Below, in pieces: positions 1-64,000 of a stretch of DNA of 64,000 bases. The notes beneath the pieces were generated by a model. That model had not been told where the DNA came from. It saw only the letters and a program-made list of their open reading frames with translations, and ran no database searches. The position numbers were made by a program, and so were the translations under genes. Within the stretch, counting starts at the first letter, position 1. Each line of letters begins with the position of its first letter. The stretch comes from Bacillota bacterium (GTDB lineage Bacteria > Bacillota > UBA4882 > UBA10575). Location: NCBI GenBank assembly GCA_012838955.1, contig DUOH01000027.1:1-64000 (forward strand), read 5' to 3'.

Positions 1-176
1 CCCCGTCCTTCTCCTGCTGGTAATTGGTTACATTACCGTTACAGGATGATATCTCATGGTTTCCCCCACAATTCCAGGTCATTCCTGCAGCCGCAGGTGA
101 ACCGAGTTTCAGTTTAAGTCTCTTGCGGCTGCGCGTCTACTTAATTCCTTGTAGTCATCTGTTATGAATTTAATCG
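1..176. other. non-coding edge with inverted repeat
   Basis: No gene is visible here. GCAGCCGCA at 87-95 is perfectly complementary to TGCGGCTGC at 124-132, a 9-bp inverted repeat with a 28-nt loop. No clear T-run follows it, so I do not call it a terminator. Confidence 0.4.
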
Positions 177-1070
177 TCAGGAATATGTTGATGTTTCTAC
201 CAATCGTAGCCTATTTTCCACCATGGGAATCTCTCTTGACATCCCCTCCAATACTTGATGTAACGCTTTCTCTACTTTCCTCTTCTCCTGCCTGCTGTGC
301 ACTTCACCCTCGATGATCAATTGGCCCTTCTCCCAACTGTAGTTAATCGAGGCATTTCTGAGAAACGGATCAGCGTTTAGCCTGTCGATCAACTCGGTAA
401 CCGCCTCGGAAAGCGGTCCCGGTCTGACTTCCACCTCATTTTCTATTCTTTTAACTCCGCTCACCTTAGAGACGAGTTCTTCCAAGAACTCCATGTCGGT
501 TTGATTGACCAAACCGGTAAGTCTGACGGTTCCCCCCTTCGCTGTAACCTGTACCGCACGGGCCAGAAGCGTATCATGGTTATACAACTTTTCTTTGACC
601 TGATTGACCAGGTTGATGTCGTCGATCTCTTTCTCCTCCCCAACCTGAAGTTCGCTGCTGACTTCTCTGACCCCCCGGGCCCGACCTGCGGCTTTCATCG
701 CCGCCTCTTTCTCCGCCAGATTTTTAACCTCACCCACCAGCCGTACACGGCCTTTCACCACTTCCAAGCCGACGGTCTTCGGCACCTGTGGATCGCTAAG
801 GAGCTCTTCGCTGACTTCAAACTTTATATCTTCATCGTTAATGGCGCCGTCCGTACAAACCGTAATTCCGTTCTCCACCCGCTTGACCCCGGGTATATTA
901 CCGATCAAGCGTTCGGCCTCCTCTTTTTCGGCAAATACATCCACCACCCCCTGGAGGTAGACTGCGCCATCCCTCTCTCTGACCTGTAGCGCATAAGGGG
1001 CTAAGGGCGATGTTGATAAAACCTGTTTGATTCGCTCCTCTAGATCCCTTCTTCCCGTATCCACAACCAT
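177..1070 (-). CDS. protein with four BON domains
   Basis: The 297-residue protein consists of four consecutive BON-type repeats, about residues 9-71, 77-143, 149-214 and 219-289. Each has the alpha-beta pattern ending in a GVKRVEN-like or GVREVSS-like turn and a short valine-rich strand. BON domains are known to bind phospholipid surfaces or to contact membranes and the envelope. No signal peptide or membrane segment is seen, so the protein is probably cytoplasmic or membrane-peripheral. The ATG at 1070 lies directly after a GGAGG, so the in-frame GTG at 1064, six bases from that GGAGG, may be the real start. The gene stands alone, with the cobO terminator upstream. The substrate is unknown; the domain call is confident. 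Confidence 0.85.
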   Translation of the reverse strand: MVVDTGRRDLEERIKQVLSTSPLAPYALQVRERDGAVYLQGVVDVFAEKEEAERLIGNIPGVKRVENGITVCTDGAINDEDIKFEVSEELLSDPQVPKTVGLEVVKGRVRLVGEVKNLAEKEAAMKAAGRARGVREVSSELQVGEEKEIDDINLVNQVKEKLYNHDTLLARAVQVTAKGGTVRLTGLVNQTDMEFLEELVSKVSGVKRIENEVEVRPGPLSEAVTELIDRLNADPFLRNASINYSWEKGQLIIEGEVHSRQEKRKVEKALHQVLEGMSREIPMVENRLRLVETSTYS

Positions 1071-1219
1071 CCTCCGATCGCCTCCGAACTTATTCTCTTC
1101 CTATAACTCCGCTTGGGCGATAAATCTGTTGTCTTCTGTGACTATGCGCCGGGAGCGGCTCGCGCTAATTAGAAGACGTGACACCACCCCAAATTCTTAC
1201 ATTTAATCATTCCCTTAAA

Positions 1220-1250
1220 CCAAAAAAATATCCGGTCTTCAGTAGACCGG
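1220..1250 (-). terminator. terminator after cobO
   Basis: On the minus strand CCGGTCT pairs with AGACCGG (1232-1238 with 1244-1250, 5-nt loop). It is followed a few bases later by a run of seven T (1222-1228). It lies about 30 bp after the cobO stop and would end the cobO/AmmeMemoRadiSam transcript. Confidence 0.8.
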
Positions 1251-1282
1251 AGTGTTTAGGGAAACCGGGATTCAAAGATTGC

Positions 1283-1786
1283 TCAATACTCTATCCCTTG
1301 CCTGGCCTCAGCCCCTTGGCGGTAGGGGTGTTTTACCTCCTTCATTTCGGTTACCAAATCAGCGCAGTCCATCAGAGCCTGTGGCATGTCTCTGCCAGTC
1401 AGCACAAATTCGGTTCCTTCCGAAGCAGACTGCAAGAGAGTCAATACCCGGTCCACAGAGAGCAGTCCGTGGTTAACAGCGTGACTGACCTCGTCCAGGA
1501 CCACTATATCCATTCCGTTCCGTACCGCCTCTTCGGCTGCTGCCAACCCGGACTCGGCCATCTCTATCTCATCCGCTTCCGGCGGGCCGCCTACCAGCCA
1601 ACGTCCACTGCCATATTGGTGAAAAGGTATCCCCAGTTTACGTGCAGCCTTAAGCTCACCAGTGACTTCTCCGGATTTTAAGAACTGAAAGACGCCCACG
1701 GATAAACCCTGTCCCCAGGCGCGAACGGCCAAACCCATGGCTGCCGTGGTTTTCCCCTTACCGTTACCTGTATAGACCTGAATCAT
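1283..1786 (-). CDS. cobO: cob(I)yrinic acid a,c-diamide adenosyltransferase
   Basis: This is a CobA/CobO/BtuR-family ATP:corrinoid adenosyltransferase, 167 aa from the chosen start. It transfers the 5'-deoxyadenosyl group of ATP to cob(I)alamin-type corrinoids. The start is unmistakable: MIQVYTGNGKGKTTAAMG carries the family's P-loop GNGKGKT at residues 7-13. DEVSHAVNHGL matches the conserved Asp-Glu region. The ATG at 1786 overlaps the stop of the upstream radical SAM gene in ATGA, so the two are translationally coupled. A longer reading frame adds 15 residues without family support. No other cobalamin biosynthesis gene is in the window, so it may act in corrinoid salvage. Confidence 0.93.
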   Translation of the reverse strand: MIQVYTGNGKGKTTAAMGLAVRAWGQGLSVGVFQFLKSGEVTGELKAARKLGIPFHQYGSGRWLVGGPPEADEIEMAESGLAAAEEAVRNGMDIVVLDEVSHAVNHGLLSVDRVLTLLQSASEGTEFVLTGRDMPQALMDCADLVTEMKEVKHPYRQGAEARQGIEY

Positions 1787-2826
1787 CCGCCCACTCCCTC
1801 CAGATCGGCCACTCGGCCACACCCTTGACAATGCCCGGCCTGCAAACCGCGGAGCTTAGCGGAGAATCCGTTTCTCTCCACCCACACCTCTCCACAGTCC
1901 GGACAGGCGGTAGACGAATAACGCTGATCCGCTACATTCCCAAGATAGACATAGGCCAAACGTTCTTTGGCGATTTGATAAGCTTTCTGCAAGGTGGAGA
2001 CGGGCGTAGGTGGCAGATCCATTTGATAATTAGGGAAATACCTGGAAAAATGGAGAGGAATCCTGTGATCCAAATCCGCCACAAACTCAACTATCCACTC
2101 GATCTCAGCTTCGTCGTCATTCACCCCGGGGATGAGCAGATTGGTAACTTCCAAATGAACCTGCTCCGCCAGGAGGCGAGCGATATCCAACACTGGGCGT
2201 ACCCGTCCACCGCAGTATTCTCTATAAAAAGCATCGGTCCACCCTTTAAGGTCAAGATTGACCCCGTCAATATAGGGTAAAAGCTCTTGCAGAGGGGCGG
2301 GGTTGATAAAACCGTTGGTCACCAGGACATTCTTCAACCCGGCTTTCTTCGCCAGCCTGGCGCTGTCCAGGACATACTCGTACCAAACCAGCGGTTCCGA
2401 ATAGGTGAAAGCCAGGCCGATACTCCCCCTTGCTTTGGCGCTCTCCGCTAAGGCCACCAATTCTTCGGGTTGAATATCTTCCGCTCTCGTCTCCGCTTGA
2501 GCAATCTCCCAGTTTTGGCAGAACCGGCAAGCCAGGTTGCAACCGAAAGTTCCTACGGACAAAATGGCAGAACCCGGATGAAAATGATACAAAGGTTTCT
2601 TTTCGATCGGGTCTAGAGCCAAAGCGGTGACCTGCCCATAGTTCTCCAAATATAATTTCCCGCTGCGGGCCACCCGTACCCGGCACTTACCCAGCTCTCC
2701 CTCTTGCAAGGCGCAAGACTGGGGACAAAGGCCGCAAACCACTCGTCCGGAGTCAACGGCGCGATATAAATGGGCCGGGACTTCCCGTACTTTCTCGGTC
2801 CGCAGAGCGCACTCCTCCTTACTCAT
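1783..2826 (-). CDS. amrS: AmmeMemoRadiSam system radical SAM protein
   Basis: The 347-aa protein belongs to the AmmeMemoRadiSam radical SAM family, related to pyruvate-formate-lyase activating enzymes. The 4Fe-4S/SAM motif CNLACRFCQNWEIAQ (about residues 96-110) has the CxxxCxxC spacing. N-terminal cysteines (CGLCPQSCALQEGELGKC) and C-terminal pairs (CPDCGEV, CQGCGRV) suggest further metal sites, typical of the longer members. It overlaps the upstream Memo/AMMECR1 gene by 8 bp and the downstream cobO by 4 bp. The three names of the system are therefore encoded by two adjacent genes. The substrate of the system is not firmly known. The family call is secure. Confidence 0.92.
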   Translation of the reverse strand: MSKEECALRTEKVREVPAHLYRAVDSGRVVCGLCPQSCALQEGELGKCRVRVARSGKLYLENYGQVTALALDPIEKKPLYHFHPGSAILSVGTFGCNLACRFCQNWEIAQAETRAEDIQPEELVALAESAKARGSIGLAFTYSEPLVWYEYVLDSARLAKKAGLKNVLVTNGFINPAPLQELLPYIDGVNLDLKGWTDAFYREYCGGRVRPVLDIARLLAEQVHLEVTNLLIPGVNDDEAEIEWIVEFVADLDHRIPLHFSRYFPNYQMDLPPTPVSTLQKAYQIAKERLAYVYLGNVADQRYSSTACPDCGEVWVERNGFSAKLRGLQAGHCQGCGRVADLEGVGG

Positions 2827-4219
2827 ACCTTTTTACTTCGAACTTCTCCAACTCTACCTCTTCATGAGGTGCTATTCCCGCCTTTTGCTTGGCGATCCTG
2901 ATTTGTTCTTCCACGGTGTCTACGCCTTCCAGATTGGGCAGGAGTAGGCCGGTCCGGCCGCCCCTGCGTACAATCACCCCGTATCTCCTTGGATCCAGCT
3001 CTTCCAGAGTGAAGACTGGTTCCGGCTTGGCCAACACATCCACAGAATAGATTAACTCCTCCAATTCGTCTGCGCCGATCGGATCAAACCTGGGATCATG
3101 AAAAGCCGCGGCAATGGCGTTATGTTTTACTTCTTCGTACAGCGTCGGTTGGGTAGGGTAGATCGTACCAATACACCCACGCAAGGCACCATTCTTTTTA
3201 ATGGAGACAAAGACGCCGGCGGCTTGCTGGAATTCTACGTTTATTTCCGAGGGATTCTCATTCATTCCCGCTTCCCCTACCCCCGTCAGGTGGCGCTCCA
3301 CGGTCAAGCGCGCCAACCGCGCCAAAGGCGACTCCGCAGCCCGCCTCTGTAAAACCGCGTCTTTTTGCTGTTTCTCCAAAACAGAGCGGAGGTTCTGTTG
3401 GGGATTCTCCCGCCCCGGTGTAAACTGGGCTACTGCATAGCCTACACCGTAGGGCCCTTCATAACTTAAAACCTGAATGTTTAAGTCAAATCCGGCAAAA
3501 ACCCCCAACAACATCAGCAGGGTACGGAACCCGCACTCCGCCGCTTTTTCAACAAAAGCCGGTTTCAACTTGAAGAGTTCCGCCAGACGGTGCTCCTGTA
3601 ACAACCGGACCAAAGTCTGATCAAACTCCGCACCACACGGATCGTAAGGGGCCGCTCCCCCCGGTTTTAGCGCGTGTGACAGGTCGCCGCTGGCGATCAC
3701 AGCCACCCTCCGCCGGGAATTTTTTACGGCCCGGCCGATGGCGGCGCCGAGGATATACTGTTTATGCCAGGGCAACAGAGTCATGCCGGTAGCTACCAAA
3801 CTATACGACAGATCACCCAAGAAGGAGAGGGGCACGGTCACCCCATGGTCCACCGCTGAGGAAATCCGGTATTGCGCTGCCTGATCCGCTGTTAATTCCA
3901 TCGCCGGGATCCCCTCCGCTTTCACTTCTGTACAGATCTCCTCCACGAGCAGCCGATCATTCTCCCATTCCCAAGACAGGTCAGCGCCGAATCTGCGCAA
4001 GTCGCCACAGAGGACTGCCTCTCCGCGGATGGCCAACCCATCCTGGAAGAGGGGTCCGTGTGGGGAAAAAACCACTATGGTATCTGGAGACACCTCTTTG
4101 ATCTGTTTGGCCACGGCCTCCATGGCGGATATGGTCCGCCTGGCGGCTTCCCGTTCAGCCCCGCCCACCTCCGGTACGATGAGGGGAGGATGGGGAAGAA
4201 AAGCTCCGTAAACCAGCAT
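2819..4219 (-). CDS. Memo-like dioxygenase domain fused to AMMECR1
   Basis: This 466-aa protein is a two-domain fusion. Residues 1 to about 270 form a class III extradiol-dioxygenase/Memo-like domain, with HPPLIVPEV at the start, SPHGP, the aspartate-serine-histidine stretch ASGDLSHAL and a GYAVAQF ending. Residues about 300-466 form an AMMECR1 domain with its hallmark LRGCIGT and AFHDPRF. The fusion with the adjacent radical SAM enzyme gives the full AmmeMemoRadiSam set. Such fusions occur in other Firmicutes. The ATG is preceded by AAGGAGGG. The biochemical role remains unsettled in the literature; radical protein or nucleic-acid modification has been proposed. Confidence 0.9.
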   Translation of the reverse strand: MLVYGAFLPHPPLIVPEVGGAEREAARRTISAMEAVAKQIKEVSPDTIVVFSPHGPLFQDGLAIRGEAVLCGDLRRFGADLSWEWENDRLLVEEICTEVKAEGIPAMELTADQAAQYRISSAVDHGVTVPLSFLGDLSYSLVATGMTLLPWHKQYILGAAIGRAVKNSRRRVAVIASGDLSHALKPGGAAPYDPCGAEFDQTLVRLLQEHRLAELFKLKPAFVEKAAECGFRTLLMLLGVFAGFDLNIQVLSYEGPYGVGYAVAQFTPGRENPQQNLRSVLEKQQKDAVLQRRAAESPLARLARLTVERHLTGVGEAGMNENPSEINVEFQQAAGVFVSIKKNGALRGCIGTIYPTQPTLYEEVKHNAIAAAFHDPRFDPIGADELEELIYSVDVLAKPEPVFTLEELDPRRYGVIVRRGGRTGLLLPNLEGVDTVEEQIRIAKQKAGIAPHEEVELEKFEVKRYE

Positions 4220-4268
4220 TCTTTTCCCTCCTTACAACCGAAACATGAACCCAATTGCCGTTTTATGT

Positions 4269-5414
4269 CTAGTGAAAGTAATATGTAGCCTTTATCCAAT
4301 ATCCTTTCTCCGCTGAATAGTTAAATCCTCCCCACGGAGCCAAGCCCAATTCCCATCTAAGATTAGGATAGTTCAAAATAATATTGAGCATTCCGCCGCA
4401 TTCCTCCCCATCCTCCCTGAGCTTTCGGAAGAGCTCCGCCCGCACCCGGTGCTTCTTCAAACCATGTCTCGCCGGAAACTCGGTGGTGAACCGTAAGCCC
4501 ATTCTGGATCTGAAGTCGGCGTCATCCTCCCTAACCTCATCAACCAGGATTAGCTGGCCGACGCTCTTTTGTACTCCAAACATCCAGTCAACGGTGAAGG
4601 TGTTGCCTTTCGGGCACTCCAACACGGCCAAAAAATCCCTTTCTCGTCTTTGCTTGCCATTTCCCCATTGCTGAAAGTGTTGTGTATGATCCAGCCTCAC
4701 TCCGGCGAAAGCGGCAACCTTCCAACTCCAATCCACCCCCCAGGAATTGCTCCAATAATTGCCCCAAGCGTTCTCCGGATATACTCCGCTGGCTTCCTTA
4801 TACGAGACCGTAAGCTCATGGTTTTTATGTCTGCTCCGCCCTTCAGTGACTAGATTGTATTTTGTCCATGAATTCGGTGAGGTGGCATAATCCTTCACTC
4901 TCTTCGTGAGCTCGCCGGTAAGACGGAATTTTTTCCACGGTGTCCACCCGACGCCCAATCCATACTCGGAATAGGCGTATTCGTCCAATGAATATCCGGT
5001 GTTGGTCTGGCGCCACTCCCCATCACTCCATAGTTTCCAAGACCACGACTTGGTATTTCTCTTCTCTGTCAAGAAACGCAACCGCCAATAATCACAGGCC
5101 GACTCAAAAGAATAACTACCCTCTCCGCCCACCCACCAACCGCCTTTTGTTTTAATCCTGACCGCATTCTTCACCCGGGACAGGCGTTGATACGACATAG
5201 GATCATAAAAGACCGTATCCAGACTCCACCGCCAATTTTTTGCCTTATAGGCGACGGCTAGATCGTATTTGTGTAAAAACTCTCCTTCCTGCTCCTTTAG
5301 TTTTACCTCCACCGGACCGGCTATAAATCGGGCGCCGACCCCTTCTGCGCAGCTGAAGATGGTGAGCACGCATAACAAGAAAGACTGGGCCGCTTTAGAA
5401 AAAGAACCAGTCAC
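4269..5414 (-). CDS. putative outer-membrane beta-barrel protein
   Basis: I do not recognise a named family. The 381-aa product starts with a hydrophobic stretch (about residues 10-25, SFLLCVLTIFSCAEG) that can serve as a signal peptide. The rest is dominated by short alternating polar/aromatic segments such as YWRLRFL, WSWKLWSD, WGVDWSWKVAAF and RWELGLAPW, with very many Trp and Tyr. It ends ATYYFH, close to the aromatic C-terminus of barrel proteins. No helical membrane segment is present after the N-terminus. Together these suggest an outer-membrane beta-barrel, the second in this window besides 62162-63205. A secreted beta-rich carbohydrate-binding protein is an alternative. The gene stands alone between the amidase and the AmmeMemoRadiSam genes. 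Confidence 0.6.
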   Translation of the reverse strand: MTGSFSKAAQSFLLCVLTIFSCAEGVGARFIAGPVEVKLKEQEGEFLHKYDLAVAYKAKNWRWSLDTVFYDPMSYQRLSRVKNAVRIKTKGGWWVGGEGSYSFESACDYWRLRFLTEKRNTKSWSWKLWSDGEWRQTNTGYSLDEYAYSEYGLGVGWTPWKKFRLTGELTKRVKDYATSPNSWTKYNLVTEGRSRHKNHELTVSYKEASGVYPENAWGNYWSNSWGVDWSWKVAAFAGVRLDHTQHFQQWGNGKQRRERDFLAVLECPKGNTFTVDWMFGVQKSVGQLILVDEVREDDADFRSRMGLRFTTEFPARHGLKKHRVRAELFRKLREDGEECGGMLNIILNYPNLRWELGLAPWGGFNYSAEKGYWIKATYYFH

Positions 5415-5724
5415 CGCTTACCCTCCCCGCTTAAGGAATTAGAGAAATTTTCTTGAGTGCGTATACTGTAGTAAGAAGAGATTTCGATATCTTGACATAA
5501 TTTTCCTTTATTATAAATTATTTCCTTTAGCAGAGTGAAACTTGTCCTTCCTGCTTTGTTCGGATCTGATCGCGGATTAGCCCACTTTCAGGCAGGGAGA
5601 GAGGTTGCATATCCTTAATAATTTTTCTAATTTAGAATAGAAAACAGGAGGTGACAGGAGCTTGTCCACATCCGGGGAGCCACCAGACAACCGCTGCCGG
5701 GGCACTGGGGAAGAGCGTAATTCA
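5415..5724. other. 310-bp intergenic region, AT-rich in part
   Basis: No gene is seen. The stretch 5490-5530 is very AT-rich and must contain the upstream signals of the barrel gene. A TTGACA occurs on the plus strand at 5494, but no well-spaced -10 follows it. A GGAGGTGA-like sequence at about 5646-5655 precedes only a short frame that runs into the amidase gene antisense, and is probably chance. Confidence 0.3.
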
Positions 5725-6984
5725 TCACTTAGTTTGGTGGATCAGATCCTCCCTGGGCGGCACAGGTTCATCTAGGAGAATGTGCCCGCCCAAACTGTAG
5801 CCTTTCTGTCCGTCAATTAAGACCGTGACTGCCTCCAATTCCAGGTTGAACGCCAAGGTGTTCACAATACTATAAAGGCCCAACAATTCCGCAGCCACTC
5901 CTCCGTTGACAGCCGTCGCCAGCTCCGGTTTTACGTCAATAATGGCCTGCTTTCCCCGGAGGCTGATCTTGGTCACCCACTTGCCCGGCGGCAGGCAAGG
6001 CAAGAGCGCGCTGTTTTCACCGGGTCCCCGTTGCAACTCGCCGAGCAAACGTTCTGCTTTCATTAACACAGAGTCTTTTGGCGTCAAGCCCAAATCTCTT
6101 TCTTCAAAATATAAATTCAAATCCTCACTATAGGGAGAAGTGAAAAAAAGACGGGCAAATCCGGGGGCAACCGGCGGCGGGGGCAGCTCCGGATAGACCT
6201 TGCCCGTAAGATTGCTTACAGGCGCCGCTCTGTTCTCCCCTTCTTCCTCTGCCAGATAAATGATGGTCCCGAGAAAGATCGCCTCCGCCAAGCGCTCACG
6301 ATATTCGGCAGTAGCCAACAACTGTTCCTCCCGGGGGTTCGAGATGAATCCCACCTCCACAGTTACTGAAGGAAGATCCGTTGATTTCAGGAGCATATAA
6401 TCGGCAGCCAGCGCTTTTCGCCGATTTGGCCCCAGTTTTTCCACTAATTGCTCTTGAATACACCTGGCCGCCGCTTTGCTCGCCGGGTACCGCAGATCGT
6501 AAAAGCACTGCGCTCCGGACCAGATCGACTGCGGAAAACTATTCACATGAATGCTAAGGAGCAGGTCTGCTTTACTTTGGTTCACCATCCTTATCCTATG
6601 GAGAAGGTCGCGACGTTTTTGAGTGAGTTCACCGGGGACGGGATTTCCCTCCGCCACGTCGCTATAGTCGATATCAGCTTCCCTGGTCATCACCACGTAC
6701 ACACCGACCCTGGAAAAGAGGCGCTTTAACCTCCTGGCGATATCGAGAGTGATCACCTTCTCCTGTAGGCCGGTCCGGCCGACCGCCCCCGGATCCCTGC
6801 CTCCGTGTCCGGCATCGATCACAATTCTCCGTCCTGAGACACTGGCCGGACCAGGAGCCGCCACCCGCAGCAAAGGATTAAACTGTAAAACAAAGCCCAA
6901 AATGACCAGAACAAGAAAGACGACATATAATAATGGAGCAAAACGGATGCAAAAAACAAAAAAACAGCCTTCATCCTTCATCAT
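5725..6984 (-). CDS. N-acetylmuramoyl-L-alanine amidase with GerMN domain
   Basis: The protein (419 aa) has an N-terminal membrane anchor at about residues 14-35. An Amidase_3 domain follows (about 52-245), with zinc-ligand motifs VIDAGHGGRDPG (His60) and SIHVNSF (His146) and the catalytic glutamate region TVEVGFISNPREE (about 208-220). A C-terminal GerMN domain (about 278-405) contains LNLYFEERDLG and VNTLAFN. Amidase_3 enzymes cut the amide between MurNAc and the peptide. CwlD, a member, works with GerA-region proteins in cortex maturation, and GerM is a separate sporulation lipoprotein in Bacillus. Here both functions appear fused, which points to spore peptidoglycan (inference). The gene starts at ATGATG after GGGGGTGAT and is monocistronic. 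Confidence 0.88.
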   Translation of the reverse strand: MMKDEGCFFVFCIRFAPLLYVVFLVLVILGFVLQFNPLLRVAAPGPASVSGRRIVIDAGHGGRDPGAVGRTGLQEKVITLDIARRLKRLFSRVGVYVVMTREADIDYSDVAEGNPVPGELTQKRRDLLHRIRMVNQSKADLLLSIHVNSFPQSIWSGAQCFYDLRYPASKAAARCIQEQLVEKLGPNRRKALAADYMLLKSTDLPSVTVEVGFISNPREEQLLATAEYRERLAEAIFLGTIIYLAEEEGENRAAPVSNLTGKVYPELPPPPVAPGFARLFFTSPYSEDLNLYFEERDLGLTPKDSVLMKAERLLGELQRGPGENSALLPCLPPGKWVTKISLRGKQAIIDVKPELATAVNGGVAAELLGLYSIVNTLAFNLELEAVTVLIDGQKGYSLGGHILLDEPVPPREDLIHQTK

Positions 6985-7108
6985 ATCACCCCCGGCCTTC
7001 CTTCTAAAATATGCCGGATCAGCTGATGTTAGAAGCGGACAATAGGCTTAACCGGTAAAGTTCCTGTTCGGCCGGGGTTTAATACCATATTCGCCAATTA
7101 ATCTTTTA

Positions 7109-7137
7109 TTGACTTTATGGTCTATTTTTGCTATTAT
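7109..7137 (+). promoter_or_regulatory. sigma-A-type promoter upstream of speH
   Basis: TTGACT (7109-7114), a 17-bp spacer and TATTAT (7132-7137) make a good vegetative promoter. It lies about 180 bp upstream of speH, leaving a long leader. It also directs away from the amidase gene, with which it is divergent. Confidence 0.7.
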
Positions 7138-7317
7138 ATGTTTGCTTTGAATTGCCCCAAAGGAGGAAAGACGTTAAATCCCAAATAAAAAATATAGTCC
7201 TGATCTAACATATATCCCGAGGCTTCCTGTGAAGTGTATCATCGGGTAAAGGGAAATCAGGGCGCTTATGGGTCAAAACGTTCTTCCTGACCATTATCCT
7301 TAGCGAGGTGAGGTGGA

Positions 7318-7719
7318 ATGAAAACTTTTGATACTGTAGGTGCTCATGTTCTGGCCGATTTTTGGGGATGCCAGGCAAGCAAGCTCGATGATGCCGAGCT
7401 GTTGATGCGCAGTCTCCGCGAAGCGGCGCGCAACGCGAAGATGACTATCTTAGGTGAGGAAGCCCACAAATTTGAACCTCAGGGTTTTACAGGTTTGTTG
7501 CTTTTGGCGGAAAGCCATATCTCCATCCATACCTATCCGGAGAAGGGGTATGCCGCGATTGACGTTTTCACCTGTGGAAGCGGTAAAACCCAGGAGGCCA
7601 TCAACTACCTGAAAGTGGTCCTCCAACCCACCCATGTCAAAGAAACGGTATTGCGGAGAGGGGTACCGGAAGAAGCGACTATAGAAAATACCTATTCATC
7701 AGTGCATATCAGCGCATAA
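7318..7719 (+). CDS. speH: S-adenosylmethionine decarboxylase proenzyme
   Basis: This 133-aa protein is a prokaryotic class 1B AdoMet decarboxylase, which makes decarboxylated SAM, the aminopropyl donor for spermidine. The proenzyme self-cleaves before the serine of ESHISIHTYPE (Glu65-Ser66), leaving a pyruvoyl group. The conserved DVFTCG with Cys86 is present, and the length is that of the family. The ATG follows GAGGTGAGGTGG. A promoter lies at 7109-7137 and a terminator follows directly, so the gene is transcribed alone. Its likely partner is the Orn/Lys/Arg decarboxylase at 45086-46543; no spermidine synthase is in the window. Confidence 0.95.
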   Translation: MKTFDTVGAHVLADFWGCQASKLDDAELLMRSLREAARNAKMTILGEEAHKFEPQGFTGLLLLAESHISIHTYPEKGYAAIDVFTCGSGKTQEAINYLKVVLQPTHVKETVLRRGVPEEATIENTYSSVHISA

Positions 7720-7725
7720 AGAGAA

Positions 7726-7754
7726 GGCCGTCCAAGAAGAGGACGGTCTTTTTT
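7726..7754 (+). terminator. terminator after speH
   Basis: GGCCGTCC (7726-7733) pairs with GGACGGTC (7741-7748, one G-U pair) across a 7-nt loop and is followed by six T. It starts 6 bp after the speH stop. Confidence 0.85.
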
Positions 7755-7848
7755 ACAATGCTTAATGTTTACCCGCGGTTTGCCGCGCCGGACCTTGGTT
7801 ATACTAAATAGGAATTCCAGTAGAAGAAGAGATCCCGTGCTTGGCTGT

Positions 7849-7889
7849 GCTAAGTTCTTAGCTCCGCTAAGTGCTTAGCGCAGCTAAGC
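7849..7889. repeat. tandem palindromes upstream of ku
   Basis: Two adjacent palindromes share the same half site GCTAAG: GCTAAGTTCTTAGC (7849-7862) and CGCTAAGTGCTTAGCG (7865-7880). A third half site, GCTAAGC, lies at 7883-7889. The centres of the two palindromes are about 17 bp apart. They lie 32-72 bp before the ku start, where an operator would act. Alternatively the array folds as hairpins in the ku leader. No T-run follows, so it is not a terminator. Confidence 0.6.
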
Positions 7890-7920
7890 GTGGCCAAAAT
7901 CTATCCGGGGAGGCAGCTAT

Positions 7921-8757
7921 GTGAGGACTTTGTGGAAAGGGGCGATCAGTTTCGGCCTGGTGAATGTGCCGGTTAAAATGTATACCGCCACCGAGCGTAA
8001 GAATATACACTTCAATTATTTACATTCCACCTGTAAAACACCGGTTCAGTACCGGAAGTTCTGCCCGCGCTGTAATACTGAGGTCAAACAGGAAGAGATC
8101 GTCCGGGGTTATGAGTATGAACGCGGCCGGTACGTAATCATCCGCGATGAAGACCTGGAGTTCTTGCCGGGAGAAAAAAACAAAACCCTCGATATCCTGG
8201 ACTTCGTCGATCTGGCTGAGATTGACCCCGTCTATTTCGATAAAAGCTACTACCTTGAACCCAGCCCGGGCGGGGAAAAAGCCTATACGCTCCTGAAAAA
8301 GGCCATGACGGAAACAGGGAAGATCGCCATTGCCCGCGTGATGATCCGGTCCAAAAGCGCGTTGGCCTGCATTCGGGTGTATAATAACCTATTAACCCTA
8401 GAGACAATGTACTACCCGGATGAGATCCGCGCCGTTGAAACCCTGTCCGCCGGAGTTAAGGAAGCCGCCCTGCACCCTAATGAAATCAGTATGGCCAAAA
8501 GCCTGATTGAAAACCTCTCCACCTCCTTTGCACCGGAAAAATATACCGACGAATACCGGGCTAAACTAATGGAGGTAATCCAAGCCAAAGTGGCGGGAGA
8601 AGAGGTGGCAGTAGCTACTCCCCCGGAAATCGGGAAAGTCGTCGACCTCATGGATGCGCTGCGCGCCAGTTTGGAGGCGACTGAAAAACCGGAGAAAACA
8701 AAGACTGCAAAGAATGCAAAGACTGCAAAAAACGGACGAAAAAAGAGGACCGGGTGA
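7921..8757 (+). CDS. ku: Ku, non-homologous end-joining DNA-end binding protein
   Basis: The 278-aa protein has the full bacterial Ku core, starting RTLWKGAISFGLVNVPVKMY and containing the conserved HxxC/CPRC region (LHSTCKTPVQYRKFCPRC). Ku homodimers thread onto DNA double-strand ends and recruit the ligase and polymerase. The C-terminus (about 255-278) is a lysine-rich tail with a KTAKNA-type repeat, like the DNA-binding extensions of other bacterial Ku proteins. The start is a GTG behind GGGGAGGCAG. Downstream genes encode the ligase and polymerase parts of LigD as separate proteins, so this is a three-gene NHEJ set. In spore formers such systems repair breaks on germination. The palindromes just upstream may regulate it. 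Confidence 0.95.
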   Translation: MRTLWKGAISFGLVNVPVKMYTATERKNIHFNYLHSTCKTPVQYRKFCPRCNTEVKQEEIVRGYEYERGRYVIIRDEDLEFLPGEKNKTLDILDFVDLAEIDPVYFDKSYYLEPSPGGEKAYTLLKKAMTETGKIAIARVMIRSKSALACIRVYNNLLTLETMYYPDEIRAVETLSAGVKEAALHPNEISMAKSLIENLSTSFAPEKYTDEYRAKLMEVIQAKVAGEEVAVATPPEIGKVVDLMDALRASLEATEKPEKTKTAKNAKTAKNGRKKRTG

Positions 8758-8815
8758 GTCACTAAGTAATCAGAGTAGGATTAGTTGACTTGTACATGAT
8801 GGAAGAGGTACGTCC

Positions 8816-9778
8816 ATGACTACAAATAAAGGAATCCCCGACAGACTCCTCCCCATGCTGGCCGTACCGGCGGAACCCTTTGACTCCTCGGATTTTCTCT
8901 TTGAAATCAAATGGGACGGCTTGCGTTGCCTGGCCTTCTTAACGGACCGGACCAGGCTGCAGAGTCGAAACCAGAGCGACATTACTCTTCAGTATCCTGA
9001 ATTATGGGAAACCCACCGGCTACTCCGGACGAAAGACACGATCCTGGATGGCGAGATCATAGTCCTGGCAGAGGGCGCTCCCAGCTTCTTTCAGTTGCAA
9101 AGCAGGATGCGTTCAAAAACTGAGCGGAGCATCCGGGCGGGAATGCGAAATCACCCTGTAATCTATGTGCTCTTTGACCTCCTATACCTAGAAGGCCGGT
9201 CTTTATTGGACCTTCCTTTTCAGCAAAGAAGAGCATATTTGGAGAACCTGTATACACCCTCCCCCCATCTCCTACTCAGTGAGTGCTTTCCCGAACATGG
9301 ACGTTCTCTCTTTGCACAGGTGAAGAAGGCCGGTTTAGAAGGGTTGGTGGGAAAAGACCGAAACAGCCTATACTTTCCAGGCAAACGCAGTCCGGTTTGG
9401 CGAAAATGCCGGGTCACCAAGAGCGACCACTTTCTAATCTGTGGGTATACCACCAACCCCAAAGGCCGCGCAGATCTCTCCGCTTTAGTCATTGCCGCTA
9501 AAGACCGGGAAGATAACCTGGTTTCCTTCGGCTTAGTCGGCGCCGGATTATCTCAAGCAGAGATTGACCATGTATTAAGATTACTGAAGCCACGAATTAT
9601 TAAAGAATGCCCTTTATCGCACCAGCCGGGGCCTTCCATCCAAAAGGCCGTCTGGGTAAAACCGGAGCTCGTTTGTGAAGTGGAATACTTGGAGCTCACC
9701 CCGGACCGCCACTTGCGCCATCCGCTCTACCGGGGATTAAGACCCGAGGTTTCCCCGGAGGAGTGCAGGATCTCGTAG
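8816..9778 (+). CDS. ligD: ATP-dependent DNA ligase of the NHEJ system
   Basis: The product (320 aa) is a stand-alone LigD-type ATP-dependent ligase. The adenylation domain has motif I EIKWDGLR with the nucleotidyl lysine at residue 32. It continues with LDGEIIV and EGLVGKD and the WRKCRV motif, and is followed by an OB-fold domain (about 205-310) with GYTTNPKGR and LVGAGLS. It has no polymerase or 3'-phosphoesterase domain; the polymerase is the next gene. It lies 58 bp after ku on the same strand. The symbol ligD is used for the ligase half only. The ATG at 8816 is preceded by GGAAGAGG. Confidence 0.92.
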   Translation: MTTNKGIPDRLLPMLAVPAEPFDSSDFLFEIKWDGLRCLAFLTDRTRLQSRNQSDITLQYPELWETHRLLRTKDTILDGEIIVLAEGAPSFFQLQSRMRSKTERSIRAGMRNHPVIYVLFDLLYLEGRSLLDLPFQQRRAYLENLYTPSPHLLLSECFPEHGRSLFAQVKKAGLEGLVGKDRNSLYFPGKRSPVWRKCRVTKSDHFLICGYTTNPKGRADLSALVIAAKDREDNLVSFGLVGAGLSQAEIDHVLRLLKPRIIKECPLSHQPGPSIQKAVWVKPELVCEVEYLELTPDRHLRHPLYRGLRPEVSPEECRIS

Positions 9779-9974
9779 CCCGTCACTCGTGTGCCGGAGA
9801 GCATCGAGGAGAAGACGAGAAGACTTCCGGGCTTGTTTGCGCGGCGCCTAGTATTAGGGTGTTTCGCGTGACTTGTGACTTAGCGGAAGGTGGAGGCAGA
9901 AAGTTGGATCCCGAAGATAAAGGGGTGACTTCCGGCTACTAGCTCCCGAATACAACTAAGTGAGGCGAACTCAG

Positions 9975-10871
9975 ATGCAGGTCACCCAGTCGAAGGCCTT
10001 GACAGTGAACGGTCATCAAGTTCCCGTCAAAAATCTGGATAAACTCTTCTGGCCGGAGGAAGGGATCAGTAAAGGCCAGATTATGGAGTACTACATCAAA
10101 ATCTGGCCTTATATCAGCCGTCACTTAAAAGACCGCCCTCTCTCTCTGGTCCGTTACCCGGAAGGCGTCAACGGAGACTTTTTTTACCAAAAAAATTTCC
10201 CGGATGCTCCGGACTGGGTGGAAAAGATATCCATTCAATCCGCAGACCGGATCATTCATTACCCCATGGCCAACAACCTCGAATCTTTACTATGGAGTAT
10301 AAATTTAGGGTGTATTGAGGTCCATCCTTGGTTATCCCGGAAAAACGCGCTCAACCACCCCACTTATATAGTTATTGACCTTGATCCGATGCCTCCGGCT
10401 GACTTCCGCGCAGCAACCCAAGTGAGTCTGGCCTTCAAGTCACTGCTTGATCACTTGAAATTGGCTGCCTTTCCGAAGATCTCCGGGGCCACCGGTATCC
10501 ATCTTTACCTCCCCATTAAACCAGTTTATACCTTTAAGCAAACAAGCGCCTTCGTTAAACGCCTGGGTGAAGCCGTGATCGGCGTCCTTCCCCACCTGGC
10601 TACTAACGAGCGAAAGATCGAACGCAGAGAAGGAAAGGTCTATATCGATCATCTCCAGAACTCGAAAGGCAAAACCATCGCCGCAGTATACAGTCTGCGG
10701 CCCTTCCCAGGCGCTCCGGTCTCCATGCCTGTCTCCTGGGAAGAGTTGCCTTCCGTACGGCCGCAAAGTTTTTCTCTGTTCACCGTCCCCGGCTATCTAA
10801 AGGAAGAAGGAGATCTCTTCGAGCCTGTGCTCAGCCTGGAGCAGAAGCTTCCACCGGAACTCCTTACTTAA
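9975..10871 (+). CDS. ligD: LigD-type polymerase (archaeo-eukaryotic primase fold)
   Basis: This 298-aa protein is the polymerase part of a split LigD. It carries the family opening LTVNGHQVPVKNLDKLFWPEEG, then GDFFYQKNFP, and the catalytic aspartate pair DLDP at residues 135-138. SGATGIHLYLPI and YIDHLQNSKGKT complete the signature. The enzyme fills gaps and can add ribonucleotides at broken DNA ends during joining. I chose the ATG at 9975 because GAGGCGA precedes it; a GTG at 9960 is in frame but has no ribosome site. It lies 196 bp after the ligase, in a stretch without recognisable signals, and its 3' end overlaps the convergent gene by 8 bp. Confidence 0.93.
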   Translation: MQVTQSKALTVNGHQVPVKNLDKLFWPEEGISKGQIMEYYIKIWPYISRHLKDRPLSLVRYPEGVNGDFFYQKNFPDAPDWVEKISIQSADRIIHYPMANNLESLLWSINLGCIEVHPWLSRKNALNHPTYIVIDLDPMPPADFRAATQVSLAFKSLLDHLKLAAFPKISGATGIHLYLPIKPVYTFKQTSAFVKRLGEAVIGVLPHLATNERKIERREGKVYIDHLQNSKGKTIAAVYSLRPFPGAPVSMPVSWEELPSVRPQSFSLFTVPGYLKEEGDLFEPVLSLEQKLPPELLT

Positions 10872-11577
10872 TCCTCCGCAGCCTCCTCTTTCTGAACCGC
10901 TCCTTAATCTTGTCCTTCCATCCCTCATAAGAAAAGCCCTTCTGCCACGCCCAGTAACGGACTCCCCTGGAAAACGGCCCTCCGCCGCTGAATAAATAGA
11001 CCACTGAGATCCCGCTGACAGAGGCCAACCCCAAGAGCAGGCCGCTTATACCCGTCCCGGCTTGCACATGAGTGAGAAAGGTGCTTCCCGCCAATATCCA
11101 CGCCAATAACTTCGCCCGGATGGGAAAAAGTCCCCAAAAAAGCGCCTCCCAGTCAGGATGAAGTTCCGCCCAGGCCCAAGTCAACCCGACCAGGGGAAGC
11201 CATAAACCGTTTACTCCGATCCGCCCTTTAAAAAAGAGTGCGCTTACTAAAGAGATGGCCGCACCCGTAACCAAGGTCACCAAAGCCAGGAAGATCGCAT
11301 AAGACTGACTTCCCCACCCCCGCTCCAGAGAGCCGCCGATGTACCAGAACCATAAGACGGCAAACAAGAGGGATAATGAGATCCGGTTAACCAAGGGATA
11401 GGTAATGAGGGTCCAAGGCCTGAAGAACAACCAGACCGGCTGCAGGGAGAGTAAATTACCGATCAATCCATATAACCATGCCAACAGGGAGATTATTCCG
11501 GCGCTTAATATGAGTCCTTTGGTGATCGGTGAAAATTCTCTATATAAGAACCGTCGAAATTCATCATATCGTCTCAT
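10864..11577 (-). CDS. rhomboid-like membrane protein lacking the catalytic serine
   Basis: The 237-aa protein has about six hydrophobic segments between residues 18 and 195. The N-terminal pattern RPWTLITYPLVN followed by GSLERGWGSQSYAIF resembles the rhomboid superfamily, in which these loops precede the active-site helix. Where rhomboid proteases have GxSG, this protein has GVNG, and no catalytic histidine partner is evident. It therefore looks like an inactive rhomboid-family protein of the iRhom/Derlin/DUF1751 sort (inference). The C-terminus (about 205-237) is strongly basic and cytoplasmic. It has no operon partners and converges with the polymerase gene. An unrelated polytopic protein cannot be excluded. 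Confidence 0.6.
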   Translation of the reverse strand: MRRYDEFRRFLYREFSPITKGLILSAGIISLLAWLYGLIGNLLSLQPVWLFFRPWTLITYPLVNRISLSLLFAVLWFWYIGGSLERGWGSQSYAIFLALVTLVTGAAISLVSALFFKGRIGVNGLWLPLVGLTWAWAELHPDWEALFWGLFPIRAKLLAWILAGSTFLTHVQAGTGISGLLLGLASVSGISVVYLFSGGGPFSRGVRYWAWQKGFSYEGWKDKIKERFRKRRLRRIK

Positions 11578-11680
11578 GCAGCATCCTCCTTTACTATACT
11601 ACTGTCTTTTCAACCTTACTTTTTATTCTATCCTGACCTCTAGGGAAAACACCAGGCAGACAGATACGACAATTCCCCTT

Positions 11681-11734
11681 TTCTGCTCTGTGGAAAAATT
11701 CTGCTCTGTAGAAAAAGTTTGCCTTGCAGAAAAA
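11681..11734. repeat. three 18-bp tandem repeats in an intergenic region
   Basis: Units TTCTGCTCTGTGGAAAAA (11681-11698), TTCTGCTCTGTAGAAAAA (11699-11716) and a diverged GTTTGCCTTGCAGAAAAA (11717-11734) are directly adjacent. They lie in the 310-bp region 11578-11888 between the rhomboid-like gene and the zinc-finger gene. I see no gene in that region. The promoter of the rhomboid-like gene must also lie there. Confidence 0.75.
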
Positions 11735-11888
11735 AGACGGCTTCTTGACCAGAGGCCGCCTCCTTTTACTCTTTCCCTTTTTCTCCCCTAAACATTCTCA
11801 TCATATAAGACCGCCTCCGACCTTGTCCTCCACGTAAAAAACCGTCGTCCTGTCCCCTTGGCTATTATAAAACAACGCCATGCTTCAC

Positions 11889-12071
11889 TCAGCTGCGAAT
11901 CGCTCCCAGTAAATCTTTGTAAGTATCAATGTCCATCCCAATCTCGGATCTGCGGGCAACAATATCGGACCCTTTTTCCTTTGCGCACTTCACACACCTT
12001 TTCGTTTGTGGTAATGCTTCTAAGCGTTCCGCTGGAATGACCTTACCACAGATTTCACACTTTCTAACCAT
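11889..12071 (-). CDS. short TraR/DksA-type zinc-finger protein
   Basis: This 60-aa protein is little more than a C4 zinc finger: CEICG at residues 5-9 and CVKCAKEKG from about residue 26, spaced by IPAERLEALPQTKR, as in DksA/TraR C-terminal zinc fingers. It lacks the long coiled coil that lets DksA reach into RNA polymerase, so a full DksA role is unlikely. The remaining 25 residues are polar and helical. The ATG at 12071 follows AAAGGAGGGGG, a strong ribosome site, which supports a real gene despite its size. Its 3' neighbour is a repeat-bearing gap and its 5' neighbour is the Nif3 gene, on the same strand. Confidence 0.8.
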   Translation of the reverse strand: MVRKCEICGKVIPAERLEALPQTKRCVKCAKEKGSDIVARRSEIGMDIDTYKDLLGAIRS

Positions 12072-12213
12072 AGTATGCCCCCTCCTTTAATAGCGTTGTC
12101 GTGCGCTCTACATCTACCGCCTAACCGCAACGCTTCCAAAAGACGCTAAAACAGCGCTTACCTACTGAGTATTTAGATATTACTCCGGCAATGCGATACA
12201 AGATATCCTAGAG

Positions 12214-13311
12214 TTAAAAATACGGATTAACCTGTGTTTTACTGATCGAGATCAGTAGATCCTCTCCGGCATATTCCCGGAATAAATACTCTTTGAGCTG
12301 GTTTAGTCCTTTGGCTTCCATTACATGGTGGCCCGGATCAACTAGGGACAGGCCGATCTCCTTCCCTAGCATAAAGTCATGATAACCCAGATCTGAAGTG
12401 ATCAAAACTTCAGCGCCTACAGCCTTAGCTTTCTGTAAGTATCTCCCCCCGCTCCCTCCCAGCACGGCAACGTTTCTCACCCGTTCCCGGCGAAAGCCTC
12501 CGCAGCGCAGATGTGGCCAGGGAAAAATCTCTTTTACACTGTTGATAAAGTCGTTCCAAGTCATTTCCGTCGGTAACACGCCTATTCTACCCAGACCCGT
12601 AGTTTGGCTGTGCTGAACCAGAGGATAGAGGTCAAAGGCTACCTCTTCATAAGGATGTGCCTCCAAGAGAGCGTGAATCACCTTCCCCTTGATTCGAGCC
12701 GGAAGGATTGTTTCCAATCTAACCTCCTCAGCCCGTTCTATGCTTCCTATTTTACCCAAAAACGGGTCGGATCCTTCACGCGGTAAAAAAGTACCGGTTC
12801 CACTGGTTTGAAAGGTGCAATGGCTATAACTTCCAATCCAACCGGCGCCCGCTGCGGTGATGGCCTCCATCACCACCTCTTCGTACCCCCGTGGGATAAA
12901 GACAACTAACTTGAGGTATGTTTCCCCTTCGGTGATGGGCCGGGAATCCATTAAATGGAGGAGTTCCGCCAAGTATTGGTTTAGGCCGCCGGCGGAGCGG
13001 TCATAATTCGTATGCAGAGTATAAACGGAAATCCCGTTTTTGATCAGTTCCTCCCACAGTCGGCCTTGAGGCTGATCTAGCCGTAGATTTTTCAACGGCT
13101 TAAAGATTGGAGGATGATGAGTGATAATTAAGTTACTGGAGAGGGTCTTTGCTTCTTCAACGGTCTCAGGCGTTAAATCCAGAGACAATAGAATCCCGTT
13201 TACTTTTTCTTCAAAGCGCCCAACCAATAACCCTACGTTATCCCATTCCTCCGCCAATTCCACGGGAGCGATCTTTTCTAAAACTGTAGCAATTTCTCTG
13301 ACTGTCAACAA
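12214..13311 (-). CDS. Nif3-like dinuclear metal centre protein
   Basis: The 365-aa protein is a long-form NIF3/YqfO-type protein. N-terminal WDNVGLLVG and ITHHPPIFKP and C-terminal HHVMEAKGL carry the histidines that bind two metals in the hexameric toroid. A PII/CutA-like insert lies between them (about residues 130-230, KLVVFIPRGYEEVV to HPYEEVAFDLY), as in Bacillus and Staphylococcus homologues. In E. coli YbgI the family is linked to envelope or nucleotide hydrolysis, but the physiological substrate is not settled. It starts with TTG at 13311 behind AAGGTGGT. In many Firmicutes this gene follows rpoD and a tRNA methyltransferase gene; here only two tRNA genes lie between it and rpoD. Confidence 0.9.
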   Translation of the reverse strand: MLTVREIATVLEKIAPVELAEEWDNVGLLVGRFEEKVNGILLSLDLTPETVEEAKTLSSNLIITHHPPIFKPLKNLRLDQPQGRLWEELIKNGISVYTLHTNYDRSAGGLNQYLAELLHLMDSRPITEGETYLKLVVFIPRGYEEVVMEAITAAGAGWIGSYSHCTFQTSGTGTFLPREGSDPFLGKIGSIERAEEVRLETILPARIKGKVIHALLEAHPYEEVAFDLYPLVQHSQTTGLGRIGVLPTEMTWNDFINSVKEIFPWPHLRCGGFRRERVRNVAVLGGSGGRYLQKAKAVGAEVLITSDLGYHDFMLGKEIGLSLVDPGHHVMEAKGLNQLKEYLFREYAGEDLLISISKTQVNPYF

Positions 13312-13555
13312 TCAAGACCACCTTCATTCCCATGCTAAGCTGAGAAGTCATTTGGTTGTAGTATAAATTCTAGACCCGACTCCTATTTCCTGCTTTTTTC
13401 TTTCTCAAGGAAACCGTCGAAGAGCAGGCCAGGTAATATTTGCCGGTCCATAGCTTTGGTTCTTACATTTCTATGCAATTACTTTTACCAATATCGCAAG
13501 AGAACACTATCTAATCCGCGCATCGTGAACGGGAAATCCTGGATCCGGTAGGTAT

Positions 13556-13584
13556 AAAAAAAGTTTCCCGCATACGCTGGAAAC
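13556..13584 (-). terminator. terminator after the tRNA-Asn/tRNA-Met pair
   Basis: On the minus strand GTTTCC and GGAAAC pair (13563-13568 with 13579-13584) and are followed by seven T. It lies about 27 bp beyond the 3' end of tRNA-Met. Confidence 0.75.
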
Positions 13585-13610
13585 TAACTGGGTTCGGAGC
13601 TATTCTGAAT

Positions 13611-13685
13611 TGGTGGGCCCACCTGGATTTGAACCAGGGACCGATCGGTTATGAGCCGACTGCTCTACCGCTGAGCTATGGGCCC
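13611..13685 (-). tRNA. tRNA-Met (CAT anticodon)
   Basis: A full 75-nt cloverleaf with encoded CCA. The acceptor stem GGGCCCA pairs with TGGGCCC. The anticodon loop reads CTCATAA between stems GTCGG-like and CCGAT-like arms, and the T arm has GGTTCAAATCC. CAT may be elongator Met or lysidine-modified Ile2; the sequence alone does not decide it. It is not the initiator type, because the acceptor is fully paired. Confidence 0.93.
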
Positions 13686-13694
13686 AAATAGAAA

Positions 13695-13769
13695 TGGCTC
13701 CCCGAGCTGGACTCGAACCAGCAACCACTCGGTTAACAGCCGAGCGCTCTACCATTGAGCTATCGAGGA
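13695..13769 (-). tRNA. tRNA-Asn (GTT)
   Basis: A 75-nt cloverleaf with encoded CCA. Acceptor TCCTCGA pairs with TCGGGGA with one wobble pair, the anticodon loop is CTGTTAA, and the T arm has GGTTCGAGTCC. It lies 9 bp upstream of tRNA-Met and is probably cotranscribed with it. Confidence 0.95.
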
Positions 13770-13834
13770 GCGTCAGTGGCAAATATTATTTTACACCTTT
13801 CAATAATATAAGTCAAGACATATCCGGTTTTTTT

Positions 13835-14971
13835 CTATTCTAAAAAATCCTTTAGCTTCTTGCTTCTACTGGGATGACGCAGCTTACGCAGGGCTTTAGC
13901 TTCAATCTGCCTAATCCGCTCCCTGGTTACACCGAAGACTTGGCCAACCTCTTCCAGGGTTCTCGCCCGTCCGTCTTCCAAACCAAAGCGTAAACGCAAA
14001 ACCCTTTCTTCCCTTTGGGTTAAAGTATCAAGGACATCCTCCAGCTGTTCTTTTAAAAGATGGAAGGAAGCGGCTTCAGCCGGAGCCGGAGCATCCTGAT
14101 CCTCAATGAAATCTCCCAGGTGACTATCTTCTTCTTCACCGATGGGAGTTTCCAGTGAGACCGGTTCTTGGGCGATCTTCATAATCTCCCGTACCCGTTC
14201 CACCGGTAGCCCCATTTCTTCCGCAATCTCTTCGGCGGAAGGCTCCCGTCCCAGAGTCTGCAAAAGTTGGCGCGAGACACGGATTAGTTTATTAATCGTC
14301 TCCACCATATGCACGGGGATCCGAATTGTTCTGGCCTGATCAGCAATGGCTCTGGTGATGGCCTGCCGAATCCACCAAGTAGCATAGGTGCTAAACTTAA
14401 AGCCTTTTCTGTGGTCAAACTTCTCCACAGCCTTGATCAGTCCTAGATTACCCTCTTGAATCAGATCAAGGAAGAGCATGCCCCGTCCCACATAACGTTT
14501 GGCGATACTCACCACTAAGCGCAGGTTAGCTTCGGCCAAGCGCCGTTTGGCCAGTTCTTCCCCTTCCTTCGCTCTTTTGGCCAATTCAATCTCTTCCTCT
14601 GCGGAGAGCAAGGGAACCCTACCGATCTCTTTCAGGTACATCCGCACCGGATCGTCAAGGGCAATCCCTTCCGGAATTGTAATATCCAAGTCAGGTGTCT
14701 CCTCCGGAGAGAAATCCTCATCCGGCTCCTCCTCAGGGTGGTCTGCAATTATTTCAATCCCTTTCGAGGTCAGAGCCTCATAAATCTCGTCGATTTCCTC
14801 TGGAGAAAGATCTACCTGTTCAAAGAGGTCCATAATCTCTTGATAGGTGATTGCGCCCTTTTTCCGGCCAATGGTCATCGCCTCTTTGAGAGCCTTCGCC
14901 CTTTTCAGTTCCTTATTCTGATCCAGATCCTTCTCCTGATCTTTTTCCACTTTTACTTCTTTCTCGCGCAT
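13835..14971 (-). CDS. rpoD: primary RNA polymerase sigma factor (sigma-70/SigA)
   Basis: This is the housekeeping sigma factor, 378 aa from the chosen start. A lysine/glutamate-rich leader precedes sigma region 1.1 ([18 protein letters not shown]). Region 1.2 ([16 protein letters not shown]) follows, then region 2 (RDLIQEG-like [19 protein letters not shown] and [16 protein letters not shown]). Region 3 and region 4 complete it, with the -35 helix-turn-helix [20 protein letters not shown]. The ATG at 14971 has TAGGAG five bases upstream; a GTG at 15001 in frame is the alternative and adds 10 residues. It follows dnaG on the same strand as in the macromolecular synthesis operon, with a strong stem-loop between them. 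Confidence 0.95.
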
Positions 14972-15041
14972 CTGCGCTCCTACCTCTTTTTCTTTGCCCA
15001 CTTAATTATCATCCTTCCCAGAGAAAACCGGAAAATTTCAT

Positions 15042-15063
15042 CGCGCTTAGGGTTCTAAGCGCG
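15042..15063 (-). promoter_or_regulatory. stem-loop between dnaG and rpoD
   Basis: A perfect 9-bp stem, CGCGCTTAG (15042-15050) with CTAAGCGCG (15055-15063), closes a 4-nt loop. It starts 3 bp after the dnaG stop. In the minus-strand transcript no T-run follows, so complete termination is unlikely. It may be a processing or partial-attenuation site that sets the dnaG:rpoD ratio. On the plus strand it is followed by TTTT. Confidence 0.65.
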
Positions 15064-15066
15064 CTT

Positions 15067-16953
15067 TTATATTAATCCAGAAAATGAAGAAAATTCTTGC
15101 CTTAACTGTTTATGCAGTTCATTCAGTAAGAGCAGTTTTTCTTGTAATTCCCCGGAAGAAAGGGGTTTTCCTTCTTTTTCTTCAGCAGTTACGGCAATTT
15201 CTTTTTGTATCTGTTGAATCTCTCTGATTAATTGATTCCGCTTGATCTGGCGGAAGCAACCCTCCAGATCGACCGGTAATGGACTCAATTCGTTCTCCGC
15301 CATTAGCTCCGCAAAGAGGAACCGTAATTCTGGGTTGATTTTGCTCTCTGTCGGCGGCCAGTCGCCGCCCACCTCAGCAATATGTAAGAGGTTGTCAAAC
15401 AAGGCTTCATATTGCTGGTTTGACCACTTGATGCCGGATAACGCTTCATTTATTCGCTCTAAATTATTATTTTCCTGCAAACAGCCTCGTAAAACTTCCC
15501 TCTCCAGCTGAAAATTTGTGGTCTCTCCTTTCGTATTGGACAAAACCCCTGAATTCTGCGTCAGCCGGAAAGAATTATTAGTCTGCGTAAACTCAGGCTT
15601 AGTATACCTCGCTGCCTGCCTAATATCCAATCGTTGCTTATTTTTCCTTAAATTATCCCAAAATCTCCGCCATTCTATATAAATCGCCTCTTCAGAGACG
15701 CCAATCTCTTGAGCCAAAGTCTTAATGTAAGCCTCCCGCGCCACCACACTGTCGACCCTTGCCAGGAGAGGCAGTACTTTCTTTACAGCCTTCGCCTTCC
15801 CTTCGGCGGTTGAGATCTCAGCGTGCTGCAGAAGGTATTCCAGTTTAAAGGAGAAGAGATCTTTGGCTTCCGCGATGGTTTGTACAAAGGCCTCTTTGCC
15901 TTCCCGCTTGATCAAGGTATCCGGATCATCTCCTGCGGGCAGCTTTGCCACCCGGACATCCACCCCTTCTTGCCGTAACAGATCCAACCCGCGGACAGTA
16001 GCGGCCTGACCGGCGGAATCCGCGTCATAGGCGATTACCACTTGTTGTGTATATCGTTTCAAAGTCTTAATTTGATCCCTGGTGAGAGCGGTGCCCAAGG
16101 AAGCCACTACATATTCTATGCCTGCTTGATGGGCCTGAATGACATCTAAATAACCCTCGACGATCACGGCTTTACCTGCCGCCCGAATGGCTTCCCGCGC
16201 CTGGTACAACCCATACAGATACTTGCCTTTATGAAAGACGGGGGTATCCGGAGAATTTAAATACTTAGGTTGTCCTTCCCCCATGATCCGTGCGCCAAAA
16301 GCCGCCGTTTTTCCCTGAGGGGTCATGATCGGAAAGATCAACCGGTCGCGAAAACGGTTATAAAAGCCCTCCGCCCCGCCAATGACTAGGCCGGCTTTTT
16401 CCGCCCTGTCCAGAGAAATCCCCTTCTTGCGCAAAAGTTCCACCAACGCGGTCCAGGAGGGCGGAGCATACCCCAGGAAAAACTCCTCCACCGTCTGGGG
16501 TTTTATCCCTCTTGCCTCCAAATAAGCCCGGGCTTTCCGGCCCATAGCCGGATCGGACAATACTTTCCGATAATAGGCTGCAGCCAAATGATGCAGGCGA
16601 AAGACCCATTCTTGCTCCTGTTTGGCCTTTTTCATGCCGGGTGTTTCCAATGCGGACAGAGAAACGTCCAAATTTGCTCTCTCCGCTAAAAATCGAAGAG
16701 CCTGCGGAAAAGTGAGGTTCTCCAATTGCATAATAAAACTGATCACATCTCCCCCTGCTCCGCAGCCAAAGCAATGATAAAGCTGTTTATCTCTACTCAC
16801 GGTAAAGGAGGGGGTTTTTTCTTGATGAAACGGACAGAGTCCTAGATGAGACCGGCCTCTTTCCTTCAAAGTTACATACTCTGATATTACAGAGACGATC
16901 TCATTATTCCTCTTCACCTCGGCAATAATTTCCTCCTGGTTTAAATGGGCCAT
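15067..16953 (-). CDS. dnaG: DNA primase
   Basis: The 628-aa primase has the CHC2 zinc finger (CPFHQEKTPSFTV and YHCFGCGAGGDVISF). The catalytic TOPRIM core is RLIFPIMTP, then VIVEGYLDVIQAHQAG and the acidic AYDADSAGQAA. A C-terminal domain of about 180 residues contacts DnaB helicase. It makes the RNA primers for DNA replication. I chose the ATG at 16953 because AAGGTG lies six bases upstream; the GTG at 16962 lacks a ribosome site. It is the first gene of the dnaG-rpoD unit, with the rodZ gene further upstream on the same strand behind a terminator. Confidence 0.96.
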   Translation of the reverse strand: MAHLNQEEIIAEVKRNNEIVSVISEYVTLKERGRSHLGLCPFHQEKTPSFTVSRDKQLYHCFGCGAGGDVISFIMQLENLTFPQALRFLAERANLDVSLSALETPGMKKAKQEQEWVFRLHHLAAAYYRKVLSDPAMGRKARAYLEARGIKPQTVEEFFLGYAPPSWTALVELLRKKGISLDRAEKAGLVIGGAEGFYNRFRDRLIFPIMTPQGKTAAFGARIMGEGQPKYLNSPDTPVFHKGKYLYGLYQAREAIRAAGKAVIVEGYLDVIQAHQAGIEYVVASLGTALTRDQIKTLKRYTQQVVIAYDADSAGQAATVRGLDLLRQEGVDVRVAKLPAGDDPDTLIKREGKEAFVQTIAEAKDLFSFKLEYLLQHAEISTAEGKAKAVKKVLPLLARVDSVVAREAYIKTLAQEIGVSEEAIYIEWRRFWDNLRKNKQRLDIRQAARYTKPEFTQTNNSFRLTQNSGVLSNTKGETTNFQLEREVLRGCLQENNNLERINEALSGIKWSNQQYEALFDNLLHIAEVGGDWPPTESKINPELRFLFAELMAENELSPLPVDLEGCFRQIKRNQLIREIQQIQKEIAVTAEEKEGKPLSSGELQEKLLLLNELHKQLRQEFSSFSGLI

Positions 16954-17080
16954 CTTTTTCACCTTAATGATTTGACTTCCAGTTTTTTATTCGCCTTACG
17001 GATCCAATTATCCTCTTTACGTTTTCTTTAAGGCCGAAAAAACCATGATCCCCCTATTTATCTCCGAGAGCCCAAGAGTG

Positions 17081-17102
17081 AAAAAAGCGCTGAAAAGCGC
17101 TT
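17081..17102 (-). terminator. terminator after rodZ
   Basis: On the minus strand AAGCGC and GCGCTT pair (17085-17090 with 17097-17102) across 6 nt and run into T residues at 17081-17086. It separates rodZ from dnaG. Confidence 0.75.
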
Positions 17103-17146
17103 CCCACATCTTAGACGGAGGATTCATCATCCGCATCTGAAAAATT

Positions 17147-18028
17147 CTATTCCTGCCTGTTCACGGAATCCGGTGAAAATTCCAAAGTCTTCACTTCACC
17201 CTCTGCGCCCAGTACCCCCAGATCTTCACCGTTAAAAACCAGCCGTAACCCGCGGGCGTTTCCAATTCGAACCTGCACAGGCCCGGTTAATTTCCACTCC
17301 TGAGTCTCATAGGGACGGAGTGTGCCCTCAAAGATCATCGCCCCGGACTGCTTTTCATAGAGGCCGACCCAAACGGCAGCGCGGGCTTCTGCCAATAACA
17401 CTGGCTGCGCGTCTACTCCCGATTTGGCTCCGCCCTCCGGTTCCCCGTCCTGGCCGGCTAGGGCATCTTCGGTTTGTCCCTCCGAAAGCATAGACACTAT
17501 TTCATCTTCAGCTGCCTCAGAGGCGGTTTCCGTTGGCCGTCGCTGTTCCGCTAAGAACCGGTTATAGATAAACAGCCCACAGGCAAGTAAGACAGCTAAG
17601 ATCAACCCGCCAATGACCAGCTTCAGATATACCCTTTTGCGCAATGGATTCCTTACTTTCTGCTTTTCCACTTTGAAGGGTTGTCCGGGAAGAGGTATTT
17701 CCGGAGGAAGATACCTGGGTGGGAGCGGTCCTTCTTCCGAAGAAAACCTGTCATCCGGCGACTGCTCATCCTCAGGGGACGCCTGGGTTTCCGCAGCCCG
17801 TTTAAGTTCGTAATACTTCTGTAAGACCTCATGTGCATCCAGACCCACCGCGCGGGCAAAATTCATGATAAAGCCCTTCACATAGACCTCGCCGGGTAGT
17901 CTCTGAAAATCCCCTGCTTCGATCGCCTCCAACTGGTCCAGGCGGATCTTGGTCGTCTCATTAATCTCCTCTAAAGAAAGTCCCCTTTTAATTCTGGCCT
18001 CTCGTAGTAAGTGGCCGATTTCTTTCAT
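17147..18028 (-). CDS. rodZ: RodZ-like helix-turn-helix membrane protein
   Basis: The 293-aa protein begins with a Cro/CI-type helix-turn-helix (residues 5-70, LREARIKRGLSLEEINETTKI). A basic, proline-rich linker follows, then one membrane helix (about 134-155, VIGGLILAVLLACGLFIYNRF). A beta-rich DUF4115 domain lies outside (about 210-288). RodZ connects MreB to the elongation complex and so helps set cell shape. Charged spacer residues 160-205 are rich in Glu and Gly. In Firmicutes rodZ often lies downstream of ftsK/spoIIIE, as here. The ATG follows GGGGGT with normal spacing. Confidence 0.9.
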   Translation of the reverse strand: MKEIGHLLREARIKRGLSLEEINETTKIRLDQLEAIEAGDFQRLPGEVYVKGFIMNFARAVGLDAHEVLQKYYELKRAAETQASPEDEQSPDDRFSSEEGPLPPRYLPPEIPLPGQPFKVEKQKVRNPLRKRVYLKLVIGGLILAVLLACGLFIYNRFLAEQRRPTETASEAAEDEIVSMLSEGQTEDALAGQDGEPEGGAKSGVDAQPVLLAEARAAVWVGLYEKQSGAMIFEGTLRPYETQEWKLTGPVQVRIGNARGLRLVFNGEDLGVLGAEGEVKTLEFSPDSVNRQE

Positions 18029-18235
18029 GTCTGTACCCCCTTGGCTGATGACCAGGTCTTTACCTTCTTTTCCAAACCGGACTTTGCTTTTACTATATAT
18101 ATTCCTGACCTCTACTCCGATTCCCTGCCGTCTGATCCCTGATCCCAGGAGGGAAATGCTGGATTGTAAGGCATTTACAATTATAGAATACGCATGCCTC
18201 CACAGTTGCTCCAGTAATGTCTCTTCTGGACCCGG

Positions 18236-20476
18236 TTATTTCTCCGCTTTACCCAACAACTCCGCTAATTTGGGCTGGGTAATCAAAACCTGCCGGGGTT
18301 TGCTTCCCTCATGCGGCCCGACTATACCCCTCTGCTCCATCATATCAACCAACCGGGCCGCTCTGGCGTACCCCACCCGCAGACGACGCTGGAGCACTGA
18401 GGCGGAGGCTTGTCCGTAATCAACCACCAGTTGCACGGCGTCCCAAAACAAATCGTCCTCAACCTCGTTTTCCTTTTTTTTGCTAGCTTGAGGTTGGGCG
18501 TTCACAAAGGCCTCAACATAATCGGGATTTCCCTGACTCTTCCAATGCTCGGTCACGGCCTTGATCTCCTCATCCAAAACCAAGGGTCCCTGGAGGCGTT
18601 GGGGTTTTAAAGAACCCGTCGGCGCGTACAGCATATCACCCCGGCCCAGTAAATGTTCGGCTCCGGCCATATCCAGAATAGTTCTGGAATCAATCTGCGA
18701 GGAGACGGCAAAAGCGATCCTAGACGGGATATTCGCCTTGATTAGGCCGGTAATCACATCCACCGACGGCCTTTGGGTGGCGATCACCAGATGAATGCCG
18801 GTTGCTCTGGCCATCTGGGCTAAACGGCAGATGGAGTCCTCCACTTCGGACGGGGCCACCATCATTAAATCGGCCAGCTCGTCAATGATAACCACCACAT
18901 AAGGCATGGGGTTTTCACCGGCTGACAGGGACTGATTGAACCGCGCCAGATCACGCACGCCACGCTCGGCAAAGATTTTATATCTGGTCTCCATCTCCGT
19001 CACTACCGCTCGTAAGACAGCCGAGGCCTTCTTGGCTTCTGTAACCACGGGCGCGGAAAGATGAGGGATACCGTCATAGACCGAGAGCTCCACCATCTTC
19101 GGATCAATCATGATCATCTTTACCTCCGCGGGTGAAGCTTTATATAACAGGCTCAGGATAAGAGCGCTGAGACAAACACTTTTCCCGGATCCGGTGGCAC
19201 CGGCGATTAACAAGTGGGGCATTTTACCCAAATCAGCGATGACCGGAGCGCCGGCGATATCCACCCCGATCGCCACCCCTAATTTTCCGGTTCCCCAGAA
19301 TTTATTGGTCTGCACCAGTTCCCGGAAGGTAACAATCCGCGGCTCCTGGTTGGGCACTTCAATTCCGATGGCTGCCTTCCCCGGGATGGGCGCTTCAATC
19401 CGCAATCCTCGCGCCGCTAAGGCCAAGGCCAGATCGTTGGCGAGATTTACAATCCTGCTTACCTTTACCCCGGGGGCCGGTTGCAGGTCGTACCTGGTGA
19501 TGACCGGGCCTTGATATACATCGACTACCCTGGCTTCAATCCCAAAAGAAGCTAAGGTCTCTTCGAGCTGCACCGACTGATCCGGGATCTTCCCCCCTCG
19601 CTTGCGGGTGGGCGCTTGCAAAAGTTCAATGGAGGGAAGTTGATACGGACCAAGTTTTCGTCCGCTCGTTCCGGAGATATCTATCGCCACTACCTCTTCG
19701 GGCTCTTTCTCCTTAACCGGACGGACCGGCAAAATCTGTTCTAAAGGGACACTGTTTTGGGGGGATTCCACGCGCGGGCGCGCCGTCGCCCGGGCGGCAG
19801 GCTCCGGCCTGCGCACAGGCTTGCGCTCTTTCTGTGCTCCCGAGGCCTTCCTCCCCTTAAGATGCTTACTAATATTCTTGTGTAATTTATCCGTCATTCC
19901 CCGCACTAGAGAGTAAAGATCCTTGACGAAATCAACCAGCGGTTTATCCAACATCAAGATTAAAGCAGTGAATAAAACCAGGCTCAAAACGACTAACGCG
20001 CCAAAGAAGGAAAAATACCGGTAGATCCAGTACAGGCAGACACTACCGATGATCCCCCCCCCGTCTTCGTAACCTAAGGGAAGCGGTTCGTGGGTCGGCA
20101 GTCCGGCCGTCATATGCATCAACACGATCCCCCATAGGCAAAACAGGGCAAAACCGAAAAATCTGTGGGTCAACATAACTTTTTTAGGGTTGCGCAGAAA
20201 CTGCCACCCAAAAACCAGCAATAAGCAGGAGAGAAAGTAAGAACCCCTGGCGCCCGTGACTGTCAGCAGTACGGAGCGCACGGTTTCACCAAAAGCGCCG
20301 GTCTCTTCCAGAACCTGGGCAAGCAGAGTTAAAACAGCAAAACCCATAATCATGATGCCCATAATTTCTTTTTTTAACTCCCGCACCCGGGGACTGGGTT
20401 CCGGTCGCGGCGTCTTTACCTTCTTGGGTTTCCTCTTTTTCTGCGGAAACCCTAAAAAACTAGCAAGTTTGGGCAT
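18236..20476 (-). CDS. ftsK: FtsK/SpoIIIE-family DNA translocase
   Basis: This 746-aa protein has four to five N-terminal membrane helices (about residues 38-180), a basic and proline-rich linker and the FtsK motor. The Walker A is [12 protein letters not shown] and the Walker B region [14 protein letters not shown]-terminal winged-helix gamma domain ([17 protein letters not shown] onward) reads the polar KOPS/SRS sequences. It pumps chromosomal DNA through a closing septum. In a spore former it may be the SpoIIIE that moves DNA into the forespore; nothing here separates the two roles. The ATG overlaps the stop of the upstream phosphate-transporter gene in TAATG, and AAGGAGGT lies upstream. 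Confidence 0.95.
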
Positions 20477-22206
20477 TAGGAGACCTCCTTTGCCTTCAAG
20501 ATCACCTGTGCGATGTTGGTGGCGTGATCCGCCACCCGTTCCAGATTGGTAGTGATCTCAACATAAATAATGCCCGACCCCGGCCAGCATTTTCCTTGAT
20601 TAAGACGGTTGATATGATTCTGTCTCATCTCTTCCTGGAGTTTGTCGATAACCTCTTCTCTCTCCAAAACCTGCTTGGCTACTTCATAATTATCGTCCTC
20701 CAAAGCCGTGAGGGCTCTTTTGCAGATATCCTCCACTTTACCATAGAGGAGAGTCAATTCATTGACTGCCAGTTCGGAGAAGGGAAGTTTCTCCTCGATC
20801 TTGGCTTCCGCCGATTCGGCAATATTATTGGCGTGATCAGCGATCCGCTCCACGTCATTGACTACATGCATCAAACCCGCTAGATATTGAGATTCGGCCG
20901 GATTGAGCATGCTCCTGGAGAGCAGGGTTGACAGATAGAGGGTGATTTTGTCCTGCAAATCATCGACTAAATCTTCCTTCCGCCGCACTTCATGGACGGA
21001 GGAGAGACTTCCCTTGACAAAAGCAGTCTGGGCCAGGCTCAACATATCCATGGTCAGATCCGCCATGCGCAGTATTTCTTTGCTGGCCAACCGCAAAGCA
21101 ACAGAGGGATTGTGCAACATATTATAGTTCAAGAACTGTGTACCGGTATCTTCTACCCGATTCCCATTACCATTGAAGAACCGGTTCATCACCTTATTAA
21201 CGGGATTCAGAAAAGGAAGCCAGAGCACAGTAAGGAGCAGATTATACAAAGTATGGGCTACCGCGATCTGCCTGGAGATTACCTCAACGCCCTGTGGAAA
21301 GATTCGCGGCGGGGAAAGGAAGAAAAGTTCACTGACCCATTCTCCGAACTGCCATAATATATTAGTCATTAAACCCACTAACTCCCGGAAAGGCGCAAAA
21401 AACATCAGAACTAAAGCAAAAGTAGTCAGGTTCATCAGCCACTGGGCTAAGACCGCCCTTTTGGCTTGAACGCCGCTTTTTAAGGAGACAAACGCCCCTG
21501 TAGCGCAGACCCCCAGATTCGTCCCGAAGACAAATGGCAAAGTGGTGGATAAAGGCAGAAAGGCCGTACGCAGACCGTCCTCAATCACCGGTTGTCCGGC
21601 CAAAGTCTGCAATAAACTGATCGCCGCAGCATTACTCTGTACCAAAGACGAAGCAAGAGCGCCAATGGTGTACCCGATTACCGGCTGGTCGGCAAACTGT
21701 AAAATGGCACCGCGCACCAAGAGATTGCCGGCTAAAGGTTTCAGTACTGAGGTAAAGATGTTGAGGCCGGTAAAGACCAGACCAAACCCTAAAACAGTCT
21801 GTCCCAGATAACGGGTGAGCCTCCGTTTGGCGGAGGAATAAAGTATAAAGCCCAGCCCGACAGCGAGTAGCGGATAATTCTCCAACCGAAAAGTAATTAC
21901 TTGCACGATTAGGGAAAGCCCCAGATTAATACCGAACATCAGGCTGATGGCCTGCTTAAAATGGATTAAACCGGAACCGAGCAGACCAAGGACGAGCACC
22001 ATGGCGGCCCCTCCATCTTGCAAAATTACGGTTAGCAGCAATCCGGCTAAGACGGCTATTACTACATTTTCAGTTGATTCCAAGACCCGGCGGATCTTGT
22101 CCCCGGCGATTCTTTGGAAGCCCCGGCCCATCAGGGACAGGCCAAATAAGAAAAAGCCCAAGCCTCCCACTAGTCCGAAGAATAATTCCTGCGTCAATAC
22201 TTTCAT
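20476..22206 (-). CDS. Na/Pi cotransporter with PhoU-like C-terminal domain
   Basis: The 576-aa protein starts [23 protein letters not shown], behind GGAGGGCGG. The membrane part holds the two family repeats with [16 protein letters not shown] and [13 protein letters not shown], typical of NptA/YjbB-type sodium-phosphate symporters. After about residue 340 a PhoU-like helical domain follows, with [17 protein letters not shown] and [13 protein letters not shown]. The latter motifs bind metal in PhoU proteins and probably regulate transport. A longer reading frame upstream is not supported by a ribosome site. Its stop overlaps the ftsK start, so both may be cotranscribed. Confidence 0.92.
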
Positions 22207-22370
22207 AACCGCCCTCCAAAAAAGTAAATTGCGCACCCTTACACCGAAAGCGCCTCGGTATTCAGGTTTGCGGTACGCGCATTGGCCCACTATACATTAT
22301 TATCTCTTATTCGTGGATCCCTCTTGATCTCCTCTTCTCATCCAAAATCATCAGAGTCATTATAATAAAA

Positions 22371-22394
22371 AAAACCCCTTTGCCAGAGGTTTTT
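22371..22394 (-). terminator. terminator after ylzJ
   Basis: The minus strand reads AAACCTC, loop, AGGGGTTT followed by at least six T. The arm overlaps the last codon of ylzJ. It ends the tepA-ylzJ transcript before the Na/Pi gene. Confidence 0.75.
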
Positions 22395-22614
22395 AATACG
22401 GATTTAACCAAAAGATCATATTTCCCGGACTAAACCGGGGATCCAGATAGTCCTCGGGATCGGTGCTAATCATCCGCACGATCCGGCCTTGACCGGGGCC
22501 ATCCGGGGAAAGCAGCACCCGCTTGCCTTCGACTTCAATCTCGAAAAAGCCCCCATCATCCACGTTCTCTTCCGCCATTACTGCTTCGGGGGGGTAAATT
22601 GTGTACAGAATCAA
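22393..22614 (-). CDS. ylzJ: YlzJ-like protein
   Basis: This 73-aa protein has the YlzJ pattern: an opening MILYTIYPPEAVM, a middle GKRVLLSPDGPG and an ending DPEDYLDPRFSPG with an aromatic-rich tail. The family occurs in spore-forming Firmicutes beside tepA and spoIIIE and has no assigned biochemical role. It is small, hydrophilic and without signal peptide. It lies 56 bp downstream of tepA on the same strand and is followed by a terminator, so the two likely form one transcript. Confidence 0.9.
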   Translation of the reverse strand: MILYTIYPPEAVMAEENVDDGGFFEIEVEGKRVLLSPDGPGQGRIVRMISTDPEDYLDPRFSPGNMIFWLNPY

Positions 22615-22670
22615 CAGTCACCTCTATCTTTCTTTGTTACTTCCTATTTTTTTGGTTTCTCCGCCCGCTC

Positions 22671-23444
22671 TTACTCACCGATTAGCTCCTTTAATTTAGC
22701 CAGCGCGGCGCTGATCCCTCCCACCGCATCGATGAGCCCTTCCTCCACCGCGTCTTTTCCCACTAAAACCGTACCGACATCCCGTACCAAATCTCCGGTA
22801 CGGAACATCAGCTCCCTCAGTCTTTCTTCCCCTATCTGGGAATGCCTGGTAATGAACTTGATTACCCTATCCTGCATCTTTTCCAAATACTCATAGGTCT
22901 GGGGCACCCCAATCACCAACCCGGTCAACCGCAAGGGATGAATAGTCATGGTCGCGGTTTCGGCGATATACGAATACTGGGCCGCGGTGGCAATCGGCAC
23001 CCCGATGGAGTGTCCTCCGCCCAAGACCAAAGAGACCGTGGCTTTGGAGAGACTTTCAATCATTTCCGCAATGGCCAGCCCGGCTTCGACATCGCCACCG
23101 ACGGTATTCAAGATGATCAACAACCCTTTAATGTTTGGATTCTGTTCGATCGCAACCAACTGTGGGATTAAGTGCTCATATTTAGTGGTTTTATTCTTAT
23201 TTGGCAAGATCAGATGTCCCTCAATCTGCCCGACAATCACCATGCAATGTATATTCGAGCCCACCTGGGCCGGAGGGTTCATCTGTCCCAACTGTTTTAT
23301 GCTCTGCAGAGCAACCCGTTGCCTCCGGGTGGAAGGACGACTAGCCTGCCTCCCGTCTGCCGGATCCGGACTCTCTGCCTCTTCCACCTGTGCAATTCCA
23401 GGAGAGAAATAAAGAGACTCTGCGGAGTGAATTTTATACTTCAA
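22671..23444 (-). CDS. tepA: ClpP-fold translocation-enhancing serine protease TepA
   Basis: The 257-aa protein is a ClpP-superfamily peptidase of the TepA type. TepA is proposed in Bacillus to help protein export and spore signal-peptide clearance. It has [17 protein letters not shown], the serine in [15 protein letters not shown] (about residues 140-155) and the histidine in TIHPLRLTG. The start is probably TTG at 23444: GGAGG lies seven bases upstream. A longer reading frame to 23588 adds 48 residues of unconserved, proline/arginine-rich sequence. Residues 15-60 are a charged linker. It leads ylzJ. Confidence 0.88.
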
Positions 23445-23772
23445 GTTCTTTCCTCCGTTTGCTGAATTACTCTTCTTCAACCGTCCGTTCTGGATTCGGA
23501 ACGGGCAGTCGCTGAACAAATGGCGCCGGGCGTATGGCGTTACGCAAACAAAAACCAAAAAGCGCTGCAGCGCTCCGCGGCGCTCCACTATAGCCGTTAC
23601 ACTCTATATAGTATGAGTTTCCCCTCCTCCAAAAATACCGGTGGTCTACCATAAAACAAAACCACAGCCCTTGCATATAATGGAGTAACCGGGCGCCAGT
23701 GGTTCGTCACGGCAAAACCCCTCTTTGGCTCCTGGTCTTTTGCCCCAATCCTCCGGAAAGGATGAACCGATC
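23445..23772. promoter_or_regulatory. divergent control region between tepA and rmlA-like gene
   Basis: No gene is supported in this 328-bp gap. A perfect 14-bp palindrome, AGCGCTGCAGCGCT, lies at 23561-23574. A TATAAT at 23676-23681 on the plus strand lacks a good -35 (AAAACA at 17 bp), so it is only a weak promoter candidate for the sugar gene. TATATAGT near 23608 may serve the same purpose. Confidence 0.4.
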
Positions 23773-24885
23773 TTGAAAGCTCTGCTTCTGTGCGGCGGAG
23801 AAGGAACCAGACTCCGCCCGTTCACCCATACCAGACCCAAACAACTTTTTCCGCTGGCCAACAAGGCAATCCTCTTTTATATCCTGGAGTATTTAGCCTC
23901 CTCCCCCATCCGGGAGGTGGTCATGATCACCGGAACAACCGGTGCGCAGATCAGAGCAGCAGTGGGTAACGGCGAAAAGTGGGGACTACACATTACCTAT
24001 GTTGAACAACCTCAACCCCTGGGCCTTGCCCACACCGTACTCCTCGCTGAAGAAGCCTTGGGCGCCGAGGCTTTCATGATGTATCTGGGCGACAATTTAC
24101 TGGAGGAACCCTTATCCGACATTGTTCAGGCGTTTTCCCGAAATTACGCGGCAGGCCGCCTTGATGAACTGGTCCTGGTTCATGAGGTAAAAAACCCCAG
24201 CCAGTTTGGAGTGGCGGAGATCCGAGAGGACAGAGTAATTAAGGTAATCGAAAAGCCGGAAGCGCCCTCGAGCAATCTGGCCTTAGCCGGGATCTACTTC
24301 TTTTCACCGGAGATCTATAACTCGGTGCGGAAGATCTCCCCCTCCGCCCGGGGTGAACTGGAGATTACCGATGCAATTCAGGATCTGATTAACCGGGGGC
24401 AGACCGTGGGATACCGGAGACTGAAAGGTTGGTGGAAGGACACCGGGTCTCCGGAAGAACTGCTCAGCGCACAGAAGTTACTGCTTAGGCAGGAAAAAAA
24501 GGAGATCCGGGGTGAGCTGTTTCGCTCCCATATCACAGGCCGGATTCAACTGGGCGCCAATTCCATCGTGGAAAACTCCCGGCTGAAAGGGCCGGTCTGC
24601 ATCGGCGCCGATTGCCGTATCAAAGACGCGGTGCTCGGACCCTTCCTTTCCGTGGGAGACCGGGTCGAGATCGATCGGGCGGAGGTGAAAAAGTCCATTC
24701 TCCTGCCAGGCTGCAGAGTGGAGAACCTCTCCCTCACCGACAGCATTCTGGGTGAACGTTCCCGGGCTTCCGCCCCCCGGCCCGCCTCCCCGGAGGCACC
24801 CGGGTTCCCCCACCGCCTGCTGTTAGGTGACGACTCTTCTGTTGAGCTACAGGCAAAGCGCGCGCAAAAGGCCGGGTATGATTAA
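23773..24885 (+). CDS. glucose-1-phosphate thymidylyltransferase-like nucleotidyltransferase
   Basis: This is a long-form RmlA-type sugar-phosphate nucleotidyltransferase of 370 aa. The N-terminus has LLCGGEGTRLRPFTHTRPKQL with the signature GGxGTRLRP and catalytic lysine. The core (about 1-240) is the Rossmann-like nucleotidyl domain with YLGDNLLE. Residues about 250-345 form left-handed beta-helix repeats (IQLGANSIV, GPVCIGADCRI, VEIDRAEV). It would make a dTDP- or UDP-hexose for the glycan genes that follow. The start is TTG at 23773, since the protein family begins MKALILAGG; a longer in-frame ATG at 23725 adds 16 non-family residues. The C-terminal 25 residues are low-complexity. Confidence 0.85.
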   Translation: MKALLLCGGEGTRLRPFTHTRPKQLFPLANKAILFYILEYLASSPIREVVMITGTTGAQIRAAVGNGEKWGLHITYVEQPQPLGLAHTVLLAEEALGAEAFMMYLGDNLLEEPLSDIVQAFSRNYAAGRLDELVLVHEVKNPSQFGVAEIREDRVIKVIEKPEAPSSNLALAGIYFFSPEIYNSVRKISPSARGELEITDAIQDLINRGQTVGYRRLKGWWKDTGSPEELLSAQKLLLRQEKKEIRGELFRSHITGRIQLGANSIVENSRLKGPVCIGADCRIKDAVLGPFLSVGDRVEIDRAEVKKSILLPGCRVENLSLTDSILGERSRASAPRPASPEAPGFPHRLLLGDDSSVELQAKRAQKAGYD

Positions 24886-24898
24886 CCTCATGAATTGA

Positions 24899-24958
24899 GG
24901 GGTCTCTTCCCGTACAGCCCACCCTAAAGCCGGAGACGGTAAGTAGAAGAGAGACCCC
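24899..24958 (+). other. long-range stem-loop after rmlA-like gene
   Basis: GGGGTCTCT (24899-24907) pairs perfectly with AGAGACCCC (24950-24958); the loop is 42 nt. A smaller CCTCA...TGAGG palindrome just before (24886-24900) overlaps the arm. No T-run follows, so it may stabilise the upstream mRNA or regulate the next gene. Confidence 0.4.
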
Positions 24959-25070
24959 GGTAAATAAGGCTGATTCCGCGGCAGTGGAGGATCTGCGTTT
25001 GGACCGGCTCAAACACGGGTGCACCGCGCCGGTGAAGAGATCATTAAGAATTGAGCAAAGGAGAAACGCT

Positions 25071-25808
25071 GTGACCTACACGACTGATCTGATTATCGTT
25101 AATTTCAACACCAAAGCCTACTTGGCCGCCTGTGTGGAGAGTATCAAGGAACACACCCTCCCACCGGATTACCGGCTCACTATTGTTGACAACGCCAGCA
25201 CTGACGGGAGCATTGAGTATATCCGCGCCCTACCGGGGATTACCGCCGTCTTTAACTCCAAGAATACCGGGTATGCGGCAGCCTGTAATCTGGGGATTAA
25301 AAAAGGAAACGGCAGATTCATCTTCCTCCTCAACAGTGACCTGGTGATGACTGCGGGCTGGCTCCCTCCCTTACTCAAAACTTTGGCCGACCCGGAAGTA
25401 GCCGTCGTCGGGCCCAGACTGGTCAACCCCGGGGGTTTCCTGGTCGGTGTAGGTGTGGTGGGCGCCGATGAGCATCCGGTCCTCCGCGGCTGGGCCGAAC
25501 CGGATGAACCCCATCGGTATGCGGAATATACCGACTGTATCAGTGTATGCGGCGCTTGCCTGGGCATAAAACGTGAACTCCTGCCGGAACTCGGCTACTT
25601 TGATGAAAATTACTTTCATTACTTTGAAGAGACTGATTACTGTTATAATGCGCGTTTACACGGATATAAAGTCGTCTACTGTCCAGAGAGTAAGGTGATT
25701 CACAGATATAACGGTAGTTGCCGAAACCAGAGAAGACTACAGGAGTATTTTAAAAAGAGCGAAGCTTATTTTAGGCAAAAATGGCGTTTACCGCCGACGG
25801 ATCTTTGA
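25071..25808 (+). CDS. glycosyltransferase family 2 (WbbL-like)
   Basis: The 245-aa protein has the GT2 GT-A fold: IIVNFNTKAYLAACVESI at the start, IVDNASTDGSIEYI (about 43-56), then a donor/metal motif LNSDL near residue 90. GYFDENYFHYFEETDYCYNARLHG follows (about 183-207), typical of rhamnosyl- and dTDP-sugar transferases. The start is GTG at 25071, with AAAGGAG seven bases upstream. It is the first of three plus-strand glycosyltransferases in tight order. The acceptor is unknown; the dTDP-sugar could come from the preceding nucleotidyltransferase (inference). Confidence 0.9.
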   Translation: MTYTTDLIIVNFNTKAYLAACVESIKEHTLPPDYRLTIVDNASTDGSIEYIRALPGITAVFNSKNTGYAAACNLGIKKGNGRFIFLLNSDLVMTAGWLPPLLKTLADPEVAVVGPRLVNPGGFLVGVGVVGADEHPVLRGWAEPDEPHRYAEYTDCISVCGACLGIKRELLPELGYFDENYFHYFEETDYCYNARLHGYKVVYCPESKVIHRYNGSCRNQRRLQEYFKKSEAYFRQKWRLPPTDL

Positions 25809-25861
25809 CTCCCTCTGTATCGGCAGGCCTTCGCCATCAGGTGACAACTTGAGGTGATGAA

Positions 25862-26590
25862 GTGCAGACAAAAAAAGTCCTTCCTCTCCTGGCTATGCTC
25901 CCCGTAAGGAATGAGGCCGGGCGCTACCTTTCTTTTGTCCTGAAGCGACTTTCTCCTGTAGTCTCGGGCATCGTCATTCTGGATGACGCCTCTACTGATC
26001 ACACCGCAGATCTGTGCCGGGCACACCCCAAAGTCCTCCGGTACCGGCGTCTGCCCGAGCCTCTATTCTTAAAGGATGAAGCGCTCTTTCGCAGTCTGTT
26101 GTGGAACATGACTGTGGAACTGAATCCCGCTTGGATTCTGGCTTTGGACGCCGATGAAACGCTGGAAGCCAAAGCCCGGAGTGAACTGCCTGTCCTCCTC
26201 AACCGGCGCCCGGCGGATCTGATCCGCTTCCCCATTTACCATTTTTGGGGGAACCTTGAGTATTACCGGGTGGATGGGATGTGGAATCCGTTTCTGTATC
26301 CGGCAGCCTGCTTATACAGGTATGAGCAAGGACGGACCTATCATTGGGCTAAGCGCCGACTGCACTGCGGCAGGTTTCCGGTAGAAGCCTACCGGGAACG
26401 GGGGTTCACTGCCGGACTGCGCCTGTTGCACCTGGGGTACGCGGACGGGAAAGCCCGGCAAAATAAGTTTCTCCGCTACCGGCAGGCTGATCCAGAAGGC
26501 GAATTCTGCCCGGCGGAGCACTATAAATCAATCCTCGATCCCCACCCGGAGCTAAAGAAATGGATAGGGGAGAGACTGGAGGTTCCCTGA
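25862..26590 (+). CDS. GT2-like glycosyltransferase
   Basis: The product is 242 aa. Residues 8-80 show a GT-A opening: LLAMLPVRNEAGRYLSFVL, VILDDASTDHTADLC and an acidic ILALDADETLEA motif near 97-108, where DAD is the likely metal-binding DxD. The C-terminal half has RLHCGRFPV and a tail LRYRQADPEGEF seen in LPS-like core glycosyltransferases of the SunS/WcaA type. The GTG start follows GAGGTGATGAA. Its stop overlaps the next gene's ATG in TGATG, so they are coupled. Confidence 0.85.
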   Translation: MQTKKVLPLLAMLPVRNEAGRYLSFVLKRLSPVVSGIVILDDASTDHTADLCRAHPKVLRYRRLPEPLFLKDEALFRSLLWNMTVELNPAWILALDADETLEAKARSELPVLLNRRPADLIRFPIYHFWGNLEYYRVDGMWNPFLYPAACLYRYEQGRTYHWAKRRLHCGRFPVEAYRERGFTAGLRLLHLGYADGKARQNKFLRYRQADPEGEFCPAEHYKSILDPHPELKKWIGERLEVP

Positions 26591-27414
26591 TGAAGACCGG
26601 CATAATTATTGTCAATTATAACTCCCGCCCCTATTTGGAGACCTGCCTTACTGCTCTTCTGTTAAAGACGACGACGCCCTTTGAGGTAATAATTGTGGAT
26701 AACGCGTCTACCGACGATTCCCTTTCTTATTTAAAGGAATTAACCGATCCGCGCCTGCAAATCATCTTGAACCCGACGAACAAGGGCTTTGCCGCCGCCT
26801 GTAATCAAGGACTGAAGATCAGCGACAGTGATCTGGTGGTGACCATGAACCCAGATGTGATCGTCCCCCATAACTGGCTGCCCAGACTGGCATGGCACCT
26901 GAAGCAGAATAAAAAAACCCTGATTGTAGGCCCGAAAAGCAAAGGAATCGGCGGTCGGCAATGGGCCGGGCCGCTGCCTGCCTCGGGAGGGCTGGAGTCA
27001 GCGGACAAAAAAATCTCCCGCCTCTATCGTCGGCGATCAGAAAGGACCAAATTTCTCATCGGCTGTCTGCTCTTGTTTGACCGCCGTTTGCCGGAGACCA
27101 TCGGCTACTTTGATGAGCAATTAACGTTAGGAGCGGATGATTTTGATCTTTCTTTGCGGGTGCGGAAAGCCGGATACGAACTACGGGTGGCCAAAGATCT
27201 CCTTGTCCACCATAGGATCCACGGATCCTTTTACCGTAGTAATCCCCAAGTGACCAAGGAGATGGAGCAGAAGAGTTATGAACATTTCCAAAGAAAGTGG
27301 AAGCAGGAGCTGAAGACATACGGGTGGGATCGGTTATTCCATGATTGCCTTCCAGTCTTTCCCGGAGAAAAACCCTTTAAGCCCTATACCTTAATGAGGG
27401 GGTCTGCGCAATGA
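26590..27414 (+). CDS. glycosyltransferase family 2 (rhamnosyltransferase-like)
   Basis: A second WbbL-type GT2 of 274 aa, start ATG at 26590 overlapping the previous stop. It has TGIIIVNYNSRPYLETCL, VDNASTDDSLSYL, MNPDVIV as DxD-type motif (near residue 93) and GYFDEQLTLGADDFDLSLRV (about 174-193) as acceptor-side motif. It resembles the gene at 25071 and is probably an ancient paralog. GT2 proteins of this subgroup often transfer rhamnose from dTDP-rhamnose, but the donor cannot be read here. The stop overlaps the next ATG (ATGA), again coupled. Confidence 0.9.
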   Translation: MKTGIIIVNYNSRPYLETCLTALLLKTTTPFEVIIVDNASTDDSLSYLKELTDPRLQIILNPTNKGFAAACNQGLKISDSDLVVTMNPDVIVPHNWLPRLAWHLKQNKKTLIVGPKSKGIGGRQWAGPLPASGGLESADKKISRLYRRRSERTKFLIGCLLLFDRRLPETIGYFDEQLTLGADDFDLSLRVRKAGYELRVAKDLLVHHRIHGSFYRSNPQVTKEMEQKSYEHFQRKWKQELKTYGWDRLFHDCLPVFPGEKPFKPYTLMRGSAQ

Positions 27415-28145
27415 AGATTAAGCAGGAACGGATCCATTCCACTGATGAAGTTCTCACCAGAATTAAACAGGCCTTACAGAAAAGAAGCGGACTATCCCTA
27501 GCCAGGCTGGCCAGTGGCGAAGCCCTGGTCCTGGCACATAACAAAATCGTTCCCCTCTCGCGCATCCCTTGGTGGGTGGAGTACGCCGGAGTCAAGTTGC
27601 CGAATGAGCAAGCCCGCCGTCTGCTGCTTACAGCCATCACCACCGCTGATATCGTCGGACTCTCCACCGATTATGCGCATTGGGAGTCCGCTCCCTTGCT
27701 TGATCTGGTTCTCACTGCCTATAAGGCCAAGCCTAAATACATCACCAGTTCTACCATTAACTGGCACCTTCATGAACAGGACCGGTTATATAAAGCCCTC
27801 GGCCAAGAACCTACCGTACTGGTGGGACGGATGGCCAAGGCAGCCCTCCCCTGCTTGCGCCGGAAAGGAGTAAATCTGATTTATGCAGAGGATCTGGAAG
27901 GCCTAGAAGATCTTCCTCGCGCTGAAAACGCCCTTTTGGCCAAGCCCTATTTTCGCGTGGCCTTGGTGGCGGCAGGGATTCCCGCCACCATCCTCTGTCC
28001 CCGCTTGGCCAAGAAACTGAGGTGTGTGGCCATTGACTACGGTCATGTCATCAATGACTTGGTACAGCCGGGTTTTACCGTAAACGACCTCGATCGGACC
28101 AAAAGAGACTGGCGGCAGCGGAAGAATCCGCCGCTCACCGAATAA
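27411..28145 (+). CDS. GT-D-fold-like protein with altered active-site motif
   Basis: This 244-aa protein is a diverged relative of the two GT-D-like proteins at 33261 and 34241. Shared features are the opening DEVLTRIKQAL, the position of a metal-site motif near residue 35, ADIVGLS, and the ending VALVAAGIPATILCPRLAKKL followed by VAIDYGHVINDL. GT-D enzymes (DUF1792, first described in streptococcal adhesin glycosylation) use a DxE motif. Here that place reads ASGEA (Ser35-Gly36-Glu37), so the aspartate is lost. It may have altered metal use or be inactive. It is the last gene of the coupled four-gene set starting at 25071. Confidence 0.7.
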   Translation: MKIKQERIHSTDEVLTRIKQALQKRSGLSLARLASGEALVLAHNKIVPLSRIPWWVEYAGVKLPNEQARRLLLTAITTADIVGLSTDYAHWESAPLLDLVLTAYKAKPKYITSSTINWHLHEQDRLYKALGQEPTVLVGRMAKAALPCLRRKGVNLIYAEDLEGLEDLPRAENALLAKPYFRVALVAAGIPATILCPRLAKKLRCVAIDYGHVINDLVQPGFTVNDLDRTKRDWRQRKNPPLTE

Positions 28146-28263
28146 AGAAGGGCGCCGTCGGTGGAATACCCGGTTTTGACCAAGCCAGTAAAGATTAGCC
28201 TACGCCGGGGAGTTTGCCTACAGGCGACCGGATTTGACAGATGGGAGTCGCTGACCATGGGCA

Positions 28264-29298
28264 CTACGGGAAATACGCGCGCGCAAATTTCTCCGTCAAA
28301 TCGGATCGCTCGTAGCCACCGCTCCTCCAGGTTTTTTGCACTCCGGCCACCCGAAGAATATACGCCAAACGGTGTTTATAGGTATGTTCCCGCCGGGCCC
28401 GTTTGGCGGCCGCCCGACCGATGCTCCGGCGTAATCTGTCATTACTCAGGTATTTATGAACTTTTTCTGCTAAATCCTCCGGATCGCTAAAGGTAATGAT
28501 CTCCTTTCCCTCTTGAAAGCAGTTCGCCACCTCCGGCCGGGTGTGATCAACCAGTTGAAACGCTCCGCATCCCGCCAAGGCAAAAACCCGATCATTCGGA
28601 CTGGTGGCGCCGATCCGCTTCCGGTTGCCCGAAGGCGGATCAGCCGGATCACGGTGTATATTCAGGTTGATCTTGGCGCCGTTATAATACTTGATTACCT
28701 CCAAGAAATCATCCACTACCGGAAGCACACAATCCTTGAGGGCAGGGTGCAGGCTGCCCCAGGTTTCCCAGTCTCCGATGAGCTTTACATTAAGGTCCTT
28801 GATGGCCGGGGCGATGGCATTCAGGATCCGTACGCGGTTGGGAAACCCCATACCGACAAAACATAGATCACTATGGTACTTGGCAGGAACTTCAAAATCC
28901 TTATGAACATAAGGATTGCAACACCAGGGCAGATAAGAGACTACGCGGACGGACACCGGATGATAGGCGCCTACCGCCTGTTTTTCGTTGGTGAACACAT
29001 AATCATAGGACTCAATGATCCTGTGGTGATCATCAATCTCATACGGATCCTCCACCAACCAAAGGACGGTTTTGATCCCATGGGCGCCAGCATACCGGAT
29101 CAGCGCGGGTGGGGTAAAGGTTCCGTGAATTACCAAGATTAAATCGGGTTTAAGCTGACAGATGGTCTTCTTTGAGACAAACTGAGGGGCAAAATGATGG
29201 ACTGTGCAATTAAAATCTTTGCTTAAGGTCTGATGGATGTCAAAGGCATATCTATAAGAAAACCCAGGAATTCCCGAGTTGATGAAGAGCACCTTCAC
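28264..29298 (-). CDS. CgeB-like glycosyltransferase
   Basis: The 344-aa protein has a GT-B-like architecture. It starts KVLFINSGIPGFSYRYAFDI and has WLVEDPYEIDDHHRIIESYDYVFTNE in the first half. The second half has SPNDRVFALAGCGAFQLVD and FSDPEDLAEKVHKYLSND, the donor-binding pattern of the Glyco_trans_1_2/CgeB (DUF3880-linked) family. CgeB acts in Bacillus on the outermost spore layer. The start is GTG at 29298, with AAAGGAGGT upstream; an ORF extending to 29487 would overlap the upstream GT gene. It lies with the next gene in minus orientation, inside the otherwise plus-strand sugar region. Confidence 0.85.
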   Translation of the reverse strand: MKVLFINSGIPGFSYRYAFDIHQTLSKDFNCTVHHFAPQFVSKKTICQLKPDLILVIHGTFTPPALIRYAGAHGIKTVLWLVEDPYEIDDHHRIIESYDYVFTNEKQAVGAYHPVSVRVVSYLPWCCNPYVHKDFEVPAKYHSDLCFVGMGFPNRVRILNAIAPAIKDLNVKLIGDWETWGSLHPALKDCVLPVVDDFLEVIKYYNGAKINLNIHRDPADPPSGNRKRIGATSPNDRVFALAGCGAFQLVDHTRPEVANCFQEGKEIITFSDPEDLAEKVHKYLSNDRLRRSIGRAAAKRARREHTYKHRLAYILRVAGVQKTWRSGGYERSDLTEKFARAYFP

Positions 29299-29312
29299 TT
29301 GGCAACCTCCTT

Positions 29313-30203
29313 TTACGCCCGCTCTCTTCCGGCCAAACTCTGCCAGATCATAGCCTGCGCCTGGGTGGGACTGACCCCCTTCTGGAGGGACCTTCGATTC
29401 TTCTGATAGAGTCGTTCCAACCTGAAAAGCTTTGGTCCCCATTTGGCAAAGAAATACTCTATACCCAGTTGTTCTTGGGCAAACCAATAGGGATTCTTGT
29501 TCGCCGGGGTGTTACCTCTGGTCAACCCCTCATGGTGCACGGCCACGCTTGCCCCTTGATAAATCACTCTTCTTCCCTTTTCCCAAGCCCGTAAAGAAAA
29601 GTCCACATCCTCCAGGGCAATAAAGAAGTTTTCATCCATCCCCCCGAGCTCCTGCCAGAGTCTGTTCTCCACCAACATCAAAGCCCCGGTAACAGCCAGC
29701 GCTTCCTTGAGCCCGGTCGCAGTCTTGGCGGTCAAAGGCTGAAAGCGGCATTCATGGTCAAAAGTTCTGAGCTTTGGCAGATAATAGACGCCGGCGTGTT
29801 GAATCAGGCCGTTGGGATAAAGCAGACACGCCCCCACTACCCCGGCGCTATACAGTTTGGCCGCATTCACCAGATGATCAAGCCAGGAATTATTGGGAAA
29901 GGTAACATCATTATTGACCAGGCAGATATACTCTCCGCTGGCCAAAGCCGCCCCCTGATTAACGGTGGCCGCAAACCCTGTATTTCCACTTTTGCAGAGC
30001 AGACGCACGGGTTCTGCGGCCAGAGCCTCCCTCAGCTCCTGCTGAATCCGGAGAGGACTGCCGTCATCCACTACTATAACCTCCAAGTCATACTCCTGCT
30101 CCGCCAGGCTGTTTAGTAAAGATTCTACACAATTTACCACCAATTCCACCTGGTTGATGGTAGGAATCACCAAACTCACCAGCATGCGCTTACCCACCCT
30201 CAT
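29313..30203 (-). CDS. glycosyltransferase family 2
   Basis: A 296-aa GT2 with the opening SLVIPTINQVELVVNCVESL, IVVDDGSPLRIQQ (about 43-55), SGNTGFAATVNQGA, LVNNDVTFPN as nucleotide-sugar/metal motif (near 95-104), and MDENFFIALEDVDFSLRAW. This is the WbbL/GT2_C arrangement with a D-E-D acceptor motif. A second possible start is the ATG at 30185. It is followed 14 bp later by the CgeB-like gene, which uses its own ribosome site, so they are likely cotranscribed. Its acceptor is unknown. Confidence 0.88.
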   Translation of the reverse strand: MRVGKRMLVSLVIPTINQVELVVNCVESLLNSLAEQEYDLEVIVVDDGSPLRIQQELREALAAEPVRLLCKSGNTGFAATVNQGAALASGEYICLVNNDVTFPNNSWLDHLVNAAKLYSAGVVGACLLYPNGLIQHAGVYYLPKLRTFDHECRFQPLTAKTATGLKEALAVTGALMLVENRLWQELGGMDENFFIALEDVDFSLRAWEKGRRVIYQGASVAVHHEGLTRGNTPANKNPYWFAQEQLGIEYFFAKWGPKLFRLERLYQKNRRSLQKGVSPTQAQAMIWQSLAGRERA

Positions 30204-30819
30204 CTTTCCATAACTTATGCGTGCGCCTCCTGCGTGCCCAGGCGCGAATTCACGCGTAATGCTTCATGCGCTACTTAGGCGCAAAATTATATCTGGGTAT
30301 CGAGTCCCGGCTTAACTTCCCGGTTACCGGCGGGAGCTCTACACCTAATCTGCGCCTCCCGTGACTTGGCATCCTGGTATTTACGCTGAGGTGTAACGGG
30401 CGCTGTATTCACGTTATCTTTATCACAGTACAGTGTATGAAAAACCGGGGATAAAAGGACCAGCCCAGTAAGAAAATCACCAGGTAACAGCGGCCTGCCC
30501 TCCCTACTCGTATTCGGATTTGATACGAAGCGGTCCAATCCGCGGCAATGACGGACACAAGGGAACGCAGGGCTGTGAAATAGCCAAAAGTCAAAAGGCC
30601 AATGGTAGCCCGGGCCGTTCCGCCCGGTAACAAATGCAGTCGGAACAGCACAGTTACTTAAATATCCTCATACCCTATAAAAAAGCGGTTTGTCCGCGTC
30701 GGCAGAGGAGTACACGAACGACGACCGCGCCCGGCCCACCGGAGATCCGCGCCCAGCTCCTGCTATCCAAGGAGCTTAAGTCTTTCACCACTTTTTCACT
30801 GGAAAGGATTATCAGAGGA
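30204..30819. other. 616-bp region without a supported gene
   Basis: It separates the minus-strand GT pair from the plus-strand genes. Two minus-strand frames (30287-30538 and 30409-30651) overlap each other, lack ribosome sites and look random. The upstream part of a longer plus-strand frame (30634-30819) is arginine- and proline-rich and lacks family similarity. The region is GC-rich, with GCGC-type dyads near 30225-30290. It must hold the promoter for the plus-strand cluster; I see no clear sigma-A promoter. Confidence 0.45.
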
Positions 30820-31563
30820 ATGAGAGGCTTTGAACACTTTATCTTAACCAAGTTCAACGTGGGGTTATATACCAAACCGCTAGCGGAGAAGAAAGGAAGA
30901 CCGTTCAAGGGGAACTGTTGGATGGAACACCGACTTCGACTCTTTGCCGAATATTGCTTCCCATCAGTCATCAACCAGGTTAACCAGGAATTTACCTGGG
31001 TACTCCTGCTTGACCCCGAAACACCCGCCAAATATTTATCAGAATTAAAAAGGTACCAAAGGATCTTCCCACAAATCCGGCTCTGTATTGGCGGGTGGTT
31101 CGATCATCACCTCAAACATTTACTGAAAAAAAACACCACCTTCGTAATCACTACTAGGCTTGATAACGACGATGCCCTGCACAGAAAGGCCATCAGCTAT
31201 ATCCAGAAGAACTTTACCGAAGATAAATGCCGGCTATACGGTTTTCCCCTGGGTTATCATTTAGCGGGTAAAAATTTATATCTGAACAGAAGCGGTTGTT
31301 ATTCTTTTCTTTCCTTAGTAGAAAAAGTACGACGTCTCCACGGCGAGCTGAAGATCAGGACCGTCAGATGCCCGCGCCACCTTGAATTTTACAAATCATC
31401 TCCCATCAAGTTCCTGCAACCGGATACACCCATGTGGCTCCAGGTCATCCACGATCGTAACCTGGTCAATCAAGCTAAAGGGCGTCCCATCTCCCTCAGC
31501 AGGTTAAACCGGCGGGATTTTGGCTTGAGCCGGAGAGGAGGAGAATCAGATGGAAAAATTTGA
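30820..31563 (+). CDS. putative rhamnosyltransferase, PF11316-like, copy 1
   Basis: The 247-aa product resembles the putative rhamnosyl transferase family (Rhamno_transf, once DUF3118). The opening FEHFILTKFNVGLYTK, the MEHRLRLFAEYCFPSVINQVNQEFTW stretch, and the acidic TTRLDNDDAL at 111-120 are shared with the next gene. LDNDD is a DxDD-like metal/donor motif. Copy 2 follows with about 40 percent of residues identical by eye in the aligned parts; they overlap by 14 bp. I chose the ATG at 30820 because copy 2 also starts at this point of the alignment. GGAAAGGAT lies about nine bases upstream. The donor sugar is not established. Confidence 0.8.
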   Translation: MRGFEHFILTKFNVGLYTKPLAEKKGRPFKGNCWMEHRLRLFAEYCFPSVINQVNQEFTWVLLLDPETPAKYLSELKRYQRIFPQIRLCIGGWFDHHLKHLLKKNTTFVITTRLDNDDALHRKAISYIQKNFTEDKCRLYGFPLGYHLAGKNLYLNRSGCYSFLSLVEKVRRLHGELKIRTVRCPRHLEFYKSSPIKFLQPDTPMWLQVIHDRNLVNQAKGRPISLSRLNRRDFGLSRRGGESDGKI

Positions 31564-32275
31564 ACATTTTCTCTTGACTAAGTTTAATAAAGGCCTGTAT
31601 ACCCAATCGAAAAAGACCAAGGGGGATCGGAAAGCCAGAGACGAATGGATGGTTCACCGGATCCGCTTATTTGAAAAATATTGCCTGCCGTCTATAAAAA
31701 ACCAGGTTAATCAAGATTTCAAATGGATGGTGCTCTTTGACGGGAAAACCCCAAAAGAATTTCAACGGAAGATTCAAGAGTATGCTCAGTACCGAAACTT
31801 CCTCCCAGTCTTCGACGGATGGTTCGATCAGCATATAAAAAAACTGCTCAAGCCGGAGACCCAATATTTGATCACTACCAGAATCGACAATGACGACGCC
31901 TTCCATAAGAACGCCATCAAGAAAATACAGTTACATTTCACAGAAGAAAGCTCCGGGGCAACGCGGGATCTCTTTCTTAACTTTCCCATCGGCTACTGCC
32001 TGGATGACCAGACCGGTCAGATCACACTCAACGGAAGCAAAAGCAATCCCTTTATCACCCTGGTGGAAAAGGTAAAACGAAGCCCCAGGGGAGTGTCGAT
32101 CAAAACCGTCAGATGTCTGAACCATTCCCATCTGGATCGGGTGGGCAAGATTAAGCAAATCTGCCCAACCACCCCCATGTGGGTACAGGTAATCCATGAG
32201 CGCAATATCAGCAACCGGCTACGGGGAAACCCCCTGCCCAGGAAAGAGTTTAGACGGAAAGATTTTGGTTTTTAA
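31550..32275 (+). CDS. putative rhamnosyltransferase, PF11316-like, copy 2
   Basis: The tandem paralog of the preceding gene, 241 aa. It has the opening EKFEHFLLTKFNKGLYTQ, MVHRIRLFEKYCLPSIKNQVNQDFKW, WFDQHIKKLL and TTRIDNDDAFH (109-119). Both also share a C-terminal IKTVRCLNH...PTTPMWVQVIHERN block and the ending RRKDFGF/RRDFGLS. The start ATG follows GAGGAGGAGAATCAG and lies within the end of copy 1. A role in adding the same sugar in two positions is possible. Confidence 0.8.
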   Translation: MEKFEHFLLTKFNKGLYTQSKKTKGDRKARDEWMVHRIRLFEKYCLPSIKNQVNQDFKWMVLFDGKTPKEFQRKIQEYAQYRNFLPVFDGWFDQHIKKLLKPETQYLITTRIDNDDAFHKNAIKKIQLHFTEESSGATRDLFLNFPIGYCLDDQTGQITLNGSKSNPFITLVEKVKRSPRGVSIKTVRCLNHSHLDRVGKIKQICPTTPMWVQVIHERNISNRLRGNPLPRKEFRRKDFGF

Positions 32276-32306
32276 TCATAAACCGCTTCAGACTGGAGGG
32301 CTATGT

Positions 32307-33044
32307 ATGGATAAGCAAAACGTCCTGATCCCCCTCGATCACATATCCGCAGTGATGTGTAATTATGCCCGGCCCAACAGCGCCAGGTCCTGTGTGAAAC
32401 GGCTGAAAGAATTGGGACTCAAAGAGATTATCGTCTGGAATAATGGGGCAAAACCCATTCCGGAGGCTACGATCAATCTCAACCATAGCCAAAACCAGGG
32501 ACCAATCGGCAAATACTACGCGGCTTTAAAGACCAGCCGCCCATATGTGCTAATCGTCGATGATGATCACCTCTTGACAGACTCCGGCTTACGGGCCTTT
32601 CGAAGATGGGGACGCCGGTTTCCGGCGGTCGCCCAAAACGGCAGTATCTTTGAGCCCCCCTTCACTGACTATCACAAACGGACTCTTTACCGTTCAAATA
32701 CGGTGCGCAAGCCGCAAAGAGTTGATATGGCGCAACCTAATATGGGCCTGCTCATCCGGACCAGTCTCTATCGAAAACTCTTGACCCATTGGGCTTGGGG
32801 AGCGCAAAAAGTTATTTCCCACCGTCCCGGGATCTTCACTACGGATCTGGAGATTAACTGCGCAATCTGGGATCTGACCAAGGAAAGACCGGTGGTCGTC
32901 CCAGCGGACCCGAAGGGGTATCAGAAGTTACCGGATGAAGCTCCGGAGAAAGCTTTGATGAACCAGAAGGGTATCTATACAGAAAAATCCAAGGCCTTAA
33001 GATGGCTGGTTGCACATGGGTGGCAAATGCTGCGCGCGCGCTAA
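32307..33044 (+). CDS. GT-A-like glycosyltransferase, family unclear
   Basis: The 245-aa protein has a short GT-A outline: SAVMCNYARPNSARSCVKRLKE, EIIVWNNGAKPIP, then LNHSQNQGPIGKYYAALKT and the triple aspartate IVDDDHLL at 83-90. WAWGAQKVISHRPGIFTTDLEIN lies in the C-terminal half. This looks like a GT2-fold enzyme in which DDD is the DxD motif. I do not recognise the family; eukaryotic-like GT64 and bacterial FkbM-neighbour proteins share the pattern loosely. The start ATG follows GGAGGG. It lies 31 bp after copy 2 of the rhamnosyltransferase pair. Confidence 0.65.
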   Translation: MDKQNVLIPLDHISAVMCNYARPNSARSCVKRLKELGLKEIIVWNNGAKPIPEATINLNHSQNQGPIGKYYAALKTSRPYVLIVDDDHLLTDSGLRAFRRWGRRFPAVAQNGSIFEPPFTDYHKRTLYRSNTVRKPQRVDMAQPNMGLLIRTSLYRKLLTHWAWGAQKVISHRPGIFTTDLEINCAIWDLTKERPVVVPADPKGYQKLPDEAPEKALMNQKGIYTEKSKALRWLVAHGWQMLRAR

Positions 33045-33260
33045 GCTAAGGCGCGCGTTCGAAAACGCTCTTCTTTTGCACGCCTCCACAGACCTGGTCG
33101 TTATGTGCGTACATGAACGTTTTCGTCAAAGGCAGGTAACTTCACCCAAACGAACTACCGCCGATGGCACGAGGTTTTGGCGAGCCGTACAAAAGAGTCC
33201 TCCCCCTTAACCGGGGCTGAACAGATAATGACAAAACTACGCCAAAGAGGAGGCAGGATA

Positions 33261-34226
33261 ATGGCCTTAAAGGATATACCCGATAGCAAACTCCTTTCAG
33301 AGCTGGAGGTATTAAAGAAGATCAATGAAGCGCTAAAGAGAAAGAAACCCTTTTCCCTGGTACGCGTCGGCGACGGAGAGAATATTGTCCTGGGACAGTA
33401 TACCTTCCTCCCGGAGAAGGAGTTCATGAATACTTATTGGATCAAAGAATCTTTTGGGGATCGGGATAAAGGAACAGATCTTCCCAATACTCCCCTCCGG
33501 GATCAAATGATTGCCTCCTTGAAAAAAGCGGACATCATCGGTGTTTGCTGGCAAGAAAAGAACGACATCCGTGTTCCGGACCGATACAAACGGGGGCTGA
33601 CCAACAAAATCTTCGACCATCACCGGATCAGACCGGCCCACCTTTGCCATGTCTTCACCAATAGAAAGCTCGTCTCTTATCAAGCCTTCTGGAGATTACT
33701 CCACAACTACCGGACCCTACTCATCTCAAAATGGGCAAAGCCCTTTGCGAAATTGATCGCTCACCGGTATGCGACACTGAAGCCTAAGATTGTAGGGTGT
33801 CTGTCTTTTGAGCACTATCGGCAGATCCCCAATCTCCTGAATCAAATCGGAAACTTCCAGTTTGACCTGGCCCTAGTCTCCGCAGGAGTCAACGCCGTAG
33901 TCCTAACGCAACAGATCGCCGAAAGATACAAAAAAGTAGCGATTGACTTTGGCAAAGCCATGATGTTCATGTTAAAAGACAGCCCAAGAATAAGCCCATG
34001 GATACCCAAGCCTACGGCGGTGGCCATCCGTAGTACGCTGTACAGTTCAGGGGAGTTCACCTCCACCGGCGCCGGGCTTTACACTCCTTCATATACAGTC
34101 TGCGCCCGGTCCGACAAGACAGGCGCGGGCGCCCGTCAAAAAACAGCCACGTCTGACAAGAAGAAATCAGCCTCCGCCACCGCGCACACACGCGCAAATA
34201 AGGAATACTACAGTATTCCGCTTTAA
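33261..34226 (+). CDS. GT-D-fold glycosyltransferase-like protein with Ser/Thr-rich tail
   Basis: The 321-aa protein aligns with the next gene over its first 250 residues. It has the opening KDIPDSKLLSELEVLKKINEAL, the motif SLVRVGDGENIVLGQ (32-46) with the DGE at 38-40, VPDRYKRGLTNKIFDHHRIRP, and the ending LALVSAGVNAVVLTQQIAERYKKVAIDFGKAMMFM. The DGE fits the DxE metal motif of GT-D enzymes. After about residue 250 a tail of about 70 residues, rich in Ser, Thr, Ala and Lys, is unlike the paralog and unlike any family part. It ends only a few bp before the next gene. A frameshift or tail gain may explain it. The ATG has GAGGAGG upstream. Confidence 0.8.
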   Translation: MALKDIPDSKLLSELEVLKKINEALKRKKPFSLVRVGDGENIVLGQYTFLPEKEFMNTYWIKESFGDRDKGTDLPNTPLRDQMIASLKKADIIGVCWQEKNDIRVPDRYKRGLTNKIFDHHRIRPAHLCHVFTNRKLVSYQAFWRLLHNYRTLLISKWAKPFAKLIAHRYATLKPKIVGCLSFEHYRQIPNLLNQIGNFQFDLALVSAGVNAVVLTQQIAERYKKVAIDFGKAMMFMLKDSPRISPWIPKPTAVAIRSTLYSSGEFTSTGAGLYTPSYTVCARSDKTGAGARQKTATSDKKKSASATAHTRANKEYYSIPL

Positions 34227-34240
34227 GAGGAGTGACGCCG

Positions 34241-35008
34241 ATGTCAATTGCGAAGATCTCCGACTCCGACTTGTTAACAACCGAAGAGGTTCTAGACCGA
34301 ATAAAGCAGGCGCTCCTCACTAAGAGCCCCTTCTCCCTGGTGCGGATCGGCGACGGGGACAATATCGTCCTGGGGCAATACACCCATTTACCAGAGGATA
34401 AGTTTCTCAACTCTTACTGGGTCAAAGAATCCGTAGGTGAGCAAAGCAAAGGGGTGCGCCTGCCCGATCTCGACCTGCGAGACGCGATGCTGACTGCTAT
34501 TGGGAGAGCGGACATCGTAGGAATCTGTAAAAATAAAGATGAGATCCGAGTTCCTGAGCGATATAAACGGAAGCTGACCAACGAAATCTTTGCCTATTAC
34601 GGTTTACGGCCCAAACAGGTCTGCCACAATTTCGCAAACCGCAAGATGGTCTCTTTCCGGGCCTTCTGGGAGTTGCTCCATACTTACCCGACCCTCTTGA
34701 TCTCCAGATGGGCCCGGAAGTTCGCTCATGAAATCAGAAGCAAATACCGGACATTACCCCCACAGATCGCCGGGTGCATTAATTTTACGGACTATCGCCA
34801 AGTGGAAGAGGTCATGGCGAAAGTGGGGAACTACCGGTTTGACTTGACGCTTATCTCCGCCGGTTGTAGCGCCTGCGTCTTAGCGCCGCGGATCGCGGAG
34901 CAATACGGAAAGGTCGCCGTGGATTTCGGCAAGAGTATGATGTTCATGGTCAAACAGAGTGACAGAATTACCCCATGGATACCGGAGGCAAGAAATGAAA
35001 TTCGATAA
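34241..35008 (+). CDS. GT-D-fold glycosyltransferase-like protein
   Basis: The product, 255 aa, is the closest paralog of the preceding gene. The motif reads RIGDGDNIVLGQ (35-46), so the glutamate of DxE is aspartate. VPERYKRKLTNEIFAYYGLRP and LTLISAGCSACVLAPRIAEQYGKVAVDFGKSMMF are conserved against it. The ATG at 34241 lies nine bases after AGAGGAG; an earlier GTG at 34232 is too close to it. The 3' end overlaps the methyltransferase gene by 14 bp. No membrane segments are seen, so both act in the cytoplasm on a lipid-linked or protein substrate (inference). Confidence 0.82.
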   Translation: MSIAKISDSDLLTTEEVLDRIKQALLTKSPFSLVRIGDGDNIVLGQYTHLPEDKFLNSYWVKESVGEQSKGVRLPDLDLRDAMLTAIGRADIVGICKNKDEIRVPERYKRKLTNEIFAYYGLRPKQVCHNFANRKMVSFRAFWELLHTYPTLLISRWARKFAHEIRSKYRTLPPQIAGCINFTDYRQVEEVMAKVGNYRFDLTLISAGCSACVLAPRIAEQYGKVAVDFGKSMMFMVKQSDRITPWIPEARNEIR

Positions 35009-35555
35009 ATATGAAAAAAGAGGCGCCTATCACTGGAAAGAATATGCCGGACGCACTCCCTATCGTAAACTGGCCGAGACCGTCAGCTCATTCTTTCCCG
35101 AGCGGGGAAGTGTCTTGGATGTAGGCTGCGGAGACGGCTTAATCTCTTACCTTCTTCACAGAAAGGGGCTAAAAGTAACCGGCATCGATAATCACCCCTT
35201 GGCTATTAAATTTGCCAGAAAAAACACGAAAGGACAGATTGAATTCAAACTGCTCAATATCTATAAAGCGTCTTCCCGCCTAAAAAACCGTAGATTCCAC
35301 TATCTGCTGGCCAGCGAGGTCATAGAACATCTGCCCGATCCGTCAATCCTGAAGAAACTCCTTCTGAGACACTGCAAGAGATACGCCGTGATTACCACGC
35401 CCCTGAAACGACAGAAAAAAGGAAAATACCATTATCGGGAATACACCCCTAAAGAACTGGTCGAAGTCTTCCACCCCTTAAAATGTAAACTACTGAAGGT
35501 AACTGCGGATCGAATTTACCTAAAAGTAATCCCCAAGAAAATCACGGCAAAATAA
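34995..35555 (+). CDS. class I SAM-dependent methyltransferase
   Basis: This 186-aa protein is a small class I methyltransferase, with SAM-binding motif I VLDVGCGDGLISYLL (about residues 40-54), TGIDNHPLAIKFARKN and ASEVIEHLPDP near 107-117. The fold is that of ubiE/UbiG-like (Methyltransf_11/23) enzymes. The start ATG lies in the 3' end of the GT-D gene, with GGAGG upstream. Lying among glycosyltransferases it may O-methylate a sugar or terminate a glycan chain; this is inferred from context alone. Confidence 0.88.
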   Translation: MKFDKYEKRGAYHWKEYAGRTPYRKLAETVSSFFPERGSVLDVGCGDGLISYLLHRKGLKVTGIDNHPLAIKFARKNTKGQIEFKLLNIYKASSRLKNRRFHYLLASEVIEHLPDPSILKKLLLRHCKRYAVITTPLKRQKKGKYHYREYTPKELVEVFHPLKCKLLKVTADRIYLKVIPKKITAK

Positions 35556-35624
35556 TGAATTTCCCTGCAGCGCAAGAAGATATTGGTTGGGAAAAAAGGG
35601 GATATCCATAAAGGAGAAATTCAT

Positions 35625-36533
35625 ATGAAGTTTTCTTTCATCGAACCACACCTGAAAATCTCCGGTGGAATCAGGAGGATCGTCGAACTCTCCAACCATC
35701 TGGTGGAACGGGGACATAAAGTAACCATCTATCACCCCTCTGGGGAGAAATGCCGTTGGCTCCCTTGCCGGGCGCTTACCAAGAAGCTGAGCCTGCTTCC
35801 GCAGGACCGTCACGAAATTCTGATCTACAACTATCCCCCGCAAAATAAGTATTTTACTGCCACACCGGCCAAGCTGAAGATCTACTATATCCTTCACGCC
35901 AACCATATAGTCCACAACAGAAAACTAATCCTTCCCACCTACCGGCAACCCCACGTCCTGAAAGTAGCCTGCTCGCAATGGGTGGAAAAAGAGGTACGTA
36001 AATATACCGGGTCCAGGCTGCCCATTATGTACGCAGGAGTCAATCGCCAGATCTTTCATCCGGTTCCGAGGCGAAAGAAAGAAGTGGATGTGGTCTTTTA
36101 CGGCAGTAAACGCCGGTGGAAGGGAACGGACACCATCCTCAAGGCCTGCGAAATCGGTGGGTTCAGCTACGACTTTTATGCGGGGAAAAACTTGCCCCAG
36201 AAAAAACTGGCTGATTTCATCACCAAAGGAAGGGTCTTCGTCAGCGGCAGCTGGTACGAGGGGTGGAACAACTGCAGTTTGGAGGCGATGGCCTGCGGCC
36301 TGCCGGTGGTTACCACTGATTGCGGCGGTTGCCGGGAATTCGCGCTGAACCGGGTAACCGCTCTCGTCGTGCCGCCGCGAGAGCCCGCCGCTATGGCAAA
36401 GGCTATAAAGTTGCTCTTAAAAGACATACAACTGCGCAAGAAACTGGCCACCCAAGGTTATAAGAGATCCCTCACCTATGATTGGCGCCGGATCGTCAAG
36501 GACTGGGAAGAACTAATCAACCGCTTCCTTTGA
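35625..36533 (+). CDS. glycosyltransferase family 4
   Basis: A 302-aa GT-B enzyme of family GT4, short for the family. It starts MKFSFIEPHLKISGGIRRIVELSNHLVERGHKV and has FVSGSWYEGWNNCSLEAMACGLPVVTTDCGGCREF in the C-terminal half, with the conserved E-x7-E type site that binds the sugar nucleotide. The ATG follows AAAGGAG. It is the last glycosyltransferase in the plus-strand run; 148 bp follow before the UDP-sugar dehydrogenase, with an inverted repeat between them. Confidence 0.9.
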   Translation: MKFSFIEPHLKISGGIRRIVELSNHLVERGHKVTIYHPSGEKCRWLPCRALTKKLSLLPQDRHEILIYNYPPQNKYFTATPAKLKIYYILHANHIVHNRKLILPTYRQPHVLKVACSQWVEKEVRKYTGSRLPIMYAGVNRQIFHPVPRRKKEVDVVFYGSKRRWKGTDTILKACEIGGFSYDFYAGKNLPQKKLADFITKGRVFVSGSWYEGWNNCSLEAMACGLPVVTTDCGGCREFALNRVTALVVPPREPAAMAKAIKLLLKDIQLRKKLATQGYKRSLTYDWRRIVKDWEELINRFL

Positions 36534-36608
36534 TATAAAGGCAGATATCGGCCTAAGCGCCTATGGAGCCTTGTAGTTTTTTGTTACTTTATCCTTCTCA
36601 AATCTCCC

Positions 36609-36631
36609 TTTATCCTATGAAACAGGATAAA
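36609..36631. promoter_or_regulatory. inverted repeat upstream of the UDP-sugar dehydrogenase gene
   Basis: TTTATCCT (36609-36616) is complementary to AGGATAAA (36624-36631), with a 7-nt spacer. It lies about 50 bp before the ATG and just upstream of TAGAAT (36641), a possible -10. It may be an operator or a leader hairpin. Confidence 0.45.
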
Positions 36632-36681
36632 TACTCGGCATAGAATGTATAAGAGAAAATCCAAGTTGTGAGGAGATGATG

Positions 36682-38031
36682 ATGAAAATTACTGTGATCG
36701 GCTGTGGTTATGTCGGTCTGGTCACTGCGGCTTGTCTGGCTGATTTTGGCCACACCGTCACCGGTGTGGATCATGATTCGTCAAAGATTGCTCTCTTGAA
36801 ACAGGGAACATCTCCAATCTATGAAAAGGGTTTAACCGCTTTGATCAGAGTCAACACACAAAGAAACAGACTCTTCTTTCAGACAAGTTTAGACCATGGT
36901 GTGGAAGACGCGGAAGTTATCTTCATTGCAGTGGGCACACCTTCTCTGGACAATGGAGCGGCCGATACCACACAAGTCATGGCAGTCGCAGCCGAGCTTG
37001 CTAAGTATATAAAAGATTATAAAGTCATTGTCAATAAATCAACGGCGCCGATTGGCGCCGCAAAACAGCTTCGTAAGGTGATCCGGGACCACCTCGAAAC
37101 AGATGTTGAATTTGATGTGGTCAGCAACCCCGAATTTCTACGGGAGGGCCATGCGGTAAAGGATTTTCAAGAACCGGATCGCGTGGTGATTGGAGCGGAC
37201 AGCCCGCAGGCGCAAAAGGTAATGTCCCGGGTCTATGCGGCCCTAATCAAAAAAGGAGTTCCTTATATCCAAACAAATCTGGAATCCGCGGAAACGATCA
37301 AATACGCTTCCAATGCCTTTTTAGCCACTAAGATTACGTTTATTAATGAAATCGCCAAACTTTGCGAGGCTGTAGGCGCGGACATTCGCACAGTAGCCCG
37401 GAGTATGGGGCTTGATCACCGGATCGGGCCGCAGTTTTTGAACGCAGGTCCCGGCTACGGCGGTTCTTGTTTTCCGAAAGACACCAAAGCCCTGGCCTAT
37501 ATCGGCCGGGCCTCCGGCGTGCCGCTCACCATTGTGGAAACAGTGATTACCGCCAATGAAGAGCAGAAGGCCCGTATGGTCAGGAAGATCAAAGGCATGG
37601 TCGGCGCCGCCCTGGAGGGAAGGACCTTGGGTATTCTAGGTTTGGCCTTTAAGCCGGATACGGATGACCTGCGGGAATCACCGGCTCTTACCATTATAGA
37701 TAACCTACTGGCCGCCGGCGCCATCATCCGGGTCTACGACCCGCAGGCCATGGAAGAAGCAAAAAAAATCTTCAAAAAAACCCTGATTTATTGTGCGGAC
37801 CCGTATGCCGCTGCAGAAGGCGCCGAAGCCTTGGTCATCATCACCGATTGGGAGGCATTCAAATTCCTTGACTTTATGCGGTTAAAGAAGGCCATGGCCA
37901 GTCCGGTCTTGATTGATCTGAGAAACCTCTATACCCCGGCTGAAGTAGAACAATATGGGTTCAAATATGAAAACGTGGGAAGGGCTGGACATGGGGACAG
38001 GGACCTGTCTGATCTCCGTTACCCCGGTTAA
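36682..38031 (+). CDS. UDP-glucose/GDP-mannose dehydrogenase family protein
   Basis: This is a 449-aa nucleotide-sugar 6-dehydrogenase that would make a UDP-uronic acid. It has the NAD motif VIGCGYVGLVTAACLADFGH at residues 5-24, the FVAVGTPS-like FIAVGTPSLDNG, NPEFLREGHAV, and the catalytic cysteine in GPGYGGSCFPKDTKAL (about 252-267). The C-terminal domain has GLAFKPDTDDLRESPAL. The length is that of Ugd/TuaD. AGGAG lies upstream of three consecutive ATG codons; 36682 has the best spacing. The next gene is an epimerase, so UDP-glucuronate to UDP-galacturonate is a likely two-step route (inference). Confidence 0.95.
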   Translation: MKITVIGCGYVGLVTAACLADFGHTVTGVDHDSSKIALLKQGTSPIYEKGLTALIRVNTQRNRLFFQTSLDHGVEDAEVIFIAVGTPSLDNGAADTTQVMAVAAELAKYIKDYKVIVNKSTAPIGAAKQLRKVIRDHLETDVEFDVVSNPEFLREGHAVKDFQEPDRVVIGADSPQAQKVMSRVYAALIKKGVPYIQTNLESAETIKYASNAFLATKITFINEIAKLCEAVGADIRTVARSMGLDHRIGPQFLNAGPGYGGSCFPKDTKALAYIGRASGVPLTIVETVITANEEQKARMVRKIKGMVGAALEGRTLGILGLAFKPDTDDLRESPALTIIDNLLAAGAIIRVYDPQAMEEAKKIFKKTLIYCADPYAAAEGAEALVIITDWEAFKFLDFMRLKKAMASPVLIDLRNLYTPAEVEQYGFKYENVGRAGHGDRDLSDLRYPG

Positions 38032-38094
38032 CCGCGCGTTCTCGCCCACGTTGTGGGGAAATTACTAAAGCTGGAAGGAGCATCCTCGACCATT

Positions 38095-39057
38095 ATGGAA
38101 AGGATCGTTTTAGTCACCGGAGGCGCCGGTTTCATCGGATCTCATCTTTGTGAAGCTCTACTGAACCAAGGAGCCCAGGTTGTGAGCTTGGATAACTTCA
38201 GTGACCATTATGATCCGGCCATGAAAAGCAGAAATATCGCCGGGCTGGTGAACCGGGCCGGTTTTTATTTATATAAAGGTGATATCAGAGATGCTCAACT
38301 TCTAAACAAGATTATGCAGAACCATATGATCACCGATCTGGTTCATCTGGCCGCTTTAGCCGGTGTTCGTAAGTCAATCTCTGATCCCCTTGAATATGTC
38401 GATGTTGACATCAAAGGCACTGTAAACCTCCTGGAGTTCGCGGTCAAATATAAAGTCAGCCGGTTCATTTTTGCCTCATCCTCCTCGGTGTATGGGGCGG
38501 CGCCTCCGCCTTTTAGCGAAAGAACAACCAGCGCTGACCGGCCGATCTCACCTTATGCCGCGGCCAAGCGGGCCGGAGAATTATTCTGCCGAACTTATCA
38601 TGAGCTCTACAAGATACCCGTGGCTTGCCTGCGCTTTTTCACCGTCTACGGCCCGCGCCAACGCCCGGATATGGCGATTCATCTCTTTACCCGCTTAATC
38701 GATGAAGGCTTGGAAGTTCCCGTCTTCGGCACAGGCGCCAGTAGTCGAGATTTCACCTATATCAGCGACATTATCGATGGAATCACGAAAACTCTCTCCA
38801 TCCCCCTCACTTATAACTCTTTTAATTTGGGGAGTTCCCAAGTGACCACCTTAACGGAGCTGATCAAGATCATCAGTAGCGAACTGGGGAAGAAAGCCCG
38901 GATTTCCTACCACCCCATACAGCCCGGCGATGTGCCGGAGACAGCCGCCGATCTGACTCACTCCTACCGAATCCTTGGGTATCAGCCCCGGGTCTCTCTG
39001 ACCGACGGAATCAGGTCTTTTATCGACTGGTATCAAAAGCAGAAGCAAACGGAGTGA
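38095..39057 (+). CDS. NAD-dependent sugar epimerase (GalE-like/GAE-type)
   Basis: The protein, 320 aa, is an extended SDR epimerase. It begins MERIVLVTGGAGFIGSHLCEALLNQG with the NAD-binding GxxGxxG, has the catalytic SSSSVYG and YAAAKRAGE (YxxxK), and RFFTVYGPRQRPDMAIHLF as in UDP-glucuronate 4-epimerases. Its position directly after the UDP-sugar dehydrogenase supports that role; a UDP-glucose 4-epimerase is the alternative. The ATG at 38095 is chosen from the family start; the nearest AAGGAG is 16 bases upstream, so the ribosome site is weak. A terminator overlaps the stop codon. Confidence 0.9.
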   Translation: MERIVLVTGGAGFIGSHLCEALLNQGAQVVSLDNFSDHYDPAMKSRNIAGLVNRAGFYLYKGDIRDAQLLNKIMQNHMITDLVHLAALAGVRKSISDPLEYVDVDIKGTVNLLEFAVKYKVSRFIFASSSSVYGAAPPPFSERTTSADRPISPYAAAKRAGELFCRTYHELYKIPVACLRFFTVYGPRQRPDMAIHLFTRLIDEGLEVPVFGTGASSRDFTYISDIIDGITKTLSIPLTYNSFNLGSSQVTTLTELIKIISSELGKKARISYHPIQPGDVPETAADLTHSYRILGYQPRVSLTDGIRSFIDWYQKQKQTE

Positions 39058-39080
39058 CAAAGCAGGTCCACTCCGCTTTT
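39050..39080 (+). terminator. terminator after the epimerase gene
   Basis: CGGAGTG (39050-39056, including the stop codon) pairs with CACTCCG (39069-39075) and is followed by CTTTTT. It ends the sugar-gene transcript. Confidence 0.8.
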
Positions 39081-39182
39081 TCCGTTCTTCCAGTCCATTG
39101 CGAACAGCGTCTTGAGATAGAACATTCTTAAGTAACGTGGCGTATGTTAAAAATCTGCCTTTAGTTGCAGCCTAAAAAAGCA

Positions 39183-39211
39183 TTGACCAACCGGACGGGC
39201 TAAGGTAAAAT
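39183..39211 (+). promoter_or_regulatory. promoter of the chorismate mutase-DAHP synthase gene
   Basis: TTGACC (39183-39188), 17-bp spacer, TAAAAT (39206-39211). It lies about 195 bp before the gene in the 340-bp gap 39058-39405. No terminator or T-box consensus is seen in the leader. Confidence 0.65.
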
Positions 39212-39405
39212 TAACAATCAAATATATTTTCTCAACACATGATTACTTACGGGCTCTAATATGAGCTAGCTACGTTCTTAGCCAAGAGAACTATGAAATC
39301 AGTAATTAACTGTGGTGTGATGAAGAGACTGCATAGCTGAGGCGAGGCGCGTGGCGCATGATGAGTGAGCCGTGAATAGCACGGCCGAAAGAGAGGAGTT
39401 TGCAA

Positions 39406-40455
39406 ATGAAGAATCTGGAAGAACTACGAATGGAGATTGACGGCATCAATCATGAATTACTAAGATTGATCAACCAGCGGACGGCCTTGGTGAAAGAAAT
39501 AAGTGATTTGAAAGATGAGAGCGGAATGCCCTATTTTGACCCGGTCCGGGAAGGAGAGATGCTGGAGGACCTCTTTGCCAACAACCGGGGCCCCCTCCCC
39601 AACGAACTGATTAAAGAGGTTTTTACTTCAATATTCTCTGTTTCTTTGCAGTTTATGGGGATCAAAAAAGAAAAGAAACTCTTAATTAGCTCGGCTGGGG
39701 ACAATGGGTTTCTGAAGATCCCCCAGATCTTTAACCTACCTTCCGCCGCCCCGATTATCATCGCCGGTCCCTGCGCTGTTGAGAAGAGCGCTTATCTGAA
39801 AACCATCGCTTCCCTGCTTAAGCAAGAAGGAGTCAGATTTTTGCGGGGAGGGGCATATAAACCCCGCACCTCGCCCTATGATTTCCAGGGGTTAGAAGAA
39901 AAAGGTCTCAAAATCCTGCAGGAGGTAGGCGAAGAATACAACCTGATTACCGTGACCGAAGTGGTGGATACCAGAGATGTGGAGATCGTCGCGAAATATG
40001 TAGATGTCTTGCAGGTTGGAGCCAGAAATATGCAAAATTTTGAACTCCTAAAAGAGGTAGGGGATGCGAAACGCCCGGTCATGCTGAAACGGGGTTTGAG
40101 TGCCACCATCCAAGAGTTTATGTATGCCGCCGAGTATATCGGGGTCCGGGGCAACAGACAGATCATCCTCTGTGAACGCGGCATCCGCACCTTTGAAACG
40201 AAAACCAGAAACACCCTTGACCTATCCTGTGTCCCGTTGATCAAGAAAGAAACCAGCCTCCCCATTGTGGTGGATCTCAGCCACGCTCTGGGGCGGAAAG
40301 ACATCATCGCTCCCATGGCCAAGGCGGCCTTGGCCGTCGGCGCCGACGGAATCATGGTTGAGGTACACCCCTATCCGGAACTGGCCCTTTCCGACGCCAA
40401 ACAACAATTGAATCCGGAAGAGTTCAAAAAGCTTTTAAAGGAAATCAGGGGCTGA
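39406..40455 (+). CDS. bifunctional chorismate mutase / DAHP synthase
   Basis: This 349-aa enzyme is a fusion. Residues 1 to about 85 form an AroQ-type chorismate mutase ([26 protein letters not shown], with the typical R/K residues and a FTSIF-like helix). From about 110 to the end it is a type I-beta DAHP synthase with [28 protein letters not shown] and LKRGLSATI. The fused mutase normally makes the synthase inhibitable by prephenate or chorismate. The start ATG at 39406 lies eight bases after AGGAG; the TTG at 39400 is unlikely. The second DAHP synthase at 50816 has a different N-terminal domain. Confidence 0.94.
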
Positions 40456-40483
40456 AGACAGCAATCACGGTTTCTTCTGCTCA

Positions 40484-40527
40484 CTGCTCCTCTTTGTAGT
40501 ATTATAAAAGGGGAGCAGATTTTTTTT
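40484..40527 (+). terminator. terminator after the DAHP synthase fusion
   Basis: CTGCTCC (40484-40490) and GGAGCAG (40512-40518) form a stem with a 21-nt AT-rich loop, followed by eight T. It lies about 28 bp after the stop. Confidence 0.8.
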
Positions 40528-40618
40528 AGAATTCTTCCACGCTTCTTTCCAAAGCGCACTTGGTTGCAGAGTACATTTGTTTAGAAAACGCGCTTATTCA
40601 CAAAGCGTTGGCCAAAAC

Positions 40619-40643
40619 AAAAAACCCCGGAAATCCGAGGTTC
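40619..40643 (-). terminator. terminator after the Gly-Cys-Leu tRNA cluster
   Basis: The minus strand reads AACC-CGG, loop, CCG-GGTT followed by TTTTT. It lies about 110 bp after the 3' end of tRNA-Leu(TAA). Confidence 0.6.
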
Positions 40644-40750
40644 ACTTTCTTAAAAAAAGTATATGTGAGTAATTTTCCTTTCTTAGCAGTACTTTAGCAG
40701 AAATTTTGAATTCTTATTATATATCCTAATGGCTTATTAGGGGGTTTATC

Positions 40751-40838
40751 TGGTGGGAGAAGGGGGACTTGAACCCCCACGTTCTTTTGGAACAACGGAT
40801 TTTAAGTCCGTAGCGTCTGCCGGTTCCGCCATTCTCCC
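40751..40838 (-). tRNA. tRNA-Leu (TAA)
   Basis: An 88-nt class II tRNA with encoded CCA: acceptor GGGAGAA/TTCTCCC, anticodon loop CTTAAAA, a long variable arm (GTTCCAAAAGAAC) and the T-arm GGTTCAAGTCC. It is third in a three-tRNA cluster on the minus strand. Confidence 0.94.
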
Positions 40839-40855
40839 GTTGGTCCGAAGATGAT

Positions 40856-40930
<75 letters not shown>

Positions 40931-40942
40931 CAGAAATAAATT

Positions 40943-41017
40943 TGGAGCGGAAAACGGGATTTGAACCCGCGACCCTCGCCTTGGCAAGGCGATGCTCTAC
41001 CACTGAGCTACTTCCGC
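40943..41017 (-). tRNA. tRNA-Gly (GCC)
   Basis: A 75-nt cloverleaf with encoded CCA. Acceptor GCGGAAG/TTTCCGC with one wobble pair, anticodon loop TTGCCAA. It is first in the cluster Gly-Cys-Leu. Confidence 0.95.
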
Positions 41018-41201
41018 TCTCAACTCTTGCAAAAATTATGATACCACAGACGAAGAGCTGATGTCAAGGGTTATTTTCTTAATCTACTCCAACCACCTGT
41101 TCAGCTGCTGGCTGCGCGGCATATCAAAGTTATTATATCACAACCAATTACAAAGACCAACCTTTTTTTCTGGGAAATCAGTCTAAAACTGGTGCGCGTG
41201 T

Positions 41202-42416
41202 ATGGTCTGCCCCAATCAGGGTAACCATAGGATAGACGGGAACACTTTAAAGCAGTTGGGGGTGGTCTTCCTGCCGGCGCCGATTAAGATTATGTTTATC
41301 ACCCGCCCGTCCGCAGGTGGAATCCGCAAACACCTGCTTGGTTTGGTGAAGCGCCTCACCAGTCTTTGCTATGAACTGATCCTAGTCTGTCCCAGGGATG
41401 ATACGGAATTAACCTCCCTCACTGGGCAAGGAATCAGAGTCTACCCCATAGCCATCCGTGGGGAATTCCATCCCCACCGGGACTTCCAGGCTGCCCTAGA
41501 AATAAAGAGCTTAATCGAAAGGCTGACCCCGGATCTGATCCATGCCCACAGTTACAAAGCTGGACTCTTAGGTCTGGCGGCCGGATGGATAAAGAAACAT
41601 CCTCCTCTGATCTGTACCTTTCATAATCCAGTGCGCAGACACGCCAACAAACTTCAAGACCTGGGCAAGAGACGCCTACTCACCGCTCTTGGCAAACGGG
41701 CAACCCACGTCATCACTGTCTCGCAAGCCTTGCGCAGTGAGGCCCATACCCTGCTAGGGATCGCAGAGGAAAAAATAACTTGCATCTATAATGGAATTGA
41801 CCTGGCAGAGTTTTCCGCCTCGCCTCAAGCCAAGGCCATCTGTGACACTTTGGGAATAGGGGACTATAGGTATGTGGTGGGAACCGTCTGCCGGTTGATC
41901 CCGGAAAAAGGTCTGCGGTGCTTGATCGAAGCCGCCTCTATACTCCAAGGCCAACTCCACAAAGTTTGTTTTATCGTAGTGGGCGATGGGCCGGACCGGC
42001 CTTTCCTGGAGAAGCTCGTCCGCGAAAAAAAGATGGAGCAGAGCTTTGTTTTTTTGGGCTTCCGCCCAGATGTGCCTGATATCTTACCCTGCTTCGACTT
42101 GTTCGTCCTCCCCTCGATCGAAGAAGCTTTATCCCTGGCCATCCTGGAAGCGATGGCCGCAAAGATCCCGGTAATCGCCACTGCGATCGGAGGGATCCCC
42201 GAAGTTGTCACCGCAGAGACAGGAATCCTGATTCCTCCGGACAACCCGCAAATACTAGCCGCAAGTATCCGGCAACTTCTCCTACAACCTCACTACCGTC
42301 AAACGTTGGGCCGGGCTGGCCGGGAACGTGTGAAAAGGTTCTTCTCCTTGCCTCAGATGGCCCAGAGGCACCATGAATTATACGCAAAAATCCTGTCTAG
42401 CCTGGCGAAGAAATAA
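41202..42416 (+). CDS. glycosyltransferase family 4
   Basis: This 404-aa protein is a GT4 enzyme with two Rossmann-like halves. MFITRPSAGGIRKHLLGLVKRL and HAHSYKAGLLGLAAG lie in the N-half. In the C-half are VVGTVCRLIPEKGL, FIVVGDGPDRPFLE and LPSIEEALSLAILEAMAAKIPVIATAIGGIPEV with the E-x7-E site. It resembles lipid-linked sugar transferases. The true start is unclear: the ATG at 41202 precedes a poorly conserved 30 residues, and the ATG at 41292 is at the family start, but neither has a strong ribosome site. It precedes the large membrane protein on the same strand and may act with it. Confidence 0.85.
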   Translation: MVCPNQGNHRIDGNTLKQLGVVFLPAPIKIMFITRPSAGGIRKHLLGLVKRLTSLCYELILVCPRDDTELTSLTGQGIRVYPIAIRGEFHPHRDFQAALEIKSLIERLTPDLIHAHSYKAGLLGLAAGWIKKHPPLICTFHNPVRRHANKLQDLGKRRLLTALGKRATHVITVSQALRSEAHTLLGIAEEKITCIYNGIDLAEFSASPQAKAICDTLGIGDYRYVVGTVCRLIPEKGLRCLIEAASILQGQLHKVCFIVVGDGPDRPFLEKLVREKKMEQSFVFLGFRPDVPDILPCFDLFVLPSIEEALSLAILEAMAAKIPVIATAIGGIPEVVTAETGILIPPDNPQILAASIRQLLLQPHYRQTLGRAGRERVKRFFSLPQMAQRHHELYAKILSSLAKK

Positions 42417-42431
42417 AATGCAGAAAGGATA

Positions 42432-44738
42432 ATGATCTTGTCGTACCACATCCGGCTTGCTGAACCACTGAATATACAGAGCGAAAGCATGGGCTCGATC
42501 CCCAAACCAACTCTACTTTCGCCGCTTTTTTTAAAAATCCTCAGTAATCTGCTGCTATTGACATTCGGCTGGAGCAGGCCGGCCCTACCAAGCCCGGCTA
42601 CAGCTACAACGACGACCGCCTCCTCCCAGGGAAAAGTCCTTGTCCTTTTTGTCAATGCTATCTCATTAACGGATCTAGCCGAAGCGCCCACTCCCACTCT
42701 GCACACATTAATCAAACAGGGCGCATTAGGTCTGGCGAATGTCCGGACCGGTGGTGCTTTCTCCCCGGAGAACGCTTATGCCACCATCGGCGCAATAGAC
42801 CGGGCCGTGGGCTCTTCCCGGGCCGGAGAGGCCTTTGTTGAAGATGAAAATACAGAACACGGCCGGGCCGGGCAAGTCTTCGCCCGGAGTACCGGAATTA
42901 CGCCTCCGCCTCGTTCCATAGTAGTTCTGGATTACCCTTATCTACTACGGGCCAATACCCGTTTCCGGCAAGAAGCGGGTCTGGGCGCACTAGGCGAATA
43001 CCTGACGAACTACGGAAAAATAGGAGCGGTGATTGGAAATGCCGACACGGAACAACCCGGCAGGGAAATCGCTCTGACCTTAATGGATAAAAGGGGTATT
43101 GTCTATGCCGGTCAAGTCGGAACGGAACTGACGCGCGACAACCCCCGGAAGCTTTATGGACTGGAAACTGATTACCACCAAGTCCTGGTCGCCATCAGGG
43201 CTCTTCTGCCCGCCGCTGATTGCCTTCTGATTGAAACAGGAGATACATCCCGCTTGGAAAAAGGCCGTGACCTAATCCTGCCCGCCCGGAGAAAGAAGTT
43301 GCTCCATGCCGCCCTAGGGGATTTCGATGCTTTTCTCCGGCAACTACGTCCGGAAATCCCCGAAGAAGACCTGGTGCTGCTGATCGTATCCGCTTATCCG
43401 TCCAGAGAGGCCAGTACCCAAGGTGATACACTCACCCCGGTGCTGGCCGTAGGCCCCGGTTTCGCCCCGGGCCTGTTGTATTCGCCAAGCACCAGGCAGC
43501 CGGGGATCATAAGTATCTTTGATCTACAATCTACTCTCCTTGCTGCTGTGGGCCTGAAAACTCCCGATCGTTTTCAGGGGCGTCCCCTCTCCTCTGTCCC
43601 CCACGCTGATCCTCTTGGCTATTTGCAGAAGGCCAATGCCCGTATTATCAAGGTGAATAAAGACCGTTCCCCTATTTTAAAGGGGTTTGTCGTGCTCCAA
43701 ATTATTCTAATCCTTTCCGCGCTGACCGTCATCTTGCTGCGCCCGTCATCTCCCTTCTACTACCAGCTTTTATCCATGCTTTTACCCGGGATTACCAGCG
43801 TGCCTCTGGCCCTCTTGGCGCTCCCCCTCTTTAACCTGGAAGGCGTCTTCAAAATCTCCCTCTACCTGATCTTCATCACGATCGGCGTGGGCGTCATTTC
43901 TTTCCACAAGAAGCTAGCAGCTCCCCGTCTCCCCGGCCTGCTGGCGCTGGTTACCGCCTTGGCCGTCCTCCTGGATACCATGGCTCACTCTCCCCTGATG
44001 AAAGAGTCAATCTTGGGCTTCAGCCCGGTGGGAGGAGCCCGCTATTACGGGATTGGTAATGAGTACTTGGGAATTTTATTAGGAGCATCCGTCACCGGCG
44101 CCACCATCCTGATGGACTGGACCCGGCGGAAGACTCTCTTTTTCTACCTTAGTATACTCTTTTATGCAGCTATCACCTATTTTGCCGCCGCCCCGTGGTT
44201 CGGTTCGAATTTTGGGGGCGGCGTCTCGCTGTCAGTTACTTATCTCTTAATCATGCTCTTGTTTTCCAGGAAAAAAAGAAGCCGCCGCCGAATTATCTTC
44301 ACGGCATTGGCTGGCGCCGCCCTGATCGTCACCGTATTCGCCCTGATTGACCTCTTCAACATCACTGGTGAGCAGTCCCATATCGGACGATTCGCCGCCA
44401 ACATCCGCCACCACGGAATACAGGCAGCGGCGCCAATTATCCTCAGGAAGATCCGGATGAACCTTAAACTCTTGGAGTATACCATCTGGACAAAGGCGTT
44501 ACTCTCTTTCCTCGCTGTCCTCCTGGTCTTGACTTACCGACCTTCCGGAAAACTGGCTGAAATCGCCGAACGCTATCCCCTCTTCCTCAAGGGCTTCTGG
44601 AGCGCGGTCATCGGCAGTATCGTAGCGCTGCTAGTCAACGACTCCGGTATTGTGGCCGCCGCCACTAGTCTACTCTACCCGGTCATGACCGTACTAACGA
44701 TTGTGGTGGGGGATCTTTCCCCCGCCGAGCATATGTGA
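42432..44738 (+). CDS. alkaline-phosphatase-like polytopic membrane protein
   Basis: I do not recognise a named family. The 768-aa product has a signal/anchor helix at about residues 30-48 (SPLFLKILSNLLLLTFGW). An extracytoplasmic region of about 350 residues follows; it starts VLVLFVNAISLTDLAEAPTPTLHTLIKQGALGL and includes IETGDTSR and VSAYPSREASTQGDTLTPVLAVGPGF. These recall an alkaline-phosphatase/phosphodiesterase-like fold, though a metal-binding threonine or serine is not obvious. The C-terminal half has about 10 membrane helices (from residue 415 on). Similar large proteins are found in several Firmicutes beside GT4 genes. A role in envelope polymer assembly is possible (inference). 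The gene follows the GT4 gene by 16 bp. Confidence 0.65.
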   Translation: MILSYHIRLAEPLNIQSESMGSIPKPTLLSPLFLKILSNLLLLTFGWSRPALPSPATATTTTASSQGKVLVLFVNAISLTDLAEAPTPTLHTLIKQGALGLANVRTGGAFSPENAYATIGAIDRAVGSSRAGEAFVEDENTEHGRAGQVFARSTGITPPPRSIVVLDYPYLLRANTRFRQEAGLGALGEYLTNYGKIGAVIGNADTEQPGREIALTLMDKRGIVYAGQVGTELTRDNPRKLYGLETDYHQVLVAIRALLPAADCLLIETGDTSRLEKGRDLILPARRKKLLHAALGDFDAFLRQLRPEIPEEDLVLLIVSAYPSREASTQGDTLTPVLAVGPGFAPGLLYSPSTRQPGIISIFDLQSTLLAAVGLKTPDRFQGRPLSSVPHADPLGYLQKANARIIKVNKDRSPILKGFVVLQIILILSALTVILLRPSSPFYYQLLSMLLPGITSVPLALLALPLFNLEGVFKISLYLIFITIGVGVISFHKKLAAPRLPGLLALVTALAVLLDTMAHSPLMKESILGFSPVGGARYYGIGNEYLGILLGASVTGATILMDWTRRKTLFFYLSILFYAAITYFAAAPWFGSNFGGGVSLSVTYLLIMLLFSRKKRSRRRIIFTALAGAALIVTVFALIDLFNITGEQSHIGRFAANIRHHGIQAAAPIILRKIRMNLKLLEYTIWTKALLSFLAVLLVLTYRPSGKLAEIAERYPLFLKGFWSAVIGSIVALLVNDSGIVAAATSLLYPVMTVLTIVVGDLSPAEHM

Positions 44739-44904
44739 CTTCCGATTAGTCCCTGGTGGCCATAATCCTATAATCGTAGATTACTATTGATCTACAAAAC
44801 CCTTAATCGCCGTTGTTTTCTCGGTGGGGAGGTCGCCCAGTTCATCCGGTGTCACGCTGCCTCTACCGTTACGCGCATGGCATATCTTCATTTGTTAAAA
44901 ACAA

Positions 44905-44930
44905 ATTTTTACTGCAAAATAAGTAAAAAT
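44905..44930. promoter_or_regulatory. inverted repeat before the decarboxylase gene
   Basis: ATTTTTACT (44905-44913) and AGTAAAAAT (44922-44930) are perfect complements around an 8-nt spacer, in the 347-bp gap 44739-45085. TATATT (44935) just after it could be a -10 element. The position suits an operator; a hairpin is weak because the arms are AT-rich. No gene is supported in the gap: a 95-residue frame at 44787-45074 has no family features. Confidence 0.5.
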
Positions 44931-45085
44931 ATGCTATATTTATTAGCTGATCACACCGTCAATCTCACTCGCGCAACAGTCCGGAACGTATCTCTCGGCG
45001 ACAAACTGATGATGGGGAACATGCGCGTAAACGCCACACACACCCGCCGGATGATTTGGCTATTTTTTTTCTAGGAGGAAAAAGC

Positions 45086-46543
45086 ATGATTAAACCGGAT
45101 CAAAACCGCACTCCCCTTTTTGATGCTGTAAAAAGATATATGGAAAGCAATGTAATTCCTTTTCATGTGCCAGGACACAAACACGGGCAGGGCATCCCGG
45201 AGTTCAGAGAATTCCTTGGTGAAACCGCTTTCAAAATGGATCTCAATGGGATGGAGGATCTGGATTTTGCCACCAATCCCACAGGCGCCATCCTGGAAGC
45301 CGAAAAATTGTTTGCCCAAGCCTTTGGTGCGGAAGCCGCCTTTTTCTTGGTAAACGGCGCTTCCTCGGGTGTCCTCAACATGATCCTCAGCGCCTGTGAT
45401 CCCGGTGATCAGATCATCATTCCTAGAAATGCACATAAATCCACGATTGGGGCGATCATCCTCAGTGGGGCCATGCCTGTTTATGTGCAACCGGAGATCA
45501 ACGAAGAATTAGGAATCGCCACCGGTGTGACGGTCAACCGGATCAAACAGGCGATTAAAGACTATCCTCACGCCAAAGCGGTTTTCGTGATTAACCCTTC
45601 GTATTATGGGATAGCTCCGGATCTGAAATCCATCGTCCGTGTGGCGCACTATGCCCAAATGGCGGTCTTGGTGGACGAAGCCCACGGCGCTCACATGTCA
45701 TTCCACGATGACTTCCCTCTTACCGCCATGGAAGTCGGCGCCGATATGAGCGCCATCAGCATGCATAAAACCGGCGGATCACTTACCCAATCCGCCGCCC
45801 TATTGATTCGCGGGGGCATGATCCAACCCGAAGCCGTCAAACATGTCCTTAACCTAACCTTCACCACCAGCGCTTCATATCTCCTGATGACCTCGTTGGA
45901 TGTGGCCAGAAAACAACTGGCGGTGAAAGGTAATAAACTGCTGGAGCGGACTCTGAGTTTGGTCAGATGGGCCCGGGAGGAGATTAACCAGATCGATGGT
46001 TTATACGCCTTTGGACGTGAACTCGTGGGCGCCCCGGGTTTCTATGATTTTGACGAGACTAAACTTACAGTCTCCGTAGCCCAATTAGGCTTAACCGGTT
46101 ATGAGACCGAAAGTATCTTGCGAAAAGAATATAATATCCAGATTGAACTCGCCGACCTCTATAATGTTTTACCCTATATTAGTATAGGAGATACTGAAGA
46201 ATCCGTCAGACTACTAATTGACGCCTTTAAGGACCTGGCTTCCAAACATGCCAAGACCAGCCGACGGAGGAGGATAATCATTCCCAAAAATCCGCAGATC
46301 ATCGTCTCCCCCCGGGATGCTTTTTACAGTTCAAAGAAGGTTGTGCCACTGGAGCAGGCTAAGGGGGAGATCGCCGGAGAGATGATCATGGCCTATCCTC
46401 CGGGCATCCCCGTGATCTGTATGGGAGAACGGATCGATCAAGATATTATCGACTATATCAAACTCCTAAAGAGTGAAAAATGTGAACTGCAGGGGACGGT
46501 GGATCCTTACGTGGAGTATGTTAGAGTACTTGGAGTGGAATAG
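45086..46543 (+). CDS. Orn/Lys/Arg decarboxylase (PLP, fold type I)
   Basis: This 485-aa protein belongs to the Orn/Lys/Arg decarboxylase major-domain family, of the SpeA/YaaO size found in Firmicutes. It has the HVPGHKHGQG opening, NGASSGVLNMIL, VDEAHGAHM, the PLP-lysine SMHKTGGS and a C-terminal domain (about 400-480) with YPPGIPVICMGERI. Arginine or lysine is the likely substrate; the exact one cannot be read. With speH at 7318 a polyamine route is possible. The ATG has AGGAGG seven bases upstream. The gene is downstream of an inverted repeat at 44905-44930. Confidence 0.92.
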   Translation: MIKPDQNRTPLFDAVKRYMESNVIPFHVPGHKHGQGIPEFREFLGETAFKMDLNGMEDLDFATNPTGAILEAEKLFAQAFGAEAAFFLVNGASSGVLNMILSACDPGDQIIIPRNAHKSTIGAIILSGAMPVYVQPEINEELGIATGVTVNRIKQAIKDYPHAKAVFVINPSYYGIAPDLKSIVRVAHYAQMAVLVDEAHGAHMSFHDDFPLTAMEVGADMSAISMHKTGGSLTQSAALLIRGGMIQPEAVKHVLNLTFTTSASYLLMTSLDVARKQLAVKGNKLLERTLSLVRWAREEINQIDGLYAFGRELVGAPGFYDFDETKLTVSVAQLGLTGYETESILRKEYNIQIELADLYNVLPYISIGDTEESVRLLIDAFKDLASKHAKTSRRRRIIIPKNPQIIVSPRDAFYSSKKVVPLEQAKGEIAGEMIMAYPPGIPVICMGERIDQDIIDYIKLLKSEKCELQGTVDPYVEYVRVLGVE

Positions 46544-46773
46544 CTGCTCGTTCCTGGTCACTGGTGGGCATGGGCGCCTGCGGAGGAAGGCTGATGGGTT
46601 CTTGGCCCATCACGCAGAAATGACGCGTGAATGGCGCGTGCGGGTGATGAAAAAGTTCACGTGATGAAGAGTATACGATGAAGCGTTCATGTATTGAAGT
46701 CGTGGAAAGGCCACTCAATCAACTGGAAAAGACCAGACCGGGCGGCTGGTGACGAGAACCGCCGCCCCGGCAA
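46544..46773. other. GC-rich region with no gene
   Basis: Between the decarboxylase and the tRNA-Val/Asp pair. The stretch 46618-46660 is repetitive (GACGCGTGAATGGCGCGTGC-like), resembling short segments near 30243 and 39370. No ORF has family support. Confidence 0.4.
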
Positions 46774-46803
46774 AAATAAAAAAACCGCTCAGCAATGAGC
46801 GGT
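46774..46803 (-). terminator. terminator after the Val-Asp tRNA pair
   Basis: Minus strand ACCGCTCA, loop TTGC, TGAGCGGT (46784-46803) followed by a run of seven T. Because T residues also follow it on the plus strand (46806-46811), it may act in both directions. Confidence 0.85.
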
Positions 46804-46813
46804 ACTTTTTTAC

Positions 46814-46890
46814 TGGCGGAGCCGACGAGACTCGAACTCGCGATCTCCAGCGTGACAGGCTGGCATGTTAACCGACTACACCACGGCTCC
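46814..46890 (-). tRNA. tRNA-Asp (GTC)
   Basis: A 77-nt cloverleaf with encoded CCA: acceptor GGAGCCG/CGGCTCC, discriminator G, anticodon loop CTGTCAC and GGTTCGAGTCTC-type T arm GAGTTCGAGTCTC. Downstream of tRNA-Val by 5 bp. Confidence 0.95.
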
Positions 46891-46895
46891 ATTTA

Positions 46896-46971
46896 TGGTG
46901 GGCGAAACAGGGCTCGAACCTGTGACCCCTTGCTTGTAAGGCAAGTGCTCTCCCAGCTGAGCTATTCGCCC
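46896..46971 (-). tRNA. tRNA-Val (TAC)
   Basis: A 76-nt cloverleaf with encoded CCA: acceptor GGGCGAA/TTCGCCC, discriminator A, anticodon loop CTTACAA, T arm AGGTTCGAGCCCT. First of the Val-Asp pair. Confidence 0.95.
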
Positions 46972-47107
46972 CCCAATTTAACAGGTTACATCCTTCGTTA
47001 AGCAACAACACAGGACATGTTGTCAAAATTGACGGCAGAAATAATTATACCTCATTTATCGGTAAATGTAAAGTGTTTTTTCACTTTACCCTCACAATAA
47101 AGTGAAC

Positions 47108-47260
47108 TTACCTGTAAGAGAACTCTTTTTTATTGCACCCGGTGATTATGGACTTGAGCCGGTTTTTCAGAAGAAAAACAAGCTCTTCGCCGGTAATTGT
47201 TTCCCGAATGTACCAGGAAATCAACTGTCCAAATCCCAATCTAAGCTGCTGCTTATCCAC
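47108..47260 (-). CDS. small hypothetical protein
   Basis: I do not recognise it. A 50-aa frame starts with GTG at 47260, six to seven bases after AGGAGG, a near-ideal ribosome site. It reads from MDKQQLRLGFGQLISWYIRE through TGEELVFLLKNRLKSII to CNKKEFSYR, with amphipathic, mildly basic character and no signal peptide. It lies downstream of the PHP gene's 3' end, on the same strand, before the tRNA-Val gene. Its length and the absence of a known family make this uncertain. Confidence 0.45.
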   Translation of the reverse strand: MDKQQLRLGFGQLISWYIRETITGEELVFLLKNRLKSIITGCNKKEFSYR

Positions 47261-47526
47261 AAAATACCTCCTCATTCTCGTAGATCTCTGGTGATTTATG
47301 CAGGGCGGGTCGCTGGCCCCACGGTAACGGACCCCATGCTGCCAGCATTTATCCTTACATGCTTCTCTATTCTTTCTTCTTTCCGGCATCTTTATACTCC
47401 CGTGGAAGAAGTGGAAACACTAAGAAAAACACTGGGGCTTTCCGGCAGAAAACCACCTGACGCAGGAGATATGTTAGCACATTACCCCGGGAAATTCAAG
47501 AACAAGAAGGTAACAAATGAGCCGCT

Positions 47527-48348
47527 TTACAGCAAGACTTCGATAAAACGCCGCTCCACAGTGGCGGCGCCCATTTGCGCCGCGCCCGCCGTGCCGTGAA
47601 AATCCGAACCACCGGTGGGAAAAAGCTCGAGTTGATCGGCGATCCGGAGCAGCTCAACACGGACTTCAGGGGAATGGGTCGGATGGAAGACCTCGATTCC
47701 GGCCAGCCCGTTCCCTTTCAACGTCTTAAGCATACGTAAGTTTTCCAGACGGCCTGGATGAGCTAACACCGGCAGGCCACCGGCTTTACTGATTAAGTCC
47801 AGTGCTTCCAAAGTCTGTAATTCCTGGTGGGGAACATAAGCCACTCCTTCTGGGCCAAGATAATATTGGAACCCAGCTCGCTCCGGATCTTCACCGATGA
47901 TCTCCTTTTTCTTCAGAGCCAGGTAAATGTGGGGGCGACCGATGTACCGGCCGCGTGTATCCTGGCAGACCTTCTCCAGGTCGTCCCAGCACAGATCAAC
48001 CCCTGCTCTTTGCAGCTTCTTCAGGATCTCTTTCGCCCGTTCAATTCGGGTGTCAATCACCTTTTCCAAGCGACAGCGGAGTCCGTCATGGTAATAATCC
48101 ACCCGGTAACCAAGGATGTGAAGCTCCTCTCCTTGGTATTGAGTGGTCATCTCCACGCCTGGGATGGTAATCACCCCTGCCTCTTCTCCGGCTGCCCTGA
48201 ACTCCTCCAAGCCGTTTAGGGTGTCATGATCAGTCAGCGCCAGCCCGGTCAAGCCCTGCTCTTTCCCTAACTCAACCAGAACGGACGGGGAATAGAGCCC
48301 GTCCGAATAATTGGAGTGAATATGCAGATCAAAACCCAAACTCTTCAC
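47527..48348 (-). CDS. PHP-domain metal-dependent phosphoesterase
   Basis: The 273-aa protein is a PHP-superfamily hydrolase with DLHIHSNYSDGLYSP, LALTDHDTLNG, PGVEMTTQYQGEELHILGY, PVLAHPG and GGSDFHG, which carry the metal-binding histidines and aspartates. Related proteins (YciV/RnaAM) remove nucleotides from 5' ends of RNA or act on phosphorylated nucleosides. It is the last gene of the aromatic operon, 63 bp after aroA, so a linked role is possible but not implied. The start is GTG at 48348. Confidence 0.92.
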   Translation of the reverse strand: MKSLGFDLHIHSNYSDGLYSPSVLVELGKEQGLTGLALTDHDTLNGLEEFRAAGEEAGVITIPGVEMTTQYQGEELHILGYRVDYYHDGLRCRLEKVIDTRIERAKEILKKLQRAGVDLCWDDLEKVCQDTRGRYIGRPHIYLALKKKEIIGEDPERAGFQYYLGPEGVAYVPHQELQTLEALDLISKAGGLPVLAHPGRLENLRMLKTLKGNGLAGIEVFHPTHSPEVRVELLRIADQLELFPTGGSDFHGTAGAAQMGAATVERRFIEVLL

Positions 48349-48411
48349 TTCCTTCGAAAATAAACACTGCTTTCTGCTTCGCAGACCATCCTACTTAATT
48401 ACTGGTTGTGA

Positions 48412-49710
48412 CTAAGAATGGCCGTCCAGAACCTTCACGGTCGCCCCCAAGGCGGCCAGGTCAGCAAAGAACGTCGGATAAGATTTACTGACATGCTCCG
48501 CTCCGTCAATCTCCAAACCTTCCTGTGTACGCAAGGCTAAAGCGGAAAAGGCCATAATGATCCTGTGGTCATGATGGGCGTCAATGACCACCCCGCCTTT
48601 ATATCCTTTAGGTTCTCCAGTGATCCGTAATTCTTCCGGAAACTCTTCTACTTGTACGCCGACTTTTCTTAATTCCCGGGCAAAATCGCTGATCCGGTCC
48701 GATTCCTTCCAGCGTAAATTGGCGATCTTTCTGAACCTGGAAGTTCCCTCCGCCAACGCGGCTACTACCGCCATGGACAAGACGGCGTCCGTGGCTTGAT
48801 CACCGGGAAAATCCGCGGCCTGTAAGGGCCTCCCGCCTTGAATCCGGATACCTTGGGGATCGGCGGTCAAATCCGCTCCCATCTTTTGTAAGTAGGGAAT
48901 AACCGCCCTTTCACCCTGAACGTCATTGAGGGCAAGGTTGGATAAGACCACCTCCGACGGTAAGAGCACAGCTGCGGAAAGCAGGGCGGAGGCAGCCGGA
49001 TAATCACCGGGCGTCCGGTAGGACCGGGGCTGGTAGCTTCCAGCCGGTACAGTAAAGATTAAGTCTTCCCAGTCTGCTTCTACTTGTACGCCGGCCTCCG
49101 CCATCACCTTGATCGTAGTCGCCAAGGGAGGACGAGAGGCCAGTCCCTCCGTAATCCTTACGGTCAATCCGCCAAGTAGAGGAGCGACAAACAGCAAAGC
49201 CGTGGCAAATTGGGAACTGACCCGGCCGGAAACCATGACTTCCCGTTTGGCAACGGGTTTTTGCCCATAAATGACAATCGGGAGACAGCCGTTCTGATCA
49301 TGAACCTCTGCGCCGAGCTCCCGGAGGGCGGTTAAGAGATCCCCTTGTGGCCTCTTGCCCAAGGACTCGGGGTAGGAGGTTACATACTCAGTCTCCGGCA
49401 ACAGTAAACCGTAGGCCAGGAGCAGACGTAAAATCAAGCCTCCGTTTCCCGGATTCAAAGTAAGCCTTCCCTTCGGTAAGCTTTGAATCCCCCCGATCCG
49501 GAGCAGGCCGTCTGCTTCTGTAATCTTCGCCCCCAACTCCCGGCAACACTCGATGAGCGCCCGGGCGTCATCATTGAGGGCGGGGGAAGCGACAGTCGAT
49601 TCGCCTGGCGTCAAAGCGGAGAGCCAAATATAACGCGAGGTATAATTCTTGGAACCCGGCGCCCGGACCTCACCTTTTAGAGAGTCCGTCGGTCCGACAT
49701 AGATCCTCAC
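48412..49710 (-). CDS. aroA: 3-phosphoshikimate 1-carboxyvinyltransferase (EPSP synthase)
   Basis: The 432-aa protein has GSKNYTSRYIWLSALTPGES and LNPGNGGLILRLLLAYG (the family's GNGGT/SGT loop, in which the common TAxR is altered to LILRL). It also has GDYPAASALLSAA, ATDAVLSMAVVAALAEG and RWKESDRI, HHDHRIIMAFSALAL. It condenses shikimate-3-phosphate with phosphoenolpyruvate. The start is GTG at 49710, overlapping the tyrA stop in an ATGA-like junction. It carries a K in place of the typical R in the opening loop of some classes; the fold call is secure. Confidence 0.93.
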   Translation of the reverse strand: MRIYVGPTDSLKGEVRAPGSKNYTSRYIWLSALTPGESTVASPALNDDARALIECCRELGAKITEADGLLRIGGIQSLPKGRLTLNPGNGGLILRLLLAYGLLLPETEYVTSYPESLGKRPQGDLLTALRELGAEVHDQNGCLPIVIYGQKPVAKREVMVSGRVSSQFATALLFVAPLLGGLTVRITEGLASRPPLATTIKVMAEAGVQVEADWEDLIFTVPAGSYQPRSYRTPGDYPAASALLSAAVLLPSEVVLSNLALNDVQGERAVIPYLQKMGADLTADPQGIRIQGGRPLQAADFPGDQATDAVLSMAVVAALAEGTSRFRKIANLRWKESDRISDFARELRKVGVQVEEFPEELRITGEPKGYKGGVVIDAHHDHRIIMAFSALALRTQEGLEIDGAEHVSKSYPTFFADLAALGATVKVLDGHS

Positions 49711-50819
49711 TGCTGACCATCCTCCCTGGCTTGCACTTGGTAGCCGTGATTTTTTAGCACCGTAACCGCCTGGGCTAAAGCTGAGGCCTGTTCAAAAGCG
49801 ACCCGCAGCGTGCCTGCTTCTCCTTCCCTGATATGCAAGATCTCGAGGTCTTTGATATTTAAACCCTGCTTCGACAGGAGGTTAACCACGCCGGAGATGG
49901 CCCCCGGCCGGTCCTCAATCACCACCACCAGTTCATGCAGGAGGGTTAAGAAGCCCTTGTTCTTTACAGGAAGTTCCGCCCGCACCAGCCTGGCCCGGTT
50001 GAGGCGCTCCTCCAACTCTTCCTTGGCTGAAGCGGCCAGGTCTTGCCGGAACGCGGTCAATTCCGCAATCAACTCATCCACCATCGCCAGCAGGGGTCCT
50101 CGGTTGGAGAAGAGAATCTCCCGCCATAAACCGGGCGCCCCCAGAGCGATTCTGGTGGTATCGCGAAACCCCCCGGCCGCCAGGGATAAAGTCCCGGCCA
50201 GCCGCTTTTCCAGGGAGGCGGCGGTGTTAACCAGGGCCGCGGCAACCACATGCGGTAAGTGGCTGACCGCGGCGACCATCAGGTCATGTTCCTCCGGATC
50301 CAGCAAGTGAGGCAGGCCCCCTACGATCCGAACGAAGCGACAGAGCGTCTCGAGAATCGGTTCGGGGATATTTGCTCCGGGGGTAAGGAGGTAAACAGCG
50401 TTTTCAAAGAGAAAAGGGTCAGCCGCGCTGATTCCGGAGCGTTCAGTCCCGGCCATGGGATGACCGCCCACATAGTAAACGTCCTCCGGTAACAGCGGCG
50501 GGATTCTCCGGTGAAGATCCGCTTTGGTGCTGGCCACATCCGTCAGGATGGTCCCCTTCTTGAGGAAGGGCGCCAGCTCTTTCACGACCGGTACGGTCTG
50601 CTCCACCGGCGTCGCCAGCACCACCAGATCGGCCCAGGCCGCGGCGGATAAACGATCAACCTTCTTATGGGCTGCCGCCCGGGCTACGGCCTCCTCCGCC
50701 ACTCCGGGAGCGAGATCATAGGCGATTACCTCCCCTACAGATTTGGAACGGCAGAGGGCCATGCCCAGTGATCCCCCGATCAAGCCCAGCCCGATAATGC
50801 TTACTTTCCCTAAGCTCAT
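49707..50819 (-). CDS. tyrA: prephenate dehydrogenase with ACT domain
   Basis: A 370-aa enzyme with the NAD motif IIGLGLIGGSLGMALCRS at residues 8-25, then GGHPMAGTERSGI, VAAVSHLPHVVAAALV and GGFRDTTRIALG. A C-terminal ACT domain (about 290-365, ELVVVIEDRPGAISGVVNLLSKQG) probably senses tyrosine. It makes 4-hydroxyphenylpyruvate for tyrosine. The ATG overlaps the stop of the DAHP synthase gene (ATGA) and its own stop overlaps aroA. Confidence 0.95.
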   Translation of the reverse strand: MSLGKVSIIGLGLIGGSLGMALCRSKSVGEVIAYDLAPGVAEEAVARAAAHKKVDRLSAAAWADLVVLATPVEQTVPVVKELAPFLKKGTILTDVASTKADLHRRIPPLLPEDVYYVGGHPMAGTERSGISAADPFLFENAVYLLTPGANIPEPILETLCRFVRIVGGLPHLLDPEEHDLMVAAVSHLPHVVAAALVNTAASLEKRLAGTLSLAAGGFRDTTRIALGAPGLWREILFSNRGPLLAMVDELIAELTAFRQDLAASAKEELEERLNRARLVRAELPVKNKGFLTLLHELVVVIEDRPGAISGVVNLLSKQGLNIKDLEILHIREGEAGTLRVAFEQASALAQAVTVLKNHGYQVQAREDGQQ

Positions 50820-51826
50820 ACCTTTCTCCCCATTACCTTGATTAACGGCTGAACTCCGTCGAGCAGGGCGCCAAACTCATTAAGGTTCAAGGATTGCGGC
50901 CCATCGGAAAGCGCCTGCTCCGGCCGGGGATGAACCTCGACCATCAAACCGTCGGCTCCGGCGGCCACCGCCGCTTTGGACATGGGCAGGATCAGGCTTT
51001 TGCGACCAGTAGCGTGACTGGGATCGGCGATCACCGGAAGGTGACTCAATTCCTTGATCAGAGGAATAGCGCTTAGATCCATGGTATTCCTGGTTGCCGT
51101 CTCAAAGGTGCGGATGCCCCGCTCACAGAGGACCACTTGGTAATTGCCTTCTTTCATAATATATTCCGCAGCCATCAGCCATTCCTCAACAGTAGCCGCC
51201 AATCCCCGTTTCAAAATGACCGGCTTCTTGCTCTGCCCCACCTCCCGTAGGAGAGTGAAGTTCTGCATATTCCTGGCTCCGATTTGAAACATATCCGCGT
51301 ACTTGGCCACCAATTCCACATCTTTGGGGTTGACTACTTCGGTTACTACCGGTAGCCCGGTCTCCGCGCCCGCGGCTTGTAAAAGCTTCAGCCCTTCTTC
51401 CTCCAGCCCCTGAAAAGAATATGGTGAAGTTCTCGGTTTATAGGCGCCGCCCCGTAAGATCTGCGCGCCCGCTTCCTTGATCCGCCGGGCGGTGGTGAGT
51501 AACTGTTCTTCATCTTCCACCGCGCAAGGACCGGCCACCACCACAATCTGCTCCCCGCCGAAAGTGACATGGCCCACTTTCACCTCGGTGTGGGCGCTAA
51601 ATTCTTTGCTCGCCAGTTTGAAGGGTTTTAAGATCGGCACCACCTTTTCCACTCCGGCCAGCGCTTCGATGGCGTGGATCAGTTCCGGAGTCTTCTCCCC
51701 AATGGCGCCGATGATTGTCCGTTCTACTCCTTTCGAGACATGTAGCCCGAAGCCCAGCTCCTGCAGTCTCTCTTGCACCTGCCCCAATTCGACCGGGCCG
51801 GCCTGTGGCGACATAACAATAACCAT
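50816..51826 (-). CDS. aroF: DAHP synthase with N-terminal ferredoxin-like domain
   Basis: The 336-aa enzyme is a type I-beta DAHP synthase. Residues 1 to about 70 form the ferredoxin-like regulatory domain (MVIVMSPQAGPVELGQVQERLQ-type start, read to residue 20). The catalytic barrel starts VVVAGPCAVEDEEQ and has [18 protein letters not shown] and ILKRGLAATVEEW. It condenses phosphoenolpyruvate with erythrose 4-phosphate, the first step of the shikimate route. The domain is usually the phenylalanine/tyrosine allosteric site. It is the fifth gene of the hutP-led operon. The other DAHP synthase (39406) has a chorismate mutase instead. Confidence 0.95.
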   Translation of the reverse strand: MVIVMSPQAGPVELGQVQERLQELGFGLHVSKGVERTIIGAIGEKTPELIHAIEALAGVEKVVPILKPFKLASKEFSAHTEVKVGHVTFGGEQIVVVAGPCAVEDEEQLLTTARRIKEAGAQILRGGAYKPRTSPYSFQGLEEEGLKLLQAAGAETGLPVVTEVVNPKDVELVAKYADMFQIGARNMQNFTLLREVGQSKKPVILKRGLAATVEEWLMAAEYIMKEGNYQVVLCERGIRTFETATRNTMDLSAIPLIKELSHLPVIADPSHATGRKSLILPMSKAAVAAGADGLMVEVHPRPEQALSDGPQSLNLNEFGALLDGVQPLIKVMGRKV

Positions 51827-51888
51827 CCTTCAAATCATCCTTTCTACCATCCTACTTTTGCGTCACCCTTACGCAAACTTGACCAAGG

Positions 51889-53028
51889 TTACTTTCCCAA
51901 TTCGCTCAGAACTTCCTTTAGAGCCTTGAGGAACCTTTCATTCTGTTCCTCAGTACCGACGGTTACTCTTATATATTTAGGCAAACCGAAGATATCTCCG
52001 GTACGCACAATCACCCCTTTCTCCAACATGCGCTGGAAGACGTCCTTGGAATGATATGGAGTGGCAAAGAGAATAAAATTGGCCTGTGTCGGCACATAGT
52101 CCAAGCCCAGTTCAGTAAAGCCCGCGGTCAGGAAGGCGATTCCGTCCTGGTTGAGTTTTTTACTTTTCGCCAAAAACTCCGTATCCTCCAGGGCCGCTCT
52201 GGCGGCGGCTTGCGCCGGAATGTTCACGTTGAATGGTTCTTTGACCCTATTGAGGTAAGAAATCAACCCGGCGGCGCCAATCCCATAGCCCACACGGAGC
52301 CCGGCCAGCCCGTAAATCTTGGAAAAAGTCCGCAGTACCAGTACGCGTCCGTCTCCAATATAGTCTATACCGTCCGGATAAGCCGGATCCTCCACATACT
52401 CAAAGTATGCCTGGTCCAGCACGATCAGCACTTGCGACGGAACGGAGGAGATAAACTTCTCCAGTTCATCCTTGGTAATCATCGTGCCGGTAGGATTATT
52501 GGGGTTGCAGATAAAAACAGCTTTGGTCCGCTCAGTGACGGCAGCCGCCATCTGTTCCAGGTCGTGTCCGAAGTCTTGTCCAGCCGGTGCCCGGCGTATC
52601 TTGGCTCCCATCAGGTGTGCGGCATAGGCATACTCCCCGAAGGTATGCTCGGAGATGACCACCTCATCACCAGGGCGGAAAAAGGCCTCCGCCAACAACT
52701 TGATGATCTCATCTGAACCATTGCCGATGATCAGTTCTTCTACTTTCACCCCGAGTTTCGCCGCTAACGCCTGTTTTAAGTAAAAGCTGTTGCCATCCGG
52801 ATAAATGTGCAACTCCGACAAGACTTCACTCACAGCGGTCCGGCCCTTGGGGGAGGGCCCTAAGGGGTTCTCGTTGGAAGCCAGTTTAATCACGTCCGTA
52901 ATCCCCAGTTCCCGTCGGACCTCATCCACTGGTTTTCCCGGTACGTAGGGACTGATCTCCAAAATTTCTCTGCGGATTAACGAATCATACTCCCACGCCC
53001 GGTTGTTCTTAAGTATTTTCTCTTCCAT
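51889..53028 (-). CDS. hisC: histidinol-phosphate/aromatic aminotransferase
   Basis: This 379-aa PLP aminotransferase has IKLASNENPLGPSPKG, ICNPNNPTGTMI, LVLDQAYFEYV, RTFSKIYGLAGLRVGYGI and an RTGDIFGLP ending. It is HisC-type. In Firmicute aromatic operons HisC also transaminates 4-hydroxyphenylpyruvate and phenylpyruvate (known in B. subtilis), which fits the position between aroH and aroF. No other his gene is in the window. The ATG at 53028 follows AGGTGGTG; the 12-bp longer frame from GTG is not needed. Confidence 0.92.
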   Translation of the reverse strand: MEEKILKNNRAWEYDSLIRREILEISPYVPGKPVDEVRRELGITDVIKLASNENPLGPSPKGRTAVSEVLSELHIYPDGNSFYLKQALAAKLGVKVEELIIGNGSDEIIKLLAEAFFRPGDEVVISEHTFGEYAYAAHLMGAKIRRAPAGQDFGHDLEQMAAAVTERTKAVFICNPNNPTGTMITKDELEKFISSVPSQVLIVLDQAYFEYVEDPAYPDGIDYIGDGRVLVLRTFSKIYGLAGLRVGYGIGAAGLISYLNRVKEPFNVNIPAQAAARAALEDTEFLAKSKKLNQDGIAFLTAGFTELGLDYVPTQANFILFATPYHSKDVFQRMLEKGVIVRTGDIFGLPKYIRVTVGTEEQNERFLKALKEVLSELGK

Positions 53029-53054
53029 TAAACGCACCACCTATCAAATTAATG

Positions 53055-53073
53055 AATTAATTAATTAATTAAT
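53055..53073. repeat. AATT tetranucleotide tract
   Basis: AATT repeats nearly five times within an AT-only stretch of about 55 bp (53041-53095) just before hisC, in the 62 bp between the phosphatase and hisC genes. It may be a slippage-prone tract. It is not a promoter in any usual sense. Confidence 0.7.
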
Positions 53074-53090
53074 CTATATTAATTGGTAAA

Positions 53091-53642
53091 TTAATTAAAT
53101 CGCCAGTTCCCATCGGCAAATACCACTTCTACCGTTTCCGCGTTGGCCACAGTCCTCTCCTCGGTCTGCAGAGACTGGGCAAAAAACGCTTTGAGCAATC
53201 CGCCGTGTGTCACCACGATCATCCGCCGTCCTTCAAAGATCCGGGCTAAAAAGGAGAAGGCCTGCTCCGCCCGGCTCCTTAGCTCCGCTTTACTTTCCAA
53301 ACCCGGTAGCTCTCTCTCCGGACGCGACCCCGGATAGGCTACTTCCACTTGCGCTTGGTTCATACCCTCCAAGGGGCCGAAAGATCTCTCCCGTAATTTC
53401 GGAAAGAACAAAACCTCCAACCCAAGCTCGTGCCCGATAATCTCCGCAGTCTCCCTGGCCCGTTTCAAGTCACTGGCGACAATCCCTTCCCATCCCCGCC
53501 CCTGTAGTCTTCTGGCGGCCTCTTCCACCTCTCTCCTACCATCTGCGTTCAGTCTGGTGTCTGTCCACCCCTGGATCCTGCCTTCGACATTCCAATCGGT
53601 TGATCCGTGTCGTACTAAACAGAATACCGTCTGCTGGGGCAA
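53091..53642 (-). CDS. histidine phosphatase family protein
   Basis: This protein has the phosphoglycerate-mutase/acid-phosphatase motif CLVRHGSTDWN (near residues 10-20) and the second histidine in VVTHGGLL, RERSFGPLEG between. It is about 183 aa and probably a small-molecule phosphatase. Family members act on phosphoserine, cobalamin intermediates or sugar phosphates; the substrate here is open. TTG at 53642 lies four bases after the aroH stop and is my choice, since a longer frame to 53696 runs into aroH. Its place in an aromatic operon is unusual. Confidence 0.85.
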   Translation of the reverse strand: MPQQTVFCLVRHGSTDWNVEGRIQGWTDTRLNADGRREVEEAARRLQGRGWEGIVASDLKRARETAEIIGHELGLEVLFFPKLRERSFGPLEGMNQAQVEVAYPGSRPERELPGLESKAELRSRAEQAFSFLARIFEGRRMIVVTHGGLLKAFFAQSLQTEERTVANAETVEVVFADGNWRFN

Positions 53643-53646
53643 GGTG

Positions 53647-54012
53647 TTACTTCGCCCAGTCCGGCCGGAGTTTTTTTGCTTCGTGCAGATAAACATGGTG
53701 AATCTCCTCCAAGCTTGACTTCGTATAGTAATGGATCAGTACGCGGATGCACTTAGGCAAAGCCCCGGGCGCCTGCATCTCCATGGTGTCCAGTAACGGA
53801 AGCTTCGTATAACCCAAGAGACGAACGGCTTCCGCTGGAAAAGCCGCGGTCAAGTCCGGTGTGACTGTAAAGATGGCGCTGACTAAATCATCCGGCTTGA
53901 TCCTGTTTTCCTCGATAATCTTTGAAAACATTTCCTTCGTCGCCAAGAGGATCTCTTGGCGTTCATCCTTTTGTACGGTGGTTGCTCCTCTCACCGCTCT
54001 GACTCTTTTCAT
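53647..54012 (-). CDS. aroH: chorismate mutase, AroH type
   Basis: The 121-aa protein is a monofunctional AroH chorismate mutase: VRAVRGATTVQKDERQEIL, SAIFTVTPDLTAAFPAEAVR, LPLLDTMEMQ and PKCIRVLIHYY with catalytic Arg, Glu and Cys positions. It converts chorismate to prephenate. The ATG at 54012 follows GGAGGAACA; a longer frame adds nine unconserved residues. It is the second gene of the operon, after hutP. Confidence 0.95.
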   Translation of the reverse strand: MKRVRAVRGATTVQKDERQEILLATKEMFSKIIEENRIKPDDLVSAIFTVTPDLTAAFPAEAVRLLGYTKLPLLDTMEMQAPGALPKCIRVLIHYYTKSSLEEIHHVYLHEAKKLRPDWAK

Positions 54013-54050
54013 TGTTCCTCCGGTTGCTTGGATATTCATCTTTTCTCAGC

Positions 54051-54461
54051 TCAAATCGCCCTATGTCCGAGCCCAACCGCTACTTCATCTAGGTGCAACA
54101 TGCCAATGGCGCAAAAAACCGCCACACTGACGTGGTCTCCATGGCGGGCTAAGCCGATCTTTCCGCCGATACTCAAACCCAAAGCCTTTGGCAAGACTTG
54201 GAGCAGCGCTTCATGAGTGGCGCCCGCCACCGCCCCCTCCTCGGCATGCACGTCTCTAATCAGAAACTCCCTCTTTCCGGCCACGACCGCCCGTTCGATG
54301 ATGGTCTTCACGGATTGGGTAGAATCTCCGCCGAAATCCACAGCCGCCCCTCTAATCTCCTGATTACGCAGTTCTTCCTTGAGTTTCTTCTCTTCTTCCC
54401 GGGAAGCTGTCATCGCCATCGCCAAAGCGGCTCTGGCCACTTGCTTACTACCCCTCTCCAT
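54051..54461 (-). CDS. hutP: HutP-family RNA-binding antiterminator
   Basis: The 136-aa protein matches HutP over its length: EEKKLKEELRNQEIRGAAVDFGGDS, then GKREFLIRDVHAEEGAVAGATHEAL and the signature GKIGLARHGDHVSVAVFCAIGM. HutP hexamers in Bacillus bind L-histidine and Mg2+ and then bind UAG-rich RNA to prevent termination in the histidine-use operon. Here it leads an aromatic synthesis operon including hisC and no hut catabolic gene. The start ATG at 54461 follows GGAGGTGAGC. It may bind its own leader (inference). Confidence 0.9.
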   Translation of the reverse strand: MERGSKQVARAALAMAMTASREEEKKLKEELRNQEIRGAAVDFGGDSTQSVKTIIERAVVAGKREFLIRDVHAEEGAVAGATHEALLQVLPKALGLSIGGKIGLARHGDHVSVAVFCAIGMLHLDEVAVGLGHRAI

Positions 54462-54690
54462 GCTGCGCTCACCTCCATAATTAAAAAACACTCCAGGAGA
54501 CGTCATGACCTTGCGGTCATTTTAAGATCCGATTGCCCGGATCATTGGTAAAAAACCTCCAACCCGTTAAAGCCTTACGCATCCCGAAAAGGGCTAAACG
54601 TACGGCGCGGTCTGGAGGCGCTCTCACGGAGTGCCTGACTGTTATGGGATTTTTGCACTACCGTCCTACCGCAAAACCGATCTTTATATC
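54462..54690 (-). promoter_or_regulatory. structured leader of the hutP-aro operon
   Basis: This is the transcribed leader upstream of hutP. On the minus strand CCTCCA-G-ACC (54609-54618) can pair with GGT-TGGAGG (54556-54564), and a T run follows at 54550-54555; the loop contains an inner hairpin AGCCC...GGCT. Nearer the gene, ATGACC, loop, GGTCAT (54506-54521) has a GCAA tetraloop. Two TAG triplets (54666-54668 and 54658-54660) lie 5 nt apart upstream. The layout fits a regulated terminator, and a HutP target is possible but not shown. I see no T-box motif. Confidence 0.5.
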
Positions 54691-54719
54691 AATCTAGCAT
54701 AGAATGGCTGATTTGGCAA
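54691..54719 (-). promoter_or_regulatory. promoter of the hutP-aro operon
   Basis: On the minus strand TTGCCA (54714-54719), a 17-bp spacer and TAGATT (54691-54696) form a reasonable sigma-A promoter. It lies about 230 bp before the hutP start. Confidence 0.6.
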
Positions 54720-54894
54720 GCCTCTCCAAGAGGAGGGGCCGTCTTTCCGCGTCCGTCTTTCAACGCCCGTATTTCGTCCGGGCGGAAGCAACAAAAGTTT
54801 AAACCGGGAGCAGCGTACAGACGGACAGGACCGAGAAGAAAACCGGGGACGACTATGGTAAAGACGGCTCCTCCAGCCTGTCCACTAAGGAAAG

Positions 54895-54914
54895 GACCCA
54901 CCGAAGGGTGGATC
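54895..54914 (-). terminator. terminator after the patatin gene
   Basis: ATCCACC and GGTGGGT-type arms (on the minus strand) pair over 7 bp across a short loop, followed by TCCTTT. The stem is 24 bp after the patatin stop. The T-run is weak. Confidence 0.55.
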
Positions 54915-54937
54915 AGATTTAGATCTGACACCCCGGA

Positions 54938-55816
54938 CTATGAGGTGAAGCGCTCCACCTCCTGTAGTCCGGCAGGGCTTTTTCCGGGCAAAGGTCCGTC
55001 CGGGCCTGTTTGCTCATGGAGATCTTGACCAAGATGATGTTCGGTTTCGAGCAAGGCCCTAATCTGTGGCAGATACCGGAGGGCCGCTTCTTCCCCCTTT
55101 CTGATACAATCGGCGGCCCGGTGAAACTGGCCGGTGCCCACATTAAGAATTTCGGCCTTAATCACCAGGTCGGCCTCTTGGACCTGGCTTTGATTGAGTT
55201 TTCTCCCCATGATATCCATGGTTTTCAGGAGAATCTCCACAAAGTTTTTGGGCGGCAAAGGATTAGGTCCGGCGGAAACATCAACGGCGATCACCAGATC
55301 CGCGCCCATCCGCCGGGCGGCCTTGACCGGGACATTAGCCACCACCCCTCCGTCCACCAGTAACTTTCCGTTGTGCTTTACTGGGGTAAAGACCCCGGGA
55401 ATAGAAATGGAGGCCCTGACTGCCAACTCCACATCGCCTGTTTTAAAGATGACCTCATCACCGGTTAACAGATCAGTGGCAGTAATCCAGACCGGAGGAT
55501 CCAACTCCTCCAGTTTCTTATTTTTACTCAATAGTTTGACCACGGAGATGATCCGTTGGCCGCTAATCAGACCCAATCTGGGAAAACGCAGATCAAATAA
55601 GTGTTCCCAACTGATCCTCTCTGCCAGTTGCGTAAGGTATTTGAGGCTGCCACCGGCGGAATAAGCCGCCGCCACCACTGCGCCCATACTGGTTCCAGCC
55701 AAAAAGTCAATGGGGATCCGTTCCCGCTCCAAGACGCGCAATACTCCTAAATGCGCCAGGCCGCGCGCTCCTCCTCCGCCCAACGCCCATGCGATTCGTG
55801 GTCTGCCGGTTATCAT
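54938..55816 (-). CDS. patatin-like phospholipase/esterase
   Basis: The 292-aa protein is of the RssA/NTE patatin type: oxyanion loop GGGGARGLAHLG, nucleophile elbow GTSMG (about residues 40-44), and catalytic DGG in VDGGVVANVPV. It hydrolyses lipid or acyl esters. No signal peptide is present. The ATG at 55816 follows GGAGGTGCG; a longer frame from 55828 is less likely. It lies 15 bp after lonB on the same strand. Its last 50 residues are polar and less conserved. Confidence 0.92.
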   Translation of the reverse strand: MITGRPRIAWALGGGGARGLAHLGVLRVLERERIPIDFLAGTSMGAVVAAAYSAGGSLKYLTQLAERISWEHLFDLRFPRLGLISGQRIISVVKLLSKNKKLEELDPPVWITATDLLTGDEVIFKTGDVELAVRASISIPGVFTPVKHNGKLLVDGGVVANVPVKAARRMGADLVIAVDVSAGPNPLPPKNFVEILLKTMDIMGRKLNQSQVQEADLVIKAEILNVGTGQFHRAADCIRKGEEAALRYLPQIRALLETEHHLGQDLHEQTGPDGPLPGKSPAGLQEVERFTS

Positions 55817-55830
55817 TCGCACCTCCATTC

Positions 55831-57531
55831 TCAGGCGATCACCAGTTGCTCCTTGCCCGGCGCCTGATTAACCTGGTCGGCCCCTTCAGGAGCACGCCGT
55901 TCCGCTGGGTGTTCCTTGGAAAGCAGCGCCAACTTGACTACCTCTTCAATTCTGGTCACCGGGATAATCTTCACCGCCTCTTCTTCGGCGAATCTATCCT
56001 GCCAATTCTCTCTGGGGATGATCACCCGCTCCACACCGGCCTCTTTCGCCGCCCTGATCTTGGGAACCACCCCGCCGATGGGCATGACATGCCCGAGAAT
56101 GGAGACTTCACCCGTCATCGCCAGCCGGTTATCCACCGGCTGATTGGTGATGGCTGAATAGATGGCGGTCACCAAAGTAATCCCGGCGGACGGCCCATCC
56201 AGAGGCACCCCTCCGGGGAAATTGATATGCAGATCATAATTTTCACAATTTACCTTCAAAAATCGCCGCAACACGGTCAGGACGTTTTCCACGGACCCTT
56301 TAGCCATGCTTTTTCTCCGCACTGTCCGGCCGTACTCGCCCATTTCTTCTTCTTCGATCATGCCCGTGGTAATAACCTTTCCCCTGCCTTTTTCTACCGG
56401 AATTGCGGCCACTTCCACCTCCACCACAGTACCCATATTGGGACCGTAAACCGCCAGGCCGTTGGCATAGCCAATCTGAGGTTTCGGCGGTACTTTCTTT
56501 TCCGGCCTGGGCGCATACTGGCCGCTGCTGACCACCCACTCCAGATCCTTCTTCTCAATAGTTTGGCGCCCATCGGTTAAGGCTAGACCGGCGGCGATCT
56601 GAATCATATTCACCGCATCCCGGCCGTTACTGGCGTACTTGGTTAAGACCTCCATTCCACCGACTGCTAAGTTAAAACCTATCTTTTTCAGCGCATTATA
56701 AGCTATTTTCTTTATCTCTTCCGCGGTCAGGCACTGAAAGAAAATCTCAACGCATCGGGAGCGAATGGCTGGCGGAATCTCCTGCGGCATCCTGGTGGTC
56801 GCCCCTACCAAGCGGAAATCCGCTGGTAACCCCCGTTGAAAAATGTCATGAATATGGTTGGGAATATTGGTATCCTCCGAGCTGTAATAGGCGCTCTCCA
56901 GAAAGACCTTTCTGTCTTCCAGCACCTTTAGTAGTTTATTCATTTGGACTGGATGAAGTTCACCGATTTCATCAATAAAGAGCACTCCTCCATGGGCCTT
57001 AGTTACCGCCCCGGGTTTGGGTTGTGGTATCCCGGCCATACCCAGGGGCCCGGCCCCTTGGTAAATAGGATCATGAACGGACCCAATTAACGGATCAGCG
57101 ATTCCCCGGTCATCGAAACGGGCGGTGGTAGCGTCCAACTCCACAAACTTGGCCTGCGGCTTAAAGGGAGAGAGCGGATTCTTCTTGGCCTCTTCCAGCA
57201 CCACCCGGGCGGCGGCAGTCTTCCCCACCCCGGGCGGACCATAAATCAACACGTGCTGGGGGTTGGGTCCGCATAGAGCCGCCCGTAAACCTTTGAGCCC
57301 GTCTTCCTGTCCGATAATCTCCTGTAGGTTTGTGGGCCTGGTTTTTTCCGCCAAGGGTTCGGACAGGGAGATACTGCGCAGGCGTTGCAGGCGTTCCATT
57401 TCTTTCTTGGATTCCCGGTCGACCGCAACTTTATTCGTCTGCTGGCTTCGCAGAAGGTTCCAAAAATATAAACCGATGACGATCGCGAAGAAAAAGTTGA
57501 CAAAGACCATCAACGAAGTGATAAAGTCCAT
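55831..57531 (-). CDS. lonB: ATP-dependent protease LonB
   Basis: The 566-aa protein has one N-terminal membrane helix (about residues 5-26), a AAA+ domain with Walker A YGPPGVGKTAAAR and VLFIDEIGELHP, and a C-terminal Lon protease domain. The catalytic serine lies in VPLDGPSAGITLVTA and the lysine in IGGVVPKIRAAKEAG. It is the bacillar LonB, known from the forespore under sigma-F. The gene lies between clpX and a patatin gene. Its ATG follows AAGGAGGC. Confidence 0.95.
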   Translation of the reverse strand: MDFITSLMVFVNFFFAIVIGLYFWNLLRSQQTNKVAVDRESKKEMERLQRLRSISLSEPLAEKTRPTNLQEIIGQEDGLKGLRAALCGPNPQHVLIYGPPGVGKTAAARVVLEEAKKNPLSPFKPQAKFVELDATTARFDDRGIADPLIGSVHDPIYQGAGPLGMAGIPQPKPGAVTKAHGGVLFIDEIGELHPVQMNKLLKVLEDRKVFLESAYYSSEDTNIPNHIHDIFQRGLPADFRLVGATTRMPQEIPPAIRSRCVEIFFQCLTAEEIKKIAYNALKKIGFNLAVGGMEVLTKYASNGRDAVNMIQIAAGLALTDGRQTIEKKDLEWVVSSGQYAPRPEKKVPPKPQIGYANGLAVYGPNMGTVVEVEVAAIPVEKGRGKVITTGMIEEEEMGEYGRTVRRKSMAKGSVENVLTVLRRFLKVNCENYDLHINFPGGVPLDGPSAGITLVTAIYSAITNQPVDNRLAMTGEVSILGHVMPIGGVVPKIRAAKEAGVERVIIPRENWQDRFAEEEAVKIIPVTRIEEVVKLALLSKEHPAERRAPEGADQVNQAPGKEQLVIA

Positions 57532-57641
57532 TATCCAGCCTCCTTGCGTAGATTTCTACCAGTATTATCTACCAAACCGCAGGAGGATATCCGGTAATTA
57601 AGCCAGTGCAGACTGAAAAGAGAAAAGAGAATAGTATAGAA

Positions 57642-57674
57642 AAAACCCGGCAGGCAGCGCCTGTCGGGTTTTTA
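57642..57674 (-). terminator. terminator after clpX
   Basis: A stem with arms AACCCGGCAGGC and GCCTGTCGGGTT is flanked by A runs on one side and T runs on the other. It can work in both directions. It lies about 115 bp after the clpX stop and upstream of lonB. Confidence 0.85.
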
Positions 57675-57789
57675 AACTTGAGATTACGCCTTAAACTAGG
57701 CCAGACTTGGCTTCACAATCAATTAGGACCAAGCCACCATGTAGGAAGCAAGCCGCAGCGTGCCAAGATCTGACGCCACTGCTGAGAAC

Positions 57790-59058
57790 CTACGCCGACT
57801 CCTCTTTCTTCTTCTTCTTCTTCTGTTCCACACTGGTGGTAATGATCGCTTCTTTCCCCTCTTCCACCATTTCTTTGGTAATTACTACCTTCTTGATATC
57901 CGATCTGGAAGGGATTTCGAACATCAGATCCGTCATCAGCTTTTCAATGATTGCCCGTAGGCCTCTGGCGCCGGTATTACGGGCGATGGCCAACCGGGCG
58001 ATGGCAGTCAAAGCCTCCGGAGTGAACTCCAATTCCACCCCGTCAAGTTCCAGCACTTTTTTGTACTGCTTAACCAAGGCGTTCTTGGGTTCCACCAGGA
58101 TCTTGACTAAGGCGTTTTCATCAAGGGCGTCAAGGGTGACCACAATCGGGAGCCTGCCGACGAACTCCGGTATTAAGCCGAATTTCAGCAGATCTTCGGG
58201 CATTCCTTGGCGTAAAATTTCACCCACTTGCTTCTTCTGACGCGGCTGAATATCTGCGCCGAAGCCCATAACCTTCTTCCCGATTCTTTTCTCGATGATC
58301 TTTTCCAAGCCGTCAAACGCCCCGCCACAGATGAACAAGATGTTGGTGGTATCCAATTGAATGAATTCCTGGTGCGGATGTTTCCGGCCGCCCTGCGGCG
58401 GTACGGAGGCCACGGTTCCTTCTAAAATCTTGAGTAAAGCCTGTTGCACTCCTTCCCCGGAGACATCGCGGGTAATGGACGGGTTCTCTGACTTCCTGGC
58501 AATCTTGTCGACTTCATCTATATAAACAATGCCCTTCTCCGCCTTATCCACATCATAATCAGCAGCTTGAATCAGTTTCAGCAGAATATTCTCAACGTCC
58601 TCCCCAACATAACCGGCTTCCGTCAGGGAAGTGGCGTCCGCAATGGCGAACGGTACGTTCAAAATCTTCGCCAAAGTCTGGGCCAGCAGTGTCTTCCCGC
58701 TTCCGGTCGGTCCTAAAAGGAGGATATTGCTCTTTTGAAGCTCTACGTCATCAAAGTGTTCTCCAGAATTTATCCTTTTATAATGGTTATAGACGGCCAC
58801 GGACAAGGTTTTTTTGGCCTCCTCCTGACCGATGACATACGAGTTTAATATATCATAAATCTCTTTGGGTTTGGGAATATTACCCAAATCGAAAGAGACC
58901 TCATCATTCAATTCCTCGTCAATAATCTCGTTACATAGCTCGATACACTCATCACAGATATACACACCGGGGCCGGCGATTAATTTCTTTACTTGTTCCT
59001 GAGCTTTCCCGCAGAAAGAACACTTGAGCTGCCCTTTTTCATCGCCGAATTTAAACAT
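57790..59058 (-). CDS. clpX: ATP-dependent Clp protease ATPase subunit ClpX
   Basis: The 422-aa unfoldase has the N-terminal zinc finger CSFCG...CDECIELC (about residues 12-42), Walker [14 protein letters not shown], Walker [13 protein letters not shown], and [18 protein letters not shown]. It feeds substrates into ClpP. The C-terminus ends in a lysine-rich run (about 8 Lys). AGGTGATGG precedes the ATG. It is 59 bp after clpP. Confidence 0.97.
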
Positions 59059-59117
59059 TCCATCACCTCTTTCTTGGAATTGAGACTGAGGTCACCAGGA
59101 CTATTCACGCGGCGGGT

Positions 59118-59699
59118 CTATCTCTGGTAGAAAATATGATCGATGATCCCGTATTCCTTGGTCTCTTCCGCGCTCATCCAATAATTTCTGTCCACATCCT
59201 TGACGATTCTTTCCATTGGTTGCCCGGTATGCTTGGCCAGTATTCCGTTGGTTACTTCCCGTAATTTCAAGATCTCCCGCGCTTGAATCTCAATATCCGC
59301 AGCCTGCCCCTCGGCGCCGCCGGAGGGCTGATGAATCATTACCCTGGAGTTGGGGAGGGCAAACCGCTTACCCTTCGTACCGGCGGCCAATAAAAGCGCG
59401 GCCATACTGGCGGCAATCCCCATACAGATTGTAGAAACTTGTGGTTTTATATACTGCATGCAGTCATAAATGGCCAACCCGGAATAGACTACCCCTCCGG
59501 GACTATTTATATAGATGGATATATCCTTATCCGGGTCTTCACTCTCCAAGAAGAGCATTTGAGCGATGACCAAATTGGCCACATTGTCATCGATGGGACT
59601 ACCGATAAAGATGATCCTGTCCTTTAAGAGGCGGGAATAGATGTCATAAGCCCGTTCCCCCCGGTTAGTCTGTTCCACCACCATCGGTACTAAATTCAT
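59118..59699 (-). CDS. clpP: ATP-dependent Clp protease proteolytic subunit ClpP
   Basis: A 193-aa ClpP with [23 protein letters not shown], the catalytic serine in [16 protein letters not shown] and histidine in [16 protein letters not shown], and the aspartate near DVDRNYWMS. The ATG overlaps the stop of the trigger factor gene (ATGA). Together with clpX and tig it forms the usual tig-clpP-clpX order. Confidence 0.97.
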
Positions 59700-61030
59700 T
59701 TTGCTTCCACCACCTTGTCGGAGTCTTCCTCTTTTTGCACAGGTTCAGCATTTTCCACCAAAAATTTAATGGTCTTTTCTCTCATCAAAGAGGATTTGAT
59801 CCCTTCCGCCACTTGCGGACGCTGCATCCTTTTGCGTAATTCGGTTCTTTGCTGCTCCGGGTAGTACAATAAAGTCTCTTCGATCCGTTTATTAATTTCG
59901 TCATCAGTGACGCTAATCCCTTCTGCTTTCCTGATAGAAGAAAGAACCAAATCCGTCTTGACCCGCTGTTCCGCTTCAGCCCGCAGATTCTGTCGGAATT
60001 CTTCCTCCGTCTTTTGGACCGCGCTAAGGTACTCCTCTAATTTTATCCCTCTATGCCCCAGATCATGCTCAATATCGTGGAGGAAATGATCCAATTCCCT
60101 CTCCACCAGCTTCTCCGGGACCTCCACCTGTGCTTTCTTGACCACTTCACCAAGAACAGCACGCTCAAAGCCGTGTTTCGCCTCGTGCTCGGCGGCCTGT
60201 TCCATTCTTTTCTGCAGATCCTCGCGTAATTGCGCCATTGTTTCCGCCTGGCCCAAACTTTTGGCGAATTCATCATTGAGTTCCGGCAGTTCCTTCTGTT
60301 TGATATCATGGAGTTTTACCTTGAAGACAACCTCTTTACCGGCCAGTTCCGCATTGTGATAATCCTCCGGGAAGGTAGTGGTAATCTCCTTCTCACTACC
60401 GGGGGCCATCCCGACCAGTCCTTCCTCAAAACCGGGGATAAAGCGCTGGGCGCCTACTTCTACTGTGAATCCCTGCCCGGCGCCACCGGGAAAGGCCTTC
60501 CCGTCAATGTAGCCGTCAAAGTCAATTACGGCAAAATCCCCCTCTTCCACCGCTGCTTTTTCTACGGCCACCAATTCGGCGTGGCGCTCCCTGAGCGTTT
60601 GCAATTCCTTTTCCACATCTTCCGCAGTCACAACGGGAACGATCTTTTCCACTTTTAAACCTTTATATTCACCTAATTGAACTTCAGGCAGAACCTCTAC
60701 TTCCGCTTTGAAGATAAAAGGCTTTTCATCCTCAAAAGCCTGGACAATTTCGATTTTCGGCTCGTCAATGGGCTCCAGATCGTTTTCCAGCAGGGCAGTG
60801 TAGTATCCCTTAGAGACCAAGAACTCCATGGCCTCTTCATAGAGGACTTCCTTTCCGTAATGAAACTCCAATACCTTACGGGGAACCTTGCCCTTTCTGA
60901 ACCCTGGCACCGACACTTTCTTCACTACTTTTTTATAGGCATGGTCCAGGGCCTCGTCCACCTCTTGGGGTTCGGCGATCAGCTCCAAAGCTACTATATT
61001 ATTCTCCAATTTATTCAGGTTGGTCTGCAT
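59696..61030 (-). CDS. tig: trigger factor
   Basis: The 444-aa ribosome-bound chaperone has the N-terminal ribosome-binding part with [19 protein letters not shown], an FKBP-type PPIase domain (about 165-245, [17 protein letters not shown]) and the C-terminal helical arms (about 250-430). Length is normal. The ATG follows GAGGAGGAAATTTC. It is the first gene of tig-clpP-clpX. A weak AT-rich promoter region lies at about 61045-61065, without clear consensus. Confidence 0.97.
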
Positions 61031-61202
61031 GAAATTTCCTCCTCGTTGTAATCAATATAATATGTAACTGCCATTACCGTCTTGCCCGGAAGGGAAGACC
61101 CGGGCAAAAAAAGTGACTAAAGCGCAGTAAAGTCCCGATCCGGCAGTCAATAAACCATGCTTCATTTTATCCTTAATGCCGAAAGGTGTCAAGGAAAACA
61201 GA

Positions 61203-61225
61203 AAAAACGGCAAAAAGCCGTTTTT
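61203..61225 (-). terminator. terminator after tRNA-Leu (TAG)
   Basis: AAAAACGGC (61203-61211) and GCCGTTTTT (61217-61225) form a 9-bp stem with a 5-nt loop; T residues follow on the minus strand. It lies about 54 bp after the tRNA and may also serve plus-strand transcripts. Confidence 0.8.
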
Positions 61226-61278
61226 ATGCGGGTCAGTGCGGGTCAGTAAAGTTTCTGCGTCGAATGTCGAATAAGAAC

Positions 61279-61361
61279 TGGTGCGAGAGAGGGGACTTGA
61301 ACCCCTACGGTTGCCCACTAGATCCTAAGTCTAGCGCGTCTGCCAATTCCGCCACTCTCGC
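61279..61361 (-). tRNA. tRNA-Leu (TAG)
   Basis: An 83-nt class II tRNA with encoded CCA: acceptor GCGAGAG/CTCTCGC, anticodon loop CTTAGGA, variable arm TGGGCAACCG-like, T arm GGTTCAAGTCC. It is the second Leu tRNA in the window. Confidence 0.95.
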
Positions 61362-61740
61362 ATGTTTATCGACGAAGAACAACTCTTATTCCGACACAAC
61401 TCGCGCAAGATAAGACTAAAATTAATTATAGCACCAAATAGCAAACGCTGTCAAGAATCGGTCATAAAACAGGAAATAAAACTCATTAAGCCTTGAGTCT
61501 TATTAAGCATTACATTTATATTATCATAGAAATAGAACATCAACTCTGTCTCCTCTGCCGTCACCGCAGTAGAAAATTTCTGAATGATACCCTCTCGTAA
61601 ATCGATGGGTTTCTCCACTTTCAGACGATCCGAAAATGTCGAATAAATTTACAATTTCCGGAAAATCTGAATGCTATTGATAACCAGAAAGCGGTAATGG
61701 CTAAAAAATGGATATAAGTAAATAAAAAGTAAAATATTCC

Positions 61741-61769
61741 TTGACATCTTTACCATTAAACTGTATACT
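61741..61769 (+). promoter_or_regulatory. canonical sigma-A promoter of the barrel gene
   Basis: TTGACA (61741-61746), 17-bp spacer, TATACT (61764-61769). This is the best promoter in the window. It drives the porin-like gene at 62162 from about 390 bp upstream. Confidence 0.85.
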
Positions 61770-62161
61770 ATTTTTAGTTAAATGTCATTAAATGTTTAAA
61801 TATATATTTAATGAATACATAAGCTCTTGTTTTACCTTAATATTTTCTTTTATGAGTGGAATTCTTTTTGTACTCAATCTTTCCTTCCTTATTATATAAA
61901 TATAAAACATTATAAAAGCCTCACAAAACAATCACTCTTTTCTCATATAGCTTTACGGCTTCGCTGTTCCGCCCTATAGGGTTTTCTCATAATATTGTTG
62001 CTATATATCTAGCAACAATCTAGCGAGGGCAGACAGAGAAGGGAGGTGGAATTAACAGCATAAACTTTATAATTTTGGATCACAAATGACGAAACTTGAC
62101 CAGTCTTTTGGTGGTCCAAAAAAAATGACCAATTTTTTAAAACATAAGGAGGCTTTTAGTC
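61770..62161 (+). promoter_or_regulatory. long leader of the barrel gene with 10-bp hairpin
   Basis: This AT-rich 390-nt leader holds ATTGTTGCTA (61994-62003) paired with TAGCAACAAT (62010-62019) over a 6-nt loop, a perfect 10-bp stem. A GGGAGGTGG at 62041-62049 is not followed by a usable start codon with a long frame. The true ribosome site AAGGAGG is at 62148-62154. The gap before it (61362-61740) is AT-rich and holds no gene. No riboswitch class is recognised. Confidence 0.5.
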
Positions 62162-63205
62162 TTGAAGAAACTTTCTGTTATTATGCTAGCTTTGGCTATG
62201 ACTCTATCCATGGCCGTTGTCGCTTCTGCGGCCGAGTTTTCTCCGTATATCGGCGGAGAGTTCCAGTTGACCTACTGGGGTGCAAAGGAGGATAAAGATG
62301 CTCCTCTTTTTACCCAACGGAAAGAAGGAGACGGAGACTGGGCGAGATACAAAGTAATGCTCACCGGAACCGTGGAAGACGAAGAGACCGGCACCTGGGC
62401 GAAGATCGGCGCCAAACTCACAACTTGGAACCATGTTGTTGACGATAAAGGTGTTGTGGCGCATAGGATTTACGAGGCCGGAATTAAAGGAATCGGCGGT
62501 ATTCTTGATATCTGGTACACCAATGACGAGAACAACAACTTTAAACGTGGCCAGATTCCCATCTGGACCGTTGGTGGAGCTAAATTCGGTGGCGACCCGA
62601 TGATGGGCGCTTGGATCGGCGGAATCAACCCGGCGCCTGGGGACATCTTAGGGTTTGACTTCAACTTTGATAACGCTGCTTTGAATTTGGGATACAGATT
62701 AAACAAAGGCAGCAAAGATGCTGACAATGAAATCCGTGCCGCTGGTACCTACAATTTCGACGCAGGTAGCGCTCACTTCTCTTTCGGGAACAGCGAAGGC
62801 GGCGATACCATCGTCGTAGTTGGCGGTAATTATGGACTCGGTTTTGGAACAATTGAAGCTGACGTCGTCCAAGTTAGCCCGGACAAAGGCGACAGCTCCA
62901 TGGCGCTCCAAGTAGCTGCCAGCATTGATGATTTTGGTCTCAAAGGAACCCTTGTCTATGATGATAAAATCTACTTCAACAGCGAGGGCGGATATGGTGT
63001 AGCTCTTGAGTACACCGGATTTGGCGATTTCGTACTCGGCGCCAAAATGTTGACCGCTAGCGAGAAAGTTGATGAAGGCAATAATGTTACTGACTTTTAT
63101 GTCGGCTACAACTATGGTGTCTTCGAAACTCGCTTAGGTTCCTATAAACAAGGTAAAGACGGCGACAGCGTCTTCTACGCCGCTGCTCACGTTGGTATGT
63201 GGTAA
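62162..63205 (+). CDS. secreted beta-barrel, porin-like outer-membrane protein
   Basis: The 347-aa protein starts at TTG with AAGGAGG nine bases upstream. A signal peptide (residues 1-24, hydrophobic core VIMLALAMTLSMAVVASA, cut after ASAA) precedes a beta-rich body. This has many short strands with alternate hydrophobic residues: FQLTYWGAK, AALNLGYRLN, GSAHFSFGN, GFGDFVLGAK, YVGYNYGVFETRLGSY. Gly, Asp and Asn loops join them. It ends in a tryptophan (HVGMW), the aromatic terminal residue expected for outer-membrane barrels. No lipobox is seen. It probably forms a porin, or a beta-rich surface protein. The promoter and leader predict high expression. Confidence 0.75.
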   Translation: MKKLSVIMLALAMTLSMAVVASAAEFSPYIGGEFQLTYWGAKEDKDAPLFTQRKEGDGDWARYKVMLTGTVEDEETGTWAKIGAKLTTWNHVVDDKGVVAHRIYEAGIKGIGGILDIWYTNDENNNFKRGQIPIWTVGGAKFGGDPMMGAWIGGINPAPGDILGFDFNFDNAALNLGYRLNKGSKDADNEIRAAGTYNFDAGSAHFSFGNSEGGDTIVVVGGNYGLGFGTIEADVVQVSPDKGDSSMALQVAASIDDFGLKGTLVYDDKIYFNSEGGYGVALEYTGFGDFVLGAKMLTASEKVDEGNNVTDFYVGYNYGVFETRLGSYKQGKDGDSVFYAAAHVGMW

Positions 63206-63208
63206 GAT

Positions 63209-63260
63209 TTCCTAAGTATCTTAGGAAGCATGAAGACTCCCCTGTTGGGGAGTCTTTCTT
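63209..63260 (+). terminator. double hairpin after the porin-like gene
   Basis: TTCCTAAG-TAT-CTTAGGAA (63209-63227) is followed by AGACTCCCC (63234-63242), TGTT, GGGGAGTCT (63247-63255) and TTCTTTG. The second stem is an intrinsic terminator; the first may protect the mRNA. The rest of 63261-63449 holds no gene. Confidence 0.8.
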
Positions 63261-63449
63261 TGTCTATTTACCCGAACCTTTGAACTACGCTTATTATGAC
63301 CGTACCGTAGATAAATCTTCTTTTGTTTTTAATTACCCTTTTCTCATCGTTCATACATTGTCTGTTTATCATCACTCCAAACAGACACTACCTCTCGCCT
63401 AACTCTACTCAGGAATCAATCCTTAAAAAGTGTACATCGCCCCCGGATC

Positions 63450-64000
63450 CTACCTGGCAAAGACATGACTGCCAATCTGCCTGGTGACCGGGCGGGACCA
63501 GATCCACTTGGAAGTGGTCTTCGCCGGGTTATAAAAGTACAAAGCGCCGTGGGTCGGATCCCAGCCGGATAAGGCCAGACGTGCTGCTCTGTACGCCTGG
63601 GCATTGGGGTCCATCCAGATCTGGCCGTCGCGAACCGTGCAAAATTCGCCCTTTTTAAAGATGATCCCCCATAAATTATTCGGAAACCTGGGGCTTTCCA
63701 GCCTATTCAGCAGTACCGCGCCTACAGCCACTTGTCCTTCCAGCGGTTCTCCTCTGGCCTCCGCATAAATGACTCGGGCCAAGAGGTTGAGGTTGGCGTT
63801 CTGAGTACTACTGTATGTGTCAGTCTTTCTTCCCCTATGCGCACCATGCATATCCTCAATGCTCGTGTGGGTATCAGTCTGCGTGTCTCCTACCGTCTTT
63901 CTTTCCACTCTCACCGGTTCCACTCCATTTGAAGTGCTAGTCTTCTCTTGATCCGTTTCTCTTCCGGTAGTGGCTCGTGTATCGTTGTACTTCTTAACCG
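63450..64000 (-). CDS. SleB-type cell-wall hydrolase, N-terminal part beyond window
   Basis: This frame stays open to the window edge, so the gene is partial. The visible C-terminal part is a Hydrolase_2 (SleB/CwlJ) domain: LLARVIYAEARGEPLEGQVAVGAVLLNRL with the catalytic glutamate, then NLWGIIFKKGEFCTVRDGQIW and DPTHGALYFYNPAKTTSKWIWSR. These enzymes cut spore cortex peptidoglycan as lytic transglycosylases. Upstream lies a Thr/Ser-rich, charged linker (encoded from about 63770 to 64000). A GTG at 63923 is an internal possibility with no ribosome site. An N-terminal signal or peptidoglycan-binding domain is probably outside. Confidence 0.82.
   Translation of the reverse strand, partial: VKKYNDTRATTGRETDQEKTSTSNGVEPVRVERKTVGDTQTDTHTSIEDMHGAHRGRKTDTYSSTQNANLNLLARVIYAEARGEPLEGQVAVGAVLLNRLESPRFPNNLWGIIFKKGEFCTVRDGQIWMDPNAQAYRAARLALSGWDPTHGALYFYNPAKTTSKWIWSRPVTRQIGSHVFAR

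Follow-up and report, generated by a model that had tools for sequence, protein, structure and literature searches.

What does a gene of the HutP family do at the head of an operon for aromatic amino acid synthesis? HutP is known generally as the regulator of one Bacillus histidine-degradation operon. The window (the whole 64,000-nucleotide stretch analysed, from contig DUOH01000027.1 of a Bacillota bacterium) carries a relative of it as the first gene of a minus-strand operon, in the order hutP–aroH–phosphatase–hisC–aroF–tyrA–aroA, behind a leader of about 220 nt.

The HutP-like protein and its operon

The promoter, ribosome-binding site and genes are as follows:

54691–54719, minus strand: sigma-A type promoter (−35 TTGCCA 54719–54714, 17-bp spacer, −10 TAGATT 54696–54691)
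54468–54477, minus strand: hutP ribosome-binding site TGGAGGTGAG, from the sequence
54051–54461, minus strand: gene for a HutP-like protein of 136 aa (PF09021), a putative NAG-repeat RNA-binding regulator
53647–54012, minus strand: aroH, chorismate mutase type I (PF07736)
53091–53696, minus strand: histidine phosphatase superfamily gene (His_Phos_1, PF00300), between aroH and hisC
51889–53040, minus strand: hisC-type aminotransferase (PF00155)
50816–51826, minus strand: aroF, DAHP synthase (PF00793 and NF006421)
49707–50819, minus strand: tyrA, prephenate dehydrogenase (PF02153, PF20463)
48412–49710, minus strand: aroA, EPSP synthase (PF00275)

A preliminary description had placed hutP ahead of aroH, hisC, aroF, tyrA and aroA behind this promoter; the promoter is indeed present with both hexamers, and family profiles confirm the genes and add the His_Phos_1 gene, which had been missed. 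The promoter sequence (TTGC..N..TAGATTG) also lies 5′ of hutP in relatives, as judged from upstream regions of 17 genomes of the order. The window protein matches PF09021 with 153 bits against a cut-off of 25 (B. subtilis HutP scores 112 bits), and its gene is single copy; the order has it in 17/17 genomes, the class as a whole in 26/29. A link to aromatic synthesis is supported because aroH lies immediately 3′ of hutP in 72 of the 78 assessable loci, and a tie to histidine use is contradicted by the absence of hutH from all 17 genomes of the order.

The AlphaFold model of the window protein has a pLDDT of 90.7, and when it was searched with Foldseek the top 11 PDB matches were all HutP (TM 0.80). 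Searches of PDB sequences with the clade (phmmer/hmmsearch) gave no match, the clade being too far from the solved HutP, so that the link to the HutP structures comes from fold comparison and not from sequence search. We take H73, H77 and H138 to be the Mg2+/L-His ligands of B. subtilis HutP. In an alignment of 48 sequences, which is moderately certain as the sequences are distant, H73 and H77 align with invariant Gly76 and Gly80, while the placement of the H138 equivalent is uncertain. Histidine is therefore unlikely to be bound in the same way as in B. subtilis HutP, and the alignment supports a ligand site that appears changed, in keeping with the earlier suggestion of a different ligand.

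Conserved and private parts of the hutP leader

Sites were scored with R1, a sequence-only model of three units that was run on 29 genomes of the class and 15 named genomes. The leader contains:

54655–54670, minus strand: NAG-repeat site GGTAGGACGGTAGTGC, two UAG with an 8-nt period (R1 E=0.30 in the window)
54626–54635, minus strand: terminator 5′ arm and loop GGCACTCCGT, conserved, able to pair with 54664–54655 (antiterminator) or 54494–54489 (terminator)
54550–54619, minus strand: terminator-like stem-loop T1, −30.3 kcal/mol, nested in the conserved terminator, not conserved
54526–54543, minus strand: hairpin GATCCGGGCAATCGGATC, not conserved
54505–54520, minus strand: GCAA-tetraloop hairpin ATGACCGCAAGGTCAT, not conserved
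54483–54494, minus strand: terminator 3′ arm and T-run GGAGTGTTTTTT, the arm itself being 54494–54489

As a whole the leader folds with −82.2 kcal/mol, a lower energy than any of 200 dinucleotide shuffles reached (z −3.8). Everything that had been named in it is present, that is, two TAG triplets 5 nt apart (54668–54666 and 54660–54658), a long-range stem (GCCTCCA 54619–54613 with TGGAGGT 54561–54555) whose T-run ends at 54550, and the GCAA hairpin. What had been overlooked is a second end that resembles a terminator, GGAGTGTTTTTT. These parts differ in conservation. The motif kept among hutP leaders consists of NAG triplets each 8 nt, (GGNAGNAY)2–3, plus a terminator: in the upstream regions of the 17 genomes the promoter is common, most have an GACGGTAGTG-centred NAG repeat of 8-nt period, and a terminator stands before hutP (for example GCACTCC/GGGGTGC-TTTTT). 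The 5′ arm kept in relatives is GGCACTCC (54635–54628); the two arms are adjacent in relatives and about 130 nt apart in the window, where an insertion splits them. Stem T1 and the GCAA hairpin were considered as a conserved switch and rejected, being absent in relatives, private to the window's genome and inside this insertion. Relatives thus keep the UAG/NAG motif of the first description and a terminator that it had missed, and they lack both its GCAA hairpin and its stem ending at 54550.

Folding of successive transcripts predicts an exchange of partners. With the transcript ended at the first T-run, ACGG-U-AGUGC (54664–54655), which lies in the NAG site and can pair with the terminator 5′ arm, forms an antiterminator with GCACUCCGU (54634–54626), and when the transcript is extended to the second T-run the 5′ arm shifts into the terminator. 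Two NAG triplets at an 8-nt period are not rare by chance in 300 nt and the hutP site on its own is not significant genome-wide (E=0.30); it gains significance by being conserved and by recurring at aroF and transporters as well as in other genomes. R1 matches the hutP leader in 15/17 genomes of the order (E≤1), the NAG sites being weak or missing in the hutP leaders of G012, G013 and two members of family f5, and no such leader was seen at many clostridial hutP genes. Several leaders have two clusters of up to three NAGs. Neither the window leader nor the period-8 leaders tested gave an Rfam match at gathering score.

Recurrence of the repeat at aroF and other genes

The window holds another copy of the repeat, also missing from the preliminary description:

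51835–51855, minus strand: second NAG-repeat site, over the aroF ribosome-binding region, AGTAGGATGGTAGAAAGGATG (R1 E=0.045)

All 17 genomes of the order have a NAG repeat over the aroF Shine–Dalgarno region (for example GGTAGAACGGTAGAAAGGTAGAAAGGAAGATGATC). In the aroF −60 regions a TAG–TAG spacing of 8 was observed 23 times against 0.4 expected, with 0–1 at other spacings, although the rows of this test are related sequences and its p-values are overstated. In the class, 39 of the 40 R1 matches with E≤0.07 lie at aroF, at hutP, in leaders of TrpX-like or DctP transporters or at a Beta_elim_lyase gene, the lone exception being at the start of a phenylacetate-CoA-ligase-like gene (L190, G017:C469:846) in a genome with no HutP gene found. 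The repeat also occurs in aroF leaders of other Firmicutes: in 11/11 genomes whose aroF site had no part in the training, the best genome-wide match was upstream of aroF (Heliorestis, Moorella, three Desulfofundulus, Desulforadius, S. wolfei, Thermincola, G014, G020 and G021), and in most untrained clostridial genomes a terminator follows the aroF site. Weaker matches fall in a shikimate kinase leader and at sodium:solute symporters; one symporter match (G000:C14:26409, E=0.96) is in the genome that holds the window. These targets were identified from their place relative to known genes, from reading of translations and, in representative cases, with family models, so that HMM annotation covers part of the matches. 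Four HutP-bearing genomes gave no R1 match (G019, G022, G024 and G028). A site at pheA, present in only 1 of 17 genomes, was taken as chance, and the other matches to a loose pattern, GGNAGNAYGGNAG, that were inspected in the window's genome were coding or unrelated sequence. Control appears to reach beyond the HutP gene's own leader to aroF, transporters and a catabolic gene. The earlier proposal that HutP controls aromatic synthesis by binding its own leader is well supported by the aroH linkage and the conserved motif and terminator, and falls short in confining control to that leader.

The catabolic gene is tryptophanase/tyrosine phenol-lyase-like; its top equivalog model is tyrosine phenol-lyase (452 bits, but below cut-off); the broader tryptophanase subfamily model scores 608 bits. 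In its leaders (L238, L239, L247, L248 and L250) the NAGs lie in the loop of a hairpin, TGCAGGA..TCCTGCA, which excludes a Shine–Dalgarno-sequestering helix of similar energy and whose 3′ strand can pair with the Shine–Dalgarno sequence GCAGGAGG; speculatively, this looks like a two-state translational switch that could permit activation.

Two further observations were made at these loci. T-box leaders (RF00230; L139 408–648 and L140 1768–2007, plus strand) lie on the strand opposite TrpX-like transporter leaders, and in L215 a period-8 NAG leader with its terminator is followed directly by short tandem repeats (AGGGGAACTYAATTC-like), downstream of G037:C1:3078928.

Mode of control and comparison with known systems

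In many leaders the site and the terminator arm are complementary: opposite GGUAGGA sites stand UCCUACC loops, both in the TrpX and DctP leaders and in one hutP leader of another lineage, and CUCCGU stands opposite ACGGUAG in the hutP leaders of the window's order. When site–terminator arm pairs were swapped between leaders, the leaders' own pairs did better (summed −498 against −416 ± 12, p 5e-5, a value overstated by the relatedness of the sequences). This test used hand-corrected terminators and replaced a mononucleotide-shuffled duplex test; when sites were shuffled, the antiterminator pairing of single leaders was often not significant, some terminators being misassigned there. The complementarity suggests TRAP-like attenuation. 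We infer that the HutP-like protein binds the NAG sites and propose that, with ligand plentiful, its hexamer would bind clusters of two or three NAG triplets at 8-nt spacing. In the hutP and transporter leaders, where the NAG site overlaps the partner strand of the terminator 5′ arm, binding would block the antiterminator, so freeing the 5′ arm and stopping transcription; at aroF in the window's order, with the site covering the Shine–Dalgarno region, it would block translation. The ligand is probably an aromatic amino acid or a precursor, and Tyr and Phe are the favoured candidates, since the trp branch appears to be served by TRAP and tyrosine phenol-lyase is the best equivalog model of the lyase target. 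Overall we consider it likely that this is a diverged, probably hexameric, RNA-binding regulator of the HutP family that acts on aromatic amino acid metabolism through NAG clusters, by attenuation or by blocking the Shine–Dalgarno sequence.

The same protein and sites could instead work with the sign of HutP, the ligand-bound protein opening the terminator and the ligand signalling a need for aromatic synthesis. B. subtilis HutP does bind NAG clusters and so prevents terminator formation (PMC7430163), and terminator 3′ arms such as GGAGUG hold a GAG triplet, but the NAG sites precede the terminator and are able to pair with its 5′ arm, and those at aroF extend over the Shine–Dalgarno sequence, where binding would repress. 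We regard this as unlikely; control probably works by termination or by repression of translation and not by HutP-style antitermination. Improbable, in our judgement, is that TRAP (MtrB) reads the period-8 repeats and that the operon carries the HutP-like gene as a bystander. A canonical TRAP gene is present in all 32 genomes tested (17/17 of the order and 15/15 named genomes; G000:C31:45878–46075 in the window's genome), so co-occurrence alone cannot separate TRAP from the HutP-like protein, and TRAP is itself a regulator of aromatic genes that recognises (G/U)AG triplets (PMC4027176). However, TRAP binds stably to seven or more triplets (PMC4027176), whereas the period-8 sites have two or three per cluster and about six at most, and TRAP has its own sites of 8–12 KAG with a 5–6-nt period before trpE in some of the same loci. 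Such runs of 8–12 triplets occur in L055, L076, L077, L078 and L086, and L092 and L093 have runs of 6–7; where checked, the runs lie some hundreds to about 900 nt beyond hutP. In hutP–aroH–trp loci of other Firmicutes TRAP-type sites lie between aroH and trpE-type genes (L077 5909, L086 6322, L092 5939, L055 5900, L076 5905), the next gene being trpE in L077 (confirmed) and, judged from its translation, trpE-like in L086 and L092. No run of at least seven KAG at this period was found in the window or at the hutP and aroF sites scanned. The period-8 site, moreover, sits in the HutP gene's own leader, and in G018, a single genome, where TRAP is present and HutP absent, aroF lacks the site.

GGNAGGA resembles a Shine–Dalgarno sequence and DNA operators can be direct repeats, so the repeats might also be purine-rich sequences of either kind with no relation to HutP. 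We give this very little credence, as the TAG spacing shows an 8-nt period and no other, the sites in terminator leaders are far upstream of any start codon and those at aroF lie inside operons, and HutP-family proteins bind single-stranded NAG RNA.

The preferred reading, a HutP-family regulator acting on NAG clusters, points to a second, undescribed RNA-binding switch beside the tryptophan regulator TRAP, its repeat standing before aromatic-pathway genes in many anaerobic bacteria. More tentatively, at somewhat short of even chances, this second NAG-reading protein may share aromatic control with TRAP across several Firmicutes classes, sensing Tyr/Phe and not Trp and using one site grammar for three actions, as leader attenuator, as blocker of the aroF Shine–Dalgarno sequence and, probably, as positive switch at the lyase-like gene. 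If the preferred reading holds, the HutP family more broadly regulates the synthesis of aromatic amino acids beside TRAP, its ligand and spacing rule being different and its sign opposite. Two unrelated proteins would then read NAG triplets by separate grammars within a single pathway and at times within a single operon, with hutP–aroH under one and trpE under the other. A literature search, with most subscription journals outside it, found no report that connects HutP with chorismate mutase or, in this sense, with control of aromatic genes.

T-box and PCE/ARO-box systems control aromatic genes in bacteria; the present leaders differ in having no Rfam match, and the T-box matches of L139 and L140 are on the other strand. 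The published aroF leader motif uORFC-13-1 (Acholeplasma) is different. With B. subtilis HutP the system shares the Pfam family, the fold (TM 0.80), a leader with an intrinsic terminator and NAG clusters of up to three, often two clusters. It differs in its lack of hut genes, the invariant Gly at H73 and H77, its many targets, a triplet period of 8 where that of B. subtilis HutP is 7, and a predicted sign of termination or repression. The proposed action is like that of TRAP on the trp operon, with ligand-activated binding to repeated NAG in RNA that blocks an antiterminator or the Shine–Dalgarno sequence of aromatic genes, but the proteins are unrelated, TRAP uses about 9–11 KAG with a 5–6-nt period, and in these genomes TRAP-type sites precede trpE and not hutP or aroF.
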